Below are positions 1 to 64,000 of a stretch of 64,000 nt of DNA, piece by piece; position 1 is the first letter of the stretch, and the number at the start of each line of letters is the position of its first letter. The position numbers and the translations under genes are program-made. The DNA lies in the NCBI GenBank assembly GCA_029266835.1, contig JAQSWD010000001.1, forward strand, positions 1-64,000, read 5' to 3'. Under the pieces are notes generated by a model. The model had not been told where the DNA came from. It worked only from the letters and a program-made list of their open reading frames with translations, and ran no database searches. This stretch comes from Steroidobacteraceae bacterium. Its GTDB lineage: Bacteria; Pseudomonadota; Gammaproteobacteria; Steroidobacterales; Steroidobacteraceae.

Positions 1-420
1 CTCGGCGGCGATGCCGAAGTGCTGGTGGTGCGCATGCGGGACAAGGCCGAGGCCGCCGCGATTATCCTGCGCCATGGGGATCGCATCGAGGTGCCCTGGG
101 CTGCCTGTTCGCCGGAGGGCAAACGAGGCGCGCTCAACATGCGCATGTACTGGGAGATGCTTCGGCGCAGCCTGGAACGCGGCGCGCGCGCGTTCGACTT
201 CGGGCGATCGAGCGTGGACAGCGGCACCCACAAGTTCAAGGCGCAGTGGGGCGCCCAGCCTGTGCAATTGCATTGGTATTACTGGTTGCCCGAGGGTGCA
301 GCCGTGCCGCGGCTCAACCAGTCGAATCCGAAGTACCAGCTCGCGTCGAAGGTCTGGCGTCGCATGCCGCTGTGGAGCGCCAACCTGCTGGGCCCCTGGC
401 TGGTGCGCAATCTGCCCTGA
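1..420 (+). CDS. FemAB-family protein of the XrtA/PEP-CTERM locus (C-terminal part)
   Basis: The left edge cuts this gene; about 139 C-terminal residues remain and the frame is open from base 1. The fragment carries the second GNAT-like fold of FemAB proteins: a helix with NMRMYWEMLRR, then FDFGRSSVDSGTHKFK and the strand WGAQPVQLHWYYW. The FDFGRS...KFK..WG signature is typical of the FemAB subfamily found beside exosortase A loci. FemAB relatives transfer aminoacyl groups to peptidoglycan or glycans; here the acceptor is unknown. The stop at 418-420 is followed by a converging polysaccharide deacetylase gene. It is consistent with exosortase-locus genes lying to the left. The family is fairly sure; the exact reaction is not. 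Confidence 0.8.
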   Translation, partial: LGGDAEVLVVRMRDKAEAAAIILRHGDRIEVPWAACSPEGKRGALNMRMYWEMLRRSLERGARAFDFGRSSVDSGTHKFKAQWGAQPVQLHWYYWLPEGAAVPRLNQSNPKYQLASKVWRRMPLWSANLLGPWLVRNLP

Positions 421-451
421 CCGGCTCAGCCCCCGAGTCTTTCAGAGTCCT

Positions 452-1522
452 TCAGTGATGATCGAAGTGCGGGTGCAGCCAGCCCGGCAAGGCGAGCATG
501 GCGCGGAACTGGTTGGGCGTCACTCCGGGGCTGATGCCGATGCGCCGCAGCTCGAAGGGTGCCAGCGAGCCTAACCAGTTGACGCCCTGGCGGTAGCTCA
601 CCGCAAGGTCGTATCCGCAGTCCCGCGCGGCCGAGATGGCGCGTCCGTCGTAGGTGTCGGGTGTGCCGAATGGATAGGCAAGGCTGCGCACCCGGCGCCC
701 GAGCAACGCCTCGAGATAGGCCCGCGAATCGTTGAATTCGCGCACGATGGATTCGGTGCTGGCCAGCGCGAGATTGGGATGCGAGACCGTATGCGAACCA
801 AAGTCGATGCCATTGCGCGACATCTCCAGGATCTGTTGCCGGGACACCGGCCTGCTGAGTTCGTGGGCGCGCGGGTCGATGTAACTGGCGAATCGAGTGC
901 GCCAGCCGTCGACCAGCTCGCGGCGCTGCTGGTTGCCGAAGGCCTTGAGGAGCCGATGCAGTCTGACGATGGAAGCGCGCCGCGTGGCGATTCCTTCGCC
1001 CTCCGGCAAGCCGCCCGGACACTGCTCGAAGGTGAGCGCGCGTGGCGGAATGCGCAACATGAGATGCGCGGTGATTTCGAACCAGAACGGTTCGTTGTCT
1101 TCCACATGCCCGGTGGAGATGAACACGGACGCGGGAATCCCGTGCTGCCGGAGCACCGGGAAAGCCACCTCGAAGGTATCGTTGAAGCTGTCGTCGAACG
1201 TGACCGCGACGGCGCGTTCCGGCAGAGTACGGCGATGCGCCACCGCATCGGCGATGTCGTCGAGGGACACCGGGTTAGCGAACTCGCGCAGCGCGCGCAT
1301 CTGTGTGTCGAATTCTTCGGCCGTGGCGCTGACGAGACCGAGATCGAGGGGATAGGCGTGGGGCTGGTCTATGGTGGCGATGCGGTGATAACCGAGGATG
1401 AGCACCGGGCTCCGCGCACGATCGTGGCAGCGCCGGAGCACGCCGAGCAGCCGTCCGCGCACGATGATGTCGGCGAGTCGTTGCTGCTTGCTCTTGCCCG
1501 GCGGCGATGGATGCGTCGACAT
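452..1522 (-). CDS. polysaccharide deacetylase (CE4/NodB family)
   Basis: A 356-residue NodB-fold protein that would hydrolyse N- or O-acetyl groups of a surface glycan. Visible motifs are ILGYHRI near residue 43, the metal/catalytic motif as TFDDSFND near residue 108 (S replaces the usual G of TFDDG), FGSHTVSHPNL near residue 242 (the H-x3-H motif) and LAYPFG near residue 280. An insertion between motifs 1 and 2 (about 130-230) is common in EPS-cluster members. There is no clear signal peptide, so it may act in the cytoplasm or at the membrane. It is divergent from the flippase gene at 1606, leaving 83 bases for promoters. Start is the ATG at 1522; the ribosome site is weak. Confidence 0.85.
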   Translation of the reverse strand: MSTHPSPPGKSKQQRLADIIVRGRLLGVLRRCHDRARSPVLILGYHRIATIDQPHAYPLDLGLVSATAEEFDTQMRALREFANPVSLDDIADAVAHRRTLPERAVAVTFDDSFNDTFEVAFPVLRQHGIPASVFISTGHVEDNEPFWFEITAHLMLRIPPRALTFEQCPGGLPEGEGIATRRASIVRLHRLLKAFGNQQRRELVDGWRTRFASYIDPRAHELSRPVSRQQILEMSRNGIDFGSHTVSHPNLALASTESIVREFNDSRAYLEALLGRRVRSLAYPFGTPDTYDGRAISAARDCGYDLAVSYRQGVNWLGSLAPFELRRIGISPGVTPNQFRAMLALPGWLHPHFDHH

Positions 1523-1605
1523 GATCGCGAGCGTGACCTCTTTGCATCGCTCCGCCGCACACGCGCCGTGTCCCTGCCCGAGCGTGTGGCGATACTAGCA
1601 TCCGC

Positions 1606-3081
1606 GTGTCACGCGTCGCCGTGATCGAGGTCTACCGCAAACTCCGGTCGGCATTGCGCGCTCACACGGTCGCGAAAATCCTCGTGCAGACGATTTCGTG
1701 GCTGGGCATGGTGTACGTGTTTCGGACCCTGGACGCGCATGCCGTGGGCGTGTTCGCCATTGCTTCGGTGGCATTCAGCTACGCGTCGTTGATGTACGAG
1801 GGCGGCATGCTCGAGGCGCTGGTGCAACGGCACCCGCAGTCCTCCGACGAACGACGCTCGGTTTTCAGCCTGCTGATCTCCATGGGCCTGGTCACCGCGA
1901 TTCTGCTCGCCGCGTTGGCCGGCGCCATCGCGTCACTGGTAGAGACGCCCGAAGTCGAAGCGATCATCGCGGTGATGGCGGCGACCTTGTTGTTGACCGC
2001 GGCCGGCATCCTGCCGCACGCGCGCCTCATCCACGAAATGCGCTTCGCGCGGCTCGCGGTGATCTCTTCGGCACAGGCGGTGACCGGTTCCGGCGTCATG
2101 GTGTACCTCGCGTGGTCGGGCGCCGGCGCCTGGTCGCTGGTGTGGGGGCAGGTGGCGGGCACTCTGGTGCGCACGCTGCTGCTCAACCTCGCTGTTCCCA
2201 GTGTCTATCTGCCGACGCGCGCTTTTGCCGCAGCCATGCGATACGTGCGCACCAGCGCCGTGCTCATCGCCGATGGGTTGCTGTTCCGCTGGTACACCTC
2301 CATCGACGTTTTTCTCCTGGGGCGCTGGAGCGGTACGACCCAGCTCGGGCTCTTCAGCTTCGGACAACAGGTGGCCAATACGCCGCTCGAAAAGATCTCC
2401 AACGTGGTGAACGATGTGTCACTGCCGGCGTACACGCGGCTCGCGGACGATCGCGCTGAAGCCGCGACGCTCATGCTCGAGACGATGCGAACCCATGCCG
2501 CCGTCGGCTTGCCGGTTTTCTGGGGTATCGCGAGCGTGGCGGCCACCGCCGTGCCGGTGATCTTCGGCGCGCAGTGGCTGCCGGCCATCTTCCCGGTGAT
2601 CGCCATGGCGGTGGTTGCACCGTTGCGTCTCATCGGCAGCGTGGAAACTCCCGCAATGACCGGCATCGGACGTCCCGGGGTGCTGCTGCGGACCAAGTTC
2701 ATCATCGTTCCGTTGATGACGGTCGCGCTGGTGGCGGGCGCCTGGTGGGGCGGCGTGCGCGGGGTTTCGCTGGCGTGGATGTGCGCGTTTCCGCCCATCT
2801 ACCTGGCCGCGTTCCGGCTGCCGCTGCGTGCCATCGGGCTCACGTATGCGCAGATGTTCGCGGTGGCGCGCGGCCCGTTGCTGGCGGCCGGCATCATGGC
2901 GGCGTGCGTCGCGGGGCTGCAGCACTGGGCGCGTGGTCAATCGTTCCTGTCCCCGCCGATGTTGCTCGTCTCGCTGGTCGCCGTGGGCGCGGTGCTGTAT
3001 CCGGCGGCGTTGTGGATGGTGGACCGCGGCGCGTTCGATCTGCTGCGGCGTCGCGCGCGCCTGATGGTTTCGGAGAGCTAG
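1606..3081 (+). CDS. polysaccharide flippase, Wzx/MATE-like (oligosaccharide translocase)
   Basis: A 491-residue integral membrane protein with about 12-14 hydrophobic segments, opening with a basic amphipathic stretch and ending in a short basic tail (RRRARLMVSES). The first part (LVQTISWLGMVYVFRTLDAHAVGVFAIASVAF) resembles the polysaccharide-transporter (PST/Wzx) family, which flips lipid-linked repeat units across the inner membrane. The GTG at 1606 is used as start; another GTG at 1621 is possible. The next gene begins directly after its stop with no spacer. It probably heads the EPS run and would serve the Wzy-type route, distinct from the ABC exporter at 25994-28092. Confidence 0.8.
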   Translation: MSRVAVIEVYRKLRSALRAHTVAKILVQTISWLGMVYVFRTLDAHAVGVFAIASVAFSYASLMYEGGMLEALVQRHPQSSDERRSVFSLLISMGLVTAILLAALAGAIASLVETPEVEAIIAVMAATLLLTAAGILPHARLIHEMRFARLAVISSAQAVTGSGVMVYLAWSGAGAWSLVWGQVAGTLVRTLLLNLAVPSVYLPTRAFAAAMRYVRTSAVLIADGLLFRWYTSIDVFLLGRWSGTTQLGLFSFGQQVANTPLEKISNVVNDVSLPAYTRLADDRAEAATLMLETMRTHAAVGLPVFWGIASVAATAVPVIFGAQWLPAIFPVIAMAVVAPLRLIGSVETPAMTGIGRPGVLLRTKFIIVPLMTVALVAGAWWGGVRGVSLAWMCAFPPIYLAAFRLPLRAIGLTYAQMFAVARGPLLAAGIMAACVAGLQHWARGQSFLSPPMLLVSLVAVGAVLYPAALWMVDRGAFDLLRRRARLMVSES

Positions 3082-4155
3082 GTGACGGCATTGCAGGTGC
3101 GGCGCTGGAGCGATGCGGAGTTCGCCGCGAGCCGCGACGCATGGCAGGGGCTGCTCGCACGCTCGGATGCCAACCCGCTGTTCATGTCGTTCGACTGGGT
3201 CGAGCGCTGGTGGCGGCACCATGCCACCGCATTGTCTGCCCGGCTGCATGTACTCGGCGTGTATTCGCCCGAGGGCGCCCTCCGTGCGCTGGTTCCGCTG
3301 TATTCGCATCGGGGCACGCATCGCGGCGTCCTCCGCACCCGGCGCATCGAGCTGCTGGGCTGCGCCTGGCGAGATGCCTCGGCGGTGTTCACCGAGTACC
3401 TCGACCTCGTGGTGGAACGCGGCTCGGAAGAAGCCGTGTGCGTGGCGGTGCGCGATCACCTGCTCTCGGAGTCTTGGGACGAGCTGCTGCTCTGCAATCT
3501 GCGCGAGGGCAGCGTCGCGGAACGGCTGGCGCGCCAAATTCGCCCGGCCTATCTACGCCCGCCGGAAGGCATGACGGGGTGGAGCATCGCCTTGCCTGCA
3601 TCGTTCGAGTCCTATGTCGCCGGACTCGGGTCGAACACGCGCCGCAAGGTGCTGCATCAGCGCGACAAGATGCCGGCCACGCTGCACGTGGTCGAAGATC
3701 CGCAAGAGCGCCGGGCGGCGCTTGCGAGACTCGAACAATGGGCTGCGAGGCGCTGGGGCGATGCGCCCGCCGGGTCGCGCGCGAAGTTCCACGCTGAGTT
3801 GGTCGAACGGGTAGACCCCGCCGTGCGGCTGACCGAACTGCGCGCAGGCGCCGAGTGCGTCTCGATCATGCTCAACCTGCGGGTGTCGGGCACCGAGTAC
3901 TACCTGCAATCCGGCTTCGACCCCGCCACTGCGCGCGGTGTCTCGCCGGGCTATCTGCATCTGGGCCATGCCATCGAGGCCGCATGCCGCGACGGCATTC
4001 GGCATTTCGACTTCCTGGCCGGGCCCGGCCTCCACCGCGAGTACAAGCGCGACTTCGCCGCAACCCCCTCGAACTTGCAGACCCTGCAGATTGTGAGAAG
4101 ACGGTCACTTCGCGTCCTGTTTGGAGTGCTCGATCGGCTGCGGGGCGGCGAGTGA
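3082..4155 (+). CDS. GNAT acyltransferase, BcsL/CelD-like
   Basis: A 357-residue protein with two GNAT-like halves. Features seen are FMSFDWVERWWRHH near residue 33, a central SNTRRKVLHQRDKM segment near 190, a C-terminal YYLQSGFDPATARGVSPGYLH strand-turn region and FDFLAGPGLHREYKRDFA near 315. This arrangement is typical of the CelD/BcsL acetyltransferase group often encoded in EPS loci and related to FemAB proteins. It probably acylates a sugar or a lipid-linked intermediate in the cytoplasm; substrate unknown. It starts at the GTG directly after the flippase stop, which implies translational coupling. Confidence 0.75.
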   Translation: MTALQVRRWSDAEFAASRDAWQGLLARSDANPLFMSFDWVERWWRHHATALSARLHVLGVYSPEGALRALVPLYSHRGTHRGVLRTRRIELLGCAWRDASAVFTEYLDLVVERGSEEAVCVAVRDHLLSESWDELLLCNLREGSVAERLARQIRPAYLRPPEGMTGWSIALPASFESYVAGLGSNTRRKVLHQRDKMPATLHVVEDPQERRAALARLEQWAARRWGDAPAGSRAKFHAELVERVDPAVRLTELRAGAECVSIMLNLRVSGTEYYLQSGFDPATARGVSPGYLHLGHAIEAACRDGIRHFDFLAGPGLHREYKRDFAATPSNLQTLQIVRRRSLRVLFGVLDRLRGGE

Positions 4156-4190
4156 TCGTTTAGGCTTGCCGCCCCGAGAAACCGGCCACC

Positions 4191-5420
4191 ATGCGCATCC
4201 TGCTGCTCACCCATCGTCTGCCGTACCCCCCCAACCGGGGCGACAAGATACGTTCGTTCAACGTGCTCGAGTACCTGGCCCGGCGCCACGAGGTGCACGT
4301 GGCGTGTCCGGTGGACGACGCTTCCGACCTGGCCCATGTGGCGGAGCTGCAGCGGCGCTGTGCCGGCGTCATCGCCGTGAGCATCGAAGGCCGCAGCCGG
4401 CTTTCGGCGGGGCTGCGCGCGCTCACCAGCGGCAGTTCCATCACCGTGCGGCATTTTCATGTGCCGTCATTGCAGCGGCGCATCGACGAGTTTCTCGATA
4501 CGCACGACATCGACGCGGTGTTCTGCTTTTCCTCGCCCATGGCCGAGTACGTGTTCCGCTCGCGGCATGCGGACGGCAAACTGCGCCACGCCTTGCGACT
4601 CATGGATCTCATCGACGTGGACTCCTACAAGTGGCGGCAATACGCCGAGCGCCATCACATTCCCCAGCGCTGGGTCTACGACTATGAAGCGCGGCGGTTG
4701 TCCGATTACGAACGGCGCATCGCCGCCGATTTCGATCACCTGTTCCTCGTGAGCGCGCAGGAGCGCGAGTACATGCCGGTAGGCGCCCGCGTCGACAACC
4801 TGAGCGCACTTTCGAACGGTGTGGATCTCGAATACTTCGCGCCGCGCGCCGGTTCCGGAGGCGGCAACACGCTGGTGTTCACCGGGGTCATGGATTACTG
4901 GCCGAACGTGCAGGGCGTGACCTGGTTCGCCGACGAGGTGTTGCCGCTCATCCATGCGGAGCGGCCCGACCTGCGGTTCATCGTGGTGGGATCGCGACCC
5001 ACCGAAGCCGTCAAACTGCTCGCCGGACGCCCGGGTATCGAGGTCACCGGCTTCGTCGATGACGTGCGCGGCTACGTGCACGCCGCGGCCCTCTGCGTGG
5101 TTCCGCTCAAGGTGGCGCGCGGCGTGCAGAACAAGGTGCTCGAGGCCATGGCCATGGGCAAGGCGGTGGTTTGCACCGCTCAATCGCTCGAAGGTATCCA
5201 CGCGTGCAATGGTGTCGATGTGGTGGTCGCGGACTCGCCGGGAGATTTCGCGGCGCGGGTGCTTAGCCTCGTGCAAACGCCCGGGCTCGCCGCGGACATC
5301 GGACAGAGCGCACGCCGCTGCGTGGAACGTGGATATTCCTGGGAAGCAAACCTGCGGCCGCTCGACGCGCTGCTGAATGCCGGCGAGCAGCCGGCGAGGG
5401 CGGTTGGAGTGAGATCGTGA
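4191..5420 (+). CDS. glycosyltransferase, XrtA/PEP-CTERM-associated GT4 type
   Basis: A 409-residue GT-B glycosyltransferase. The N-terminus MRILLLTHRLPYPPNRGDKIR is characteristic of a subfamily that co-occurs with exosortase A loci (TIGR03087-like, from memory). The C-terminal domain has the GT4 nucleotide-sugar site: LVFTGVMDYWPNVQG near residue 225 and ARGVQNKVLEAMAMGKAVV near 307. It would add a sugar to the EPS repeat unit at the cytoplasmic face of the membrane. Start is the ATG at 4191, 35 bases after the preceding stop; its last codons overlap the GTG of the next gene. Confidence 0.85.
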   Translation: MRILLLTHRLPYPPNRGDKIRSFNVLEYLARRHEVHVACPVDDASDLAHVAELQRRCAGVIAVSIEGRSRLSAGLRALTSGSSITVRHFHVPSLQRRIDEFLDTHDIDAVFCFSSPMAEYVFRSRHADGKLRHALRLMDLIDVDSYKWRQYAERHHIPQRWVYDYEARRLSDYERRIAADFDHLFLVSAQEREYMPVGARVDNLSALSNGVDLEYFAPRAGSGGGNTLVFTGVMDYWPNVQGVTWFADEVLPLIHAERPDLRFIVVGSRPTEAVKLLAGRPGIEVTGFVDDVRGYVHAAALCVVPLKVARGVQNKVLEAMAMGKAVVCTAQSLEGIHACNGVDVVVADSPGDFAARVLSLVQTPGLAADIGQSARRCVERGYSWEANLRPLDALLNAGEQPARAVGVRS

Positions 5421-7718
5421 ATCACCTGGCGACGATTCTCGTGCGCGAGCCGGCCGGCATCGACCGCGATCGTGAAGCGATCCGCACGGGCGTGCCGCTG
5501 GCACGAGGCACGGTGAACGAAGTCGCCGGGCTTGCGCTGCTCGATGCGCAGCAGCGCAGGCTGCCGGCGCAGTTCAAGGTGCTCGCCACCTGGCCGGATG
5601 GCAGCGTGAAATGGCTGCTGGTGGATACTCGAGTCAGCGTGAGCGCGGGCGGCGACCTGCGCGTGTCGTTGGCCAGGGCCGACGCTGCCATCAGCGCCGA
5701 TGCCATCGAAATCCAGCAGTTTGACGACCGGCTGCGCGTCGATACGGGAGCCGCGGTGTTCGAGATACCGCGCGCTGGTGACGGCCGATTCGCATCGGTG
5801 AGCGTTGGCGGGCGGGCCTGCCTCGAGTCTTCCGGCATGGTCGTGCGTGCGCGTGGCGCCCGCAATGCGCCACTCACCGTGCGACTGGTCGAGGCCAAGG
5901 TCGAGGAGCACGGACCGGTTCGCGCTTCCATTGCTTGCGCCGGGATCATCGAAGCACAAGGACGCGAACTTGTGCGCCTCGAATTGCGGCTGGTCTTCAT
6001 CCAGGGTTCGGCCGCGGTGCGCGTCGAATGCGAGATCTGGAATCCGCGCGCGGCGCGTCACGTCGGCGGCTTGTGGGATCTCGGTGATGCCGGCTCGGCA
6101 TTGCTCGAAGACCTGTCGATCGAACTGCGCCCCTCACAACCGCCGCGGCAACTCACCTGGCAGGCCGAACCGGGGCAGTGGCACGAATCACCCGCGACAG
6201 CCTGGTCGCTGTACCAGGATTCCAGTGGCGGCGAGCGCTGGAATTCACCCAATCATCTCGATGCCGGCGGCAAGCTCACGGTGGGCTTTCGCGGATATCG
6301 CGTGCAAGGCGCGGAAGGTCGCGTGTTGCATCAGGGAGAGCGCGCCAGTCCGGTGGTGCAGGTGGGTGGCGCCGGCACGAGCATCGCGGCCACGGTCGAA
6401 CATTTCTGGCAGAACTTTCCCAAGGCACTGCGGTGGGATGGTGTGGCGCTGAGCGTGGGGTTGTTTCCCGCGGAGTGCCTGGCGGAGTTCGAACTGCAGG
6501 GTGGCGAGAAAAAAAGGCACGCCGTCCTGCTCGGGTTCGGCGGCGAAAGTCCGCCGCGTGCGATGGCTGCGTTGCATGCGCCGCTGACGGTTTCGCTGGA
6601 CCCCGCGGAATCGGCGGCGACTCGTGCGGTGGGCTACCTGGTTCCCGCCAACGAGGACCACAACGCCGAATACCTGCGTTACATCTCGTCGATAGTCGAA
6701 GGCGCCAATTCATTCGTCGCCAAGCGCGAACTCATCGATGAGTACGGCTGGCGCAACTTCGGCGACTTGTATGCGGATCACGAGGCCGTGCATCACAAGG
6801 GCCCGGAGCCCTTCATTTCCCACTACAACAACCAGTACGATTTCGTGTACGGCGCGGGCATGCACTTCCTGCGAACCGGCGATCGCCGCTGGCGGGACCT
6901 GATGACCGAAGCGGCGCGGCATCTCATCGACATCGACATCTACCACACGCGCGAAGACAAGGCGGGGTTCAGCGGCGGCCTCCTGTGGCACACCGACCAC
7001 TATCAACCCGCGGCGACCTGCACGCATCGCACCTACAGCGCGCGAAATGCAAAGGGGCCGTACGGCGGCGGCCCCAGCAACGAACACAACTACACCTCGG
7101 GCCTGCTGCAGTACTACTACCTCACAGGTGATCCGGGGGCGGCCAGCGCGATTCTCGAGCTTGCCGACTGGGTCATGGCGATGGACGATGGCTCGCGTAC
7201 CTTGTTGGGATTCATCGACGACGGCCCCACCGGCCTGGCCAGCAAGAGCCGCGACATGGATTTCCACAAACCCGGGCGCGGCGCCGGCGTATCGCGACGT
7301 CCTGCACAAGGTCGAACTACCCACCGAGACCTGGCCGGCGCACGACATCCGCAAGTGTCATGTGTTCCACCTGGCCGCGCGTCACGCGCCGGAATCCGAG
7401 CGCGCACCGTTCAGTGAAAAGGCCGCCTTCTATTTCGAGCGCTGCCTGGCCGACCTGCTGTCATTCCCCACCGCGTATGTGACCCGGCCGCAGGTCATCC
7501 TGTGTGTGTATGGTGTGGTGCATGGCTACTACCAGCGCGACCCGCGGCACACGCAGCTGTCGCCGCAGCCCAACTATGATTTCGGCCAGCCCGTGCCATT
7601 CGAAACACAGGGCGCCCGGCTGCGAAGCTCCCTGCGCCGCAAGGTCTCGGTCACGGCGGGCGAGCTGATGCGGCTGGTGCGCGACCGACTGCGCGGCTTG
7701 ATGCGGGGCAAGCGATGA
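5417..7718 (+). pseudogene. PcRGLX/YetA-like (rhamnogalacturonan lyase-like) protein, frameshifted
   Basis: Conceptually about 766 residues split by a frameshift near 7271-7276. The first frame runs from the GTG at 5417 through ...DMDFHKPG; the homologous continuation (AAPAYRDVLHKVELPTETW...) lies in the next frame to the stop at 7716-7718. Dropping one G from the GGG at 7274-7276 restores one reading frame. The N-terminus, with RTGVPLARGTV and LATWPDGSVKWLLVD, fits a RIFT-barrel domain of PcRGLX/YetA-like proteins. The middle is a beta-sandwich, and the last 350 residues fit an alpha/alpha toroid (HYNNQYDFVYGAGMH, HTDHYQPAATCTHR). Relatives cleave or debranch rhamnose/uronate glycans. No signal peptide is visible, which is odd for a lyase. 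The frameshift may be a sequencing error. Confidence 0.6.
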
Positions 7719-8287
7719 GGCGAGTGCTCAAGGCGGTGATTTTCGGCATCGCCTGGCTGCTGACGTCGCCCTTGATCCTGCTCAGCTGGCTGGAATCCCT
7801 GCTCACGCGCGGTGAACAGGTCTTCCTCACCTGCGCCCAACTACTCGCCTGCATGCCCGGTTGGCCTGGCGCGCGCCTGCGCGGCGCCTTCTATTGCGCG
7901 ACGCTCGAGGACTGCAGCTGGGAAACCCATATCGGTTTCGGTTCTGTGTTCACCCATCGCGGGGCGAAGCTCGCGCCCAACGTCTCCATGGGGGCGTACT
8001 GCGTCATCGGTCATGCCGACCTCGGGCGAGGGGTCATGATGGGCAGCCGGGTGAGCATTCCCAGCGGCAAGCGCCAGCATTTCGGCGAGGGCGGCAGCCT
8101 GGTGGCCGAGGCGCGTTATGACACCGTCAAAGTCGGCGCGGGCTGCTGGATCGGCGAAGGCGCCATCCTTCTCGCGGAGGTGGGCGAGGGTTCGGTGGTC
8201 TCGGCGGGGGCGGTCGTGGTCAAGGCCATGCCGGGAGGCAGCATCATCGGGGGTAATCCGGCGCAGGTCCTGCGATCGCTTGCCTGA
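7715..8287 (+). CDS. hexapeptide-repeat (left-handed beta-helix) acyltransferase
   Basis: A 190-residue protein whose ATG overlaps the preceding stop (ATGA). A hydrophobic N-terminal segment (VIFGIAWLLTSPLILLSWL) suggests membrane association. The rest is made of hexad turns of the LbetaH fold: IGFGSVFTHRGAKLAPNVSMGAYCVIG, then VKVGAGCWIGEGAILLAEVGEGSVVSAGAVV and the closing GGNPAQVL. Such enzymes O- or N-acylate sugars using acyl-CoA. In this cluster it most likely decorates the EPS. A segment of 176 bases with no gene follows before the next glycosyltransferase. Confidence 0.8.
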   Translation: MRRVLKAVIFGIAWLLTSPLILLSWLESLLTRGEQVFLTCAQLLACMPGWPGARLRGAFYCATLEDCSWETHIGFGSVFTHRGAKLAPNVSMGAYCVIGHADLGRGVMMGSRVSIPSGKRQHFGEGGSLVAEARYDTVKVGAGCWIGEGAILLAEVGEGSVVSAGAVVVKAMPGGSIIGGNPAQVLRSLA

Positions 8288-8463
8288 GGCTCTCTGGCTG
8301 CGTTCCAGGGCGGTCCCGAAGCTCAATGGCGGCCGGCAATTCCCGGTCTAAGTCCCGGAATCCAGTCCTTTTTATGTGAATCGTTCCCGGCCTGGGGCGA
8401 GTTCACGAATCCAGCTTCGACCGGGTCTCAGGGGATGGCATCCAGAGACCAGAACCGGCATTT

Positions 8464-9687
8464 ATGCAGCCCTTGGAAGTGGGTCGCGCAGCTGTTCGCA
8501 ACCCGCAGGGAGTTATTTTGGTCCGGGACGACAAGGGAGCGCCGCCAAGCGATCGGTGCCTGGTGGTTTTTGCCGACGATTGGGGACGTCACCCGTCCAG
8601 CTGCCAGCACCTCGTACGAGAGCTCCTCGATACCTGCGACGTCACCTGGATCAATACCGTGGGTACCCGCGGTCTCTCGTTCGATTTCGAGCTCATGCGA
8701 AGAGGCGTACAAAAATTGAAGCAATGGGGATCGCGTCCGGCCGGCCCGGCGCCGCGCGACGGTGGTCCCGCGCCCGTGGTGCACAACCCGGCCATGTACC
8801 CGGGCTTTCGTACACGCTGGCAGCGCCGCCTCAATGCGCGAATGTTGTCCAACTACCTCGTGGCCAGACTTCCGCGACTGCGCGACTCGGTGATCCTGAG
8901 TTCGGTGCCCATCATCGCCGACCTGCCGGCGCGCGTGTCCGCCAGGAGCTGGGTGTACTACTGCGTGGACGATTTCTCGGCGTGGCCGGGGCTGGACTCC
9001 GGCCCGCTGCAGTCGATGGAAAAGGACCTGGTAACTCGGGCCGATCGCATCGTCGCGGCCGGCGACAATCTTGCCGCGCGCATTCGAGGCATGGGCCGTG
9101 ATGCCGAGATCGTTTCACACGGCATCGACCTTGACCACTGGTCACGCACGGACGGCAGCGCGGCATTGCTCGCCAATCTACCGCGACCGCTGGTGCTCTT
9201 CTGGGGCCTCGTCGATCGTCGTCTCGATGTGAACGCCATTGAGCGCCTCTCGCGGCGTCTCACGGCAGGGACGATCGTGTTCGTGGGGCCGCAGCAGGAT
9301 CCGGATCCCCGCCTCGCCGCCTTGCCGCGCGTGAATCTCGCGGGTCCCGCGGAATTCGCCGATCTGCCGGCGCTGGCGCGCGAAGCCGCGGTGCTGGTGA
9401 TGCCCTATGCCGATCTGCCCGTCACGCGCGCCATGCAGCCGCTGAAGATGCGCGAGTACCTCGCGACAGGCCGTCCCGTGGTCGTCACGCGGTTGCCCGC
9501 GGTGGGTGGCTGGGAGGATTGCATGGACGTGGCCGACAACGCCGACGACTTCGCCAGCCGCGTTCTCGAGCGTCTCGGCTCGGCGCTGCCCGACTCGCAG
9601 CGCCAGGCCCGCCTGCGACTGAAAGACGAGAGCTGGCGCGGCAAGGCCGCCCGGCTGGAAAGAATTCTGTTTGGAGTGAACGTATGA
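8464..9687 (+). CDS. glycosyltransferase, GT1/GT4-like
   Basis: A 407-residue GT-B protein. The N-terminal half has an acceptor-type Rossmann fold (RCLVVFADDWGRHPSSCQH; VILSSVPIIADLPAR; YYCVDDFSAWPG). The C-terminal half has LVLFWGLVDRRLDVNAIERL and the donor-site helix MQPLKMREYLATGRPVVVT. It resembles glycosyltransferases that start or extend EPS repeat units, with no membrane segment. The ATG at 8464 is the longest start and the N-terminal 30 residues are not well conserved in appearance, so a later start is possible. Its stop overlaps the next ATG. Confidence 0.75.
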   Translation: MQPLEVGRAAVRNPQGVILVRDDKGAPPSDRCLVVFADDWGRHPSSCQHLVRELLDTCDVTWINTVGTRGLSFDFELMRRGVQKLKQWGSRPAGPAPRDGGPAPVVHNPAMYPGFRTRWQRRLNARMLSNYLVARLPRLRDSVILSSVPIIADLPARVSARSWVYYCVDDFSAWPGLDSGPLQSMEKDLVTRADRIVAAGDNLAARIRGMGRDAEIVSHGIDLDHWSRTDGSAALLANLPRPLVLFWGLVDRRLDVNAIERLSRRLTAGTIVFVGPQQDPDPRLAALPRVNLAGPAEFADLPALAREAAVLVMPYADLPVTRAMQPLKMREYLATGRPVVVTRLPAVGGWEDCMDVADNADDFASRVLERLGSALPDSQRQARLRLKDESWRGKAARLERILFGVNV

Positions 9688-10766
9688 GTATCCGCACGAT
9701 CGTCGTGGGCTGCGGCGCGGTGGCGCAGAGGCTGTATCGAAAGCCGCTGGCCAGGCTCGCGAAGCAGCGCGTGCTGGAAGTGGTCGGGCTCGTCGATCCG
9801 GCGGCCGATCACGCGCGGGAAATGGCGACCTCGTTCGCCGGTGCGCGTCATTTCACTTCGCTGGAGGAAGCCTGCAAGCAGGCGCGTCCGCAACTGACGC
9901 TGATACTGACGCCGCCGGCGCTTCATTGCGCGCAGACGTTGACCGCGTTCGAACACGGCAGCCACGTGTTGTGCGAGAAGCCGATGGCGAATTCCACCGC
10001 CGAATGCCAGCGCATGAACGAGGCCGCCGCCTCGGCGCAACGCGTGCTTGCGATCGGCATGATCCGGCGTTTCTTCCCCGCCTTCGCGAAGCTGCGCACG
10101 CTGGTGCAGGGCGGGGCGCTCGGCCGGCTGCAATCCTTCGAATATCGCGAAGGACACAAGTTTGAATGGGCAGTGACCACGCCCGCAGCTTTCAAGCCGC
10201 GCAGCCAGGGCGGCGCCGGCGTGTTGTTCGACATCGGCACGCACGCGCTCGACTTCCTGCAATCGGTGTTCGGCTCGATGACGGCCGCGACTTACGCGGA
10301 CGACGCGGCGGGCGGCATCGAGGCCACGGTCGCAATGGGCCTGCGGGCGCAGGACTGTCAGGGCGAGATGCACCTGTCCTGGGATGTACCCCAGGTCAAT
10401 GAACTGCGCGTCGTGGGTAGTTCGGCTGAAGCCGTGCTGCGCGTGGACCGCTTCGACCAGTTGGCCATCGGCCGCCCCGGCGCCTTCGTGCCGCAGGTCA
10501 TCGACGAATCCTTCCCCGTGGACCTCCACCAGGACGCGGCGCGCCGGATCGTGCCGCTGAGTTATCCGGATGCGGTGCTCTGCCAGCTCGTGCAGGTGCT
10601 GCGCGCCATCGAGCTCGGTGAGAAACCGGCGGTGGACGGACAGGGTGGCGCGGCCTGCATCGCACTGCTCGAGCAGGCGTTGTCGGTTGCCGCACCGCTG
10701 CCCGAACCCTGGCTCGCTTCGCGCGAACAGGCCGCGGCCGCTCGCCTCCACTGGAGCAATCGATGA
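9684..10766 (+). CDS. Gfo/Idh/MocA-family sugar oxidoreductase
   Basis: A 360-residue NAD(P)-dependent dehydrogenase. The start is the ATG at 9684, which overlaps the previous stop (ATGA); the longer open frame upstream is not needed. Motifs: VVGCGAVAQRL (Rossmann nucleotide-binding turn), HVLCEKPMANS (the conserved EKP lysine) near residue 95, and FDIGTHALDFL with the catalytic-type DxxxH near residue 180. It probably oxidises or epimerises a nucleotide-linked sugar. It pairs with the SDR epimerase that follows with another 4-base overlap. Substrate cannot be told from sequence. Confidence 0.8.
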   Translation: MSIRTIVVGCGAVAQRLYRKPLARLAKQRVLEVVGLVDPAADHAREMATSFAGARHFTSLEEACKQARPQLTLILTPPALHCAQTLTAFEHGSHVLCEKPMANSTAECQRMNEAAASAQRVLAIGMIRRFFPAFAKLRTLVQGGALGRLQSFEYREGHKFEWAVTTPAAFKPRSQGGAGVLFDIGTHALDFLQSVFGSMTAATYADDAAGGIEATVAMGLRAQDCQGEMHLSWDVPQVNELRVVGSSAEAVLRVDRFDQLAIGRPGAFVPQVIDESFPVDLHQDAARRIVPLSYPDAVLCQLVQVLRAIELGEKPAVDGQGGAACIALLEQALSVAAPLPEPWLASREQAAAARLHWSNR

Positions 10767-11893
10767 ACAAGATTGCGATTGTCGGTGCCGGCGGTTTCGT
10801 CGGTACCACGCTGATCGAATCGCTGGTCCTCGGCGGGCACACCGGTGTGCGGGCCGTGGTCCGCAGCTATCGCAACATGGCGGGCTTCTGTCGCTGGGGC
10901 AACGCCGTCGAGGTCAGGCTCGCCGACGCCACGCGCGAAGCTGCGCTGGCCGATGCGATTGCCGGCGCGTCCGCGGTGGTCAATGTGACCACCGGTCCGC
11001 CGGCGGGCATCGTCCAATCGACGCGCGCCATCTACGACGCCTGCAGACGGGCCGGAGTGCCGCGTTTCGTGCACCTGAGTTCCGCCGTGGTCTATGGCGA
11101 CGTCGAACAGCCCATCGATGACGACGCGCCGCCACTCGACAAGCACTGGATGCCTTACGCGCGCGCCAAGGCCGAGTCCGAGCGCTGGCTGCGTGCGCAG
11201 ACCGCCGACGACCTCGAGGTGGTGGTTTTGCGGCCTGGCATCGTCTGGGGCGTTCGTTCGCCGCATACGCTGGGTTTCGCGCGCGCGATGGCGCGCAAGT
11301 CCAGCTTCCTGGTCGATGGCGGTTCGGGCGTGTTCAACGGCGTCTATATCGCCAACCTGGTCGCCATGATCCGCGCCGCATGCGAGCACGCTCCCGGCAT
11401 CGCGGGGTTCTACAACGCCGGTGACGCCGAGCGCGTGACGTGGCGCGAGTTCTACGAGGCGCTGGGCGGCCCGCTGGGATGTGACCCGGGCAAGCTGCCG
11501 GTGGTCAGCGGCGACAAATTCCCATGGTCACTGGGCGCCGCCATCGATGCGGTGCAGTCCCTGGGCCCGGTGAACGCGCTGTATCACAAGCTCAAGACGC
11601 ACATTCCGGATGGGCTCAAGGCGGCCATCCGCGCGCGCCTCGAAGGCGCATACAGCTTCGAGCGCCAGGCCGTTTCATATGCGGCCACCGCGTCGGTGGA
11701 CCGCGAGCTGTGGCACCTGCAGCGGGTGCGCCACAAACTACCCGTGAACAAGTTCGCCGAGCGGTTCCAGTTCGTGACACCGGTGAGCTTCCCGGAAGCC
11801 ACGCGACGCACCATCGCCTGGCTCGAAACCCAGGGCCTGGCCGCGCGGCGGCCGATCGACACAGCCGAATTCAGCAAGGCGAGCAACGCATGA
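10763..11893 (+). CDS. NAD-dependent epimerase/dehydratase (extended SDR)
   Basis: A 376-residue extended short-chain dehydrogenase: IAIVGAGGFVGTTLIESL (GxxGxxG) at the N-terminus, HLSSAVVYG with the catalytic Ser near residue 113 and MPYARAKAE supplying the Y-x3-K pair near residue 132. The C-terminal 100 residues are an unusual extension (FERQAVSYAATASVDRELWHLQR...) that ends with a winged region before the stop. It likely interconverts a nucleotide sugar for the EPS pathway. Both ends overlap neighbours by four bases, so it is translated as part of the run. Confidence 0.75.
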   Translation: MNKIAIVGAGGFVGTTLIESLVLGGHTGVRAVVRSYRNMAGFCRWGNAVEVRLADATREAALADAIAGASAVVNVTTGPPAGIVQSTRAIYDACRRAGVPRFVHLSSAVVYGDVEQPIDDDAPPLDKHWMPYARAKAESERWLRAQTADDLEVVVLRPGIVWGVRSPHTLGFARAMARKSSFLVDGGSGVFNGVYIANLVAMIRAACEHAPGIAGFYNAGDAERVTWREFYEALGGPLGCDPGKLPVVSGDKFPWSLGAAIDAVQSLGPVNALYHKLKTHIPDGLKAAIRARLEGAYSFERQAVSYAATASVDRELWHLQRVRHKLPVNKFAERFQFVTPVSFPEATRRTIAWLETQGLAARRPIDTAEFSKASNA

Positions 11894-13065
11894 GCGAATC
11901 CCCGAAGAAAAAGATCAATGTCCTCGATGTCCGCAGCTGCCGTGGTGGCGGTGGTGGACCGGAGAAGACCATCCTGTTCTCCGCGCTCGAGACCGACCGC
12001 GAGCATTTCGACATGCACGTGGCCTACCTGAAGAGCAAGGATGATCCGGAGTTCGACCTGCACGAACGCGCAAAGAAGCTAGGCGTCGAGTCCTTTCACA
12101 CCTTCGACGAGCGCTTCAAGTTCGATATCGGCGCGATACGCGGCCTGCTCAAATTGTGCCGCGAGAAGCAGATCGACATCTTCCATGCGCATTGCTACAA
12201 GTCGGACCTGTACGGGCTGATCCTGTCGCGTTATCACAAGATGAAGCTGGTAACGACGGCCCACGGCCCGCTGGCCAGCTTCAGGTTCTTCTGGGCTTCG
12301 AAGAACTGGCGCGTTCGGTATCTGTACGACCAGCTCGACCTGCGCCTGCTCAAGTACTACGACCTGGTGCTCATGGTCTCGGACACCATGCGCGACATCA
12401 TCAGCCGCTACAAGGTGGATCCGAAGCGGATGATGTGGATCCGCAACGCCATCGACTCGAAGTTCTTCCGCCGCTCGGGCAATCCTGACCTGGAATTCCG
12501 CGCCAAGCTGGGCATTCCGCCGGGCGCGCGCGTCATCGGCGCCGTGGGCCGCCTCAATGGCGAGAAGGATTATCCGAACCTGTTGCGTGCCGCGAAGATC
12601 CTGCTGCAGAAGCAACCCGATACGTATTTCGTGATCGCCGGCAAGGGCGAGCTCGAGCAGGAGCTCAAGGCGCTGTCGAACGAGCTCGGTGTGTCGCACC
12701 GCGTGATTTTCATGGGCCACTTCCACGACGTGCGCAAGGTGTTCGAACTCATGGACATCTACGTGTTGTCGTCGACGCGCGAAGGTCTGCCGAACACCGT
12801 ACTCGAGGCCATGGCCATGGAAGTGCCCATCGTCTCGACCGACGTCGATGGCGTGAAGGAAGCGGTAACCGATCAGCGTGAGGCGCTGCTCGTACCGGCG
12901 CAGGATTCGCCCGCGCTCGCGGCCGGCCTCCTGCGCGTGCTCGAGGATGACGAACTGCGTCACCGGCTGGCACGCCAGGCGCGCGCGACGGTGGAATCGG
13001 ATTTCAGCTTCGCCCATCGCACGCGGACCATCGAAAACCTGTATCGCAAGCTGATGACGGCCTGA
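11890..13065 (+). CDS. glycosyltransferase, GT4 family
   Basis: A 391-residue GT4 enzyme. Start is the ATG at 11890 (ATGA overlap with the epimerase). The N-terminus has a glycine-rich loop, RSCRGGGGGPEKTIL, near residue 18, which fits the acceptor domain. The C-terminal domain carries VIGAVGRLNGEKDYPNLL near residue 215, and SSTREGLPNTVLEAMAMEVPIV with the E-x7-E motif near 300. It would transfer a sugar from a nucleotide donor to the lipid-linked EPS unit. The gene ends six bases before the next glycosyltransferase. Confidence 0.85.
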   Translation: MSESPKKKINVLDVRSCRGGGGGPEKTILFSALETDREHFDMHVAYLKSKDDPEFDLHERAKKLGVESFHTFDERFKFDIGAIRGLLKLCREKQIDIFHAHCYKSDLYGLILSRYHKMKLVTTAHGPLASFRFFWASKNWRVRYLYDQLDLRLLKYYDLVLMVSDTMRDIISRYKVDPKRMMWIRNAIDSKFFRRSGNPDLEFRAKLGIPPGARVIGAVGRLNGEKDYPNLLRAAKILLQKQPDTYFVIAGKGELEQELKALSNELGVSHRVIFMGHFHDVRKVFELMDIYVLSSTREGLPNTVLEAMAMEVPIVSTDVDGVKEAVTDQREALLVPAQDSPALAAGLLRVLEDDELRHRLARQARATVESDFSFAHRTRTIENLYRKLMTA

Positions 13066-13071
13066 ACACCG

Positions 13072-14196
13072 ATGACGCGGCCCGCCCTCGCTTACGTGGT
13101 CAATGCGCTGAATCCCGGCGGTACGGAAAAGCTCGTCGTGGAGATGGCGCGCGTATTCGCGCGCGAATACGACCTGAGCGTGATCTGCCTGGACGATCCC
13201 GGCACCTGGGGGCGGATGCTGCGTGCCGAGGGCATCCCCGTTCATTGTCTGTGGCGGCAGCCGGGCATGGATCTCACGATGCCCGGAAAACTCGCGCGCC
13301 TGTTTCGCGCGACCCGCGCGCGAATCGTGCATGCGCACCAGTGCACCCCGTGGTTCTACAGCGCGCTGTCGCGCCTGCGATATCGCAAGCCGCGACTGCT
13401 GCTCGAGGAACACGGGCGGTTCTACCCCGAGGTCGTGAACCGCAAACGGGCCTTCGTGAATCGCACGCTGATCCGCAAGCTCACTCACCGCTTCGTCGCC
13501 GTATCCGAGGACGTTCGCACCCGCCTCGAGCGTTACGAAGGTCTGAGTGCCCCGCAGATTCGCGTGATCTACAACGGCGTCTCGCCGCCTTCACCGCTCG
13601 ATGCCGCGCGGCGTGCGGCCCTGCGCGCCGAACTCGGGTTCGCCGAAAACGATTTTGTCGTGGGCACGGTGGGCAGGTTCGACCCCATCAAGAACCTGCC
13701 CATGCTGGTGCGCGCCTTGGGCGCGGTGTCGGCGGAAACGCCGGCCCTGCGCGGGCTGCTGGTGGGCGATGGTCCCGAATTCCCGGCGGTGCGCTCCCAG
13801 GTGGACGCGAATGGCCTGAAGGACCGCGTGCGCCTCACCGGTTTCCGAGAAGATGCCCGCCAGCTGGCGCAGTGCATGGATCTGTTCGTGTTGCCCAGTT
13901 TCAGCGAGGGCACGTCGATGGCATTGCTCGAGGCCATGGCCGCGGGCGTGCCTGTCATCGTGACCGCGGTCGGTGGCAATCCCGAGATCGTCGTGGCCAA
14001 TGAATCCGGTTGGGTCGTGCCCTCGGACGACACGGCCGCGTTGCAACTCGCGATCACCGAGGCCATTCGTGACCCTGCCGAACGCCTTCGGCGCGCCGAG
14101 GCGGGCCGGCATCGCTTCCAGGAGTCATTCGGTATCGAAAGGATGATGGACCACTATCGCCACCTCTATCTGGATCTGCTGGCGCGGAAACACTGA
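13072..14196 (+). CDS. glycosyltransferase, GT4 family
   Basis: A 374-residue GT4 enzyme: ALAYVVNALNPGGTEKLVVEMAR at the N-terminus is the acceptor-domain glycine loop, followed by HAHQCTPWFYSAL. The donor domain has VVGTVGRFDPIKNLPMLVRAL near residue 200 and FSEGTSMALLEAMAAGVPVIV with E-x7-E near 280. It probably adds one residue of the EPS repeat. It is tightly packed between another GT4 gene and the asparagine-synthase-like gene (two bases apart). Confidence 0.85.
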   Translation: MTRPALAYVVNALNPGGTEKLVVEMARVFAREYDLSVICLDDPGTWGRMLRAEGIPVHCLWRQPGMDLTMPGKLARLFRATRARIVHAHQCTPWFYSALSRLRYRKPRLLLEEHGRFYPEVVNRKRAFVNRTLIRKLTHRFVAVSEDVRTRLERYEGLSAPQIRVIYNGVSPPSPLDAARRAALRAELGFAENDFVVGTVGRFDPIKNLPMLVRALGAVSAETPALRGLLVGDGPEFPAVRSQVDANGLKDRVRLTGFREDARQLAQCMDLFVLPSFSEGTSMALLEAMAAGVPVIVTAVGGNPEIVVANESGWVVPSDDTAALQLAITEAIRDPAERLRRAEAGRHRFQESFGIERMMDHYRHLYLDLLARKH

Positions 14197-14198
14197 CC

Positions 14199-16103
14199 AT
14201 GTGCGGCATCGCGGGATACGTGGATTTCTCCGGTCACCAGCCAGAACAGGCGCGTGAGCGGCTCAAGCGCATGACCGACGCCATCGCCCATCGCGGCCCG
14301 GACGGCGAGGGGTTCTATGTCGATGGCCACGCGGCGCTCGGCCACCGGCGGCTGGCCATCATCGACGTCTCCGGCGGTCACCAGCCCATGGCCGGCGCCG
14401 ATGGCAAAGTGCAGATCGTTTTCAACGGCGAGATCTACAACTACCTGCAGTTGCGCGCCGAGCTCGAATCCCTCGGGCACACTTTCCGCACCAACTCGGA
14501 TACCGAAGCCATCATCGGTGCGTATCTGCAATGGGGCGAGAACTGCGCCGAGCGCCTGAACGGGATGTTCGCTTTCGCCATCTGGGACACGCGCACGCAG
14601 GCCCTGTTCCTCGCGCGTGATCGCGTAGGCAAGAAGCCGATGTACTACTTCCGCCGCGGTTCGGTCGTGGCATTCGCGTCCGAACTCAAGGCGCTGCGCG
14701 CGACGGGGTGGTGTCCGGACGCCCTGGATCCGGAAGCGCTCGATTGCTATTTCTCGTTCGGCTACATCCCGGCTCCCAAGACTATCTACCGGAACGTCTC
14801 CAAGCTGCGCGCGGCGCGCACGCTGCACGTCACGGCCGCGCGCGAGACTGAACGCCAGTACTGGCAGTTGAAATTCGGCGCTCCCGTGGAGCGGTCACTG
14901 GAGTCCGCCACCGAGGAATTCGAATCGCTGCTGGACGATGCGGTGCGCTGCCGGCTCATGAGCGAAGTGCCACTCGGCGCCTTCCTGTCCGGCGGACTCG
15001 ATTCTTCGCTGGTCGTATCGTCCATGGCGCGTGCTTCCAGTCGCCCGGTCATCACCAATTCCATCGGTTTCGATGACCGCAAGTTCAGTGAGCTGGGCGC
15101 GGCCAAGGCGATTGCCGAGCACCTGGGCACCGATCACCACGAATTCGTGGTGCAGCCGCGCGCCACCGACGTGCTCGAGAAGATAGCCTGGCATTTCGAC
15201 GAGCCGCTGGCCGATTCCAGCGCCATCCCCACCTGGTACGTCTGCGAGATGGCGCGCCGGACCGTGACCGTGGCCTTGTCGGGCGATGGCGGCGATGAGG
15301 GTTTCGGCGGTTACACGTTCCGCTACGTGCCGCACGTATTCGAGTCACGCTTGCGTGGTGCGTTGCCCCTGGCCGTGCGTTCGCCGCTGTTCGGCCTGCT
15401 GGGCTCGGTCTGGCCGGCATCGGCGCGCCTGCCACAACCGCTTCGGCTCAAGACCATTTTCGAGAACCTCGCGGTCAGCGACAGCGAGGCTTACTACCGT
15501 GACCTGCTCTGGCTGCGCGCGGACGCGCGCGCCGCGCTGTACACGCCGGAGTTCATGCGCAGCCTCAATGGCTATACGCCCGCCGAAGCGGTCTTGCCGT
15601 TCTACGCGAACACCGATGCCAGCTCGCCGCTGGCACGCAGCCAGAATGCTGACATCCACTTCTACATGACCGACGACGTCCTCGCGAAGGCGGATCGGAT
15701 GAGCATGGCGCACTCGCTCGAAGTGCGCTGTCCGCTGCTCGATCATCGGCTCATCGAGTTTGGCGTAAGGTTACCGGACAACCTCAAGATAGATGGGCGA
15801 CAGGGGAAGGTGGTGCTGCGCGAGCTCGCCGGGCGGCGATTGCCCGAAGCCATCCGGAACCTTCCCAAGCAGGGATTCTCCATTCCTGCCGCCACGTGGC
15901 TGCGGAAGGAATTGCGGCCGATGACCGAGGGCCTGCTGTTCAACGGCACGGATCCTTTCGATGGCTTGCTCGACCCGGCCGTCGTGAGGCGCATGTGGCG
16001 GGAACACTTGTCCGCGGCCCGAGATCACAGCGTGTTTCTGTGGGGACTGATGATGCTGGCGCTCTGGCGCCGCACCAGCGTGATGGAGACACGGCCGGCA
16101 TGA
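14199..16103 (+). CDS. AsnB-like amidotransferase, exosortase-locus type
   Basis: A 634-residue class II glutamine amidotransferase/asparagine synthase. Cys2 (MCGIAGYVDF) is the glutaminase nucleophile; AHRGPDGEGF and VFNGEIYNY are glutaminase-domain motifs (1-190). The synthetase half has the PP-loop LGAFLSGGLDSSLV near residue 262 and GDGGDEGFGGY near residue 362. Family members in XrtA/PEP-CTERM clusters are thought to amidate a sugar acid or protein rather than make free asparagine. Here a uronic acid of the EPS is a reasonable target (inference). The stop overlaps the next start. Confidence 0.85.
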   Translation: MCGIAGYVDFSGHQPEQARERLKRMTDAIAHRGPDGEGFYVDGHAALGHRRLAIIDVSGGHQPMAGADGKVQIVFNGEIYNYLQLRAELESLGHTFRTNSDTEAIIGAYLQWGENCAERLNGMFAFAIWDTRTQALFLARDRVGKKPMYYFRRGSVVAFASELKALRATGWCPDALDPEALDCYFSFGYIPAPKTIYRNVSKLRAARTLHVTAARETERQYWQLKFGAPVERSLESATEEFESLLDDAVRCRLMSEVPLGAFLSGGLDSSLVVSSMARASSRPVITNSIGFDDRKFSELGAAKAIAEHLGTDHHEFVVQPRATDVLEKIAWHFDEPLADSSAIPTWYVCEMARRTVTVALSGDGGDEGFGGYTFRYVPHVFESRLRGALPLAVRSPLFGLLGSVWPASARLPQPLRLKTIFENLAVSDSEAYYRDLLWLRADARAALYTPEFMRSLNGYTPAEAVLPFYANTDASSPLARSQNADIHFYMTDDVLAKADRMSMAHSLEVRCPLLDHRLIEFGVRLPDNLKIDGRQGKVVLRELAGRRLPEAIRNLPKQGFSIPAATWLRKELRPMTEGLLFNGTDPFDGLLDPAVVRRMWREHLSAARDHSVFLWGLMMLALWRRTSVMETRPA

Positions 16104-17227
16104 GTTCGCCGCGTTACCTGCAAATGCTTGTCTCCCCGCACGTCGGCGGCGGCGCCAAACTGGCCATGCAGCTGCATGCGCATGCAGTGGGCGCGCGTGG
16201 CCCGGTGAGCCGGCTGCTTCTACCCGGTGGCGGTGAAGCCGAACGCAGCGCGCAGCGCGCGGGATTTCCCTATACGCGTTACCGCGTGGATCGGCTCAGC
16301 AGCACCAGCCGCCTGCCGTCATTGCTGGAGAATGCCAGTCTGTTCGCGCGTGCGCCGCGCGCCAGCGGCGCGGTCGTGCACGTGCATGCACCTTTCGTCT
16401 ATGGCGCGGCGCGGCCGTTCTTCGCCGCGGCGCGGGTTCGCACGGTGTTGCACGTACACCTCGATTTCACGAGCGAGCAGCTCGCATGGGCACTGCGCGC
16501 GCCGCCGGACACCATCATCGTGTGCGCCGAGTTCATGCGGCGGGCGGTGGATGCGGCATTGCCCGCCGGGGCGCGCACGCGCGTTACCGTCATACGCAAT
16601 GCCATCGACCTCAGCCAGTTCGAGAGCGGTGACCGCGCCACTGAAAAGCGCGCGCTCGGTGTTCCCGAACAGCTGCCGTTGCTCATGGTGGTCGCCAATC
16701 TTGCGCCTCACAAGGGGCAGGCGACGGCCATCCGCGCAGTCGCCGGATTGCGCGATCGCGGGCACGAGGTCCGGCTTTGGCTGGTGGGCGCAGAACGCAG
16801 CGATGGCCAAGGGTTTCTCGGCGAATTGCAGAAGCTCACACGTGAATTGCGCGTCGAGGATCGCGTGACATTCGCCGGCTTTCGCGATGACGTACCCCGC
16901 CTGCTGCGCGCCGCCGACATGGTCCTGCTGCCATCCACCAGCGAAGGACTGCCGCTCACCATCCTGGAGGCGCAGGCGGCGCGCGCCCTGGTGCTCGCTG
17001 CGCCCACGGCAGGCATACCCGAGGTGGTCGAACACGAGCGCACCGGTTACCTGATCGCGGCCGACGACGCGGAGGGTTACGCCGCGCGGATTGGGGATCT
17101 GCTGCGCAGGCCCGAGCTCGCTCAATCGGTGGTGGCCGCAGCGCGCCGCCACGTGTGCGACCATCACGGCCTGACATCCTATGGGGACCGGGTGATGGAC
17201 GAGTACGACCGTCTCATATCGGGCTGA
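16100..17227 (+). CDS. glycosyltransferase, GT4 family
   Basis: A 375-residue GT4 enzyme starting at the ATG at 16100 (ATGA overlap with the amidotransferase). MLVSPHVGGGAKLAMQLHAHA is the acceptor-domain glycine loop. The donor domain shows LLMVVANLAPHKGQATAIRAV near residue 195 and PSTSEGLPLTILEAQAARALVL near 277. The latter keeps both acidic positions of the E-x7-E motif. It acts at the inner face of the cytoplasmic membrane on the lipid-linked oligosaccharide. The next gene follows with no spacer. Confidence 0.85.
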   Translation: MSSPRYLQMLVSPHVGGGAKLAMQLHAHAVGARGPVSRLLLPGGGEAERSAQRAGFPYTRYRVDRLSSTSRLPSLLENASLFARAPRASGAVVHVHAPFVYGAARPFFAAARVRTVLHVHLDFTSEQLAWALRAPPDTIIVCAEFMRRAVDAALPAGARTRVTVIRNAIDLSQFESGDRATEKRALGVPEQLPLLMVVANLAPHKGQATAIRAVAGLRDRGHEVRLWLVGAERSDGQGFLGELQKLTRELRVEDRVTFAGFRDDVPRLLRAADMVLLPSTSEGLPLTILEAQAARALVLAAPTAGIPEVVEHERTGYLIAADDAEGYAARIGDLLRRPELAQSVVAAARRHVCDHHGLTSYGDRVMDEYDRLISG

Positions 17228-18685
17228 GTGATGGGACGTATCTTCTTCCTCGCGCTGCTGTCCTCGATCTCCGTGGTCGCGCTGGCCCGGCCGTGGATCG
17301 GTGTGGTCGCCGCCTACGCTATCGTGATCCTCACGCCGCAAGCCGTGTGGTGGTGGCATTTCGAAGACCTCCGGCCCGTTCTGTGGGTGATCGTTCCCAC
17401 GCTCATCGGGTTCGTGATGGCGCTGCTCCGTGGCCAGTTGGATACCTCCGCCCTGGCTAACAAGCGCAGCCTGTTCATGCTGGTGATGTGGGGCTTTTTC
17501 ACCATCTCGTACCTGTTTGGCCCGTACACGGAGACGATCAACCAGTTCCGGTTCACGGATCCGGGGTGGGCGTTCTCCACCTTCAACAAGATATTCCTGC
17601 TGTATTTCCTCGCGACTCTCTGTATCGACGACCTGGTGAAACTGCGTGCGCTCGTGCTGACGGTGCTCGGTTCGGCGGCCTACCTCGTGTACTGGGCCAA
17701 TGACATGTACCTGTCCGGCAATGTCATGGGACGATTGCCGGGACCCGTGGATATCTACGGCGTGGGCTCGTATTCCGACGAAAACGCCTTCGCGATGCTT
17801 TTCGTGGTCGCGCAGCCTTTCCTCTGGTACATGGCGCTGTCCATGCAGCGTCCATGGCTCAAGTACCTCATGTGGCTGGCGATCCCGTTCTGCTGGCATG
17901 CCGTATTCCTGACTGCGTCGCGCGGTGGCCTCATTGGCATCGGCGTGACCACGCTGCTGATGGCCGTCCGCGGAAAGAACAAGTTGCTCGGCCTGTTGTT
18001 GCTCCCGGCATTCGCGGGTGCGTACTTCTGGCAGGCCGGCGATCTCATGAAGGAACGCGCCGGTACCATTGGCGAGTACCGCACGGAGACTTCCGCGTCG
18101 ACCCGCCTCGAGGCGTGGGACGCCGCGCTCGGCATGGTCGCGGACTATCCCGTCACCGGCGTCGGACTCGCCTCCATGGGCCCCGCCTTCCCTGACTACT
18201 CCGACAAGAAGCCGCGCGAGGCACACAACACACTGCTGCAGATCAGTGCGGAATCGGGCGCCGTCGCCGGCTCGATGTACCTGCTCATCATCGTGACTTC
18301 GATCGTGGCGCTATGGCGCAACGGTTCCCGACTGCGCGTGCAGCGGGCCGCCAACGGCGACAACCGCGACCTGGAGCGCCTGTACCTCATCAATGAAGCA
18401 GTGCTGGTCGCGTTTTTCGGTTTCGCGGTTTGCGCGCTGTTCCTCTCGTTGCAGATGTCGGAAATCTTCTATTGCCTCTGCATGCTCGTGAACGCGGTGC
18501 TGTTCGTGACGGCGCGCCTGCCCGCTGCTGCTGTCCCGGATGCCGGCGCGGGCAGCGGTCCGCTGTCCAGCGACAATCGGCCGCGCGTGCGATTGCGTCG
18601 CGCTCCACCGGCGGGCGCGGCCCGCGGTTCCCAGAATTCAATCCAGACGAAAACCTTCGAGCCCCACAGGAACTCTTTTCCATGA
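17228..18685 (+). CDS. O-glycosylation ligase/O-antigen polymerase-like protein, exosortase A-associated
   Basis: A 485-residue membrane protein with about 10-12 hydrophobic segments and a periplasmic loop containing FLTASRGGLIGIGVT and REAHNTLLQISAESGA, typical of the Wzy/WaaL (O-antigen ligase) superfamily. Overall it looks like the putative O-glycosylation ligase subfamily of exosortase A loci (TIGR03097-like, from memory). It would polymerise the EPS or join it to an acceptor in the periplasm. The start may be GTG 17228 or ATG 17231. A Pro/Ala-rich tail of about 60 residues follows the last membrane segment. Confidence 0.8.
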   Translation: MMGRIFFLALLSSISVVALARPWIGVVAAYAIVILTPQAVWWWHFEDLRPVLWVIVPTLIGFVMALLRGQLDTSALANKRSLFMLVMWGFFTISYLFGPYTETINQFRFTDPGWAFSTFNKIFLLYFLATLCIDDLVKLRALVLTVLGSAAYLVYWANDMYLSGNVMGRLPGPVDIYGVGSYSDENAFAMLFVVAQPFLWYMALSMQRPWLKYLMWLAIPFCWHAVFLTASRGGLIGIGVTTLLMAVRGKNKLLGLLLLPAFAGAYFWQAGDLMKERAGTIGEYRTETSASTRLEAWDAALGMVADYPVTGVGLASMGPAFPDYSDKKPREAHNTLLQISAESGAVAGSMYLLIIVTSIVALWRNGSRLRVQRAANGDNRDLERLYLINEAVLVAFFGFAVCALFLSLQMSEIFYCLCMLVNAVLFVTARLPAAAVPDAGAGSGPLSSDNRPRVRLRRAPPAGAARGSQNSIQTKTFEPHRNSFP

Positions 18686-19397
18686 ATACCCAGCAAAAAC
18701 CGCTTGCCGATGAACAACGCAGCGTTGCCGCCATCTACGAGAGCGGCGCCGTCGCGGGCGAATAACGCTCGCCAAGCTGGCTCCCGCGTCGTTGCTGGAA
18801 GTGGCGCCGGGCCCGGCGCGCCTTGCGGTCGAGCTGATTCACGGCGCGCACGGCACGATGGTCGAGAACAGCGAAGAGATGATCGCGATCGCCCGCGGCC
18901 GCCTGATGCAGGCGGGGCTCGACAGCCGGTGGAAGGTGCTGCAGGGCGACGCATTCAATCTGGGCGGTTACGTGCAGCCCGGTAGTTTCGACCTGGCGTA
19001 CACCTTCCGTTTCCTGCGACATTTCCGCACGCCGGAGCGCGAGCAGCTCTACGCCAACCTGCGGCAGTCCCTCAAGACCGGGGGCCACCTGGTGTTCGAT
19101 GTGGTCGGAGATGTGGTCTACCAGCAGGTCGAGGCACGCAATCCGCAGCGCGCGGCCGGCGAGATCGCGATTTACGACGTGACGTACACCGCGCAGTCCT
19201 TCTCCGAAGAGATGGAACGCAACGGTTTCGAAGTGGTGAAGCTGCATCCCATCCTCAAGCACTTCACGATGCAGTCCCTGCTCAGCTACAAGCTGGACGA
19301 TGTCATCGGTCCGGTGATTCCCGCGGCGCTGGCTGCGATCGAGTTGTTGCCCTCGGGCGCTCCGCTGGAATGGGTCGCCGTCTGCCGCAAGCGCTGA
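18682..19397 (+). pseudogene. class I SAM-dependent methyltransferase, disrupted near its N-terminus
   Basis: The natural start is the ATG at 18682, which overlaps the ligase stop (ATGA) and gives MNTQQKPLADEQRSVAAIYESGAVAGE before a stop at 18763-18765. The rest of the enzyme continues in another frame: LAPASLLEVAPGPARLAVEL is SAM-binding motif I, and FDLAYTFRFLRHF, QSLKTGGHLVFDVVGD and WVAVCRKR follow. In comparable methyltransferases about 30 residues separate the YxSGxVA segment from motif I; here only a few are present. So an out-of-frame deletion near 18762 is likely. A shorter product from the TTG at 18792 (201 residues) would lack the N-terminal helices. Confidence 0.65.
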
Positions 19398-19417
19398 GGC
19401 GAACCGGGACCAAGCAG

Positions 19418-20449
19418 GTGCGGATCAACTACTGGACCACGGCGCCTCTCGAGCCCGGCATCGAGGCCATCTCCAAGGAAGTCGCCGATCTCGCGGGTCA
19501 CTTCGACGGCCGTATCCTGGCGGTGAATCCGCATCTGACGCTGCGCGTGGAACGGGGCACCCGCGTGCTGGGTTTTCACCCTCGCTGGGACCCGCTTCTG
19601 CGGCTGGCCATTCCGCTGCTGGAGCGCCGCGGCGATCTGAACCATGTGTATGCCGAGGTATCGCCGTGGCTGTTCCACAAGACTCTGCGGCGCCGGCCCA
19701 TCGTGTTGACCATCGCTTCGGAAAAGGGCGAGGTGGTGCCGGAATTCCTCGATCGCTGCGCGACCATCGTCGTGCAGACGCAAGGCATGAAGCGTTCGCT
19801 CGCGCAGCGCGGAGTCGAAGCATCGCGACTTCGGCTGATCTATCCCGGCATCGACCTCGATCGCTTTCAACCGGGCGAAGACCGGATGCCCGCTGCGAGG
19901 CCGCGAGTACTGCTCGCCACGTTTCCACGCACCGCCGGGGAAATGGACGAGCGGGGCGTGTCATTTCTGCTCGATGCAGCCGCGCAGCTGCCGCACATCG
20001 ATTTCAGGCTGCTGTCTCGCCCCTGGCGCTCGGGCAGCACCGCGGCCGAACGCACGCGACAGATCATCGTGGAGCGGAGCCTCGCGAATGTCACCCTGCT
20101 CGAAGGAGCGCAGGCGGACATGCGTGAACTCTACCTGCGGCACGACTTCACGGTCATTCCATTCACCACGCCCGAGGGCGGCAAGGAATGCCCGCGTAGC
20201 CTCGTCGAGACGCTGGCCTGCGGTGTGCCGGTGCTGATCTCGTCGGCGGCACCGTTCAGTACCTTCGTGAGCGAGCGGCAATGCGGCGCGGTGTTTCCTC
20301 TCACCACCCAAGGATTCGCCGGCGCCGTGGAGTCCGCCGTCTCCGACTACCCGCGCCTGTGTGGCAACGCCGTGCGCGAGTCGCGCGCGATCTTCGACAT
20401 CCGGTCCATGCTGAAAGCCTATTCCGACGTCTATGAAACCGCACACTGA
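19418..20449 (+). CDS. glycosyltransferase, GT4-like
   Basis: A 343-residue protein: VRINYWTTAPLEPGIEAISKEVADL at the N-terminus, TIVVQTQGMKRSLAQRGVEASRLRLIYPGIDLDRF at the domain linker and EGGKECPRSLVETLACGVPVLIS, a GT4-type donor-site helix, near residue 265. The GTG at 19418 is preferred because conserved-looking sequence begins there; the in-frame start at 19370 lies inside the methyltransferase. It overlaps the next glycosyltransferase by 17 bases. It may be part of the set assembling the EPS repeat. Confidence 0.75.
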   Translation: MRINYWTTAPLEPGIEAISKEVADLAGHFDGRILAVNPHLTLRVERGTRVLGFHPRWDPLLRLAIPLLERRGDLNHVYAEVSPWLFHKTLRRRPIVLTIASEKGEVVPEFLDRCATIVVQTQGMKRSLAQRGVEASRLRLIYPGIDLDRFQPGEDRMPAARPRVLLATFPRTAGEMDERGVSFLLDAAAQLPHIDFRLLSRPWRSGSTAAERTRQIIVERSLANVTLLEGAQADMRELYLRHDFTVIPFTTPEGGKECPRSLVETLACGVPVLISSAAPFSTFVSERQCGAVFPLTTQGFAGAVESAVSDYPRLCGNAVRESRAIFDIRSMLKAYSDVYETAH

Positions 20450-21626
20450 TCGCGCACATGCCCTGGTGAGTTACGACTGGGCCCCGAAAATCGGCGGAGC
20501 CCACTCGTGGCTGCACGAGGTCTACAGCCGATGGCCAGAAAAGGTCCGCGTTCTCACTTCGACGCCGTCGCCGGATGCGGAGCCGGCCGCGGCCGAGCGG
20601 GCCTACGATGCAAGCCGCCATGGTTCGCTCGAGCTCCATCGCGCCGCGGCGCCATTTGCGCAACTCAGCCTGCTGTCTCCCGGATGCGTGGCGCGTTTCC
20701 TCGCGCATGCGCGCGCGCTGCACTCGCTCACCAGGCCGGCGCCGCGCTCGATGATCCATGCGTTGCGCTCCTGGCCCGAAGGTTTCACGGGGCTGCTTTG
20801 CAAACGCCTGTATCGCGGAACGAAGCTGGTTACGTACGCGCACGGCGAAGAGATACTCATCGCCCGCCTGAGCACGCAGCTGCGCTGGATGGCGCGCAGC
20901 GTCTACCAGGCGTCCGACCTCATCATCGCCAACAGTGAGAGCACGCGACGCATCGTTCTGGACCTCGCGCCAACTGCGAAAATCGTCTGCATCGCCCCGG
21001 GCGTCGATACACGGTCCTACGTGGTTCCCGACTCTGCAATCGCAACGTGTCGTGCGGCATGGGGATGGTCCGCGGACACGATGGTCGTGGCAACCATCGC
21101 ACGCATGGAGGCGCGCAAGAACCAGGGCGGCGTGCTGCGTGCGGTCGCCGAGTTGCGCCGCGAAGGCCTGGACGTGGCGTACGTGTGCGCCGGAAACGGC
21201 CAGGAGCGCTCCGCGCTCGAGCAGCTGGCAGGGGAACTGGGCATCACGCCGTGGGTGCGCTTTCCAGGGTCGATCGGCGAGGCGGACAAGCGCATTTTGT
21301 TCGCCGCGGCCGACGTGCACGCCATGCCTTCCGTGCAGCTCGGCGAAATGATCGAGGGATTCGGCATCGTGTTTCTCGAAGCGGCAGCCGCGGGTGTTCC
21401 ATCGATCTGCGGCAACAGTGGCGGGCAGATGGAGGCGGTGCGCGATGGAGAAACAGGAATCGTGGTCGATGGACGCGACAGCGCCAATATTGCCGTGGCG
21501 CTGCGCCAGCTGGCGTTGAACCCGGAGTTGCGCCGAAAAATGGGCGGCAACGGACGCCGATGGGCCGCCGAATTCGACTGGGAAAAGGTCTGCGCACGTA
21601 CGCTCGAGGCGACGCGCGCGATATGA
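20433..21626 (+). CDS. glycosyltransferase, GT4 family
   Basis: A 397-residue GT4 enzyme: VSYDWAPKIGGAHSWLHEVY forms the N-terminal glycine loop. LVTYAHGEEILIARL sits near residue 130, VVATIARMEARKNQGGVLRAV opens the donor domain near 215, and MIEGFGIVFLEAAAAGVPSICG carries the E-x7-E motif near 305. It closes the plus-strand EPS run. Its stop is 48 bases from the end of the converging minus-strand gene, and a strong hairpin lies between them. Confidence 0.85.
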   Translation: MKPHTDRAHALVSYDWAPKIGGAHSWLHEVYSRWPEKVRVLTSTPSPDAEPAAAERAYDASRHGSLELHRAAAPFAQLSLLSPGCVARFLAHARALHSLTRPAPRSMIHALRSWPEGFTGLLCKRLYRGTKLVTYAHGEEILIARLSTQLRWMARSVYQASDLIIANSESTRRIVLDLAPTAKIVCIAPGVDTRSYVVPDSAIATCRAAWGWSADTMVVATIARMEARKNQGGVLRAVAELRREGLDVAYVCAGNGQERSALEQLAGELGITPWVRFPGSIGEADKRILFAAADVHAMPSVQLGEMIEGFGIVFLEAAAAGVPSICGNSGGQMEAVRDGETGIVVDGRDSANIAVALRQLALNPELRRKMGGNGRRWAAEFDWEKVCARTLEATRAI

Positions 21627-21638
21627 CCCGCCAAAGAG

Positions 21639-21666
21639 GGCGCGGGCGACGGACGCCGCCCGCGCC
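21639..21666. terminator. GC-rich hairpin between converging genes
   Basis: GGCGCGGGCG at 21639-21648 pairs perfectly with CGCCCGCGCC at 21657-21666 across an 8-base loop. It sits between the stops of converging genes ending at 21626 and 21675. There is no T-tract on either side, so it may halt transcription in both directions only partly, or mark a Rho-assisted end. Confidence 0.5.
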
Positions 21667-21674
21667 GTGAGCAA

Positions 21675-22853
21675 CTACTGTGCGTTGACGGACGTCGGGG
21701 TGTTCGGGCGAACCACCGCGGCCGAATTCGAGATCTCGTACACGTAGACCGTCGGCGTGGCATCCGTGCCTTTCTTGATCACGAAGACGCGATTCGTCGC
21801 CGGATCGTAGGTGGCGCCTCCGATGCCGAAGTCCACGACCACGTTGGTGGGCTCGGCGAGTTCCCAGGTCTGGTAGGGCGTGACGGCCCAGGCCTGCTTG
21901 GAGCCGTTCTTCACCGCGAGGAGGTCGTTGGCGTTGTACGCCCAGACGTAGGCGCGGTACGGGTAGGCATGTTCACCCTTGGAGTTGTTGGAGGGGTCGT
22001 TGCACTCCGCGGCTTCGCCGTAGCAATAGTTGCCAACGCCGGTCATGCCGAAGAACAGCACCGAAGCCGTGCCATTCGGGAACACCACGCCGGTGATGCG
22101 CGTGGTTCCGTTGAACACCGGGTGAATGCCCGAAGCGCCGTAGGTCCCCAGTGTCTGGTGATCGCTGGTGTAATGCACGAGAGACGTGGCGGTTTGCGAC
22201 GTGCTCTCCGGATTGAACACCGAGACCGCCGGACCATACGAGGTGCGGCTGATGATGGAAAGGCAGCAATTGCCGGTGAGCGCGGGGCCGCCAAACAAGC
22301 TCTGCCATTCAACCGGGATCGTGCCCATGTAGCCGGAATGAAAACCCACGTCCTGCGAACCAACGCGAATCGGGCCGGTGACCTCGCCGCTGCTCAGGCT
22401 GAGCGGGCGCGAGAAATGCGAGGTGCGCTGCGCATTGTCGGCGTCATAGAACACGAAGCCCGTGACGTAGAGCTTGTTCTTGTACACCAGGCTGCCGCCG
22501 ATGCGCCGCGAGCCGCTGCCACCGATGTTGCCGAGCTTGCCGCCGAGTGGATCGCGCAGCGGCTGCAGAATGGTGGAGGTGCCGCCCAGGGCCGGGATGG
22601 ACACTTCCGCCATCTCCTGGTCGTACACATGGCCCACCACGAACAGCGAGTTGTTGGCGGGGTTGTACGAGATGGCGGTGCCGCCATACGTGAAACCATT
22701 GCCCGATTGCGTCGGCAACTTGAATGACCCGCGATAGACAAGGTTGTCCTTGCGCACCAGCGGCTGGGTGGATTGCGCATGCGCAGCGAGGGAGCCGGCG
22801 AGCAACGCCGCGGCTGCCAGTAGATTGGTGAGGCGGAAGGTTCGGTGCATCAT
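21675..22853 (-). CDS. secreted protein of unknown function, beta-propeller-like
   Basis: A 392-residue exported protein. The ATG at 22853 has GGAG ten bases upstream and opens a signal peptide (MMHRTFRLTNLLAAAALLAGSLAAHA). The mature part has repeating strand motifs (NNSLFVVGHVYDQEMAEVSIP, KNKLYVTGFVFYDADN, GGATYDPATNRVFVIKKG) that suggest a beta-propeller, plus Cys pairs (NCCLS, NYCYGEAAECND). I do not recognise a named family. The protein ends abruptly in PNTPTSVNAQ, almost the same as the tail of the gene before it (22894-24147), from which it is separated by 40 bases. The two probably form one operon. Confidence 0.65.
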   Translation of the reverse strand: MMHRTFRLTNLLAAAALLAGSLAAHAQSTQPLVRKDNLVYRGSFKLPTQSGNGFTYGGTAISYNPANNSLFVVGHVYDQEMAEVSIPALGGTSTILQPLRDPLGGKLGNIGGSGSRRIGGSLVYKNKLYVTGFVFYDADNAQRTSHFSRPLSLSSGEVTGPIRVGSQDVGFHSGYMGTIPVEWQSLFGGPALTGNCCLSIISRTSYGPAVSVFNPESTSQTATSLVHYTSDHQTLGTYGASGIHPVFNGTTRITGVVFPNGTASVLFFGMTGVGNYCYGEAAECNDPSNNSKGEHAYPYRAYVWAYNANDLLAVKNGSKQAWAVTPYQTWELAEPTNVVVDFGIGGATYDPATNRVFVIKKGTDATPTVYVYEISNSAAVVRPNTPTSVNAQ

Positions 22854-22893
22854 CGGGTCATTTCTCCATTGCATTGATCGGTCGACAGGCGCA

Positions 22894-24147
22894 TCAGTTG
22901 GCGCGCACGTCGGTGGGTGGGTTTGGCTTGGGTGTGGCGGTGGCGGCGCCGAATTCGTCGGCGCCGATGTCGATGCCGGCGCCGGCGGGACGAGCTTCAC
23001 CGTCGAAGTCGTCGGTCAGGCCCGAGATCGTCTTGCCCTTGTCGACCACGCTGGTGATGGCCGAAGTGAGATGCAGGTTGCCGCTGGCCGGTGCCGTGAA
23101 CCAGTTGGCGACCGCGTTGGTCACGTTGTTGGTCGCCGTTCCGGAAGCCCCGTCGCGCGCGATGATCTGGCGATTCACGAGATTGTTGGAGATGTCGACT
23201 CCGGTCGTGGAGCCGAAGCGATATTCGATCGCCCATGGGAAACTGTTTTCGTTGTACACCGTGTTGTTGTAGACACGGGTATTGGGACTCTCCGCGAGCG
23301 CGATCGCGCTGTCGGCGAACGCGTGGTTGTTCGCGGCGTGATACAGCATGTTGTTGCGGATGACTCCGCCGGTATTGCCCATGCCCTGCAGCCCGAAGCC
23401 GATGCCGCGATCGCAATTGATGATGGTATTGCGTTCGACCGTGTTGTTGGCCGAGGTGTTCCAGAAATGCACCGCGAACTCCGCCACGGAATTGCTGGGG
23501 CTGGCAATGTTGCGGAAAGTGTTCCGGCGCACCACCCAGTTCTTGGCGCCGTGGGCGTCGATGCCGCCGATGTAGTACTGAGGTCCGATGCCGGCGGTGT
23601 ATTCGAACAGGCAGTTCTCCACCAGGCCGTTGTCGGAGGTGACGCTCTTGTCGGAGGGATTGATGCTCACCTTGACCATCTGTTCGTAGGCATCGCGCAG
23701 GATGCAGTCGCGCAGCGAAGGCGAGTCGGCGTTGTTCTCGCCGGTGATCTGGACGAGGTGATACTTGCTCTTCTGCAGTGTCACGTAACGGAGCTGGAAA
23801 CCGCTCGCGGCGACACGCACCAGCGTGCCGACACTGGCGCTCGCGCTCATTCCCGTTCCCTGGATGATGACGTTCGCGCGATTGCTCGAGGCGCCGATGA
23901 TGCTGATGTTGGGGGCGTTGATGTACAGCGTATCGCTCAGCGTGTAGGTGCCATCGGCAACCGAGATGACGCGGTTGCCACCCGCGCCGTTCGCGGTCTG
24001 GACCGCGCTCTGCAACTGGGCCGCGGTGCTCACGTTGATCGTGGTCTGCGCATTCGCGTCGAAGGCGCACAGCAGTAACACGATGCCGCAGGCGCGCACG
24101 AGATTCACGGCCTGGATCTTCGCTGATGTCTTGAAGGCGGTTCGCAC
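22894..24147 (-). CDS. secreted right-handed parallel beta-helix protein
   Basis: A 417-residue exported protein starting at the GTG at 24147, which has GAGGAG eight bases upstream; the longer open frame further upstream is unlikely. The signal peptide ends near LLLCAFDANAQ. The body is a parallel beta-helix of the pectate lyase/chondroitinase B kind: VISVADGTYTLSDTLYI, ISIIGASSNRANVIIQG, then Asn-rich rungs such as VVRRNTFRNI, NTVERNTIINC, GVIRNNMLYH, TRVYNNTVYNEN and DISNNLVNR. The end, GAGIDIGADEFG, is often seen in such proteins. It may bind or cleave the EPS in the periplasm or outside. The C-terminal tail is PNPPTDVRAN, shared in pattern with the next gene. Confidence 0.75.
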   Translation of the reverse strand: MRTAFKTSAKIQAVNLVRACGIVLLLCAFDANAQTTINVSTAAQLQSAVQTANGAGGNRVISVADGTYTLSDTLYINAPNISIIGASSNRANVIIQGTGMSASASVGTLVRVAASGFQLRYVTLQKSKYHLVQITGENNADSPSLRDCILRDAYEQMVKVSINPSDKSVTSDNGLVENCLFEYTAGIGPQYYIGGIDAHGAKNWVVRRNTFRNIASPSNSVAEFAVHFWNTSANNTVERNTIINCDRGIGFGLQGMGNTGGVIRNNMLYHAANNHAFADSAIALAESPNTRVYNNTVYNENSFPWAIEYRFGSTTGVDISNNLVNRQIIARDGASGTATNNVTNAVANWFTAPASGNLHLTSAITSVVDKGKTISGLTDDFDGEARPAGAGIDIGADEFGAATATPKPNPPTDVRAN

Positions 24148-24363
24148 CAATTCGACTCCTCGTCGTCTTCGTCGCAAGCGGGAATGCGGCCCTGTGGAAT
24201 CTGCCGCAGCATGAATAGCGGTGCGATATTCACGCGAATGTCCGGGCATCGCAATCCGTCGCAACTTGGAGGCACCGGCAAAGCCCTGCAATTCAAGCAC
24301 TCAGGCATGCCCCGAATGGTTTTTACCGATCTCGCCATCCCGCACCCCGGGCGTGGTTCGAAC

Positions 24364-24379
24364 TGTGATTCAAGTCACA
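24364..24379. promoter_or_regulatory. CRP/Clp-type binding site
   Basis: TGTGATTCAAGTCACA matches the CRP consensus TGTGA-N6-TCACA at all ten fixed positions. It lies 217 bases before the beta-helix start and about 160 bases before the PEP-CTERM gene start. A CRP/FNR-family regulator could therefore control one or both exported products. In Xanthomonads the CRP homologue Clp controls EPS and secreted enzymes; here that role is inference. Confidence 0.55.
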
Positions 24380-24402
24380 CCCACCACAATCGCTGGTGGG
24401 TG
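24378..24402. repeat. 9-base perfect inverted repeat
   Basis: CACCCACCA (24378-24386) and TGGTGGGTG (24394-24402) form a perfect inverted repeat around a 7-base spacer. The left arm touches the CRP-type site, so it may be an operator for a second regulator, or a hairpin in a transcript. There is no T-tract. Confidence 0.4.
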
Positions 24403-24540
24403 ATGGCGGTCGCGCCGACGAAGCCGCGGTTATGTTCGCAGGCAATCCGCGAGCGCTGGGCATGTGACGCGGAGAACTATTTTTCAACGGGCGTTTGGCG
24501 TTTTTACATCCCGCACGTTGTCGCACATGGAGGTGAGCAG

Positions 24541-25236
24541 ATGGGACGCACGAAGATGTTTGTGAAGGGCGCGGTTTCATTCGCGCTGATGGGTTTGATC
24601 AGTGCGCAGGCGTTCGCGCTTCCCATCTACCTGGACGGGTCCGGCCGGGAATGGCTCGATCCGAACTCCACGCGGTTCCGATCCTGGAACGACACTTCGA
24701 TGGTCTGCGACGCGACCGGTGGTGATTGCTCGGGCGTGTTGGCTACGCACACGGCGGCCAGCAATGACATCGACGTGACGGGTTACCGTTGGGCCACCCG
24801 TGATGAAGTGCGCGAACTCTTCTACGAGATCGGTGGTTTGCCATCGGGGTCGCTGGACGCCTACTTCGGCTCGTACTCGATCGCCGACGGACATGGCGGC
24901 AGCGCATTCGCGGCGTTCGATCCGACCATCCAGTTCAGCATCGGGCCCGGGGTGGAGAACATCCTGCACGGCCTGACACGTGACACCTACCTCGGTTCCG
25001 ATCTGCTGCTGCGAGGCTACAACGGCGTCATCGACAATCCGCCATTTGGATCGGACACGTTCTCGCTCACCGGTGGATTGGGCGTCGACACGCGCGAAAT
25101 GTCGGCCGGAGTCTTCCTGTACCGCACCGCGGTACCCGAGCCGGGCACGCTGACCTTGCTCGGAATCGGATTGCTCGGGCTGCTGCTGGCGGTCAGGCGC
25201 GCTCCGGGCGCGCCAACACCCCGCTCGATTAGTTAG
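24541..25236 (+). CDS. PEP-CTERM sorting-domain protein
   Basis: A 231-residue exported protein. The ATG at 24541 is preceded by GGAGGTGA at good spacing and opens a signal peptide (FVKGAVSFALMGLISAQAFA). The C-terminus is a PEP-CTERM signal: VPEPGTLTLLGIGLLGLLLAVRR, meaning the VPEP motif, a hydrophobic helix and an Arg cluster. An exosortase (XrtA) would recognise it and the protein would be anchored or released at the envelope. The middle (WLDPNSTRFRSWNDT, DVTGYRWATRDEVRELF) resembles PEP-CTERM proteins of unknown function. Its stop overlaps the stop of the converging glycosyltransferase remnant. Confidence 0.85.
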   Translation: MGRTKMFVKGAVSFALMGLISAQAFALPIYLDGSGREWLDPNSTRFRSWNDTSMVCDATGGDCSGVLATHTAASNDIDVTGYRWATRDEVRELFYEIGGLPSGSLDAYFGSYSIADGHGGSAFAAFDPTIQFSIGPGVENILHGLTRDTYLGSDLLLRGYNGVIDNPPFGSDTFSLTGGLGVDTREMSAGVFLYRTAVPEPGTLTLLGIGLLGLLLAVRRAPGAPTPRSIS

Positions 25237-26007
25237 GCGGCCTCCGGCCACCAGCCGATCTGCCGCAAAGGCGGCTCGGCCGCCGCCGGGTGCGCCGGCG
25301 CGCGCGCGGGGTCGCGCCAGGAAAGCAGCGCCCGTCGCAGGCCGGCGGGTAACGCGCGTTTCAGGCGCAGCCGGCGCCATTCACGCGAACCGCGCAATGC
25401 GGGAGAAAGTTCGGCTGCCAGCGCCAGTGCCTCGTCACAGGCGGCGCGTTCTCCGGCATCCGCGAGTCCGCTGGCCCACCAGAAGACCTGGTTGCCAATG
25501 ATCTGCCGCGCCTCGTCGAAAGTCGGCGCATCCGTGTCGAGTGGCGCCGGCGAGGCGAGCAATTCGCGGCAGGCATCGATGCGTTCGCGGAAGTCGCCCA
25601 ATGGGCGCGCCGCGTAGGCAATGCTCATGTTGGTGCTGTGCGTACGCTTGTATGCCAGCACCTGCGGGACCACGCCCACATCACCGTGCGTGGCGAAACT
25701 CATCCACATGGCCATGTCAGCGGTGTGGGGCAGCGAAGCCCGGTAACCGCCCACCTTGTGCTGCACGCTCGTGCGAGCAATGGCCGAAGGTGTCGGCACT
25801 GGATTTCCAACGATCGACCGACGCAGGAATTCCGCGCTGCGCACGATGCGATGGCTCCGCGCCGACCGTGGGCGTATCGTCGGTGGAGCAGTCGTCGATG
25901 ATCAGCGCGCGAACGTCGACCCCTGCCTGCGAGAGAACACTCGCGACGCACCCTTCGAGGTATTGCGCGTAGTTGTAGCAGGGGATGACGACATCAACGC
26001 TGGCCAC
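25233..26007 (-). pseudogene. family 2 glycosyltransferase with internal deletion and frameshift
   Basis: The start is the GTG at 26007: VDVVIPCYNYAQYLEGCVASVLSQ and LIIDDCSTDDTPTV are the GT2 N-terminus. After about 50 residues the homologous sequence breaks off. The C-terminal part (SAEFLRRSIVGNPVPTPSAIART, VGGYRASLPHTADMAMWMSFA, VLAYKRTHSTNMS) resumes in a different frame near 25845-25870. The piece missing between them, about 80 residues in typical relatives, contains the DxD donor site. The product should thus be inactive unless the assembly is wrong. It overlaps the end of the ABC-transporter ATPase by 14 bases, at the downstream end of the minus-strand operon. Confidence 0.7.
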
Positions 26008-27247
26008 TGGCGACCCTCGGTGCGCTGTCCTGATCCACGCGCCGCCAGTTGCCGGCCTCGTGGAATACGCCGAAATGCGTGTTGAACAGGTGGTGGCGGA
26101 CGTGGAAGGTGCCGGCGGTCTGGCCGCACAGGATCTGCTGGAAACCCTTGGCGCGGATCAGCACGCTGATCGAATACATCTCCGAAACCAGCTTGACGGC
26201 GGGTAGCTGCAGCTCGAGCGTGCCGGGACCAACAACCTTCCCCAGCGAGAGCCCGTCGAGTTCCGTGCTGTAGTTGCATGCCGCCACGCCGTCCGAGCGG
26301 ATCATGGCCACGATGAAGTTCGGATCGTCCACCGTCTCGCGCGTGTCGTAGTGCAGGCGCATGGTCATGCGCTCGCCGTAGTCGAACATCGTCTTGGCGT
26401 CGCCGCGTTCGTCGAGCAGCTCGCAGCCCGTGATGTAGATAGGCCATTCCTCGGGCTTGGTTTCCGTCCAGGCGAGCGCGGCGCCGCGGCAGTCCTGTTC
26501 GTACAGTTCGATGCCCCCGAGTACGTCGCCGTCGTAGATCACCTCGCCCTTGCGCAGGTAGATCACGCGGTCGCACATGGTCTTGATGCTGAACATGTTG
26601 TGCGAGACGAACAGGATGGTGGCATCCCGCTTCTGCAGTTCCTTGGCGTGCTCGATGCACTTGCGCTGGAAGGCGAGATCACCCACCGCCAGCACTTCGT
26701 CGAGCAGCAGGATGTCCGGCTCGAGATGGGCTGCCACCGAGAATGCGAGTCGCACGTACATGCCGCTCGAGTAACGCTTGACCGGGGTATCGATGAAGTT
26801 CGCGATCTCGGAGAACTCGACGATGGCATCGAATTTGCGCCGCACTTCTTCGCGGCGCATCCCGAGGATGGAGCCGTAGAGGAACACGTTTTCGCGCCCC
26901 GTGAGCTCGCCGTGAAAGCCTGTGCCGACTTCGAGCAGCGCGCCCAGGCGGCCGTTGATTTGCGCCGTGCCGGTGGCGGGCTCGGTGATGCGCGACAGGA
27001 TCTTGAGCAAAGTGCTCTTGCCCGCGCCGTTCAAACCGACCACGCCGACGTTTTCGCCGTGGCGGATGTCGAAGCTGGCGTCCTTGAGCGCCCAGAATTC
27101 CTTGAACGCCGCCTTCTTTCCGCCGCCTATCAGCGACTTCGCGCCGGCGACCAGCGCGTCCCGGAACGAGTCCTTCGCCCCGCCGTTGGCGCCCAGCAGA
27201 TAACGTTTTCCCAGGCCTCGTGCCTGGATCGCGATGTCCTTGCTCAT
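25994..27247 (-). CDS. ABC transporter ATPase for polysaccharide export (Wzt-like)
   Basis: A 417-residue protein starting at the ATG at 27247 (ATGA overlap with the permease). The ATPase part (1-250) has VGLNGAGKSTLLK (Walker A), YSSGMYVRLAF (a signature-like motif), ILLLDEVLAVGD (Walker B) and FVSHN (switch His). The C-terminal 160 residues (YITGCELLDERGDAKTMFDYGE..., ending HHLFNTHFGVFHEAGNWRRVDQD) form a Wzt-type carbohydrate-binding beta-sandwich. That domain usually recognises the non-reducing end of the finished glycan. It energises export of a lipid-linked polysaccharide through the permease encoded just upstream. Confidence 0.9.
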   Translation of the reverse strand: MSKDIAIQARGLGKRYLLGANGGAKDSFRDALVAGAKSLIGGGKKAAFKEFWALKDASFDIRHGENVGVVGLNGAGKSTLLKILSRITEPATGTAQINGRLGALLEVGTGFHGELTGRENVFLYGSILGMRREEVRRKFDAIVEFSEIANFIDTPVKRYSSGMYVRLAFSVAAHLEPDILLLDEVLAVGDLAFQRKCIEHAKELQKRDATILFVSHNMFSIKTMCDRVIYLRKGEVIYDGDVLGGIELYEQDCRGAALAWTETKPEEWPIYITGCELLDERGDAKTMFDYGERMTMRLHYDTRETVDDPNFIVAMIRSDGVAACNYSTELDGLSLGKVVGPGTLELQLPAVKLVSEMYSISVLIRAKGFQQILCGQTAGTFHVRHHLFNTHFGVFHEAGNWRRVDQDSAPRVASGQR

Positions 27248-28092
27248 ATGACGTCCGCGAAGGACCGCTCCATCTTTCGGAAATAAACGGCGCCGCCGAT
27301 CAGCGCGACAGTGATCACGCCCAGGCTGATGCCGATCGAGAGCAGGTTCGGCTGGCCAGTGCCCAGCAGCGACCAGCGGAAGCCTTCGATGATGCCGACC
27401 ATGGGGTTCACGCTGTACAGCGCCTGCCACCTCTCGGGAATCATGCTGAGCGGGTAGACGATGGGAGTGGCGAACATCCACACCTGCGTGATGAACGGCA
27501 GCGTGTGCATGACGTCGCGGTAACGCACGTTGATGGGTCCGAGCCACAGCCCGATGGCGAGTGCCAGCGCCAGCGTGATGAACAGCCACCCGGGCAGCAG
27601 AAGGATGCTCCAGCCGGGAGTGATGCCGTACCAGAACATCACGCCCACGAGAATCAGCATGCCGAACAGGAAATCCACGACCGGTGAGGTGACGCCGGCG
27701 ATCGGAATGATGAGGCGGGGAAAATAGATCTTGCGCACCAGGTCAGCATCGGAGACCAGGCCGGTGGCGCTGCGACGCAAGGCCTCGGCGAAATAGGTCC
27801 ACGGCAGCACGGCCGCCAACGCGAACACGGGGTAGGGCAGCCCATCCGAGGGGAAGCGGGCAAAGATGCCGAAGATGGTGGTGAATATGAGGACCGTGAA
27901 CAACGGCTGCACCACCGCCCAGGCGACGCCCAGGGCCGCCTGCTTGTATCGGATCTTCACTTCGCGCCATACGAGGAAGAACAGGAGCTCGCGATAGCGC
28001 CACACGGCGGCGAGGTCCACGTCGAACAGGCCGCCGCTGGGACGGATCAAAGTCACCCGGGGCGGGTTCACCTGCGCTGCCGTCTGGTTCAT
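27244..28092 (-). CDS. ABC-2 type permease for polysaccharide export (Wzm-like)
   Basis: A 282-residue membrane protein with six hydrophobic segments, starting at ATG 28092 (MNQTAAQVNPPRVTLIRPSGG) eleven bases after the preceding stop. Family motifs: FLVWREVKIRYKQAALGVAWAVVQPLF near residue 40, FPRLIIPIAG near 118 and VRYRDVMHTLPFITQVWMFATPIVYP near 190. It partners the Wzt-like ATPase to move a complete polymer across the inner membrane. The substrate is probably the glycan made by the WbpB/D/E-like enzymes of the same operon. Confidence 0.9.
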   Translation of the reverse strand: MNQTAAQVNPPRVTLIRPSGGLFDVDLAAVWRYRELLFFLVWREVKIRYKQAALGVAWAVVQPLFTVLIFTTIFGIFARFPSDGLPYPVFALAAVLPWTYFAEALRRSATGLVSDADLVRKIYFPRLIIPIAGVTSPVVDFLFGMLILVGVMFWYGITPGWSILLLPGWLFITLALALAIGLWLGPINVRYRDVMHTLPFITQVWMFATPIVYPLSMIPERWQALYSVNPMVGIIEGFRWSLLGTGQPNLLSIGISLGVITVALIGGAVYFRKMERSFADVI

Positions 28093-28102
28093 CCGGCGTG
28101 CC

Positions 28103-29071
28103 TCAGGCTGCGCGCGCGGCGACATCGCAGGCGCTTCGCAGCGACTGCGCGACGGCCTGGATGTCGGCATCGGTCATCTGGCCATACAACGGCATGACCA
28201 CGCAGTGATCCTGCGCGGCTTCCGAATGTTCCAGCGAGCCCGAACGACGCGCGTCGCGATACGGTTCTTCGCGATGGCTGCACATGATGCCGCGGCGCGT
28301 GGAAACACCCGCATCCAGCATGGTCTGCATCACGTCCCGCTGATCGAGGTTCGATGGCAGTCGCACGCAGAAGCTCTGCCAGTTGCTGCGAGCCCAGGAG
28401 GGATTTTCGGGCACCGTAATGCCCGGAATATCGCGCATCAGCCTGCGATACTGATCGGCGATCTCACGCCGGCGCGCCACGATCTCCGGCAGACGCCGCA
28501 ACTGCTCACGCCCCACCGCCGCCTGGATGTCGGTCATGCGGTAGTTGTAGCCCACGATGGGGTATGACTCGAAGATCACCTTGGCCGACCCGTGTCGCAC
28601 GGTGTCCGGCACGCTCATGCCGTGCTGTCGCAGCAGGCGGCACTTCGCATCCCAGTCCTTGTTGTTGGTGGTGATCATGCCGCCGTCGCCGGTGCTCATG
28701 ATCTTGCGCGGATGGAAGGAGAAGCAGGCGATATCGCCATGCGCCTTGCCGATCTTTTCCCACTGGCCATTCCAGAGGATCTCGCTGCCGATGGCGCAGG
28801 CCGCGTCTTCCACGACCAGCAGGCCGCGAGCGTGCGCGATCTTCACGATGGCCGCGAGGTCGCAGGGCATGCCCATCTGGTGCACGGCCAGGATGGCGCG
28901 CGTCTTCGGCGTGATCGCGGCCTCGATGAGCGCCGGATCGATGTTGAAAGTCGCCGGATCCACGTCGATGAACACTGGCGTCGCGCCACAGTACTTCACC
29001 ACGTTGGCCGTGGCGATGAACGAGTGGCTCACGGTGATGACTTCATCGCCCGGCTTGATGATGGGGATCAT
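28103..29071 (-). CDS. DegT/DnrJ/EryC1-type aminotransferase lacking about 67 N-terminal residues
   Basis: A 322-residue PLP enzyme whose ATG at 29071 overlaps the preceding stop (ATGA). The first seven residues (MIPIIKP) are a normal family N-terminus, but they run directly into GDEVITVSHSFIATANVVKYCG, which is normally reached near residue 75. Compared with the intact paralogue at 30746-31861, 67 residues are missing in frame, including the GTSALHLAL segment that helps bind the PLP phosphate. The rest is intact: VVEDAACAIG (Asp for the PLP ring), FSFHPRKIMSTGDGG (Schiff-base Lys) and YNYRMTDIQAAVG. It may be inactive or misassembled. Confidence 0.75.
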   Translation of the reverse strand: MIPIIKPGDEVITVSHSFIATANVVKYCGATPVFIDVDPATFNIDPALIEAAITPKTRAILAVHQMGMPCDLAAIVKIAHARGLLVVEDAACAIGSEILWNGQWEKIGKAHGDIACFSFHPRKIMSTGDGGMITTNNKDWDAKCRLLRQHGMSVPDTVRHGSAKVIFESYPIVGYNYRMTDIQAAVGREQLRRLPEIVARRREIADQYRRLMRDIPGITVPENPSWARSNWQSFCVRLPSNLDQRDVMQTMLDAGVSTRRGIMCSHREEPYRDARRSGSLEHSEAAQDHCVVMPLYGQMTDADIQAVAQSLRSACDVAARAA

Positions 29072-30045
29072 CAGGCGGCCATCCGGTCTTTGTTGGCGCG
29101 CCACCAGTCGACCAGGCGCGCAAGGCCTTCGTCGAGGCTGATCGTGGCGCGGAAGCCTAACTTCTCTTCGGCCTTCTTCGTGCAGGCCAGGCGGCGCGAC
29201 ACGGGGTTCACCTTGCGCTCGGGGCCGTATTCCGGCTTGAGCTTGGAACCCATCACGCGCAACAGCGCGTCGGCGAGGTCGTTGAGGCTGGTTTCGATGC
29301 CACTCGCGACGTTGAACACGTCATCCGCGCAGTCGGATTCCAGCGCCAGGATGTTCGAGCGCGCCACGTCCTCGATGTACACGAAGTCCATGGTGGTCTT
29401 GCCGTCGCCGAGAATCAGCGGCGGCTGGCCGTTGGCGATGCGATCCATCCAGCGGATCAGCACCTCGGTGTAGCGGCCATGGATGTCCATGCGCGGGCCG
29501 TACACGTTGAAGTAACGCAGCGCCACGTAGGGCAGGTTGTACATGTCGTTGTACGAACGCAGCAGGCCCTCGAGCATGATCTTGCTGGCGCCATACCAGG
29601 TGCGGTTCGCGTAGGGGTGGTGATCCTCGCGCGTCGGGAACTGCTCGGCGAGGCCGTAGATGGAAGCGGAGGACGCGGCGACCACCTTCTTCACGCCCTT
29701 GGCCTGCGCGGCCTCGAGCACGTTGAAGCTGCCATCGCACATCACGCCCAGCGCTTCGCGCGGCTCGGCGGCGCAGGCGGTGATGCGCAGCGTGGCCATG
29801 TGGATCACGGCATCCATTCCCTCGGTCACACGGTGCATGGTCTCGACATCGCGGATGTCACCCCGGACCAGCGACACGCGCGGATCCTTGAGCGCCTCGT
29901 CCACGTTGTGCAGCGTGCCGCGGTTCAGATTGTCGATGATGACGATCTTCGCCGGGTCATGGTCGCGCAGCAGCAGGTCGATGGTGGTGGAGCCGACGAG
30001 GCCACAGCCACCGGTGACGAGGATTTTCGAGCCATTGATTTTCAT
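29071..30045 (-). CDS. NAD-dependent nucleotide-sugar epimerase/dehydratase
   Basis: A 324-residue extended SDR. Start is ATG 30045, with AAGGA shortly upstream (AAGGACATGAAATG). Motifs: ILVTGGCGLVGSTTIDLL, DNLNRG for NAD(H) specificity, AASSASIYG with the catalytic Ser, and WYGASKIMLEGL with Y-x3-K near residue 147. It is closest in look to UDP-glucose/UDP-N-acetylglucosamine 4-epimerase-like enzymes of surface glycan loci. It lies between the PglD-like acyltransferase and the DegT gene, and the three may form a small amino-sugar pathway. Confidence 0.8.
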   Translation of the reverse strand: MKINGSKILVTGGCGLVGSTTIDLLLRDHDPAKIVIIDNLNRGTLHNVDEALKDPRVSLVRGDIRDVETMHRVTEGMDAVIHMATLRITACAAEPREALGVMCDGSFNVLEAAQAKGVKKVVAASSASIYGLAEQFPTREDHHPYANRTWYGASKIMLEGLLRSYNDMYNLPYVALRYFNVYGPRMDIHGRYTEVLIRWMDRIANGQPPLILGDGKTTMDFVYIEDVARSNILALESDCADDVFNVASGIETSLNDLADALLRVMGSKLKPEYGPERKVNPVSRRLACTKKAEEKLGFRATISLDEGLARLVDWWRANKDRMAA

Positions 30046-30085
30046 TTCATGTCCTTGAGAAGTCATTCCCTTCAGTACTTCCGCT

Positions 30086-30724
30086 TCAATTTCTTTGGGG
30101 CAGCGGGCGCGCCGGGTTGCCGGCCACCGTCGCATCCGCCGGCACGTCGCGAGTGACGTTGCTGCCGAGACCTACCAGCGCGCGCTCGCCGATGCGGATG
30201 CCGTTCTTCACGTTCGTTCCGCTGCCGACATAGGCATTTTCGCCGATAGCCACGTTGCCCGCGATGGCCACGTTGGCACCGATCAGCGAAAAGTTGCCCA
30301 CCGTCACATCGTGGTGAATCACCGTATTCGGCAACACGCAGACATGGTCGCCAATGACCGCATTGCTGGTAACCACGGCGCCCGCCATGACGAGCACATT
30401 CGAGCCCAGTCGGGCGATGGAAGCGACCCTGGCGGTCGGGTGGACGACGGTGGCGAACCGCTGGGGTGCGATACCCAGCGATTCGATCACCGCACGGCGG
30501 CCCTTGTACGACTGCGGGCCGCCCGGTACCGCGAGTACCGCGGCGTCGGGGCGCTGGGCGAGTGCCGAGCGCGGCAGGACGGGCAGGCCATAGGCGCCTG
30601 CACGCTGCTTTTCAGGGGTGTCGTCGACGAACCCCACGCACTCCCAGGCGTCGCCCAGGCAGTCGAGCGCCTCGATGCCGTTACCGTTGCACGGAAAGAT
30701 CAGCAACGGTCGCCGTGACGGCAC
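30086..30724 (-). CDS. sugar O/N-acyltransferase, NeuD/PglD type
   Basis: A 212-residue protein. The N-terminal 70 residues form a small Rossmann-like domain (LLIFPCNGNGIEALDCLG, CVGFVDDTPEKQ), as in PglD/NeuD. Residues 90-210 are hexapeptide repeats of the LbetaH fold: VVHPTARVASIARLGSNVLVMAGAVV, IHHDVTVGNFSLIGANVAIAGNVAIG and AGNPARPLP at the end. The His in VIHHD is the likely general base. PglD-type enzymes acetylate a UDP-4-amino-sugar. Start is GTG 30724, 21 bases after the preceding stop. Confidence 0.8.
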   Translation of the reverse strand: MPSRRPLLIFPCNGNGIEALDCLGDAWECVGFVDDTPEKQRAGAYGLPVLPRSALAQRPDAAVLAVPGGPQSYKGRRAVIESLGIAPQRFATVVHPTARVASIARLGSNVLVMAGAVVTSNAVIGDHVCVLPNTVIHHDVTVGNFSLIGANVAIAGNVAIGENAYVGSGTNVKNGIRIGERALVGLGSNVTRDVPADATVAGNPARPLPQRN

Positions 30725-30745
30725 GAGATCCCCCGGCTGGGCGCG

Positions 30746-31861
30746 TCAGGCCGCGGCGGGCTTGGCTTCCGCCAAGGCCTTCACGGCCGTCGCGACAGTC
30801 TGGCACTGCTGCGCGGTGAGCTCGGGGAACATGGGCAACGACATGGTTTCGTTGGCGGCCTGTTCCGAGTGCGGGAAGTCCCCCGCCTTGTAGCCGAGAT
30901 CCGCGTAGGCCGGCAGCAGGTGAACCGGGATCGGGTAGTGGATGCCCGAGGCGATGCCTTGCTTGTTGAGCGCGTCCATCCATTCCGTGCGATGCGCCGT
31001 GCGGATTGCGTAGACGTGGAACACGTGGCGGTTGTGCGGCAGCGCTTCCGGGATGCGCACGTTGCTGCCCGCGAAAAACCTGGCGTAGTTGGCGGCCGCG
31101 GCGCGGCGCTGTTCGGTCCAGCCCTCGAGGTACTTGAGCTTCACACGCAACACGGCACCCTGGATGCCTTCCATGCGGTAGTTATAGCCCTTGAGCACGT
31201 GGTGGTATTTCTTCTCCGCGCCCCAGTCACGCAGCATGCGGATGGTGCGGTTGAACTCGTCGTTGTTGGTCGAGACGAGACCGCCTTCGCCGTACGCGCC
31301 GAGATTCTTGCCGGGGTAGAAGCTGAACGCGCCCATGTCGCCCATGCTGCCCGCGCGACGGCCCTTGTACTCGGCGCCGTGCGCCTGGCAGGCGTCTTCG
31401 ATGACGATGAGGTTGTGCTTCTTCGCGATCGCGAGGATCGGATCCATGTCGGCGCACTGGCCGTACAGGTGCACCGGCAAAATCGCCTTGGTGCGCGGCG
31501 TGATGGCCGCCTCGATCTTCGCGGGGTCCATCGTGAAGGTGCGTGGATCGATGTCCACGAACACCGGTGTGGCGCGCGAGTAGTAGATGGCCGCCACCGA
31601 CGCGACGAACGTGAACGGCACGGTGATGACCTCGTCGCCTTCACCGATGTTGGCGGCGAGCAGCGCGAGATGCAGCGCGCTCGTGCCGTTGTTCACGGCG
31701 ATGCCGTGTTTCACGGTGCAATACGAGGCGAATTCCTTCTCGAACGCCGCGACGTCGGGGCCGAGCGTGAACGCGCAGGACTCGATGGTCTTCAGGATCG
31801 CGGCATCGACTTCCTGCTTGATCGAAAGGTACTGTGACTTCAGGTCAACGAAAGGAATCAC
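30746..31861 (-). CDS. DegT/DnrJ/EryC1 aminotransferase (WbpE-like)
   Basis: A 371-residue PLP-dependent sugar aminotransferase. Start is GTG 31861, which overlaps the stop of the dehydrogenase (GTGA). Motifs: VNNGTSALHLALLA for PLP phosphate, VIEDACQAHGAEY with the ring-contacting Asp, FSFYPGKNLGAYGEGG with the Schiff-base Lys near residue 185, and YNYRMEGIQGAVL. Next to a Gfo/Idh/MocA dehydrogenase and a hexapeptide acetyltransferase, it fits the WbpE/WlbC step that aminates a UDP-3-keto-sugar acid. This is inference from context. Confidence 0.85.
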   Translation of the reverse strand: MIPFVDLKSQYLSIKQEVDAAILKTIESCAFTLGPDVAAFEKEFASYCTVKHGIAVNNGTSALHLALLAANIGEGDEVITVPFTFVASVAAIYYSRATPVFVDIDPRTFTMDPAKIEAAITPRTKAILPVHLYGQCADMDPILAIAKKHNLIVIEDACQAHGAEYKGRRAGSMGDMGAFSFYPGKNLGAYGEGGLVSTNNDEFNRTIRMLRDWGAEKKYHHVLKGYNYRMEGIQGAVLRVKLKYLEGWTEQRRAAAANYARFFAGSNVRIPEALPHNRHVFHVYAIRTAHRTEWMDALNKQGIASGIHYPIPVHLLPAYADLGYKAGDFPHSEQAANETMSLPMFPELTAQQCQTVATAVKALAEAKPAAA

Positions 31862-32895
31862 GCGATTTTCTCCTGCTTCTCGCTCTTCTGGATGTAGACG
31901 GTTTCGCCGCGACCGCGCATGGAGCTGGTCGCCGCTTCGATGAGTTCGACCACGCGCAGGCCGAGGAGGCCATCGGTCTGCGGGGTCTTCTTGTTGATGA
32001 TGCAATCGATGAAGTGGTCACCGCCCAGGCGCAGCGCCTCGGTGCCGTCGAGCTTGGGCGCCCACATGTCGCCGGTGCGGTAGCCCACGCGCATTTCCTG
32101 GATCTGCTTCGGGTCTTCGGTGAAGTTGATGCCCTTGTCGTAGATCTTCACCTTCTCGGAAGGCTCCAGATCGTCGTAGGTGATCATCTTCTTGCTGCCG
32201 CCGAGCAGGATCTGGCGCACCTTCACGGGCGCGAGCCAGCTCACGTTCACGTGGGCAATCGTGCCCGAGTCATAGAACAGCGTGATGTACGCCAGGTTCT
32301 CCGGCGTGCCGGGGAAATGGTTGATGCCGCTGGCCGAGATCGCCACCGGGTGTTCACCCAGCAGGTAATCCAGGATAGAGAAATCGTGCACCGCGAGATC
32401 GGAGATCACGTTGACGTCGCGCTGGAACAGGCCGAGGTTCACGCGGATCGAGTCGTAGTAATAGACGCGGCCGAGATCCCCGCTCTTGATGAGTTCGCCC
32501 ATCTTGCGGACTGCGCCCGTGTACACGAAGGTGTGGTCGACGAATACCACGAGATTGCGCTTGGCGGCTTCGTCGCACAGCTTGCGCGCCTGCAGGGAGG
32601 TTTCGGTCATCGGCTTCTCGAGCCAGACGTGTTTGCCGGCCTTGAGCGCGGCCATGCCGAATTCGAAGTGGGTGCCCACCGGCGTCGCGATCGCGACCGC
32701 GTCGATTTCCGGGTCGCGCAGCAGGTCCTGGAAGTCGTTGGTCGTGCGCACCGCGGGGTAACGCTTGTTGACCGTCGCGAGCTTCTTGGGATCGAGATCG
32801 GAAACCGCGACCACCGTTCCCTGCTGCGCTTCCGCGAAGGTGCGCACCAGGTTCGGACCCCAGTAACCATAGCCGATGACGCCGATCTTGATCAT
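31858..32895 (-). CDS. Gfo/Idh/MocA dehydrogenase (WbpB/WlbA-like)
   Basis: A 345-residue NAD-dependent dehydrogenase: IGVIGYGYWGPNLVRTF is the nucleotide-binding turn, HVWLEKPMTETSLQA carries the EKP lysine near residue 96, and ISDLAVHDFSILDYLLGE has the catalytic-type Asp/His near residue 180. In the WbpB-E-D route it oxidises UDP-N-acetylglucosaminuronate at C3. The order acetyltransferase, dehydrogenase, aminotransferase matches such pathways in O-antigen loci. Substrate assignment rests on context only. Confidence 0.8.
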   Translation of the reverse strand: MIKIGVIGYGYWGPNLVRTFAEAQQGTVVAVSDLDPKKLATVNKRYPAVRTTNDFQDLLRDPEIDAVAIATPVGTHFEFGMAALKAGKHVWLEKPMTETSLQARKLCDEAAKRNLVVFVDHTFVYTGAVRKMGELIKSGDLGRVYYYDSIRVNLGLFQRDVNVISDLAVHDFSILDYLLGEHPVAISASGINHFPGTPENLAYITLFYDSGTIAHVNVSWLAPVKVRQILLGGSKKMITYDDLEPSEKVKIYDKGINFTEDPKQIQEMRVGYRTGDMWAPKLDGTEALRLGGDHFIDCIINKKTPQTDGLLGLRVVELIEAATSSMRGRGETVYIQKSEKQEKIA

Positions 32896-32935
32896 GAATG
32901 CTTGTCCTTGTATTTCCCTGTCGATGCCAAACTAA

Positions 32936-33415
32936 CTACTTTCGCTGGCGCGAGTCACCCGTGACCCGAGCCGGCACGCCCACCGCGATGGCGTAGGGCG
33001 GAATGTCCTTCGTGACCACCGCGCCCGCGGCGATCAGCGCGAATTCACCGATCGTGATCCCGGCGACGATCGTGGCGTTGGAGCCGATCGACGCGCCACG
33101 TTTCACGACCGTCTTCACCACCTTCCAGTCGGCTTCCGTCTGCGGCGATCCATCCGGATTCGCGGCGCGCGGATACAGGTCATTGGTGAACATGACGCCA
33201 TGGCCGATGAACACTTCGTTCTCGATTTCCACGCCCTCACAGATGAATGTGTGCGAGGAAATCTTGCAGCGTTCACCGATCGTCGCGTTCTTCTGGATCT
33301 CCACGAACGCACCGACCTTCGAATCCTTTCCGATGGTGCAGCCGTAGAGGTTCACGAGCTGAGGGTGGAAGATCTTCACGTTCTCACCCAGTTGCACCGA
33401 ATCAGCGACAGGCAT
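32936..33415 (-). CDS. hexapeptide N-acetyltransferase (WbpD/WlbB-like)
   Basis: A 159-residue LbetaH protein made almost entirely of hexad repeats: NVKIFHPQLVNLYGCTIGKDSKVGAFVEIQKNATIGERCKISSHTFICEGVEIENEVFIGHGVMFTND, then VVKRGASIGSNATIVAGITIGEFALIAAGAVV. The His of IGHGVMF and the Asn in FTND match the active site of WbpD/WlbB 3-N-acetyltransferases as I recall them. It is slightly shorter than usual (about 190). It is the first gene of the minus-strand glycan operon, so the operon promoter must lie in 33416-33700. Confidence 0.8.
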   Translation of the reverse strand: MPVADSVQLGENVKIFHPQLVNLYGCTIGKDSKVGAFVEIQKNATIGERCKISSHTFICEGVEIENEVFIGHGVMFTNDLYPRAANPDGSPQTEADWKVVKTVVKRGASIGSNATIVAGITIGEFALIAAGAVVTKDIPPYAIAVGVPARVTGDSRQRK

Positions 33416-33470
33416 TTGAACCTCTTGGGTTATTCATATCCAGACGGGGAGGGCGCGCGAAGTCTAGGGA

Positions 33471-33486
33471 TGTGATTGGGGTCGCA
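33471..33486. promoter_or_regulatory. CRP-type binding site, one mismatch
   Basis: TGTGATTGGGGTCGCA matches TGTGA-N6-TCACA at nine of ten fixed positions. It is 56 bases upstream of the first gene of the minus-strand glycan operon, a place where a CRP-family activator could act. It resembles the perfect site at 24364, which also controls exported or surface functions. Confidence 0.35.
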
Positions 33487-33747
33487 CCTTGTCGCGCTTG
33501 GCAGTTTGTTTGTGTCGAAAAACTTGCCAGCTCAGGATCTTGTTGCGCCTCGTATCGCCGCGACGATTGAACAGAACCAACCCTGTTCGAGTGGGTTTCA
33601 TCGTCGAAGATTTTTACAGGCTGACCCGGTGACCCCGGCACGCCGTGCTTCGGCATCCATTCCATGCGTGCAGGCTAACGCCAAGGTTGCGATTCGCCTC
33701 ACAGTTTCGGGGTACCCCCCATCAACCTTGTGACCTTATTCGCAGTT

Positions 33748-33763
33748 TGGCTCGTAAATTGCT
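33748..33763 (+). promoter_or_regulatory. sigma54 (-24/-12) promoter of the giant gene
   Basis: TGGCTCGTAAATTGCT fits the sigma54 consensus TGGCACG-N4-TTGCW with one mismatch (T for A at the fifth base) and the exact GG-N10-GC spacing. Transcription would start near 33774, 10 bases before ATG 33784 and 64 bases before ATG 33838. It therefore rules out the longest possible start (33730). It implies control by RpoN and an enhancer-binding activator. Confidence 0.7.
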
Positions 33764-33837
33764 TCCGAGGGGGTAGGGCACGCATGCGTGCTCGATCGCT
33801 GCCTGCTCAATCCGTCGAAACAGACAAGTCGAACAAC

Positions 33838-36800
33838 ATGACATTCAAGAACTTCGCTCGCTCCCTCCTGATCCTTGTGGCCGGTTTCGTGGCGCCCCTG
33901 GGCACCGCGAACGCCAATCCGAATCAAGGGCCGGGCGGGCCGATCCTGGTGGTCACCAATGGCAACCAGAACTTCGGCAAGTTCTACGCCGAAATCCTGC
34001 GCACGGAAGGCTTCAACTCCTTCGCGGTCGCCGAGATCGGGTCGGTCACTTCGACGGTGCTGAACAATTACGACGTGGTGATCCTCGCGAAAATCCCCGT
34101 CACCGGTTCCCAGGCTTCGATGTTCAACACCTGGGTGAACGCGGGCGGCAACCTCATCGCGATGGACCCCGGCGCGGAGCTGGCGTCGCTCGTGGGTGTC
34201 ACGCAGAACGGCACGACGATTTCGAATGGTTATCTCCTGGTGAATGGCGGCACGCGCTTCGGCGCGGGCATCGCCGCCACCACGCTGCAGTTCCATGGCA
34301 CGGCCCAGGCCAGCGCGCTCAATGGCGCGACCTCGATCGCTGCCCTGTATTCGACTGCGACCACGCCCACCGCGAGCCCCGCCGTCACGTTGCGCAATGT
34401 GGGCGCCAACGGCGGTCAGGTCGCGGCATTCATGTACGACCTGGCGACCTCCGTCGTCTACACGCGCCAGGGCAACCCGGCCTGGGCCGGTACCGAGCGT
34501 GACGGCATCGCGCCGCGCCGTTCGGACGACATGTTCTATGGCCCTTCGGCCACTGACCCGCAGCCCGACTGGATCGACAAGAGCAAGATCACCATCCCGC
34601 AGGCCGACGAGCAGCAGCGTTTCCTCGCCAACCTCATCACGGAGATGAACGCGGATCGCAAGCCGCTGCCGCGTTTCTGGTACCTGCCGAACCAGCATCG
34701 CGCCGCGATCGTGATGTCAGGCGACGACCATGGTTACCTGTTCACCAGCCACGGTGGTGGCACCGCGCAACGATTCGACCAGTTCAATGCGCTGAGCCCC
34801 GCGGGCTGCTCGGTGGCGAACTGGGAGTGCGTCCGTGGTACGTCCTATGTGTTCACCAACGGCGCGCTTACCAATTCCCAGGCCGCGGCTTATCAGGCGC
34901 AGGGCCATGAAGTGGGCCTGCACGTGAACACGCTGCAGGGCGGCCAGTGCCAGGATTTCACGCAGAGCTCGCTCGCCCAGAGCTACACCGAGCAGATGGC
35001 GGATTTCTTCGCCAAGTTCACCTCGGTGTCGCCCCTGAGCACCGAGCGTCACCATTGCATCGTTTGGAGCGACTGGGCTTCCGGCGCGAAGGTGCAGGCG
35101 TCCAACGGCATCCGCCTGGATACGTCGTATTACTACTGGCCGGGCGAGTGGGTGCAGAACACTCCCGGACACATGACCGGCTCGGCCATGCCCATGCGTT
35201 TCGCGGATCTCGACGGCAGCCTGATCGACGTCTACCAGGTCGTCTCGCAGATGACCGACGAGTCGCAGCAGCAGTATCCGTTCACGCCCAACACGTTGCT
35301 CGATCGCGCCATCGGCCCGGCCGAACAGTACGGCGTGTACACGGTCAACGCGCACACCGACCAGTTCTACATGGACGAATCGAGCTTGACGGTGGAGTCC
35401 GCGCAGGCGCGCGGCGTGCCGGTGGTCTCGGCCCGCCAGATGCTCACCTGGCTGGACGGCCGCAACAATTCTTCGTTCGGTTCGCTGGCTTTCGCCTCCA
35501 ACAACCTGACCTTCACGGTCACGCAGGCGGCCGGTGCCACAGGCCTGCACGGCATGTTGCCGTGGCGCTCGGGCAGCCGCTTCCTCGGCGATCTGACGCG
35601 CAATGGCGCGAGCCTTCCTTACGAAGTCGTGACGGTGAAGGGCATCGAATACGCCTTGTTTCCCGCGGCCAGCGGCAACTACGTCGCCACGTATCAGGCG
35701 GACACGGTCGCCCCCACGGTCGCCAGCCGCACTCCGGCCGCAGGTGCCACCAATGTTCCGCAGGCCTCGGTGATCCGCGCCGGCTTCAGCGAGTCGATGG
35801 ACGCAGCGACGATCACGAGTTCCACCTTCGAGGTGCGCGATTCCACCAACACGCTCGTTGCGGGCAGCCTGAGCTACAACGCCAGCACGCTCGCGGCCAC
35901 CTTCCTGCCTGCCGGTCCCTTGGCGAGCGGCACCACGTACACCGTGACGGTGCGCGGCGGCGCCAGTGATCCTCGCGTCAAGGACGTCGCCGGCAATGCG
36001 CTGGCGGCAACCGCCAGCTGGTCGTTCACCACGGCCGTTGCGCCCAATTGCCCCTGCAGCATTTTCAAGGCAACGGATATTCCGGCCACTGCTTCGGCCC
36101 CCGACACGGGCGCCGTGGAGCTGGGCGTGAAGTTCCGCGCCGACATCAACGGTTACATCAAGGGCATCCGCTTCTACAAGGGCCCTGACAACATCGGCAC
36201 GCACGTCGGTACGCTGTGGACCGGCACCGGCACTCCGCTGGCGCAGGTCACCTTCTTCAACGAGACGGCCACCGGTTGGCAGGAGGCGTTGTTCGCCACG
36301 CCCGTGCCCGTCACGGCCGGCTCCAACTACGTGGTTTCGTATCACGCGCCGAATGGTGGCTACTCCATCACGCAGAACCAGTTCACGACGGCTGGTGTGG
36401 ACAACGGCCCGCTGCATGCCCTGAGCTTCGATGAGTCCGGCGGCAACGGTGTCTTCGTCTACGCCCCGAGCGGCACGTTCCCCACTGGTAGTTGGCAGAA
36501 CACCAACTACTGGGTGGACGTGGTGTTCGACCTCAACGCCACGGGCCCTCCTGACAACACCTCGCCGGTCGTCAGCATCACGACTCCGGTCGCGACGCCG
36601 ACTTTCGCCACGGACACTGCGCTGCTGACCGTCGGCGGCACCTCGGCCGACAATGTCGGTGTCACCCAGGTCAACTGGAGCAACGATCGCGGCGGTGCGG
36701 GTACCGCGTCTGGAACCGCTTCGTGGACCGTCGCGAACATGCTGCTGCAGTCGGGCGTGAACGTGATCACCGTGACCGCGCGCGACGCGGCCAACAACAC

Positions 36801-39800
36801 GGCGACCGACACGCTCACCGTGACCTACACCCCCGTGGTGGACACGACGGCGCCCGCCGTGACGGCGCGTACACCCGCGTCGGGCAGCACCGGCGTGGTG
36901 CTCGCTACCACGGCGACCGTGACCTTCAGCGAGGCCATGGACGTCTCGACGATCAACTCAAACACCATCCAGCTGCGCAACGCCGGCAACACGCTCATCA
37001 CTGGTACGGTGACCTATGACGTGGGCACCCGCGTGGCCACGCTGACGCCGTCCGCCCCGCTGGCGCTGAACACCGTTTACACGGTGACGGTGCGCGGTGG
37101 CGCCAGTGATCCTCGCGTCAAGGACCTGGCCGGCAATGCGCTGGCCAACAACGACAGCTGGTCGTTCACCACCACGGCCGTGAACGTTCAGACGTACACG
37201 CTGTGGCCGAATACCGCCACGCCGGTCAATGCGTCGGACAATGGCACCAGCCCCGTCGAGCTCGGCCTCAAGTTCCGCTCCGACGTGGCCGGCCGTGTGA
37301 CCGGTGTGCGCTTCTTCAAAGGCCCGACCAACACCGGCACCCATATCGGCCGCTTGTGGACGGCCGCGGGCGGCTCGCTCGGCGAAGTGACGTTCATCAA
37401 TGAAACTGCCTCCGGCTGGCAGCAGGCGTTCTTCGGATCGCCCATCGACATCCAGCCGAACACCACCTACGTGGTGTCGTATTTCGCGCCGAACGGCGGC
37501 TACGCCTACGATGCGAATTACTTCACGACCAATGGCGTCGACAACGGCGTACTGCATGCGCCCAACAACGCGGCCGCGAGTGGCAACGGCGTGTACCTCT
37601 ACGCGCCCACCGGCGGCTTCCCGAACAACACGTTCGGATCCGCCAACTACTGGGTCGACGTGATCTTCGAGAATGTGTCGACCCCTGACACCACGGGCCC
37701 GAACATCACGCTGCGGCAGCCCGCTGGCGGCGCGGTCAACGTGGCCATCAACGGCGCGGTGAACGTGACCTTCAACGAGGCGCTGGATGCGGCCACGGTG
37801 AACAGCTCGACTCTCGAGCTGCGCACCGCCGGCAACACCCTGGTGCCCGCGACCGTCTCGTACGCGAACAATGTGGCCTCGCTGATCCCCACCAACCCGC
37901 TGGCGAATTCCAGCGTGTACACGGTGAACGTGCGCGGTGGCGCCACCGATCCGCGCATCAAGGACATCGCGGGCAACGCACTGGCGGCGAACGACAGCTG
38001 GTCGTTCACGACGGCGGCCGCTGGCGGCCCCTGCAACGCCAACACCATCACCGCCGAGAATTGCCTCACGGGCCATCCCTCGAGCGAGTGGGACGTGGTC
38101 GGCGCCGGCGACCCGAGCATCCAGGGCTTCGCCACGCAGATCTCGGTCAACCGCGGCAGCACGGTCCAGTTCAAGGTCAACACCAACTCGACCAACTACC
38201 GCTTCGACATCTATCGCATGGGCTACTACGGTGGTCTCGGCGCGCGTCGCATCACCTCGGTGAACCCGACGGCCACGCTGCCGCAGAACCAGCCGAGCTG
38301 TCTCACGCAGCCTTCCACCGGCCTCATCGACTGCGGCAACTGGGCGGTCTCCGGGCAGTGGGCGGTGCCTGCCAATGCGGTATCCGGCATCTACTTCGCC
38401 AAGGTGATCCGCCTCGACACGGGTGGCGCGAGCCACATCGTGTTCATCGTGCGCAATGACTCGGCGACGTCGGACATCGTCTTCCAGACCTCCGACACGA
38501 CCTGGCAGGCGTACAACAATTACGGCGGCAACAGCCTTTACATGGGTTCGCCCGGCACCAATCCGGCGCGCGCGTACAAGGTGAGCTACAACCGTCCGTT
38601 CAACACGCGTGCCGTGGACAACGGCCAGGACTGGGTCTTCAACTCCGAATACCCCATGGTCCGCTGGCTCGAAGCGAACGGCTATGACGTCACGTACATC
38701 ACGGGCGTGGACACCGACCGCGCGGCCAATCTGCTGACCTCGCGCCGCGCGTTCCTGTCCGTGGGCCATGACGAGTACTGGTCCGGCCAGCAGCGCGCCA
38801 ACGTCGAAGCCGCGCGTAATGCCGGCGTCAACCTGGCGTTCTTCAGCGGTAACGAGATCTTCTGGAAGATCCGTTGGGAGAACAGCATCGACGGCTCGGG
38901 CACCCCGTACCGCACCTTGGTCAACTACAAGGAAACGCACGCGAACGCGAAGATCGATCCCTCCTCGGAGTGGACCGGTACCTGGCGCGATCCGCGCTTC
39001 AGCCCGCCGGCTGATGGCGGCCGCCCCGAGAATGCGCTCACCGGCACGGCCTTCACCGTGAACTCCGGCACGGCGGCCATCGTGGTGCCCGCGGCGGAAG
39101 GCAAGATGCGTCTGTGGCGCAACACCTCCATCGCGTCACTTGCGGATGACCAGTCGGTCACGCTGCCCGCGGGCACGCTGGGCTACGAATGGGATTCGGA
39201 CCTCGACAACGGTTTCCGTCCGCCCGGCCTGGTCCGCCTGTCGAACACCACGGTGAATGGTGTCGACAAGCTCCAGGACCACGGTTCCTCGTATGCCCTC
39301 GACACCGCGAACCATGCGCTGACGATGTACAAGCACGCGAGTGGCGCACGTGTCTTCGGCGCCGGCACCATCCAGTGGTCCTGGGGTCTCGACGCGACGC
39401 ATGACCGTCCGGGTACTCCGAGCGACATCCGCATGCAGCAGGCGACGGTGAACCTGTTCGCCGACATGAACCTGCAGCCGGCGACGCTGCAGCCCGGACT
39501 GTTCAGCGCCAGTGCGTCTACGGACAACACCGCGCCGACGGTGGTCATCACGTCACCCGCCGCGGGTGCCGGCATTCCGCAGAACGCGGTGCAGATCACG
39601 GGTACCGCCAGCGACGTGGGCGGCGTGGTCGGTGGCGTCGAAGTCTCGGTTGACGGTGGCACCACCTGGCGCGCGGCGACGGGCCGTACCAGCTGGTCGT
39701 ATACCTGGGTGCCGACCAGCACCGGTGAAATAACGGTGCGCGTGCGCGCGGTCGACGACAGCGGCAACCTGCAGAGCTCGCCGGCGACCCGCACGTTCAA

Positions 39801-41727
39801 CGTCGGCAGCGCGGCCTGTCCGTGCTCGCTGTGGCCCCTCGAGACGCCGGCCAGCAGCGTCGATGCGGATCCGAACGCCGTGGAACTCGGCGTGCGCTTC
39901 CGCTCGAGCAGCGCGGGCAGCATCACCGCCCTGCGCTTCTTCAAGCATCCGCAGAATACGGGCGTGCACGTCGGCAGCCTGTGGACCAGCGGGGGCTCGC
40001 TGATCGCGCAGGTCACGTTCACGGGCGAGACCGCCTCGGGCTGGCAGACACAAGCCCTGGCATCGCCGGTGAACATCCAGGCGAACACCGACTACGTGGT
40101 GTCTTATCACACGAACTCGGGCTTCTACACGGGTGACGACGGGTACTTCGCCAGCAGTGGCGTGGTCAGCGGCCCGCTCTCCGCTCCGCAAGACGGCGTG
40201 GGCGGCGCCAACGGCCTGTACAAGTACGGTTCGTCCAGCGTGTTCCCCGACGAGACCTACAACAGCGAGAACTACTGGGTAGACGTTGTATTCACCAACA
40301 CCGCGGGGCCGGCGGATACGACGGCTCCCGTCGTGACCATCACGGGTCCGACCAGCAACACCACCACCACGGTGACCTCGACACCGCTGACCATCAGCGG
40401 CACCGCGACCGACGCCGTGGGCGTGACGCAGGTGAGCTGGGCCAACAACCGCGGTGGCAGCGGCAATGCCAGTGGCACGACCAGCTGGTCCGTGAGCGGC
40501 ATCGTGCTGCAGTCCGGTCAGAACGTGCTCACGGTGACGGCGCGCGACGCGGCCGGCAACACCAGTACGGACACGCTGACGGTGACGTACAACGTGACCG
40601 ATACCACCGCGCCGGTGGTGACCATCAGTTCACCTACCAGCAACTCGACCACCACCGTGACGAGCACGCCGCTGAGCATCGGCGGCACGGCCTCCGATGC
40701 CGTGGGCGTGACCCAGGTGACCTGGGCCAACAACCGCGGCGGCAGCGGCACGGCCAGCGGTACGACCAACTGGTCGGTGAGCGGCATCGCGCTGCAGTCG
40801 GGTACCAACGTGATCACGGTGACGGCGCGCGATGCGGCCAACAACACCAGCACCGACACGATCACGGTGACCTATTCGCCGGATACCACGCAGCCCACGG
40901 TGACCATTACCGGGCCAACGTCCAATTCCACGCTGACGGTCAGCACGAGCTCGGTGACACTGAGTGGCACGGCATCTGACAACGTCGGTGTCACCCAGGT
41001 GAGCTGGTCGAGCAGCCGTGGCGTGAGCGGCAATGCCTCCGGCACGACCAACTGGTCGGCGAGCAACGTCACGCTGCTGTCGGGACAGAACGTGTTGACC
41101 GTGACGGCAAGTGACGCGGCGGGAAACACCCGCACGGACACGCTGACCATCACGTACAACCCGGATACCACTCAGCCCAATGTGACCATCACGTCGCCCA
41201 CGTCCAACTCCACGCACACGACCACTGCATCCAGCCTGGCGCTGGGTGGCACGGCGTCGGACAACGTGGCGGTGACGCAGGTGACCTGGTCGAACAATCG
41301 CGGCGGCAGCGGTACCGCTTCGGGCACGACCAGCTGGTCGGTGGCCGGTATCACGCTGCAGAGCGGCTCAAACATATTGACCGTGACCGCGCGCGATGCG
41401 GCTGGCAACACACGTACCGATACGCTGACGGTGACCTACAACCCGGATACCACGCAGCCCAGCATCACCATCACGTCACCCACCAGCAATTCGACTCTCA
41501 CGACCTCGTCGTCGAGCATCACGCTGCGCGGCAGCGCCTCTGACAACGTAGGCGTGACGCAGGTGACCTGGTCGAGCAACCGTGGCGGCAGCGGAACGGC
41601 CACCGGCACCACGAGCTGGAACACCAGCAGCATTTCGCTGGTGCGTGGTACGACGGCGTTCACCGTGACGGCGCGCGACGCGGCGGGCAACACCCGCACC
41701 GACACGCTGACGGTCACGCGGCCCTAA
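33838..41727 (+). CDS. giant secreted mosaic protein: deacetylase-like head, DUF4082, Ig-like and N,N-dimethylformamidase-like modules
   Basis: About 2629 residues. Start 33838 gives a clean signal peptide (MTFKNFARSLLILVAGFVAP, cleaved near TANA); ATG 33784 is an alternative. Approximate order: 30-270 ThuA/GATase-like Rossmann region (ILVVTNGNQNFGKFYAEIL); 278-610 NodB-like region with MSGDDHGYL and HEVGLHVN; 622-735, 1002-1115 and 1284-1396 Big_5/SbsA-type Ig domains; 738-898, 1120-1278 and 1994-2153 DUF4082 domains; 1398-1885 N,N-dimethylformamidase beta-subunit-like domain (FDIYRMGYYGGLGARR, SVGHDEYWS); 905-1000 and 1895-1985 Ig-like domains; 2160-2629 five tandem Ig repeats. There is no PEP-CTERM or LPxTG tail, so the secretion route is unclear. 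It is probably a surface or matrix protein acting on the locus polysaccharide; no activity is established. Confidence 0.8.
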   Translation: MTFKNFARSLLILVAGFVAPLGTANANPNQGPGGPILVVTNGNQNFGKFYAEILRTEGFNSFAVAEIGSVTSTVLNNYDVVILAKIPVTGSQASMFNTWVNAGGNLIAMDPGAELASLVGVTQNGTTISNGYLLVNGGTRFGAGIAATTLQFHGTAQASALNGATSIAALYSTATTPTASPAVTLRNVGANGGQVAAFMYDLATSVVYTRQGNPAWAGTERDGIAPRRSDDMFYGPSATDPQPDWIDKSKITIPQADEQQRFLANLITEMNADRKPLPRFWYLPNQHRAAIVMSGDDHGYLFTSHGGGTAQRFDQFNALSPAGCSVANWECVRGTSYVFTNGALTNSQAAAYQAQGHEVGLHVNTLQGGQCQDFTQSSLAQSYTEQMADFFAKFTSVSPLSTERHHCIVWSDWASGAKVQASNGIRLDTSYYYWPGEWVQNTPGHMTGSAMPMRFADLDGSLIDVYQVVSQMTDESQQQYPFTPNTLLDRAIGPAEQYGVYTVNAHTDQFYMDESSLTVESAQARGVPVVSARQMLTWLDGRNNSSFGSLAFASNNLTFTVTQAAGATGLHGMLPWRSGSRFLGDLTRNGASLPYEVVTVKGIEYALFPAASGNYVATYQADTVAPTVASRTPAAGATNVPQASVIRAGFSESMDAATITSSTFEVRDSTNTLVAGSLSYNASTLAATFLPAGPLASGTTYTVTVRGGASDPRVKDVAGNALAATASWSFTTAVAPNCPCSIFKATDIPATASAPDTGAVELGVKFRADINGYIKGIRFYKGPDNIGTHVGTLWTGTGTPLAQVTFFNETATGWQEALFATPVPVTAGSNYVVSYHAPNGGYSITQNQFTTAGVDNGPLHALSFDESGGNGVFVYAPSGTFPTGSWQNTNYWVDVVFDLNATGPPDNTSPVVSITTPVATPTFATDTALLTVGGTSADNVGVTQVNWSNDRGGAGTASGTASWTVANMLLQSGVNVITVTARDAANNTATDTLTVTYTPVVDTTAPAVTARTPASGSTGVVLATTATVTFSEAMDVSTINSNTIQLRNAGNTLITGTVTYDVGTRVATLTPSAPLALNTVYTVTVRGGASDPRVKDLAGNALANNDSWSFTTTAVNVQTYTLWPNTATPVNASDNGTSPVELGLKFRSDVAGRVTGVRFFKGPTNTGTHIGRLWTAAGGSLGEVTFINETASGWQQAFFGSPIDIQPNTTYVVSYFAPNGGYAYDANYFTTNGVDNGVLHAPNNAAASGNGVYLYAPTGGFPNNTFGSANYWVDVIFENVSTPDTTGPNITLRQPAGGAVNVAINGAVNVTFNEALDAATVNSSTLELRTAGNTLVPATVSYANNVASLIPTNPLANSSVYTVNVRGGATDPRIKDIAGNALAANDSWSFTTAAAGGPCNANTITAENCLTGHPSSEWDVVGAGDPSIQGFATQISVNRGSTVQFKVNTNSTNYRFDIYRMGYYGGLGARRITSVNPTATLPQNQPSCLTQPSTGLIDCGNWAVSGQWAVPANAVSGIYFAKVIRLDTGGASHIVFIVRNDSATSDIVFQTSDTTWQAYNNYGGNSLYMGSPGTNPARAYKVSYNRPFNTRAVDNGQDWVFNSEYPMVRWLEANGYDVTYITGVDTDRAANLLTSRRAFLSVGHDEYWSGQQRANVEAARNAGVNLAFFSGNEIFWKIRWENSIDGSGTPYRTLVNYKETHANAKIDPSSEWTGTWRDPRFSPPADGGRPENALTGTAFTVNSGTAAIVVPAAEGKMRLWRNTSIASLADDQSVTLPAGTLGYEWDSDLDNGFRPPGLVRLSNTTVNGVDKLQDHGSSYALDTANHALTMYKHASGARVFGAGTIQWSWGLDATHDRPGTPSDIRMQQATVNLFADMNLQPATLQPGLFSASASTDNTAPTVVITSPAAGAGIPQNAVQITGTASDVGGVVGGVEVSVDGGTTWRAATGRTSWSYTWVPTSTGEITVRVRAVDDSGNLQSSPATRTFNVGSAACPCSLWPLETPASSVDADPNAVELGVRFRSSSAGSITALRFFKHPQNTGVHVGSLWTSGGSLIAQVTFTGETASGWQTQALASPVNIQANTDYVVSYHTNSGFYTGDDGYFASSGVVSGPLSAPQDGVGGANGLYKYGSSSVFPDETYNSENYWVDVVFTNTAGPADTTAPVVTITGPTSNTTTTVTSTPLTISGTATDAVGVTQVSWANNRGGSGNASGTTSWSVSGIVLQSGQNVLTVTARDAAGNTSTDTLTVTYNVTDTTAPVVTISSPTSNSTTTVTSTPLSIGGTASDAVGVTQVTWANNRGGSGTASGTTNWSVSGIALQSGTNVITVTARDAANNTSTDTITVTYSPDTTQPTVTITGPTSNSTLTVSTSSVTLSGTASDNVGVTQVSWSSSRGVSGNASGTTNWSASNVTLLSGQNVLTVTASDAAGNTRTDTLTITYNPDTTQPNVTITSPTSNSTHTTTASSLALGGTASDNVAVTQVTWSNNRGGSGTASGTTSWSVAGITLQSGSNILTVTARDAAGNTRTDTLTVTYNPDTTQPSITITSPTSNSTLTTSSSSITLRGSASDNVGVTQVTWSSNRGGSGTATGTTSWNTSSISLVRGTTAFTVTARDAAGNTRTDTLTVTRP
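40315..41725 (+). repeat. five tandem Ig-like coding repeats (about 94 residues each)
   Basis: Units start at 40315, 40600, 40882, 41164 and 41446, each beginning DTTAP or DTTQP and containing SPTSNST, GTASDNVGVTQV, NNRGGSGTASGTT, LQSGxNVLTVTARDAAGNT and DTLTVTY. Unit lengths are 285, 282, 282, 282 and about 279 bases. The repeats are similar at DNA level, so copy number may vary between strains and they are a risk for misassembly. A sixth, more divergent copy lies at about 36550-36840. Confidence 0.85.
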
Positions 41728-41739
41728 CTAGATCGGCAT

Positions 41740-42930
41740 TTACAGGTCGACTCGGGGGCGGGACGGGGCGGCGCAAGCCTCCGCGTCCTTGCACCGGGCG
41801 CTGGCGGGCGAATAGGCGTTCCGCTGGTACATCCGCGGTGCCGACCTGGCATCGGCTGGCGCCACCCACACATCGGTGCTCGGGCTCGACCCATCCTCGG
41901 CTGCCGGAACCGAATACAGCACATGCGCATCGTCCAGCCACTCGAGCTGATCATCGATGCTGCGTCTTTCGGACAGCGCCGTCTCACGGCCTGTCGCCAG
42001 GTCCAGCACCTGCAGCTGCCAGAGGATGCGGTTGCCGACCATGAGCCGCTTCTTGTACGCCACGCGTGTGGCATCCGGTGACAGGGAAGGGCACTCGACA
42101 TTCTCGTGGATCACTTCGGCTGAGCGCGTGGCGATGTCTCCGCGCACCAGGAAGTGCTTCTGGCTGGTCGACAGCGTGGCGTAGAACTTCTTCGCATCGG
42201 GCGTGAAGGTGACGCCCCAGAAATTGAAATCCGGTGACTCGATGACTTTGCCGTCCCGCCTGACCGTGAAGGACTCGAGGTCGGCGATCACTGCGGCGGT
42301 ACTGGTGTTCAGCAGCAGCGTCTGGGTCGAGAAGTCGAGCGTGGTGTAGCCATGCCCGGAGACGAACACGGTGAAGGCGGCCACCGAGCCGTCGATCGAG
42401 ACGCGAGCGCGGCTGGGAATCCCCTTGAGCGGCATGGTCGCCGACACGGCGAAAGTGCGCGCATCGAACAGCGAGGCCGCATAAGTGGTGAATACACCCC
42501 GGTCGGCGCTGAGGCAGATGCCGTGGCCGCCGGAGACGTAAACGACTTCGCAGGCCATGGCGTCCACGTAGTTCACCACCTGGGGCTGCCCGGAATCCGT
42601 CCAGGCGACTTTTCCGTAGTGCTGGTCCACGCCCATGTGCCGGAAGAAAAGCAGATTGGCCTGCTGCGGTGATCGTTGTTCGTCCGTGACAGCGGGGGGC
42701 GCGGGATCCGCCGCGGCGACGGGTGGCGGTTCCGCGGGTGCGCCGCTCGCGTCGGGACGATGGACCGATGGCGATTCGACGTGTGCAGGCGCGGCCGGCA
42801 AATCGCTGGTCGGCGCCGGTGTGTTCTGGATTGCCTCGGTGCGCCGTTTGACGTGCAGCAGGTACACCGCCAGCAACACGGCAATGCACGCGGTCAACGC
42901 GGTGAAGATTGCCACGGGTCTAGCTTTCAT
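41740..42930 (-). CDS. membrane-anchored TolB-like beta-propeller protein
   Basis: A 396-residue protein. The N-terminus (PVAIFTALTACIAVLLAVYLLHV) is an uncleaved membrane anchor, followed by a Pro/Ala-rich linker to about residue 90. The rest has WD40/TolB-type strands (GVTFTPDAKKFYATL, CPSLSPDATRVAYKKR, WQLQVLDLATGRETALSE, QLEWLDDAHVLYSVP), so a periplasmic propeller is likely. Function unknown; such proteins often mediate contacts in envelope complexes. It overlaps the MFS gene by 11 bases and converges on the giant gene, 12 bases away. Confidence 0.7.
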   Translation of the reverse strand: MKARPVAIFTALTACIAVLLAVYLLHVKRRTEAIQNTPAPTSDLPAAPAHVESPSVHRPDASGAPAEPPPVAAADPAPPAVTDEQRSPQQANLLFFRHMGVDQHYGKVAWTDSGQPQVVNYVDAMACEVVYVSGGHGICLSADRGVFTTYAASLFDARTFAVSATMPLKGIPSRARVSIDGSVAAFTVFVSGHGYTTLDFSTQTLLLNTSTAAVIADLESFTVRRDGKVIESPDFNFWGVTFTPDAKKFYATLSTSQKHFLVRGDIATRSAEVIHENVECPSLSPDATRVAYKKRLMVGNRILWQLQVLDLATGRETALSERRSIDDQLEWLDDAHVLYSVPAAEDGSSPSTDVWVAPADARSAPRMYQRNAYSPASARCKDAEACAAPSRPRVDL

Positions 42931-44182
42931 TGTCAGTGGCTCGCAGCAATGTCACGGCGATGACGACCGCGATTCCCATCGCGGCGCCGAAAATCAATAC
43001 GGAGTACTTCAGGCCAACGCCCTGCCACAACGCGCCGAAAATGACGGAGGAACTCAGTTTGCCGAGACCTATGCCGGTGGCGATCAACGCGATGCCGCCG
43101 GTCCGTCGTGCGGCCGGGATCACGGCGCTGGCCAGCGCCATCAGGATTCCTTCGGTGGCCGCGTAGTAGAGGCCCAGCATCGCCAGGCAAGCCACCGCGG
43201 TTCCGACGCTGATATTTCCGGAGAAGAACAGCAGCGCATACAACAGGACAAGCACCCCGTAGCCGCAGATGAAAACCGCGGACCGGCTGCTGCGATCGGC
43301 GAGGCGGCCGGCGGGCACGGAGAAGATCATGTAACCCGCGGCGGTCATTACGTAGAACAGCGGGAAGTAGCTGGCGGCAGTTCCGCTCTTCTCCTGGAGC
43401 ATCAGGTAGATGAAGCCATCGCTGATGGTGGTCAGCGCGAGCAGCGCACCGACCGCGGCGATCGCCAGAAAACGGCGGGAGCTCAACAGCCCACGCGGAA
43501 CTGGCGATGGGACGGGCGTCGGCTCCGCGCGAGTCGTGCGCGGCACGAACAGCCACAGCGCCGCGACGCCAAGCACCGCGAACGCGAAGCTGGTTATCCA
43601 GACGGCGTCGAATGCGCCGGGCAGCGCGGCCAGCAGCAGGAAGGCGATGATGGGGCCCAGCAGCGATCCGCAGGCATCCATTGCCCTGTGGATCGAATAT
43701 GCGCTGGCGTAGTGTTCCGGAGCGGTGTTCAGCGAGATCAGCGCGTCGCGCGGCGCGGCGCGAATGCCCTTGCCGAGACGGTCGAGCCCGATCACCAGCA
43801 GGAGCCACCCGTATGTGGTGCCCACCCAGAGCAGGAGTAGTTTGCAGGCCGCCGACACGCCATACCCGCACAGGGCGACCTCTTTCTGCCGGGAAGTCCG
43901 ATCGGCAAGAAAACCTGCGAACAAGCTGAAGAGGGCGATCGCAAAACCGTTGTACAGGCCATCGACGATGCCGAACTGCAGGGGGCTCAAATGCAGGTGC
44001 AGCACCACGTAGACGGGCAGCAAACTGTTGACCATCTCGGACGAGACGTCGGTGAGCAGGCTGGTGAAACCCAGGCCTATGACCACCGGAGAAACCTTGA
44101 GCGGCGTCGAGGGGCGGATACCGCCCCGGCCCAGTTTCAATCTTTCAATCCACTCCAGCGGATACATGTCGACACGCATCAA
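42920..44182 (-). CDS. MFS transporter
   Basis: A 420-residue protein with 12 hydrophobic segments in two halves. The N-half has FTSLLTDVSSEMVNSLLPVYV and FAGFLADRTSRQKEV (the MFS motif-A-like loop), then DRLGKGIRAAPRDALI, typical of one MFS subfamily of unknown substrate. The C-half repeats the loop as AGRLADRSSRSAVF. It could export or import a small molecule; nothing in the context fixes the substrate. Translation of the TolB-like gene seems coupled to it. The 148 bases to the next plus-strand gene contain no recognised feature. Confidence 0.8.
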   Translation of the reverse strand: MMRVDMYPLEWIERLKLGRGGIRPSTPLKVSPVVIGLGFTSLLTDVSSEMVNSLLPVYVVLHLHLSPLQFGIVDGLYNGFAIALFSLFAGFLADRTSRQKEVALCGYGVSAACKLLLLWVGTTYGWLLLVIGLDRLGKGIRAAPRDALISLNTAPEHYASAYSIHRAMDACGSLLGPIIAFLLLAALPGAFDAVWITSFAFAVLGVAALWLFVPRTTRAEPTPVPSPVPRGLLSSRRFLAIAAVGALLALTTISDGFIYLMLQEKSGTAASYFPLFYVMTAAGYMIFSVPAGRLADRSSRSAVFICGYGVLVLLYALLFFSGNISVGTAVACLAMLGLYYAATEGILMALASAVIPAARRTGGIALIATGIGLGKLSSSVIFGALWQGVGLKYSVLIFGAAMGIAVVIAVTLLRATDNES

Positions 44183-44330
44183 TCCCGCAATTCGGGCGAC
44201 GCAGCATACTCAACAAAATCTGGCCGCGGCGGGAGCCAGGTCCGGTGGCTGCATCCTGTCGTGAGCTCAGTGTCGGGGGGCTTTACAAGTCTTGGACCAG
44301 ATAAGCAGGCATGTGGTGTAACCTTCTGAT

Positions 44331-45356
44331 ATGCCAAAGATAATCAAAGTTGGTACGAACGATGCTCAGGAGGTATGTCCCCCCAATGCTGAAAGACCCC
44401 ACGATATGGAATCGAGAATCCCGCTCCCGGCCTTACGCAACCCAATGAGCCGGCCCGGCGATGCTTCGCCAATGAAGGCGACCGCTGTTCACGCGGACCA
44501 GAAGTCCGTCGTTTCCAACGCATTCACCATCGACGTCGAGGACTACTACCACGTCTCGGCGCTGGCCTCGGCCATCCCCCGGGACACCTGGGGCGATCGC
44601 GACTCTCGCGTCTCGGCGAGCACCGAAAGAATTCTTGCCATGCTCGAAGAGCGGCGCATCAAGGGCACGTTTTTCGTGCTGGGCTGGGTGGCGAACCATG
44701 TTCCGCAACTGGTCAAGCGCATCGCGTCGCTGGGCCACGAAATTGCCTGCCATGGGTATTCCCACGAACTCGTGTATCGCCAGACGCCTTCGGTGTTCGC
44801 GGAGGAAACGCTGCGTTCCAAGTCATTGCTGGAAGATCTTTCCGGCCAGTCGGTGACGGGTTACAGGGCCGCCAGTTTTTCGATCACGCCGCGCTCGCGC
44901 TGGGCGCTGGACACGCTCATCGAGCTCGGATTCGAGTACGATTCATCGATCTTCCCGGTGCGCCATGATCGCTATGGCATGCCTGACGCCGCGCGCGAGC
45001 CCGGCTACGTTCTGGCTCCCTCCGGCAGCCGCATCGTCGAATTCCCGATGTCGACAGCCTCGTTCGGGCCGGTCCGGGTCCCGGTCTCCGGAGGCGGGTA
45101 TTTCCGTCTGCTGCCTTACTGGTTCACTCGCCACGGGCTGCGCCAGATCAATCGTGAAGGCCAGCCGTTCACGTTCTATCTACACCCCTGGGAGATCGAT
45201 GCCGATCAGCCGCGCGTGGATGCCGGCCTCGTCTCGAGATTCCGCCACTACACGAACCTGTCGAAATGCGAGGGTCGGCTGCGTCGGTTGCTGGACGAAT
45301 TCCAGTTCACGACCATGCGTAACGTGTTGCGGGCGCAAGGATTATTGTCAATTTGA
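44331..45356 (+). CDS. XrtA-system polysaccharide deacetylase
   Basis: Up to 341 residues; the conserved core starts near 44517 (NAFTIDVEDYYHVSA, the first metal-binding Asp motif), so the true start may be the ATG at 44406, 44445 or 44472; none has a good ribosome site. Other motifs: GTFFVLGWVANHVPQLV, EIACHGYSHELVY (H-x3-H), GYRAASFSITP and FTFYLHPWEID. This is the deacetylase subfamily tied to exosortase A loci (TIGR03006-like, from memory). It should deacetylate the EPS or its precursor. Its 3' end is followed by the sigma54 promoter of a PEP-CTERM gene. Confidence 0.85.
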   Translation: MPKIIKVGTNDAQEVCPPNAERPHDMESRIPLPALRNPMSRPGDASPMKATAVHADQKSVVSNAFTIDVEDYYHVSALASAIPRDTWGDRDSRVSASTERILAMLEERRIKGTFFVLGWVANHVPQLVKRIASLGHEIACHGYSHELVYRQTPSVFAEETLRSKSLLEDLSGQSVTGYRAASFSITPRSRWALDTLIELGFEYDSSIFPVRHDRYGMPDAAREPGYVLAPSGSRIVEFPMSTASFGPVRVPVSGGGYFRLLPYWFTRHGLRQINREGQPFTFYLHPWEIDADQPRVDAGLVSRFRHYTNLSKCEGRLRRLLDEFQFTTMRNVLRAQGLLSI

Positions 45357-45448
45357 ACGCCGCGGACATGTCGAACTACTTGACAACGGCATTTCATTTC
45401 CAAGACACGGTGCAGCCAAGTGTTTGAATCGAAAGGCAGCCTTCCCAG

Positions 45449-45464
45449 TGGCACGTGGAGTGCA
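45449..45464 (+). promoter_or_regulatory. sigma54 (-24/-12) promoter of a PEP-CTERM gene
   Basis: TGGCACGTGGAGTGCA fits TGGCACG-N4-TTGCW with one mismatch (G for T) and exact GG-N10-GC spacing. Transcription would start near 45475, so translation must begin at ATG 45495 or 45507, not at the in-frame ATG 45468 inside the promoter. Sigma54/PrsR control of PEP-CTERM genes is known from floc-forming bacteria. Confidence 0.75.
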
Positions 45465-45494
45465 TCAATGGAAAGCAAGCGAGTCACTCGAAAC

Positions 45495-46169
45495 ATGGAT
45501 AAATCAATGCGACAGCTCAAAGTCAACGCCATTGCCGCCGTCACGGCCGTTCTGGGACTCATCCCCGCCGCGCATGCCGGCTTCGTCTCCACCAATACGG
45601 CAGGGCCTGGCGCGTCGACGATCAACATCGTCGGCAACAATGAATTCAAGGGTGTGCTCGTCGGCCTGGGCGTCAACCAATACACGCTTGGCACTTCGCT
45701 GGGCGTCGATAGCGCCGGTTCGGTCACCTATTGGTACTACGGCAAGGAAGCGGGCTACCAGAACATCTTCCTGACCGGCAACACCGCCTTCGCGACTGGC
45801 TTCACGCCGACCACGCAGAACTACTTCAACAACCCGATCAAGATCGGTGCGTTCGACGTGGGCAGCGGGGTTCTCGACTTCGCGTTTTGCGCCTTCAGCG
45901 GCCCCATCACACTGCAGGGCTGCGTGACCAACGAGGCCAATGATCTGCTGGGTTGGAACTCCAACCAGTCCATCGCGTACAGCGTTGCGGGCAACACCGC
46001 CTGGCTGTTCTGGGACGATTCGGGCGCTGGCCCGGACGACAATCATGACGACATGCTGATCAAGGCGGTGTTCACGCCGAAGGCCGTGCCGGAACCGGCC
46101 AGCCTGGGATTGTTTGGTCTTGGTCTGTTGGGCGCCTGGGTCGTGGCCCGCCGCCGCAAGACTGCCTGA
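45495..46169 (+). CDS. PEP-CTERM sorting-domain protein
   Basis: A 224-residue exported protein. The ATG at 45495 (or 45507) is chosen because a sigma54 promoter overlaps the upstream in-frame start. The signal peptide is QLKVNAIAAVTAVLGLIPAAHA. The mature region is rich in Gly, Thr and Asn with no recognised domain and has a Cys pair (FCAFSGPITLQGC). The C-terminal sorting signal is VPEPASLGLFGLGLLGAWV followed by ARRRK. It should be processed by the exosortase of the neighbouring EPS locus and travel with the matrix. A terminator follows 33 bases after the stop. Confidence 0.85.
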   Translation: MDKSMRQLKVNAIAAVTAVLGLIPAAHAGFVSTNTAGPGASTINIVGNNEFKGVLVGLGVNQYTLGTSLGVDSAGSVTYWYYGKEAGYQNIFLTGNTAFATGFTPTTQNYFNNPIKIGAFDVGSGVLDFAFCAFSGPITLQGCVTNEANDLLGWNSNQSIAYSVAGNTAWLFWDDSGAGPDDNHDDMLIKAVFTPKAVPEPASLGLFGLGLLGAWVVARRRKTA

Positions 46170-46201
46170 TCGACGACAAAAACAAGAAGAGACGATAGGA
46201 G

Positions 46202-46229
46202 AAGGCCTCGCAATGCGAGGCCTTTTCTT

Positions 46230-46231
<2 letters not shown>
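46202..46231 (+). terminator. Rho-independent terminator
   Basis: AAGGCCTCGC and GCGAGGCCTT form a perfect 10-base stem with a 3-base loop (AAT) at 46202-46224, followed by TTCTTTT. It closes the PEP-CTERM transcript and overlaps the end of the converging glrR-like gene. Confidence 0.9.
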
Positions 46232-47600
<1,369 letters not shown>

Positions 47601-47609
47601 CAGAAACCT

Positions 47610-48257
47610 CTACGGTTTCCGTCCCTCTGGCTGGCTCTGGGGAGTGCGCTTGTTTGCCGAGCCTTCGATGTTGGCGATGGCGTCGAGCTTGGCCTGCGCA
47701 TCCGCGAGTGCCCGCCTGAGACGGGTATTTTCATCGCTCTCGGTAGTCAGGCGCCGGGTCAGTTGCGCAATCCGTTCGTTGGTATTGCGCTCGGCGCCTG
47801 TCTGCAGGCGCCGTACATCAGCCTGGAGTGATTGCTGGCGTTCGACCTGCTGCAGCTGCAGGAACGCGAGAGCGCGTTCCGCAGGAAGCAGAGTCTCAGG
47901 GCTGGCGAGCACTTCACGCAAAAGTCGCTGCGCAACGACAGGATCGGTGCCGGCGTGGCCGGGTGTGGACAGCACCATCGCGTACCGCAGCACTTTGCTA
48001 GGCGCGGGAGCCGCGTGGTAGTCGTTGCTGACGGTGGTCAGCACCTCGGCCTGTTCTGCGGGCGTGCCGCGGGCCACCTTCAGGCAGGTGTCCAGGTAAT
48101 TGGCGATCAACGTCGACTCGGTGGCGTCCCGATCGATGGAGGGCAGGGCCTGCGAATCCCGGCTGCGCTTGATCGGCAGCGTAGTGCCGCAGCTGGCCAG
48201 CAGCGTGGCAACCATGCCCGCGACCACCACATTCGAAAGCAGGGGGTTACGCCGCAT
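47610..48257 (-). CDS. QseG/YfhG-like outer-membrane lipoprotein
   Basis: A 215-residue lipoprotein with a signal ending in the lipobox LLASC (Cys near residue 23). The C-terminal 100 residues are a predicted coiled coil (QLQQVERQQSLQADVRRLQTG, RIAQLTRRLTTESDENTRLRRAL). Its place between a GlrK-like kinase and a GlrR-like regulator matches the E. coli glrK-yfhG-glrR order, where QseG binds and activates the kinase from the outer membrane. Sequence likeness to QseG is modest, so the name rests mainly on position. It overlaps the kinase by 11 bases. Confidence 0.65.
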   Translation of the reverse strand: MRRNPLLSNVVVAGMVATLLASCGTTLPIKRSRDSQALPSIDRDATESTLIANYLDTCLKVARGTPAEQAEVLTTVSNDYHAAPAPSKVLRYAMVLSTPGHAGTDPVVAQRLLREVLASPETLLPAERALAFLQLQQVERQQSLQADVRRLQTGAERNTNERIAQLTRRLTTESDENTRLRRALADAQAKLDAIANIEGSANKRTPQSQPEGRKP

Positions 48258-49734
48258 GCGCCTGCCCTTGCCCCTGGCCCAGGGGTTTGGTCACCAGCAA
48301 CACCGGCATACGAATCCGGAAATGCGCGCCGGGATACTCGCCATCGACGATCTCGATGGTGCCGCCATGGGCATTCACGAACTCCAGCACCACTGACAGG
48401 CCGATTCCTGTGCCCTTGACCTGCACGCCCGCCGGCGGCCGGCCGGTGTAGAAAGCCTCGAATACCCGCGCGCGCTCCTCGGCGGGAATGCCGGACCCCA
48501 TGTCGGCGACGTCGATCACGAGCTGGGTGTCCTGTTTGGCGGCATGTAGATAGACCGTGCCGCCCTTGGGTGAATATTTGATGGCATTGGAGAGCAGATT
48601 TTCGATGATGAGGCGAACCTTGCCGCGATCGGCCCGCAGCATCAAGTCGTCCACCTTCACCTCGAGCCGGACGCGCTGCGAGACTACCGTGAGTTGCTGT
48701 GCTTCGAGAACCTGTTTGACGAGGGGGCGGATGCGGAACTCGGACAGGTCGAGGCCGACGCTCTCCTTCTGCCAGGCGCTGAACGACAGCAGATTCTCGA
48801 TCAGCCGGTGCAGCTTGATGCCATTGTCTCGCAGGATGGCGACCACCTCCCGTTGGGAATTGTCGAGGGGTCCGACCGCGCCATCCATGAGCAGTTCCGC
48901 GCCCTCGCGGATATTGGCCAGCGGCGTCTTCAATTCATGAGACATGTGGCGCAGGAAGCGGTTGCGCTCCTGGGCAAGGTCCAGCAGGCGCAGGCGCAGC
49001 CATTCGAGCTGCGCGCCGAGGCGCTCCAGGTCGCGCGGGCCGGAGACCTCGATGGGGCGCGAAAACGTGCCGCGCCCCAGTTCGCTGATCGCGCGGTCGA
49101 TGGCCCGCAGCGGACGGCCGATGGACAGCGTCAGGGCCAGGATGGCGATCAGGGTGAGAGGCGCCAGCAGGGCGGATTGCCAGAACAGCCGCCGCTGCGT
49201 GCTGGCGGTCTGCTGATCCAGTTCGGCGAGCCGGGCGTCGATCTGGGTGTTGCCCGACACGCTGATGGCGTTGGCCAGGTCGTTGAGCCGGTCGATCTGC
49301 GTGAGGACGTTGGTGAGGATGCCGGGGAACTCGGCGCTTGCCGGCGGCGTGGTCTCCACGGTCCGCGAGATGTCGTCGTGCATCTTCGCGAAATCGTCCA
49401 GCAGCTTGCGCGTGGGCTGATCGTTCAGCATCTGCGTCATCTGCGAACGGATGGTCGCCAGGCGCTGGTCGGTCTCCCGGTAGCCGTCCAGCACCGTCGC
49501 GTTTCTCAGCACCTGGTAGAGGCTGGCCGTGCGGCGCAGCGACGCGATGTCGGCGATGAGGCTGCGCGACAGGCGCGCGCTTTGCACACCTTCGCGCACC
49601 AGGTCCTGGCTGGTCTGCGAAAGACGGTTGATCTGGATGGCCGCGTCCACGACCGCGACCAGCAACGGACCGGCGATCAGCGCCAGGCCCAGCAGCATGA
49701 GCCCGGTCAGTGATTTCGGTCGCGGCCAGCGCAT
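48247..49734 (-). CDS. glrK: sensor histidine kinase, GlrK (QseE) type
   Basis: A 495-residue kinase. Membrane segments lie near residues 11-31 (LMLLGLALIAGPLLVAVVDA) and 188-208, bracketing a helical periplasmic sensor. A HAMP linker follows, then the H-box FLRHMSHELKTPLANIREG with the phospho-His near residue 276, the N-box IIENLLSNAIKYSP, and G-boxes DMGSGIP and GTGIGLSV. The ATG at 49734 with GAGGG upstream is preferred over GTG 49737. It should phosphorylate the GlrR-type regulator. It starts 15 bases after galE, so the sugar epimerase and signalling genes are probably co-transcribed. Confidence 0.85.
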   Translation of the reverse strand: MRWPRPKSLTGLMLLGLALIAGPLLVAVVDAAIQINRLSQTSQDLVREGVQSARLSRSLIADIASLRRTASLYQVLRNATVLDGYRETDQRLATIRSQMTQMLNDQPTRKLLDDFAKMHDDISRTVETTPPASAEFPGILTNVLTQIDRLNDLANAISVSGNTQIDARLAELDQQTASTQRRLFWQSALLAPLTLIAILALTLSIGRPLRAIDRAISELGRGTFSRPIEVSGPRDLERLGAQLEWLRLRLLDLAQERNRFLRHMSHELKTPLANIREGAELLMDGAVGPLDNSQREVVAILRDNGIKLHRLIENLLSFSAWQKESVGLDLSEFRIRPLVKQVLEAQQLTVVSQRVRLEVKVDDLMLRADRGKVRLIIENLLSNAIKYSPKGGTVYLHAAKQDTQLVIDVADMGSGIPAEERARVFEAFYTGRPPAGVQVKGTGIGLSVVLEFVNAHGGTIEIVDGEYPGAHFRIRMPVLLVTKPLGQGQGQAHAA

Positions 49735-49749
49735 CACGATGCCCTCGGC

Positions 49750-50754
49750 CTAGCTACCCGGCTGCCAGGGTTCCGCCTTCAAGCGCTTCTCCCAGTCCAG
49801 CGAGGTGCGCACGATGGTGTCCAGCTGGTTGTATCTCGGTGTCCACTTGAGGACGTCGCGGACGCGGTCAGCCTTGGCGATCAGGCTGGGTGGGTCGCCG
49901 GCGCGTCGCGGTTCCTCGCGCACGGTGAGTTTGAGCCCGGCGAGTTTTTCGACGCTGTCGATCACCTCGCGCACGCTGTAGCCCTGGCCATAACCGACAT
50001 TGGCGGTCAGCGAAGGGCCGCCCGACCGCAGGTAATCGAGCGCGTTGAGATGCGCGGTGGCGAGATCCGCGACATGAATGTAGTCGCGCACGCCCGTGCC
50101 ATCCGGCGTCGGGAAGTCGGTGCCGAAAACCGAAATGTGCGGCCGTTTGCCGACCGCGTGTTCCGCCGCCACCTTGATGAGCAGGGTGGCCTTCGCGGTC
50201 GACTGGCCGATGCGGCCTTCCGGATCGGAACCGGCCACGTTGAAGTAGCGCAGCACCACGTGGCGCAGCGGAGTCGCCGCGCTCAGGTCGCGCAGCATCC
50301 ACTCCGACATGAGCTTGGAGGTGCCATAGGGATTGATGGGTGATTTCGGCGTCTCTTCGGACGCGACACCATCCGCCGGAATTCCGTAGACCGCCGCGGT
50401 GGACGAGAACACCACGTGTTTGACGCCGGCATTCGAGGCGGCTTCGAGCAGCGCGCGGGTGGCGCAGGTATTGTTGCCGTAGTACTTGAGCGGATCCGTC
50501 ACGGACTCGGGCACGATGACCGCGGCCGCGAAATGGATGATGGTGTCCACCTTGTGGTCCGCCAGCACCTTGTCGACCAGCGCGCGATCTCCGACATTGC
50601 CCACGACCAGCGGCACACTACCTACAGCGCGACGGAAGCCCGTCGAGAGATTGTCCAGAACGACTACGCGCTCACCGCGCGCGACCAGCTGCAATACAGT
50701 GTGGCTCCCGATGTATCCGGCGCCGCCGGTGACCAGTACCGTTGAATTAGTCAT
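49750..50754 (-). CDS. galE: UDP-glucose 4-epimerase
   Basis: A 334-residue GalE: VLVTGGAGYIGSHTVLQL (NAD-binding), VVVLDNLSTGF, FAAAVIVPESV, FSSTAAVYG (catalytic Ser), INPYGTSKLMSE (Y-x3-K) and RYFNVAGSDPEGRIG are all typical, and length is normal. It interconverts UDP-glucose and UDP-galactose, supplying precursors for surface glycans. It is divergent from srkA with 45 bases between them and lies upstream of glrK-qseG-glrR. Confidence 0.95.
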   Translation of the reverse strand: MTNSTVLVTGGAGYIGSHTVLQLVARGERVVVLDNLSTGFRRAVGSVPLVVGNVGDRALVDKVLADHKVDTIIHFAAAVIVPESVTDPLKYYGNNTCATRALLEAASNAGVKHVVFSSTAAVYGIPADGVASEETPKSPINPYGTSKLMSEWMLRDLSAATPLRHVVLRYFNVAGSDPEGRIGQSTAKATLLIKVAAEHAVGKRPHISVFGTDFPTPDGTGVRDYIHVADLATAHLNALDYLRSGGPSLTANVGYGQGYSVREVIDSVEKLAGLKLTVREEPRRAGDPPSLIAKADRVRDVLKWTPRYNQLDTIVRTSLDWEKRLKAEPWQPGS

Positions 50755-50799
50755 GCCTGCCCTTTTGTTGATTGAGGGATTTTACATTAATGTGCTGCG

Positions 50800-51795
50800 G
50801 TGGCTGTGACGCATTCTGCACCGGCGCCGTTCGACGCACTCGACCCAGACGCGGTTTTCGCGGCCGCCGAGAGCATTGGCATCGAGCCCTCGGGAAGGCT
50901 GTTTGCGCTGAACAGTTATGAAAATCGTGTCTATCAATTGGGCGACGAACAGGGCGGCCTGTGGGTGCTCAAATTCTATCGACCCGCGCGCTGGAGCGAC
51001 GCTGCCATCGCCGAGGAGCATGCGTTCACCTTCGAACTGGCGGCAGCCGAGCTGCCGGTGGCGGCGCCGCTGGTGCGCGACGGCCGTAGTTTGTTTGTCG
51101 ACGCCAAATTGCGTTTCGCCGCCTTCCCGTATCTCGCCGGCCGAGCGCCCGAGCTGGACGATCCGGCCACGCTGTCCTTGCTAGGCCGCACGCTGGCGCG
51201 CATGCACGCGGTGGGGGCTCGCGCACGCTTCGCGCACCGGCCGGTGCTGTCGCTCGCGCGGCTCGGGGAGCAATCGCGCTCGCAGGTGATGGCCGCAGGT
51301 TTTGTACCTGATGCGCTCAGCGAGCAATATGCGCGCGTCAGCGAACAGGTCATCGGACGAGTCCGACAATGCTTCGACAACTTCGGCCCGTTGCCGCAGC
51401 TGCGAATTCACGGTGATTGCCACATCGGCAACATTCTCTGGCGCGAGAACGGCCCCTTGTTCGTGGACCTCGACGACTGCATGTCGGGCCCGCGAATTCA
51501 GGATCTGTGGATGTTCCTGGCCGGGGACGCCGCCAGCCAGCAATCCTCCTGGGCGGCGCTCATGGAAGGCTACGAGATGTTTGCCGAGTTCGATTACGCC
51601 GAACTCACGCTGGTGGAGGCGCTGCGCAGCCTGCGCATACTGCATCACGCGGCCTGGATCGCGAACCGGTGGCGCGACCCGGCATTTCCGCGCGCCTTCC
51701 CCTGGTTCGGCGACGCCCGGTTCTGGGAACGGCACATCTCGGATCTGTTCGAACAATTGGCCGCGATGGACGATCCGCCCATTTTGTCGCGGTGA
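50800..51795 (+). CDS. srkA: stress response serine/threonine kinase SrkA (YihE)
   Basis: A 331-residue aminoglycoside-phosphotransferase-fold kinase: RLFALNSYENRVYQLG, VLKFYRP (ATP-site Lys), IHGDCHIGNILW (catalytic loop) and LFVDLDDCMSGP (metal-binding DxD) match SrkA/RdoA. SrkA counteracts stress-induced death through the MazEF and Cpx context in E. coli. Start is the GTG at 50800; the GTG at 50806 is possible. The gene diverges from galE. A poorly conserved C-terminal tail of about 10 residues ends in PPILSR. Confidence 0.9.
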   Translation: MAVTHSAPAPFDALDPDAVFAAAESIGIEPSGRLFALNSYENRVYQLGDEQGGLWVLKFYRPARWSDAAIAEEHAFTFELAAAELPVAAPLVRDGRSLFVDAKLRFAAFPYLAGRAPELDDPATLSLLGRTLARMHAVGARARFAHRPVLSLARLGEQSRSQVMAAGFVPDALSEQYARVSEQVIGRVRQCFDNFGPLPQLRIHGDCHIGNILWRENGPLFVDLDDCMSGPRIQDLWMFLAGDAASQQSSWAALMEGYEMFAEFDYAELTLVEALRSLRILHHAAWIANRWRDPAFPRAFPWFGDARFWERHISDLFEQLAAMDDPPILSR

Positions 51796-51870
51796 AGTGC
51801 CGAACGTGTCGCAGACACGGAAGTAGTTCGGGTTGGGATCACTGTTAGTATTGACCCCGGAGGTCGTTCG

Positions 51871-52434
51871 ATGTCTGTGAGTGCACGTGCCGTGGGGGTC
51901 GCCTTGTTGGCTTGCGCCTTCGCGGCCGCCTGCGACGACGCTCCCGAGCCTAAGAAGACCACTCAGGGCGCCGCTCCCACCGCGCCGGCGACCAAGGAAG
52001 CCCAGCTGCCCGGCAACATGGTCGCGGCCGTATCGGCGGGCAAGAGCGCCTCGATAATCGGCCTGCATTTCGCGCTCGAGGACGTGCCATCGGTGGGCAA
52101 GCCGCTTCCGGTGGCCATAGCCATTGTTCCTCACCGCCAATTCACTTCGGTCCGCGCGCTTTTCGAAGCTCCCGAGGCCATTGCCCTGGCCACAGGCAAA
52201 CAGTTCGAGCCGAAGACGAACGTGAAGGCGGACACCGTGCTTCCTCACAAGATCATCCTCCAGCCCATCCAGGAAGGGGTATTCCTGGTGACGGCGGCCG
52301 TGGAAACAGAAGGCGATGACGGCACGGTCACCCGCATCTATTCCATTCCCGTGATCGTTCATCCCGCCGCGGCACCCAAGCCACCGGCGACAGCGCCTGC
52401 GGCAAACCCCGACGACGGCCCGCCAGCCGGTTGA
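51871..52434 (+). CDS. predicted lipoprotein of unknown function
   Basis: A 187-residue protein with GGAGG seven bases before the ATG. The N-terminus is a lipoprotein signal, VALLACAFAAAC, with lipidated Cys near residue 21. The mature part has a short Pro/Thr linker, a beta-rich domain of about 110 residues (ASIIGLHFALEDVPSVGKPLPVAIAIVP, KIILQPIQEGVFLVTAAVET) and a Pro/Ala-rich tail. The domain looks like an Ig/FixG-type fold. No family was recognised. It stands alone between srkA and the large GGDEF/EAL gene. Confidence 0.65.
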   Translation: MSVSARAVGVALLACAFAAACDDAPEPKKTTQGAAPTAPATKEAQLPGNMVAAVSAGKSASIIGLHFALEDVPSVGKPLPVAIAIVPHRQFTSVRALFEAPEAIALATGKQFEPKTNVKADTVLPHKIILQPIQEGVFLVTAAVETEGDDGTVTRIYSIPVIVHPAAAPKPPATAPAANPDDGPPAG

Positions 52435-52539
52435 GTCCCGCTGGCTTTCTCGCTGATTCCTTCATGAAAAGGCGAGCCGGTTCACGGGGCGGCACGATCC
52501 CCGGACATATCATGCAATTTGGTTCGCATTTGCGTGGTT

Positions 52540-55500
52540 ATGTCAAAACCTGCCGAAGGTAACCCCGGCGAAGAGAATCCTGAATCCCCAGTCGCGGGTT
52601 CGGGCGGAATCCTCACGCCCGGGCGACTCGGACTCACCGACCTCACCATGCGTCGCCTGCATCCGCTGTTGCAGACCCAGCTGCGGGAGCTGCGCGCGCG
52701 CGTCACCGGTGGGCGGGTGAGCGCGCACGAGTTGCTCGAGATGCTCAGCCGCTACTACGACACCGTCGACGACGAGCGGCGCGCCATGGTGCGCTCCATG
52801 CAGCTGATGTCGGACGAAGCGCGTTCGCTGGGCGTGGAGATCGCCGAGCAGGGTGCGGCGCAGCTGCAGGTGATCCTCGATCACATCAAGGATGTGGTGA
52901 TCACCGCCAACGCCGAGGGCGTCATCGACCGCGCCAACCCCATGACCGAGCGCGTGTTCGCCTATCCACCGGGCGAATTGTTAGGACTGCGCGTAGACGT
53001 GCTGGTGCCCGGCATCGCGCTCGACGGCTCGATCGGCGCCGGCCTCGACCGCCTGGCCAGTTCCAGCGATACCTTCCGCGGCATGCGTGTCACCCCCGAG
53101 GTCACCGCGCGCCGTTCCGACGGAGCGCTGTTTCCCGCCGAAATAGCCGTCAGCCGAGCGCGCCACGGTCGCAGCGAGGTTTTCGTCATCTGCCTGCGCG
53201 ACATCTCCGAACGGCACGCCACGCAGGAGGCGCTACGCGACAGCGAGGCGCGGTATCGCTCCCTGGTGGACAACGCGCCCGAGGCCATCACCGTCATCGA
53301 TCCTGATACCAAGCACTTCGTCGAGGCCAACGAGCCGGCGATGCGCCTGTTCAAGATGACGCGCGAACAACTGCTGGCCGTCGATCTCGACGCGGTCAGC
53401 GCCGATTTGCAGCCGGATGGCCAGCCGGCCTACGCGCCGCGCGAATACCTGAAGCTGGCCGCCGCCGGCGAGTCGCAGGTGTTCGAGTGGTTGCATCGCG
53501 ACTCCACCGGGCGCGACATTCCCTGCGAGGTGCGCCTGGTGCGCATGCCCGGGAAGGGCAAGCCCGTGGTCCGCGCCAGCATCACCGACATCTCCGAGCG
53601 CAAACGCGCCGAGATCATCATCGAGAACGAACGCGCCTTCTTCGCGCTGCTGGCATCCAACGCGGGACTGCCGGCGGTGCTCGACGTGATCTCCGCGCTG
53701 GTGCAGGCCGTGTATCCGCGCTGCCGCTGCACCATCTCCGTGCTCGCGCCGGATGGAAGCTGTTTCGCGCTGACCATCGCCCGGCACCTGCCGCCGATGC
53801 TGGCGGCCGTGCTCGAACGGACCCCCATCGAGCCGCGCCGCGGATCCTGCGCCGCCGCCGTGTATTCGGCCTGCGACGTGTTCGTGGCCGATGTGGCCAA
53901 TGACGCGCATTGGGCCGATCGCCGGCAGGTGGTGCTGGATTCAGGCTTCCGCGCCGTATGGTCAGTGCCCATCAAGGGCGCCAGCGGCAAACTTCTGGGC
54001 TCGGTGGCCATCTACCGGCCGGAACCCGGTCTGCCGGATTCGCGCGAGCAGGTATTGCACTCGCATGCCGCGCGCCTGGCCGCGCTGGCCATTGAACGCA
54101 ATCTCGCCGAAGAAGCACTGCGCACCAGCGAAGCCAAATTCCGCGGCCTGTTCGAGGGCGTCATCGAGGGTGTGTACCAGAGCACACGCGACGGCCGCCT
54201 GGTGTCGGTCAACAGCGCATTCGTGGACATGCTCGGGTACAGCTCGGCCGAAGAGATGTACGCACTGCCAAGCTCGGTGATGTTGTACTGGAGCCCCACC
54301 GACCGTGCCGATTTCGTGCGCAAGGTGGACGCCGACGGCGAGGTGCGTTCCATGGAAGTGGTGCTGCGCCGGCGCGACGGCACTCAAGTGGTGGCGCTGG
54401 AAAATTCCCGTGGCGTGCGCGATGGCAGCGGCCGCATCGTCGGTTACGAAGGCACCGTTTCCGACATCACCGAACGAAAGCGCGCCGAGCAGGCGATGTT
54501 CGCCGAAAAGGATCGCGCGCAGGTGACGCTGCAATCCATCGGCGATGCCGTGATCACCACCGACGCCAGCGCGCGCATCGACTATTTGAATCCGGTGGCC
54601 GAGCGGCTCACTGGCTGGTCATTGGAAGAGGCCCGCGGCCTGCCCATCGGCGAAGTGCTGCAGCTCATCGACGAGTCCACGCGCAAGCCGGTGGCGTACA
54701 CCCTGGATCGCGTGCTCCAGGCGGGTGAGACGGCCGTGCCTTCGGATCGCAACGTGCTGGTCAATCGCCGCGGCGAGGAACTCGCCATCCAGGACACCGC
54801 GTCGCCCATCCGCAATCATGACGGCACGGCCATCGGCTCGGTGATCGTGTTCGACGACGTCACCAAGGAGCGGCGCCTCAAGCGCGCGCTTTCCTACCAG
54901 GCCAGTCACGATGCGCTCACCGGGCTGATCAACCGACGCGAGTTCGATGCGCGCCTGGAAGCCGCGGTGACCGCCGCGCAGCGTGGCGAAGGTGAATACG
55001 TGCTGCTGTACGTGGATCTCGACCAGTTCAAGGTGGTCAACGATACCTGCGGCCACAGCGCGGGCGACCGGCTGCTGCGCGACATCACCAGCCTGCTGCA
55101 GACCCGCGTGCGTGCCTCGGACACCATCGCGCGCCTGGGCGGCGACGAGTTCGGCCTGCTGCTCGAACGTTGTTCGCTGGAACAGGCCGAGCGTGTTGCC
55201 GACAGCATCCGCCAGGCCATCCATGGCTACCGTTTTCTCTGGGGCGCCAACTCATTGTCCGTGGGTGCCAGCATCGGCGTGGTTCGCATCGCCCGTGACA
55301 CCACCAGCGCCGCCTCGGTGCTGTCTGCCGCCGACATCGCCTGCTACGCGGCGAAGGATGGCGGCCGCAATCGCGTGCAGGTGTACGAACGCGACCACGG
55401 CACCAACCGGCATCGCGAAATGCAGTGGGTGGGGCGAATCGCCCGTGCGGTCGAGGACGGCCGCCTGGAGCTGTATGCGCAGCGGATCATTCCCATAACG

Positions 55501-56202
55501 CCGAGAAGGAGCGGGCACGCGTCGTCGTCCGAGAGTGACCAGCCGTTCTTCGAACTCATGGTCAGACTGCGCGATGAGGACGGCACACTGGTGCCGCCCA
55601 GCGAATTCATCCCCGCGGCCGAGCGCTACAACGTCATGGTCATGGTGGACCGCTGGGTGCTGAACAGCGCCATCGAAAGGCTGAACCGATGCATGGCGCA
55701 GGGCAGGCAACTGCCGCTGGTGGCCGTGAACCTGTCGGGCACCTCGATCAACGACGAGGATTTCCTCGAGTTCGTGCTGTCGCGCGTGGGTGATGAGCGA
55801 GTGGCGCGCGCCCTGTGCTTCGAGATCACCGAGACGGCGGCCGTCGCCAGCCTGTCGAAAGCCACGTATTTCATGCGCGAACTCAAGGCGCGGGGCTGCC
55901 GTTTCGCGCTCGACGACTTTGGCAGCGGCGTGTCGTCCTTCGTGTATCTCAAGACGCTGCCGGTGGATTTCCTCAAGATAGACGGCCAGTTCGCGACGCA
56001 CGTGGCTCACGACCTGGTCGATCGCAGCATGGTCGAAGCCATCGCCAAGATCGGGTCGGCCATGCGCATCGCCACGATCGCCGAAAAGGTCGAAAGCGCC
56101 GAGGTGCTGGCCGTGCTCAAACAGATTGGCGTCGACTACATCCAGGGATTCCACCTGGCCGAGCCCTGCGCCATCGATGAAGTTTTCGGCTGCGGGAGCT
56201 GA
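52540..56202 (+). CDS. cyclic-di-GMP signalling protein with four PAS domains, GAF, GGDEF and EAL
   Basis: About 1220 residues; ATG 52540 is preferred to the TTG at 52519. Approximate order: helical N-terminus (1-105), PAS 106-225, PAS 233-360, GAF 366-523, PAS 529-650, PAS 657-785, GGDEF 788-950 and EAL 962-1210. The cyclase site is LGGDEFGLL near 867, with an RxxD inhibitory site (RASD) five residues before it. The EAL domain keeps EITET, ALDDFGSG, DFLKIDG and the Glu of IAEKVES; the signature itself is ELM. So both activities may be retained. It has no membrane segment and is a soluble sensor, possibly coupling redox or ligand input to EPS output. Confidence 0.9.
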   Translation: MSKPAEGNPGEENPESPVAGSGGILTPGRLGLTDLTMRRLHPLLQTQLRELRARVTGGRVSAHELLEMLSRYYDTVDDERRAMVRSMQLMSDEARSLGVEIAEQGAAQLQVILDHIKDVVITANAEGVIDRANPMTERVFAYPPGELLGLRVDVLVPGIALDGSIGAGLDRLASSSDTFRGMRVTPEVTARRSDGALFPAEIAVSRARHGRSEVFVICLRDISERHATQEALRDSEARYRSLVDNAPEAITVIDPDTKHFVEANEPAMRLFKMTREQLLAVDLDAVSADLQPDGQPAYAPREYLKLAAAGESQVFEWLHRDSTGRDIPCEVRLVRMPGKGKPVVRASITDISERKRAEIIIENERAFFALLASNAGLPAVLDVISALVQAVYPRCRCTISVLAPDGSCFALTIARHLPPMLAAVLERTPIEPRRGSCAAAVYSACDVFVADVANDAHWADRRQVVLDSGFRAVWSVPIKGASGKLLGSVAIYRPEPGLPDSREQVLHSHAARLAALAIERNLAEEALRTSEAKFRGLFEGVIEGVYQSTRDGRLVSVNSAFVDMLGYSSAEEMYALPSSVMLYWSPTDRADFVRKVDADGEVRSMEVVLRRRDGTQVVALENSRGVRDGSGRIVGYEGTVSDITERKRAEQAMFAEKDRAQVTLQSIGDAVITTDASARIDYLNPVAERLTGWSLEEARGLPIGEVLQLIDESTRKPVAYTLDRVLQAGETAVPSDRNVLVNRRGEELAIQDTASPIRNHDGTAIGSVIVFDDVTKERRLKRALSYQASHDALTGLINRREFDARLEAAVTAAQRGEGEYVLLYVDLDQFKVVNDTCGHSAGDRLLRDITSLLQTRVRASDTIARLGGDEFGLLLERCSLEQAERVADSIRQAIHGYRFLWGANSLSVGASIGVVRIARDTTSAASVLSAADIACYAAKDGGRNRVQVYERDHGTNRHREMQWVGRIARAVEDGRLELYAQRIIPITPRRSGHASSSESDQPFFELMVRLRDEDGTLVPPSEFIPAAERYNVMVMVDRWVLNSAIERLNRCMAQGRQLPLVAVNLSGTSINDEDFLEFVLSRVGDERVARALCFEITETAAVASLSKATYFMRELKARGCRFALDDFGSGVSSFVYLKTLPVDFLKIDGQFATHVAHDLVDRSMVEAIAKIGSAMRIATIAEKVESAEVLAVLKQIGVDYIQGFHLAEPCAIDEVFGCGS

Positions 56203-56238
56203 CGCGGATCATCGAACTCGTGTAAGTTCGATCGCCTC

Positions 56239-57381
56239 ATGGGGGCGAACGTTGAACCAGCGTTCTCGCTGGGCTTGGAAGAAGAATATCTGCTCGTGGA
56301 TCTCGCCACGCGCGATCTCATTGCCGATCCCCCTGCGGAACTGCTCCAGCGCTGCATAGCTGAGACGGACGGGCGCGTCAGCCCCGAATTCCTGCGGTCG
56401 CAGCTCGAGGTTAAAACCTCGGTGTGCGCCTCGGTGGCGGGCATGCGCCGCGAGCTGGCCACCCTGCGACGCATGGTCTGCAACATCGCCGCCGAGTACG
56501 GTATCGCGCCCATCGCGGCGTCGACACATCCATTCGCCCGACCGGTGAAGCGGCCGCCGCATACCGATCACGAGCGTTATGCCGATATCGCCCGCGAAGT
56601 GCAGGGCGGCGCGAGGCGCATGATCATCTGCGGCATGCACGTGCACGTCGGTCTCGATGACGACGAGTTGCGCATCGCGGTGATGAACCAGCTCAAGTAC
56701 TTCGTGCCGCATCTTCTGGCCATGAGTTGTTCATCGCCATTCTGGGAAGGAGATGACATGGGCATGCAGTCGTTCCGGTTGATGCTGCTGTCGTCGCTGC
56801 CGCGCACGGGCTTGCCCGAACCCTTCGAGAGCTACGGCGAGTTCAGGCGCCAGCTCGACCAGTTGGTGCGCAACGGTCTGATCGAGGACACCACCAAGAT
56901 CTGGTGGGACATCCGCCCGAGCTCGCGTTATCCCACGCTCGAGACCCGTGTGTTTGACTGCTGCACGCATCTCGACGACGCCGTATGCCTGGCGGCGCTC
57001 AATCTTTCACTGGTGCGCATGCTGTACAGGCTGCGCCGCGAGAACAAGATGTGGCGTCCATACGCGCACATGCTCATCGCCGAGAACCGCTGGCGCGCCA
57101 TGCGCTTCGGCACCGATGCCAGCCTGCTGGATCTCGCACGCGGCGAACTCGTCCCTTTTCCCGAGCTGCTCGAGGAATTGCTGGCGCTGATCCGCGAGGA
57201 CGCGGAGGCATTGGGGTGCCTGGCGGAAACTGAACATGCGCGCACGCTGCTCAAGCGCGGCACGAGCGCGCATCAGCAGATGGACGTGTACCAGGCCGCG
57301 CGCGACCAGGGCGCGACCGACGGAGAAGCCTTGTCCGCGGTGGTGGGCTGGCTGGCGAAAACCACCTGCGAGGTGGGCTGA
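56239..57381 (+). CDS. ybdK: carboxylate-amine ligase, YbdK family (GCS2-like)
   Basis: A 380-residue ATP-dependent ligase of the glutamate-cysteine ligase 2 fold. GLEEEYLLVD near residue 12, MIICGMHVHVGLDD near 128, WWDIRPSSRYPTLETRVFD near 220 and HARTLLKRGTSAHQQM near 333 are characteristic of YbdK. E. coli YbdK has weak gamma-glutamylcysteine synthase activity; the natural substrate is unknown. The next gene begins two bases after its stop and may be co-transcribed. Confidence 0.9.
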   Translation: MGANVEPAFSLGLEEEYLLVDLATRDLIADPPAELLQRCIAETDGRVSPEFLRSQLEVKTSVCASVAGMRRELATLRRMVCNIAAEYGIAPIAASTHPFARPVKRPPHTDHERYADIAREVQGGARRMIICGMHVHVGLDDDELRIAVMNQLKYFVPHLLAMSCSSPFWEGDDMGMQSFRLMLLSSLPRTGLPEPFESYGEFRRQLDQLVRNGLIEDTTKIWWDIRPSSRYPTLETRVFDCCTHLDDAVCLAALNLSLVRMLYRLRRENKMWRPYAHMLIAENRWRAMRFGTDASLLDLARGELVPFPELLEELLALIREDAEALGCLAETEHARTLLKRGTSAHQQMDVYQAARDQGATDGEALSAVVGWLAKTTCEVG

Positions 57382-57383
57382 AG

Positions 57384-58106
57384 GTGAAGAACCCCTGGGT
57401 CTGGGCGTGGTGCGTCACCGCCGGCCTCGTCGTCGGGTTCATTCTCGGGCGGGGCGGGGGCGAGCCGGACGATGTTCCTCAGGCCGCGCAACCCGTCCCG
57501 GCGAGTGGCGACATCGAGGACGCTCCTCGCGCCGTTGCGGAGTTGCCTGCGGCGCCGTCGCCCGGTGCCGCCACGCAGGCGATGCAGAGCCAGCGCGCGC
57601 CGCCGCAGCCGCCGCCGTCGCCAGCTCCCGCTGAGGCGCCGCCGGTCTCGGGAAACCTGCCCGCCGGGGCGAAGTCGCCGTTCATGCGTTCGATCGATTC
57701 GGGCGTCGTTACTCCCATCGACGCGGGCGATGTGTTCAACAAGCAGATCGCGCGCGCATCCACGACAGACCAGCCCAACCAGCTGGGCGATGCCCACCGC
57801 GAGCTCGAGCGCGAAGCGCGCGATGACGGCTGGGCCTATTTGATGGAAGCTGAGCTGCAGAATTCCATGATTAATGCCACCAGCACCGGGCAGTTCAAGA
57901 TGGAGCACGTGGAGTGCCGCGCGACCATCTGCGAGGTGCGCGTGTCCGGCAGCAGTGACCAGGCCGACGCGGTACGCGAGTGGAGCAATACCCTGCCTTC
58001 GAACACGTTCAATCAGCGGCTGTTCATGAACGTGTCTTCGACCATTGCGTCGCATGAGCGCATCGACGCCATCTACATCTTCAGGCGGCCGGCGAACAAC
58101 CCCTAG
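57384..58106 (+). CDS. membrane-anchored periplasmic protein of unknown function
   Basis: A 240-residue protein starting at GTG 57384. The first 27 residues include one membrane helix (VWAWCVTAGLVVGFILG). A Pro/Ala-rich disordered stretch to about residue 95 leads to a small domain of about 130 residues: ELEREARDDGWAYLMEAELQNSMIN, then MEHVECRATICEVRVSG with a Cys pair, and DAIYIFRRP at the end. The Cys pair suggests a disulfide in the periplasm. No family was recognised. It converges on the subtilase gene with a hairpin between them. Confidence 0.65.
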   Translation: MKNPWVWAWCVTAGLVVGFILGRGGGEPDDVPQAAQPVPASGDIEDAPRAVAELPAAPSPGAATQAMQSQRAPPQPPPSPAPAEAPPVSGNLPAGAKSPFMRSIDSGVVTPIDAGDVFNKQIARASTTDQPNQLGDAHRELEREARDDGWAYLMEAELQNSMINATSTGQFKMEHVECRATICEVRVSGSSDQADAVREWSNTLPSNTFNQRLFMNVSSTIASHERIDAIYIFRRPANNP

Positions 58107-58122
58107 CCACCGACGGGTGGCT
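58105..58122. terminator. hairpin between converging genes
   Basis: AGCCACC (58105-58111) pairs with GGTGGCT (58116-58122) across a 4-base loop. It covers the stops of the converging genes at 58106 and 58122 but has no T-tract, so its strength as a terminator is uncertain. Confidence 0.4.
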
Positions 58123-59405
58123 CAGATGCTGCAGCGGGCGCTCCGAACCAGCTGCGCCAGCGCCGTGCAGGCATTCACCGATAGATAGGGGCCGCGCGTG
58201 GTGTCGTGCCGGATCGTTGACTGCCTGAGCAGAGCGCGCAGGCGCGACGCGCCCAGCTTGCCGTTCTTCGCCAGCAGCAGCGCCACCACGCCGGTGACCT
58301 GCGCGGTGGCCAGCGAACTGCCGGACGCGAAATCGTAGTGCCCATCGGGCACCAGCGTGACGATGTCGCGCGCCGGCGCGCGGAACGCGGCATCCTCGGC
58401 CGTCGATTCCGATTCGGCCACCGGCAAGACACCCGGTAGTTTGCCGGGGAAGGCGTGGCGCGGATCGGAAGACGCCGCGCCGACGACGATGACGCCGGCG
58501 CCCGCGGCCTTGTCGACCAGCGCTTCCAGCAGCGGATCGCTGGGCCCTACCAGGCTGAGATTGATGACTTGCGCTCGCGCGGTCAGGGCGTCGGCCAGCG
58601 CCTGCGCGATGGTGAACGAGTTGCAGCGCCCGGCGGCGCCGGGCGCCGGGTGCCAGCAGGCCTTGTAGGCGAACAGTTTCACATCGGGCGCCACGCCCAC
58701 GATGCCGATGCCGTTGTTGGCGGCGGCGGCGATGAGTCCGGCTACCTGTGTGCCGTGGCGGTCGGCGTGGAACGCCGCGTCATCATCATCGACATAGTTG
58801 CGCGTGAGCTGGGTGCGGCCGGCGAGGTCGGGATGGCGCGTGTCCACGCCGGTGTCGATGACCGCGACGCGCACTCCGGCGCCGCGGCTCATCACATGCG
58901 CTTCGGCCACGTCCAGCGCGAGCACGTTCGCCTGCAGCCTGGCGTACGGATCGTCATAGCCGGTTTTGGTCTCGGTACTCGACTCGAATTCATTCAGCGG
59001 CTGCACGATGCGCACGCGCCGGTCGCCACGCAGCTTGTCGATGACGGCTTCGCGCGTCGTGCCCGGCGCTATGCGGAACAACACGCAATGCATGGCCAAC
59101 TGCTCGATGGGCCACTCGGACACGCGCGTCAGCGCATATTGCCGCGCGAGATCACCGATGACCGCTGCCGCGGGGGCGCCCACGCGGTAGCTGGACGTGG
59201 TGCCGTAGCCATGCGCGGTGCCACCCACGGCGCCGGGTCGCGCCGTGACCGGGTTATTGACAGCCACCACGATGAATTGCGCGGGCGCGGAGCGCACTTC
59301 CGCCGGCGTGAGCACGGGCGGCGCCGCGGCCGAGACGAAGCTCGCGCCCGCCAGCAGGCAGGCGAACAATGTCTCAACGAGCGATGGGCTGCGCGAACGT
59401 GACAT
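58122..59405 (-). CDS. subtilisin-like (S8) serine protease
   Basis: A 427-residue exported protease. A signal peptide ends near GASFVSAAAPP. A prodomain-like region reaches about residue 165 (HCVLFRIAPGTTREAVIDKLRGDRRVRIVQPL). The catalytic Asp is in VRVAVIDTGVDTRHPDL, the His in DRHGTQVAGLIA, the oxyanion Asn region is INLSLVG and the Ser is in SGSSLATAQVTGV. The last is GSS where most family members have GTS. It is the last gene of a sigma factor/anti-sigma/protease operon and overlaps the anti-sigma gene by 32 bases. It is probably periplasmic or secreted and may take part in the signal cascade. Confidence 0.85.
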   Translation of the reverse strand: MSRSRSPSLVETLFACLLAGASFVSAAAPPVLTPAEVRSAPAQFIVVAVNNPVTARPGAVGGTAHGYGTTSSYRVGAPAAAVIGDLARQYALTRVSEWPIEQLAMHCVLFRIAPGTTREAVIDKLRGDRRVRIVQPLNEFESSTETKTGYDDPYARLQANVLALDVAEAHVMSRGAGVRVAVIDTGVDTRHPDLAGRTQLTRNYVDDDDAAFHADRHGTQVAGLIAAAANNGIGIVGVAPDVKLFAYKACWHPAPGAAGRCNSFTIAQALADALTARAQVINLSLVGPSDPLLEALVDKAAGAGVIVVGAASSDPRHAFPGKLPGVLPVAESESTAEDAAFRAPARDIVTLVPDGHYDFASGSSLATAQVTGVVALLLAKNGKLGASRLRALLRQSTIRHDTTRGPYLSVNACTALAQLVRSARCSI

Positions 59406-60057
59406 TCGGATCCTTGGAAACCGCGGCGGCCACCGATTCGGCGGAAGCCCCGGACGCGACCGCGTCGGCCGAGAGTGCCGCCGTGAAATTGCCGGAAAGG
59501 CCGGGCCCGGAAACGATGCTCAATCCCTGGTGGGTAAGCAAGGTATTGACGCTGTCGATGGAAGCGTCGGGCGCGAATACCAGGCTGACCAACGGCGCGT
59601 CCGGGCGTGCGGCGTGTTTCGGCGTCTCGCTGGTCACCGTGACGAAGCCTGGCTTGCCAGCATCCGGCGTGCGCAGCGCGTTGATGCCGAACAGCGCCAG
59701 GCCGATGCCCTGCACGACCACCGCCGCCGCCAGCCAGCGCACGGGGCGCGAGGCACGGCGCGGCGCCGCTTCGACGGACCGCTTCCCCGGCGTGGCGGAC
59801 TCGGCCGCCTCGATGCGCGCCCAGAGCTTGTCGAAGGAACGCTGCTCTTCAGTGGCGTTCGCCTGGTCAGGTTCGGCGCCCGCTCTGCTCAGATTGCCGG
59901 ACAACATGCGCTGCGCGGACAACTCGGCGCGGCACTCGGCGCAGGCCTGAACGTGCGCTTCGACCCATTCACGGTCGGCCGCCGCGATACGGCCATTGGC
60001 GAGCCAGGGCAACAGGTCCCAGGCTTCGGCGTGCGTGTCGGGAATGCGCGAGGTCAT
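59374..60057 (-). CDS. anti-sigma factor with ZAS zinc finger and periplasmic propeptide-like domain
   Basis: A 227-residue protein starting at ATG 60057 (ATGA overlap with the sigma factor). The N-terminus has the ZAS motif HVQACAEC (H-x3-C-x2-C) near residue 35, which holds an ECF sigma factor. A membrane helix lies near residue 125 (WLAAAVVVQGIGLALFGINAL). The exported C-terminus (VSLVFAPDASIDSVNTLLTHQGLSIVSGPG..., ending DPNVTFAQP) looks like an inhibitor_I9/subtilase propeptide. The subtilase itself is encoded directly downstream. Regulated proteolysis of this protein would release the sigma factor; that is inference. Confidence 0.8.
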   Translation of the reverse strand: MTSRIPDTHAEAWDLLPWLANGRIAAADREWVEAHVQACAECRAELSAQRMLSGNLSRAGAEPDQANATEEQRSFDKLWARIEAAESATPGKRSVEAAPRRASRPVRWLAAAVVVQGIGLALFGINALRTPDAGKPGFVTVTSETPKHAARPDAPLVSLVFAPDASIDSVNTLLTHQGLSIVSGPGLSGNFTAALSADAVASGASAESVAAAVSKDPNVTFAQPIAR

Positions 60058-60668
60058 GAGCGGTCTCCGGAAGGATCCTGCATGCCCGCGAGGGCGGGCA
60101 GCACTTGTTTGAGGGTTTCGCGTGCGCGGAACAGCCGGGTCTTCACCGTGTTCACGGGGCAGTCGAGGATGGCGGCCACTTCCTCGCAGGAATGGCCCAA
60201 CGTGTACGTGAGTTCCAGCGCCATGCGCTGTTCCACCGGCAGCCGTTCGAGGCCCAGCGAAATCCACTGCTGGTTGTTCTCGTCGTCATCGGTCGACTCG
60301 ACGCTCACCGAATCCTCGTCGAATTCGTGGTCCGCCACGGGACGCAGCTTGGCGCGGCGCAGGGTGTTCAGCGCGCGGCGGTAGGCGATGCCGATGATCC
60401 ACGTGGACAGCTGCGAGGCGCCGCGGAATTCGCTGGCCTTGGTCCAGACCACCCAGAAGGTGTCGTTGACCACTTCCTCGATGTCTTCGCGGCGCACGGA
60501 CATGCGCGTCAGCAGGCGGCTGAGTCGCTGGTGATAATTGCCGTACAACGTGCGGAAGGCGGCCTGGTCCCTGGACTTCGCGATGCGCTCCAGCAGTTCG
60601 CGCTCGGACTGGTCGTTGGAGGGGGCAAGTGCCCGTGGGGCTTGGGTTTGTACCATCTTCATGCCCAT
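60054..60668 (-). CDS. ECF-type RNA polymerase sigma factor
   Basis: A 204-residue sigma factor. Region 2 (about 35-110): FRTLYGNYHQRLSRLL, VVNDTFWVVWTKASEFRG and STWIIGIAYRRALNTLRR. Region 4 (about 140-190): LPVEQRMALELTYTLGHSCEEVAAILDCPVNTVKTRLFRARETLK. There is no region 1.1 or 3. The acidic linker (DEDSVSVESTDDDEN) is unusual. The start may be ATG 60668, 60662 or 60656. It is the first gene of the sigma/anti-sigma/subtilase operon. The target promoter could not be found reliably in the 42-base upstream gap. Confidence 0.9.
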   Translation of the reverse strand: MGMKMVQTQAPRALAPSNDQSERELLERIAKSRDQAAFRTLYGNYHQRLSRLLTRMSVRREDIEEVVNDTFWVVWTKASEFRGASQLSTWIIGIAYRRALNTLRRAKLRPVADHEFDEDSVSVESTDDDENNQQWISLGLERLPVEQRMALELTYTLGHSCEEVAAILDCPVNTVKTRLFRARETLKQVLPALAGMQDPSGDRS

Positions 60669-60710
60669 GAGTACCGGAGCCCGCGGGTTCGGTTCCCTGC
60701 TGCGTTCCGT

Positions 60711-61517
60711 TCAGGGACTGGTCGAAAAACGCCACAGGGCGGTGAATGCCACGCGGTCACCCACGGCGTCTTCGATGAAGATGCCCGTGGCGTCCGTGTC
60801 CACCCCCAGCCAGGCCAGCTGGAGCTCGATGGGCCTGAAACTGCCCACCAGCGTGATGTTCCAGTAACTGAAACTTTCGTTGTAGACGCCGTCCAGGCCG
60901 TAATGCCCCACGCCCGCAGCCAGCGAATAGCGATCGTTGAAGGGGTGACGGGCGGAAATTTCCAGGGCCCAGGCGCCATCGTTCCGGTAGCCGGGCGCGG
61001 AAGACAGGGCCTGGGTATTGGGCGAGTAGATAGCGGCGACGAACACACGGTTGCGATACCCCATGGTCGCCGTGACTTCACTGCGGTTGTAGTTCACTCT
61101 CCGCGGATCGTCGGGATACAGGTACTGCGACAGCCGCAGGTCCGCAGAAAGGTAGTCGCCCAGGCGCCAGTACCGGCCCGCCCAGAAGTCGAGTTCCATT
61201 TGCGGGCTGGGGCCGGGATTCGGATCGGCGGTGGCGGCGAAGCCGCCGACGTAAAACCCGAGCGGGAATTCGACGTCGAGCGAGGCTTGCGCCGCAGGTT
61301 TCCCGCGCGTCAAAGAAAAGCCGCGATACACGAAATCGCTGGTCGCGCCGAGGCTGCCAGAGATGATGGTCCCCGAAGAGGGGGTCCCGGAAGACTGGGC
61401 CCCGGAAGATTGGGACGAGGAGCCGTCGCGCGTTTCATCGGCCAGTGCGGCCCCGGTGAAGGCAAGGCAGACCAGCAGTCTTCCGATGAGGCACGTCACT
61501 GGCAGGGTTTCCCTCAA
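60711..61517 (-). CDS. TorF-family putative porin
   Basis: A 268-residue outer-membrane beta-barrel protein. The signal peptide ends near LLVCLAFTGAALA; a Ser/Gly-rich linker (to about 50) precedes amphipathic strands (ISGSLGATSDFVYRGFSLTRG, FPLGFYVGGFAATADP, MELDFWAGRYWRL, YWNITLVGSFRP). The sequence resembles the TorF/TIGR02001 group of putative porins. The last strand ends in a barrel-type residue pattern (ALWRFSTSP). It is upstream of the sigma-factor gene in the same orientation, 42 bases away, but not clearly in the same operon. Confidence 0.7.
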   Translation of the reverse strand: MRETLPVTCLIGRLLVCLAFTGAALADETRDGSSSQSSGAQSSGTPSSGTIISGSLGATSDFVYRGFSLTRGKPAAQASLDVEFPLGFYVGGFAATADPNPGPSPQMELDFWAGRYWRLGDYLSADLRLSQYLYPDDPRRVNYNRSEVTATMGYRNRVFVAAIYSPNTQALSSAPGYRNDGAWALEISARHPFNDRYSLAAGVGHYGLDGVYNESFSYWNITLVGSFRPIELQLAWLGVDTDATGIFIEDAVGDRVAFTALWRFSTSP

Positions 61518-61709
61518 GGCCTTCCGTAAGCCGTCGCGAGTCTGACGAGTCGTTGCCGGGCTGGCAAGCCGCGCAACTGCGTCACAACTGGGGACTTCCG
61601 CAGGGAAATCCCGCTTCAGTACTCCGGCTCGCGACCGTTACCCGAAGAGCACCGATACCCTTTTGCCACCGTGCATTACGTCACGCGGAGTATCCGGTCC
61701 TCGAAATAC

Positions 61710-64000
61710 ATGAATCTTTCGCTGGGGTCATTTCTGGATCGATGGTCGCGCGCGTTGATCGCGGGCTGTCTCTGCTATGGCATCACCATTTCCGTTGCCC
61801 TGCTCGCGGGATGGGGCGGAGAGGCACTGGCGAACTGGATCAGTGCCTGGGGATCGTTCCCGATCATGTTCACGTCGATGCTGCTCGCATGGCCACTGCT
61901 GACCAGCCAGTCACTTCGACCGCGGCGCCGTCTCGCCTTCCAGCTCCTGTTCGCGGCGCTGGTGCTGGACGCGGTGGCCAGCACCGGTTGGGCGATCGGC
62001 GCGCTCACCACCAGCGAGACTTTCGGATCGTGGCCCGACGTGGTCTGGCTGTTCTACTACCCGCTGGAAGCCTGGGCATTCATGCTTCTCTACTTCGAGT
62101 TGGGCGGAAGGCTGGACAACACACGGTCCCTGGTGGATTTCGCGACCCTGGTGATCGGCTTCGGCGCATTGCTCTGGTTCACCGTGCTCGAACCGGTCGC
62201 GCACATGAACGCACAGCAACTCGCGGACCAGTGGGCTGCCACCGGATACGGACTGGGTAACGCGATCTGCATCATCGCCGGTGCAATGCTCGCCATGCAG
62301 GTCACTGACTGGCGCGCCGAACGCGCGATCACCTGGCTGCTGCTCGCGCTGGTGGCCTCGCTGTTTGCCGATCTCCTGTGGGTGAGCGCGGAGCTCGATG
62401 AGGCCTACGAGATGGGCGCGCCCATCGACCTCATTTATCTGGCTTACTACTTCTGCCTCGTGGTGAGCCTCAACGCCCAGCGCAACGAGAAGGCCAATGT
62501 GATCACGCGCGGAATGCAGGGCGACCTGCGCGGTTCGCTGCCCGTGGTCGCGCTCATGGTGGGCGTGATGGCGCTGCTCAACGTGACGCTGAATCTCGCG
62601 AACGCCGACTCGCCCGTCCTGATCGGCGTGATCCTCGTGGCGACGGCGCTGGTGGTGTTCAGCCAGGCGCTGGCCACGCGTGAAGTGGTGAGCCTGCATC
62701 GCGAGGTCGCCACGCGTCGCTTCGACGAACGCCTCACGGAGCTGGTGCGCCGTTCCAGCGACATGATCGCCATCTGCGATGGTGACGGCACCATTCGCTA
62801 CGCCAGTCCTTCGTCGGAACAGCTGCTCGGCGTGCGGCCGGGAGAACTCGCCGGTCAGAAGTTCGATGACGTGCTGGGGCCCGAGGCTCCGCAGGTGCGC
62901 GCGGTCTTCGACAAGGTAGTCGCCATCGCGCATTCGGAGCAGACGGCCAAGTTCTCCATCCCGAAGCAGGACGATGAAAAGCGCTCTTACAAGATGGTGA
63001 TCGCCAACCTCATGCACGTGGAATCCATCCGCGGCCTGACGCTGAACATCCGCGACATCTCCGACGCGACGCGACTGCACGACCAGCTGCACACGCTGGC
63101 GTTCCACGATTCGCTGACCCTGCTGGCCAACCGGTCGCTGTTCACCGATCGCGTGCATCACGCGCTCAAACACATCGCCGACGGAATGACACCCGCCGTG
63201 CTGTTCATCGATCTCGACAATTTCAAGACCGTCAACGACAGCCTCGGTCATGGTGCCGGCGACCAGCTGCTGCGCGGCTTCGCGCACCGCCTCGTGCAAT
63301 GCACGCGCGCCGGCGACACGGTGGCGCGCCTGGGCGGCGACGAATTCGCGGTGCTCATCGATCACGCGGCGAACGAGGAGGCCGCGATGGCGGTGGCGCG
63401 CCAGATCCTCGATGCCTGCCGGCAGCCTTTCGAGATCGATGGCCGGCCGCTGCGCGCCGGTGTGAGCATCGGTGTCGCCATGTCCGATCGCGTCAGCACG
63501 GTTGAGCGGCTGATGCGGAACGCCGACGCGGCCATGTATTCGGCCAAGTCGCGCGGCAAGGGACATGCGGAGATGTTCCAGCCCGAAATGTTGCGCGCCG
63601 CGCGCCGGCGTATGCGCATCGAGAACGAACTGGCAACGGCCATCGACTCCGGGCAACTCGAGGCCCACTACCAGCCCATCGTCGACCTCTCTTCGCGTCA
63701 TCTCGTGGGAGTCGAGGCGCTGATGCGCTGGCGACACCCCACGCGCGGCCTGGTGATGCCGGGTGATTTCATCCCGCTGGCGGAGGAAACCGGGCAGATC
63801 GTGCCCATGACCCAGTGGATACTGAATCGCGCCTGCGCGGACGCGATGTGTCTGCAGCGCGAGATCACGCGCGGCGAAGGGTTGCGTGTCGCCGTGAACG
63901 TTTCCAGCCGCTATCTCAACCATGGCAATGTGGTCGCGGATGTGCGCGCCGCGTTGGCCGGGCATCGCCTGCGGCCCGATTGCCTGATCCTCGAAGTGAC
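61710..64000 (+). CDS. membrane-bound PAS-GGDEF-EAL cyclic-di-GMP protein (3' end cut off)
   Basis: At least 763 residues; the window ends inside the EAL domain. ATG 61710 opens a membrane domain with eight or nine hydrophobic segments (to about residue 320: LIAGCLCYGITISVALLAG, FPIMFTSMLLAWPLL, LVVALMVGVMALLNVTLN). This is followed by a PAS domain (about 345-460: LVRRSSDMIAICDGDGTIRYASPSSEQLLG), GGDEF (about 470-635, VARLGGDEFAVL near 540) and EAL (from about 643, GVEALMRWRHP, LAEETGQIVPMTQWIL). The ribosome site is weak. It likely senses a membrane or hydrophobic signal and adjusts cyclic-di-GMP, which commonly governs EPS output. Confidence 0.85.
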   Translation, partial: MNLSLGSFLDRWSRALIAGCLCYGITISVALLAGWGGEALANWISAWGSFPIMFTSMLLAWPLLTSQSLRPRRRLAFQLLFAALVLDAVASTGWAIGALTTSETFGSWPDVVWLFYYPLEAWAFMLLYFELGGRLDNTRSLVDFATLVIGFGALLWFTVLEPVAHMNAQQLADQWAATGYGLGNAICIIAGAMLAMQVTDWRAERAITWLLLALVASLFADLLWVSAELDEAYEMGAPIDLIYLAYYFCLVVSLNAQRNEKANVITRGMQGDLRGSLPVVALMVGVMALLNVTLNLANADSPVLIGVILVATALVVFSQALATREVVSLHREVATRRFDERLTELVRRSSDMIAICDGDGTIRYASPSSEQLLGVRPGELAGQKFDDVLGPEAPQVRAVFDKVVAIAHSEQTAKFSIPKQDDEKRSYKMVIANLMHVESIRGLTLNIRDISDATRLHDQLHTLAFHDSLTLLANRSLFTDRVHHALKHIADGMTPAVLFIDLDNFKTVNDSLGHGAGDQLLRGFAHRLVQCTRAGDTVARLGGDEFAVLIDHAANEEAAMAVARQILDACRQPFEIDGRPLRAGVSIGVAMSDRVSTVERLMRNADAAMYSAKSRGKGHAEMFQPEMLRAARRRMRIENELATAIDSGQLEAHYQPIVDLSSRHLVGVEALMRWRHPTRGLVMPGDFIPLAEETGQIVPMTQWILNRACADAMCLQREITRGEGLRVAVNVSSRYLNHGNVVADVRAALAGHRLRPDCLILEV

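Follow-up and report, generated by a model that had tools for sequence, protein, structure and literature searches.

Control of exosortase-associated genes by RpoN has been described mainly for PEP-CTERM proteins. In the sections of Haft 2006 (PMC1569441) drawn on here, a 17-nt motif (motif 1) found before PEP-CTERM genes ends in TTTACA, is sometimes repeated and precedes a sigma54 motif by a mean of 62.8 nt (range 32-92 nt), while the sigma54 motif itself lies a mean of 71 nt (SD 38.5) before the start codon. Motif 1 was phylogenetically matched to PrsR, and a few of its sites precede genes for other proteins. For pepA of Aquincola, the part of the report consulted (PMC9850573) gives a mapped transcription start with -24/-12 motifs and dependence on RpoN1. 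A second point of comparison is provided by the sites of QseF, given as TGTCN10GACA in the portion of PMC8745638 drawn on here.

The promoter considered here lies in a 64,000-nt stretch of DNA from a bacterium of the Steroidobacteraceae, the whole of which is referred to as the window, and precedes a gene for a giant secreted protein. The locus resembles the PrsK/PrsR-RpoN PEP-CTERM genes, as far as the cited parts of Haft 2006 (PMC1569441) and of the Aquincola pepA study (PMC9850573) describe them, in having a 17-nt box and a sigma54 element approximately 70 nt before the start codon, in serving a single gene after a large intergenic region, and in belonging to a genome with PrsK, PrsR, PrsT and an exosortase. 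Unlike that system, the target is giant and lacks a PEP-CTERM signal, and its two boxes lie 129 and 218 nt, rather than 32-92 nt, before the sigma54 element. The element is nevertheless likely to be the -24/-12 promoter of the giant gene, activated by PrsR and RpoN through two upstream boxes of a kind shared with neighbouring genes.

The sigma54 element upstream of the giant gene

The element TGGCTCGTAAATTGCT occupies positions 33748-33763 of the + strand. A sequence-only reading had described it as a near-consensus sigma54 promoter with GG-N10-GC spacing, placed 21 and 75 bases before two plausible start codons, and each of these descriptions proved accurate: the element departs once from TGGCACGN4TTGCW (A5 to T), its GG falls at 33749-33750 and its GC at 33761-33762, and ATG 33784 and ATG 33838 follow it by 21 and 75 nt, respectively. 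In an alignment with the orthologue in G002, a genome of the same genus, ATG 33838 matches an ATG and ATG 33784 does not, and the former is therefore the better start. The sigma54 element accordingly ends 75 nt upstream of the gene and the protein has 2,629 residues; the transcription start predicted from the -12 spacing would lie at 33774 (+).

By sequence alone the element is hardly above chance. With up to two mismatches the consensus was found 13 times in the window against 14.8 expected, and with up to one mismatch 45 times in the genome against 35 for a reversed-pattern control; such match counts are near chance and were therefore set aside as proof of a sigma54 element. In its setting, a chance origin is unlikely, because a GG-bearing + strand sigma54 site scoring at least 15.8 was present in 0.23% of 20,000 resampled 422-bp intergenic regions, the score here being 16.1, and because the element is conserved in the orthologue. 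The sequence-only reading had suggested looking for a conserved GG-N10-GC element upstream of orthologues; in the alignment with G002, which has the one near-full-length orthologue found, the element is kept as TGGCGCGGGTTTTGCT, with 11 of the 12 consensus positions retained and all four spacer bases changed. The sigma54 element is confirmed as real.

Elsewhere in the same genome, contig C24 carries exact sigma54 consensus sites at 1875 (-) and 2072 (+), about 180 bp apart on opposite strands, and also has two enhancer-binding-protein genes.

PrsR-type boxes and the candidate activator

Two 17-mers upstream of the giant gene first became apparent as conserved stretches in the alignment of the window with G002, the single orthologue used for footprinting this promoter. 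The proximal PrsR-type box, CGTCGAAGATTTTTACA (33602-33618, +), has the best score in the window, ends in TTTACA as published for motif 1, and is separated from the sigma54 site by 129 nt in the window and in G002 alike. The distal box, TGTCGAAAAACTTGCCA (33513-33529, +), ranks fourth and lies 218 nt before the sigma54 site, or 196 nt in G002. The promoter is called a variant because its nearest clear box is beyond the published spacer range; the giant gene, moreover, is not the usual PEP-CTERM target (Haft 2006, PMC1569441, sections cited).

In a ranking and a simulation that are both partly circular, since sites in the window served to draft the initial box pattern, the four best of approximately 128,000 window positions scored 22.9, 20.2, 20.2 and 18.8 bits (next, 11.8) with a matrix derived from 91 boxes found in relatives that do not belong to the genus, and one box occurred in 0.175% of 20,000 resampled 422-bp intergenic regions and two boxes in none. 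These four positions are the two giant-gene boxes, the box of an XrtA deacetylase gene and that of a PEP-CTERM gene, and they alone among the window boxes are followed by a sigma54-like site (spacer 25-259 nt, score at least 12.5). The simple box TGTCGN5CTTNMCA has eight exact matches in the genome, of which the window accounts for three; allowing one mismatch raises the genome count to 136 against 99 for the control, and allowing two gives 28 in the window against 25.8 expected. For four of the five exact matches outside the window (contigs C190, C197, C121 and C107, read by eye) no pair at the usual spacing was seen, the match on C107 being followed, about 425 nt further on, by a sigma54 site with one mismatch.

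Judged by its profile matches, the window belongs to an exopolysaccharide region of the XrtA/PEP-CTERM type. A glycosyltransferase (TIGR03087) and the XrtA deacetylase (TIGR03006) score over their cut-offs, an amidotransferase (TIGR03108) and a ligase (TIGR03097) below theirs, and there are two PEP-CTERM proteins. The deacetylase-gene box, TGTCGGGGGGCTTTACA (44271-44287, +), ranks second in the window and lies 63 nt before a sigma54-like element, TGGTACGAACGATGCT (44351-44366, +), which has two mismatches and reads TGGTACGAACAGTGCT in G002; the G002 box has one mismatch to the pattern and was missed by the pair scan. The gene for the XrtA system polysaccharide deacetylase itself (44406-45356, +; 384.3 bits, cut-off 276.2) would start at an in-frame ATG downstream of the promoter. 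The third-ranked box, TGTCGAACTACTTGACA (45369-45385, +), likewise lies 63 nt before a sigma54 element, TGGCACGTGGAGTGCA (45449-45464, +), recognised by pattern match and conservation, and the gene that follows encodes a PEP-CTERM protein by profile match (45495-46169, +); both box and element are present in all four genomes of the genus. Upstream of two other PEP-CTERM genes of the genome (24184-25236 in the window, and on contig C68) no box and sigma54 pair was found.

The genome encodes RpoN (Sigma54_AID match), and contig C2 carries the core locus of the exosortase system, with EpsB_2, PrsK, PrsR, an exosortase, PrsT and an export operon. PrsR on C2 reaches 709.9 bits with TIGR02915, for which the cut-off is 502.6, and PrsK, PrsT, the export protein and the chain-length determinant likewise exceed their cut-offs. 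The exosortase scores 134.1 with the general model TIGR02602 (cut-off 105.55) and is below the cut-off of the XrtA model (189.9 against 208). On the same contig, a good box is present before the XrtA exopolysaccharide export operon (C2:5143-5235, -), with a TGG-N9-TGC that is a poor sigma54 match, under the 12.5 limit of the pair scan.

The sequence-only reading had proposed that the giant gene depends on RpoN and on an enhancer-binding activator, and this appears well supported: RpoN is encoded, the element is conserved, and boxes lie upstream, one of them at a conserved distance. The probable activator is PrsR, encoded on contig C2, rather than a GlrR-like regulator. A composite pattern (box, 45-75 nt, TGGN9TGC) gave 98 matches against 13 for the control in a search of 98 genomes, this one included, and one of the matches lies on its own contig C69. 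Composites of the TTTACA type were present in 25 of the 44 genomes with PrsR and in 13 of the 54 without (p=0.0016, kinship ignored), as compared with 17 of the 38 genomes with a GlrR-like gene and 21 of the 60 without (p=0.40, kinship ignored). Nine genomes with these composites have PrsR and no GlrR-like regulator at threshold, and one has the reverse. Among the 38 genomes with TTTACA-type composites, 13, some of them incomplete, have no PrsR at threshold, and 12 of these 13 have no GlrR-like gene either; conversely, 19 of the 44 PrsR genomes have no such composite. Of 30 composite loci inspected out of the 98, 13 are followed by a reading frame whose tail looks PEP-CTERM-like under a simple text rule.

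The alternative that survives best, although unlikely, is a sigma54-dependent promoter activated by the GlrR/QseF-like enhancer-binding response regulator encoded at 46230-47600 (-), adjoining the PEP-CTERM gene (NF011695, 615.2 bits, cut-off 763; TIGR02915, 363, cut-off 502.6). This regulator was taken up first because it is adjacent: its gene is the nearest for an enhancer-binding protein, 4.5 kb past the end of the giant gene, with a histidine kinase gene nearby. In the manner of GlrR/QseF sigma54 promoters (glmY), palindromic TGTC...GACA boxes lie upstream of the sigma54 element, and the box at 45369 reads TGTC-N9-GACA; the boxes at 33513, 44271 and 45369 are, however, 17 bp long with nine bases, not ten, between TGTC and the last four. 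As a group, the PrsR-type boxes fit PEP-CTERM motif 1 with its 17 nt and TTTACA 3' end (Haft 2006, PMC1569441, in the sections cited). Together with the association of the composites with PrsR, and not with the GlrR-like gene, the N9 spacing disfavours this candidate. The regulator is 97.8% identical in G002, above 12 other matched genes (60.8-94.8%), and it reads GSFTGA, where GAFTGA is the usual sequence in such regulators. Less probable still is that the sigma54-like sequence arose by chance, that the giant gene uses another promoter and that the conserved DNA serves the divergent hexapeptide-transferase/DegT genes, for although the sigma54 pattern is hardly enriched genome-wide (45 against 35) and the divergent gene starts at 33415, less than 100 nt from the distal box, the element, the proximal box and the 129-nt spacing are all conserved in G002, a sigma70 consensus scan of 33380-33860 found no promoter, and no GC is present in the top-scoring sigma54-like match that faces the divergent gene.

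Spacing and an IHF-like site in PrsR-type promoters

In many relatives the sequence YAANNNNYTGATW, which is the reverse of the IHF consensus WATCARNNNNTTR, is present between box and sigma54 element. It is found exactly in 13 of 64 TTTACA-type promoters, where resampled spacers gave a mean of 0.19 and a maximum of 3 in 200 rounds, and with at most one mismatch in 32 of the 64 (resampled mean 3.7, maximum 10); in the opposite orientation one exact site and 10 within one mismatch were found (mean 3.7, maximum 10). Of the 32 sites, 22 start 31-33 nt and seven start 42-43 nt after the box. In the window, the deacetylase gene has an exact match in reverse orientation (44319-44331, +) and the PEP-CTERM gene a match with one mismatch (45417-45429, +); in each case the sigma54 element begins 32 nt after the start of the site. 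At the giant gene, a conserved block (33682-33707, +), whose offset from the sigma54 site is identical in the window and G002, may be an IHF-like site, CAAGGTTGCGATT, with two mismatches and 66 nt before the sigma54 element in both species, or a weak third box; the latter (33687-33703, 44-nt spacer) is not within the 14 best matrix positions of the window. No IHF-like element was noted in the motif section (section 7) of Haft 2006 (PMC1569441), and a literature search gave, among the matches listed, no paper pairing PrsR with integration host factor.

The 64 spacers between box and sigma54 element measure 49-54 nt (nine), 61-67 nt (39), 73-75 nt (14) or fall elsewhere (two), the pattern having allowed 45-75 nt. 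A second search, whose range of 66-96 nt overlapped that of the first, yielded 23 matches and none in the control; counted by hand, these comprise one spacer at 67 nt, 18 at 73-76 nt, four at 84-87 nt and no others. The spacers form an 11-bp ladder near 52, 63, 74 and 85 nt, which suggests helical phasing. The 129-nt spacing of the giant gene fits this ladder as well (63 + 6 x 11). Boxes at 107-137 nt are rare and weakly enriched, with 12 matches against four for the control in 396 genomes, counting this genome and G002, and their 12 long spacers have no clear phasing. Whether, in this genus, PrsR/RpoN also drives a giant exopolysaccharide-modifying enzyme from tandem distant boxes, and whether PrsR promoters across the order are tripartite (box, IHF-like bend, sigma54) and quantised at about 11 bp (52, 63, 74 and 85 nt), with the 129 nt of the giant gene on that series, is a proposal to which even chances are given.

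The giant protein and its possible role in exopolysaccharide production

The reading frame of the giant gene (33838-41727, +) has its start set by conservation, and the gene on its 3' side is on the opposite strand. The 2,629-residue product is approximately 12 times the length of the window's PEP-CTERM protein. It has an N-terminal signal peptide (read by eye), a deacetylase-like three-domain module, three DUF4082, three Big_5, one DMFA2_C and six Big_7 domains, and profile searches found no PEP-CTERM signal on it. For the DMFA2_C part, a similarity to N-acetyl-(R)-beta-phenylalanine acylase was found (E 1.7e-9); DUF4082 had no mention in the literature searched, among the matches listed. The protein was matched in four of 98 genomes, this one included, and nearly whole in G002 alone, of the same genus, where the orthologue aligns over residues 15-2645 at 74% identity and the flanking genes are syntenic.

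The earlier description of the protein as matrix-like needs refining: its N-terminal module, encoded at 33838-35739, resembles exopolysaccharide deacetylases. An AlphaFold2 model of the first 634 residues from Met 33838, made with 35 aligned sequences, had a mean pLDDT of 89.1 and a pTM of 0.90. Foldseek placed PelA first (E 4e-8), then NDST1 (1e-6) and the polysaccharide deacetylase 3rxz (1.1e-4), alongside many glycoside hydrolases matching the first domain. With VIA-align, Agd3 (6nwz; Z 17.5, 472 residues, rmsd 9.8) ranked eighth, behind glycosidases and single-domain matches, and PelA and NDST1 were missing from the best 50 rows. Most structure-search rows pair the first domain with beta-galactosidases, ThuA-like and similar proteins, and the deacetylase reading rests on 3rxz, 3qbu, Agd3, PelA and NDST1. 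A PDB sequence search with the module gave no significant match, and a profile search gave none.

D296, H298, H362, H406 and H506 are invariant in all 35 aligned sequences, and D297 is present in 34. D296/D297 would correspond to the Asp-Asp of CE18 motif CM1. For CM2, the HXXXH motif of CE18 (PMC7229062, in the part cited), H362 is invariant but the window protein has Leu at +4; HXXXH is missing and the module is therefore called deacetylase-like, not CE18. Like Agd3 (CE18) and PelA, it has an invariant Asp pair and may combine alpha/beta, NodB-like and beta-rich domains, whereas unlike them it has neither HXXXH nor a significant PDB sequence match and fronts a much longer protein. The giant protein probably deacetylates or binds exopolysaccharide.

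The N-terminal module occurs at 35-60% identity in 66 loci (L043-L108) from many phyla, among them Bacteroidota, Actinomycetota, Chloroflexota and Acidobacteriota. It is mostly inside larger frames: in 53 of 65 loci (L097 left out) the frame extends more than 500 nt further upstream, and the promoter there is therefore not adjacent to the module. No box and sigma54 pairs were found in the stretches of DNA covered for the 66 loci, against two in the reversed control, a result that speaks neither for nor against the proposed promoter. As no pair was seen in these stretches around the module in other organisms, PrsR/RpoN control of the giant gene may have been acquired specifically in this lineage. 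In 11 of the 66 loci, the DNA around the module holds homologues of the 25 other window genes compared.

In the proposed mechanism, RNA polymerase with RpoN would wait at the -24/-12 element of the giant gene. PrsR, the response regulator of the PrsK/PrsR pair encoded next to the C2 exosortase, would bind both 17-bp boxes, at 129 and 218 nt from the element on its upstream side. With the DNA looped, perhaps through a bend made by IHF at the conserved block 33682-33707, PrsR would open the promoter. The XrtA deacetylase and PEP-CTERM genes nearby would respond to the same switch, and so perhaps would the operon for exopolysaccharide export on C2. With this shared switch, the giant protein would be made together with the exopolysaccharide that it probably deacetylates or binds, and production of a polysaccharide deacetylase alongside the exopolysaccharide machinery would be coherent.

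The PrsR/RpoN switch of exosortase systems has so far been predicted from PEP-CTERM genes (PMC1569441, sections cited). What would be new here is a target other than a PEP-CTERM gene, one that may change the polysaccharide itself. The proposed architecture of a helically phased box, an IHF-like site and a sigma54 element could be used for finding regulons. The proposed control also suggests why the synthesis of a 2,629-residue protein might depend on a promoter that is strictly on or off.
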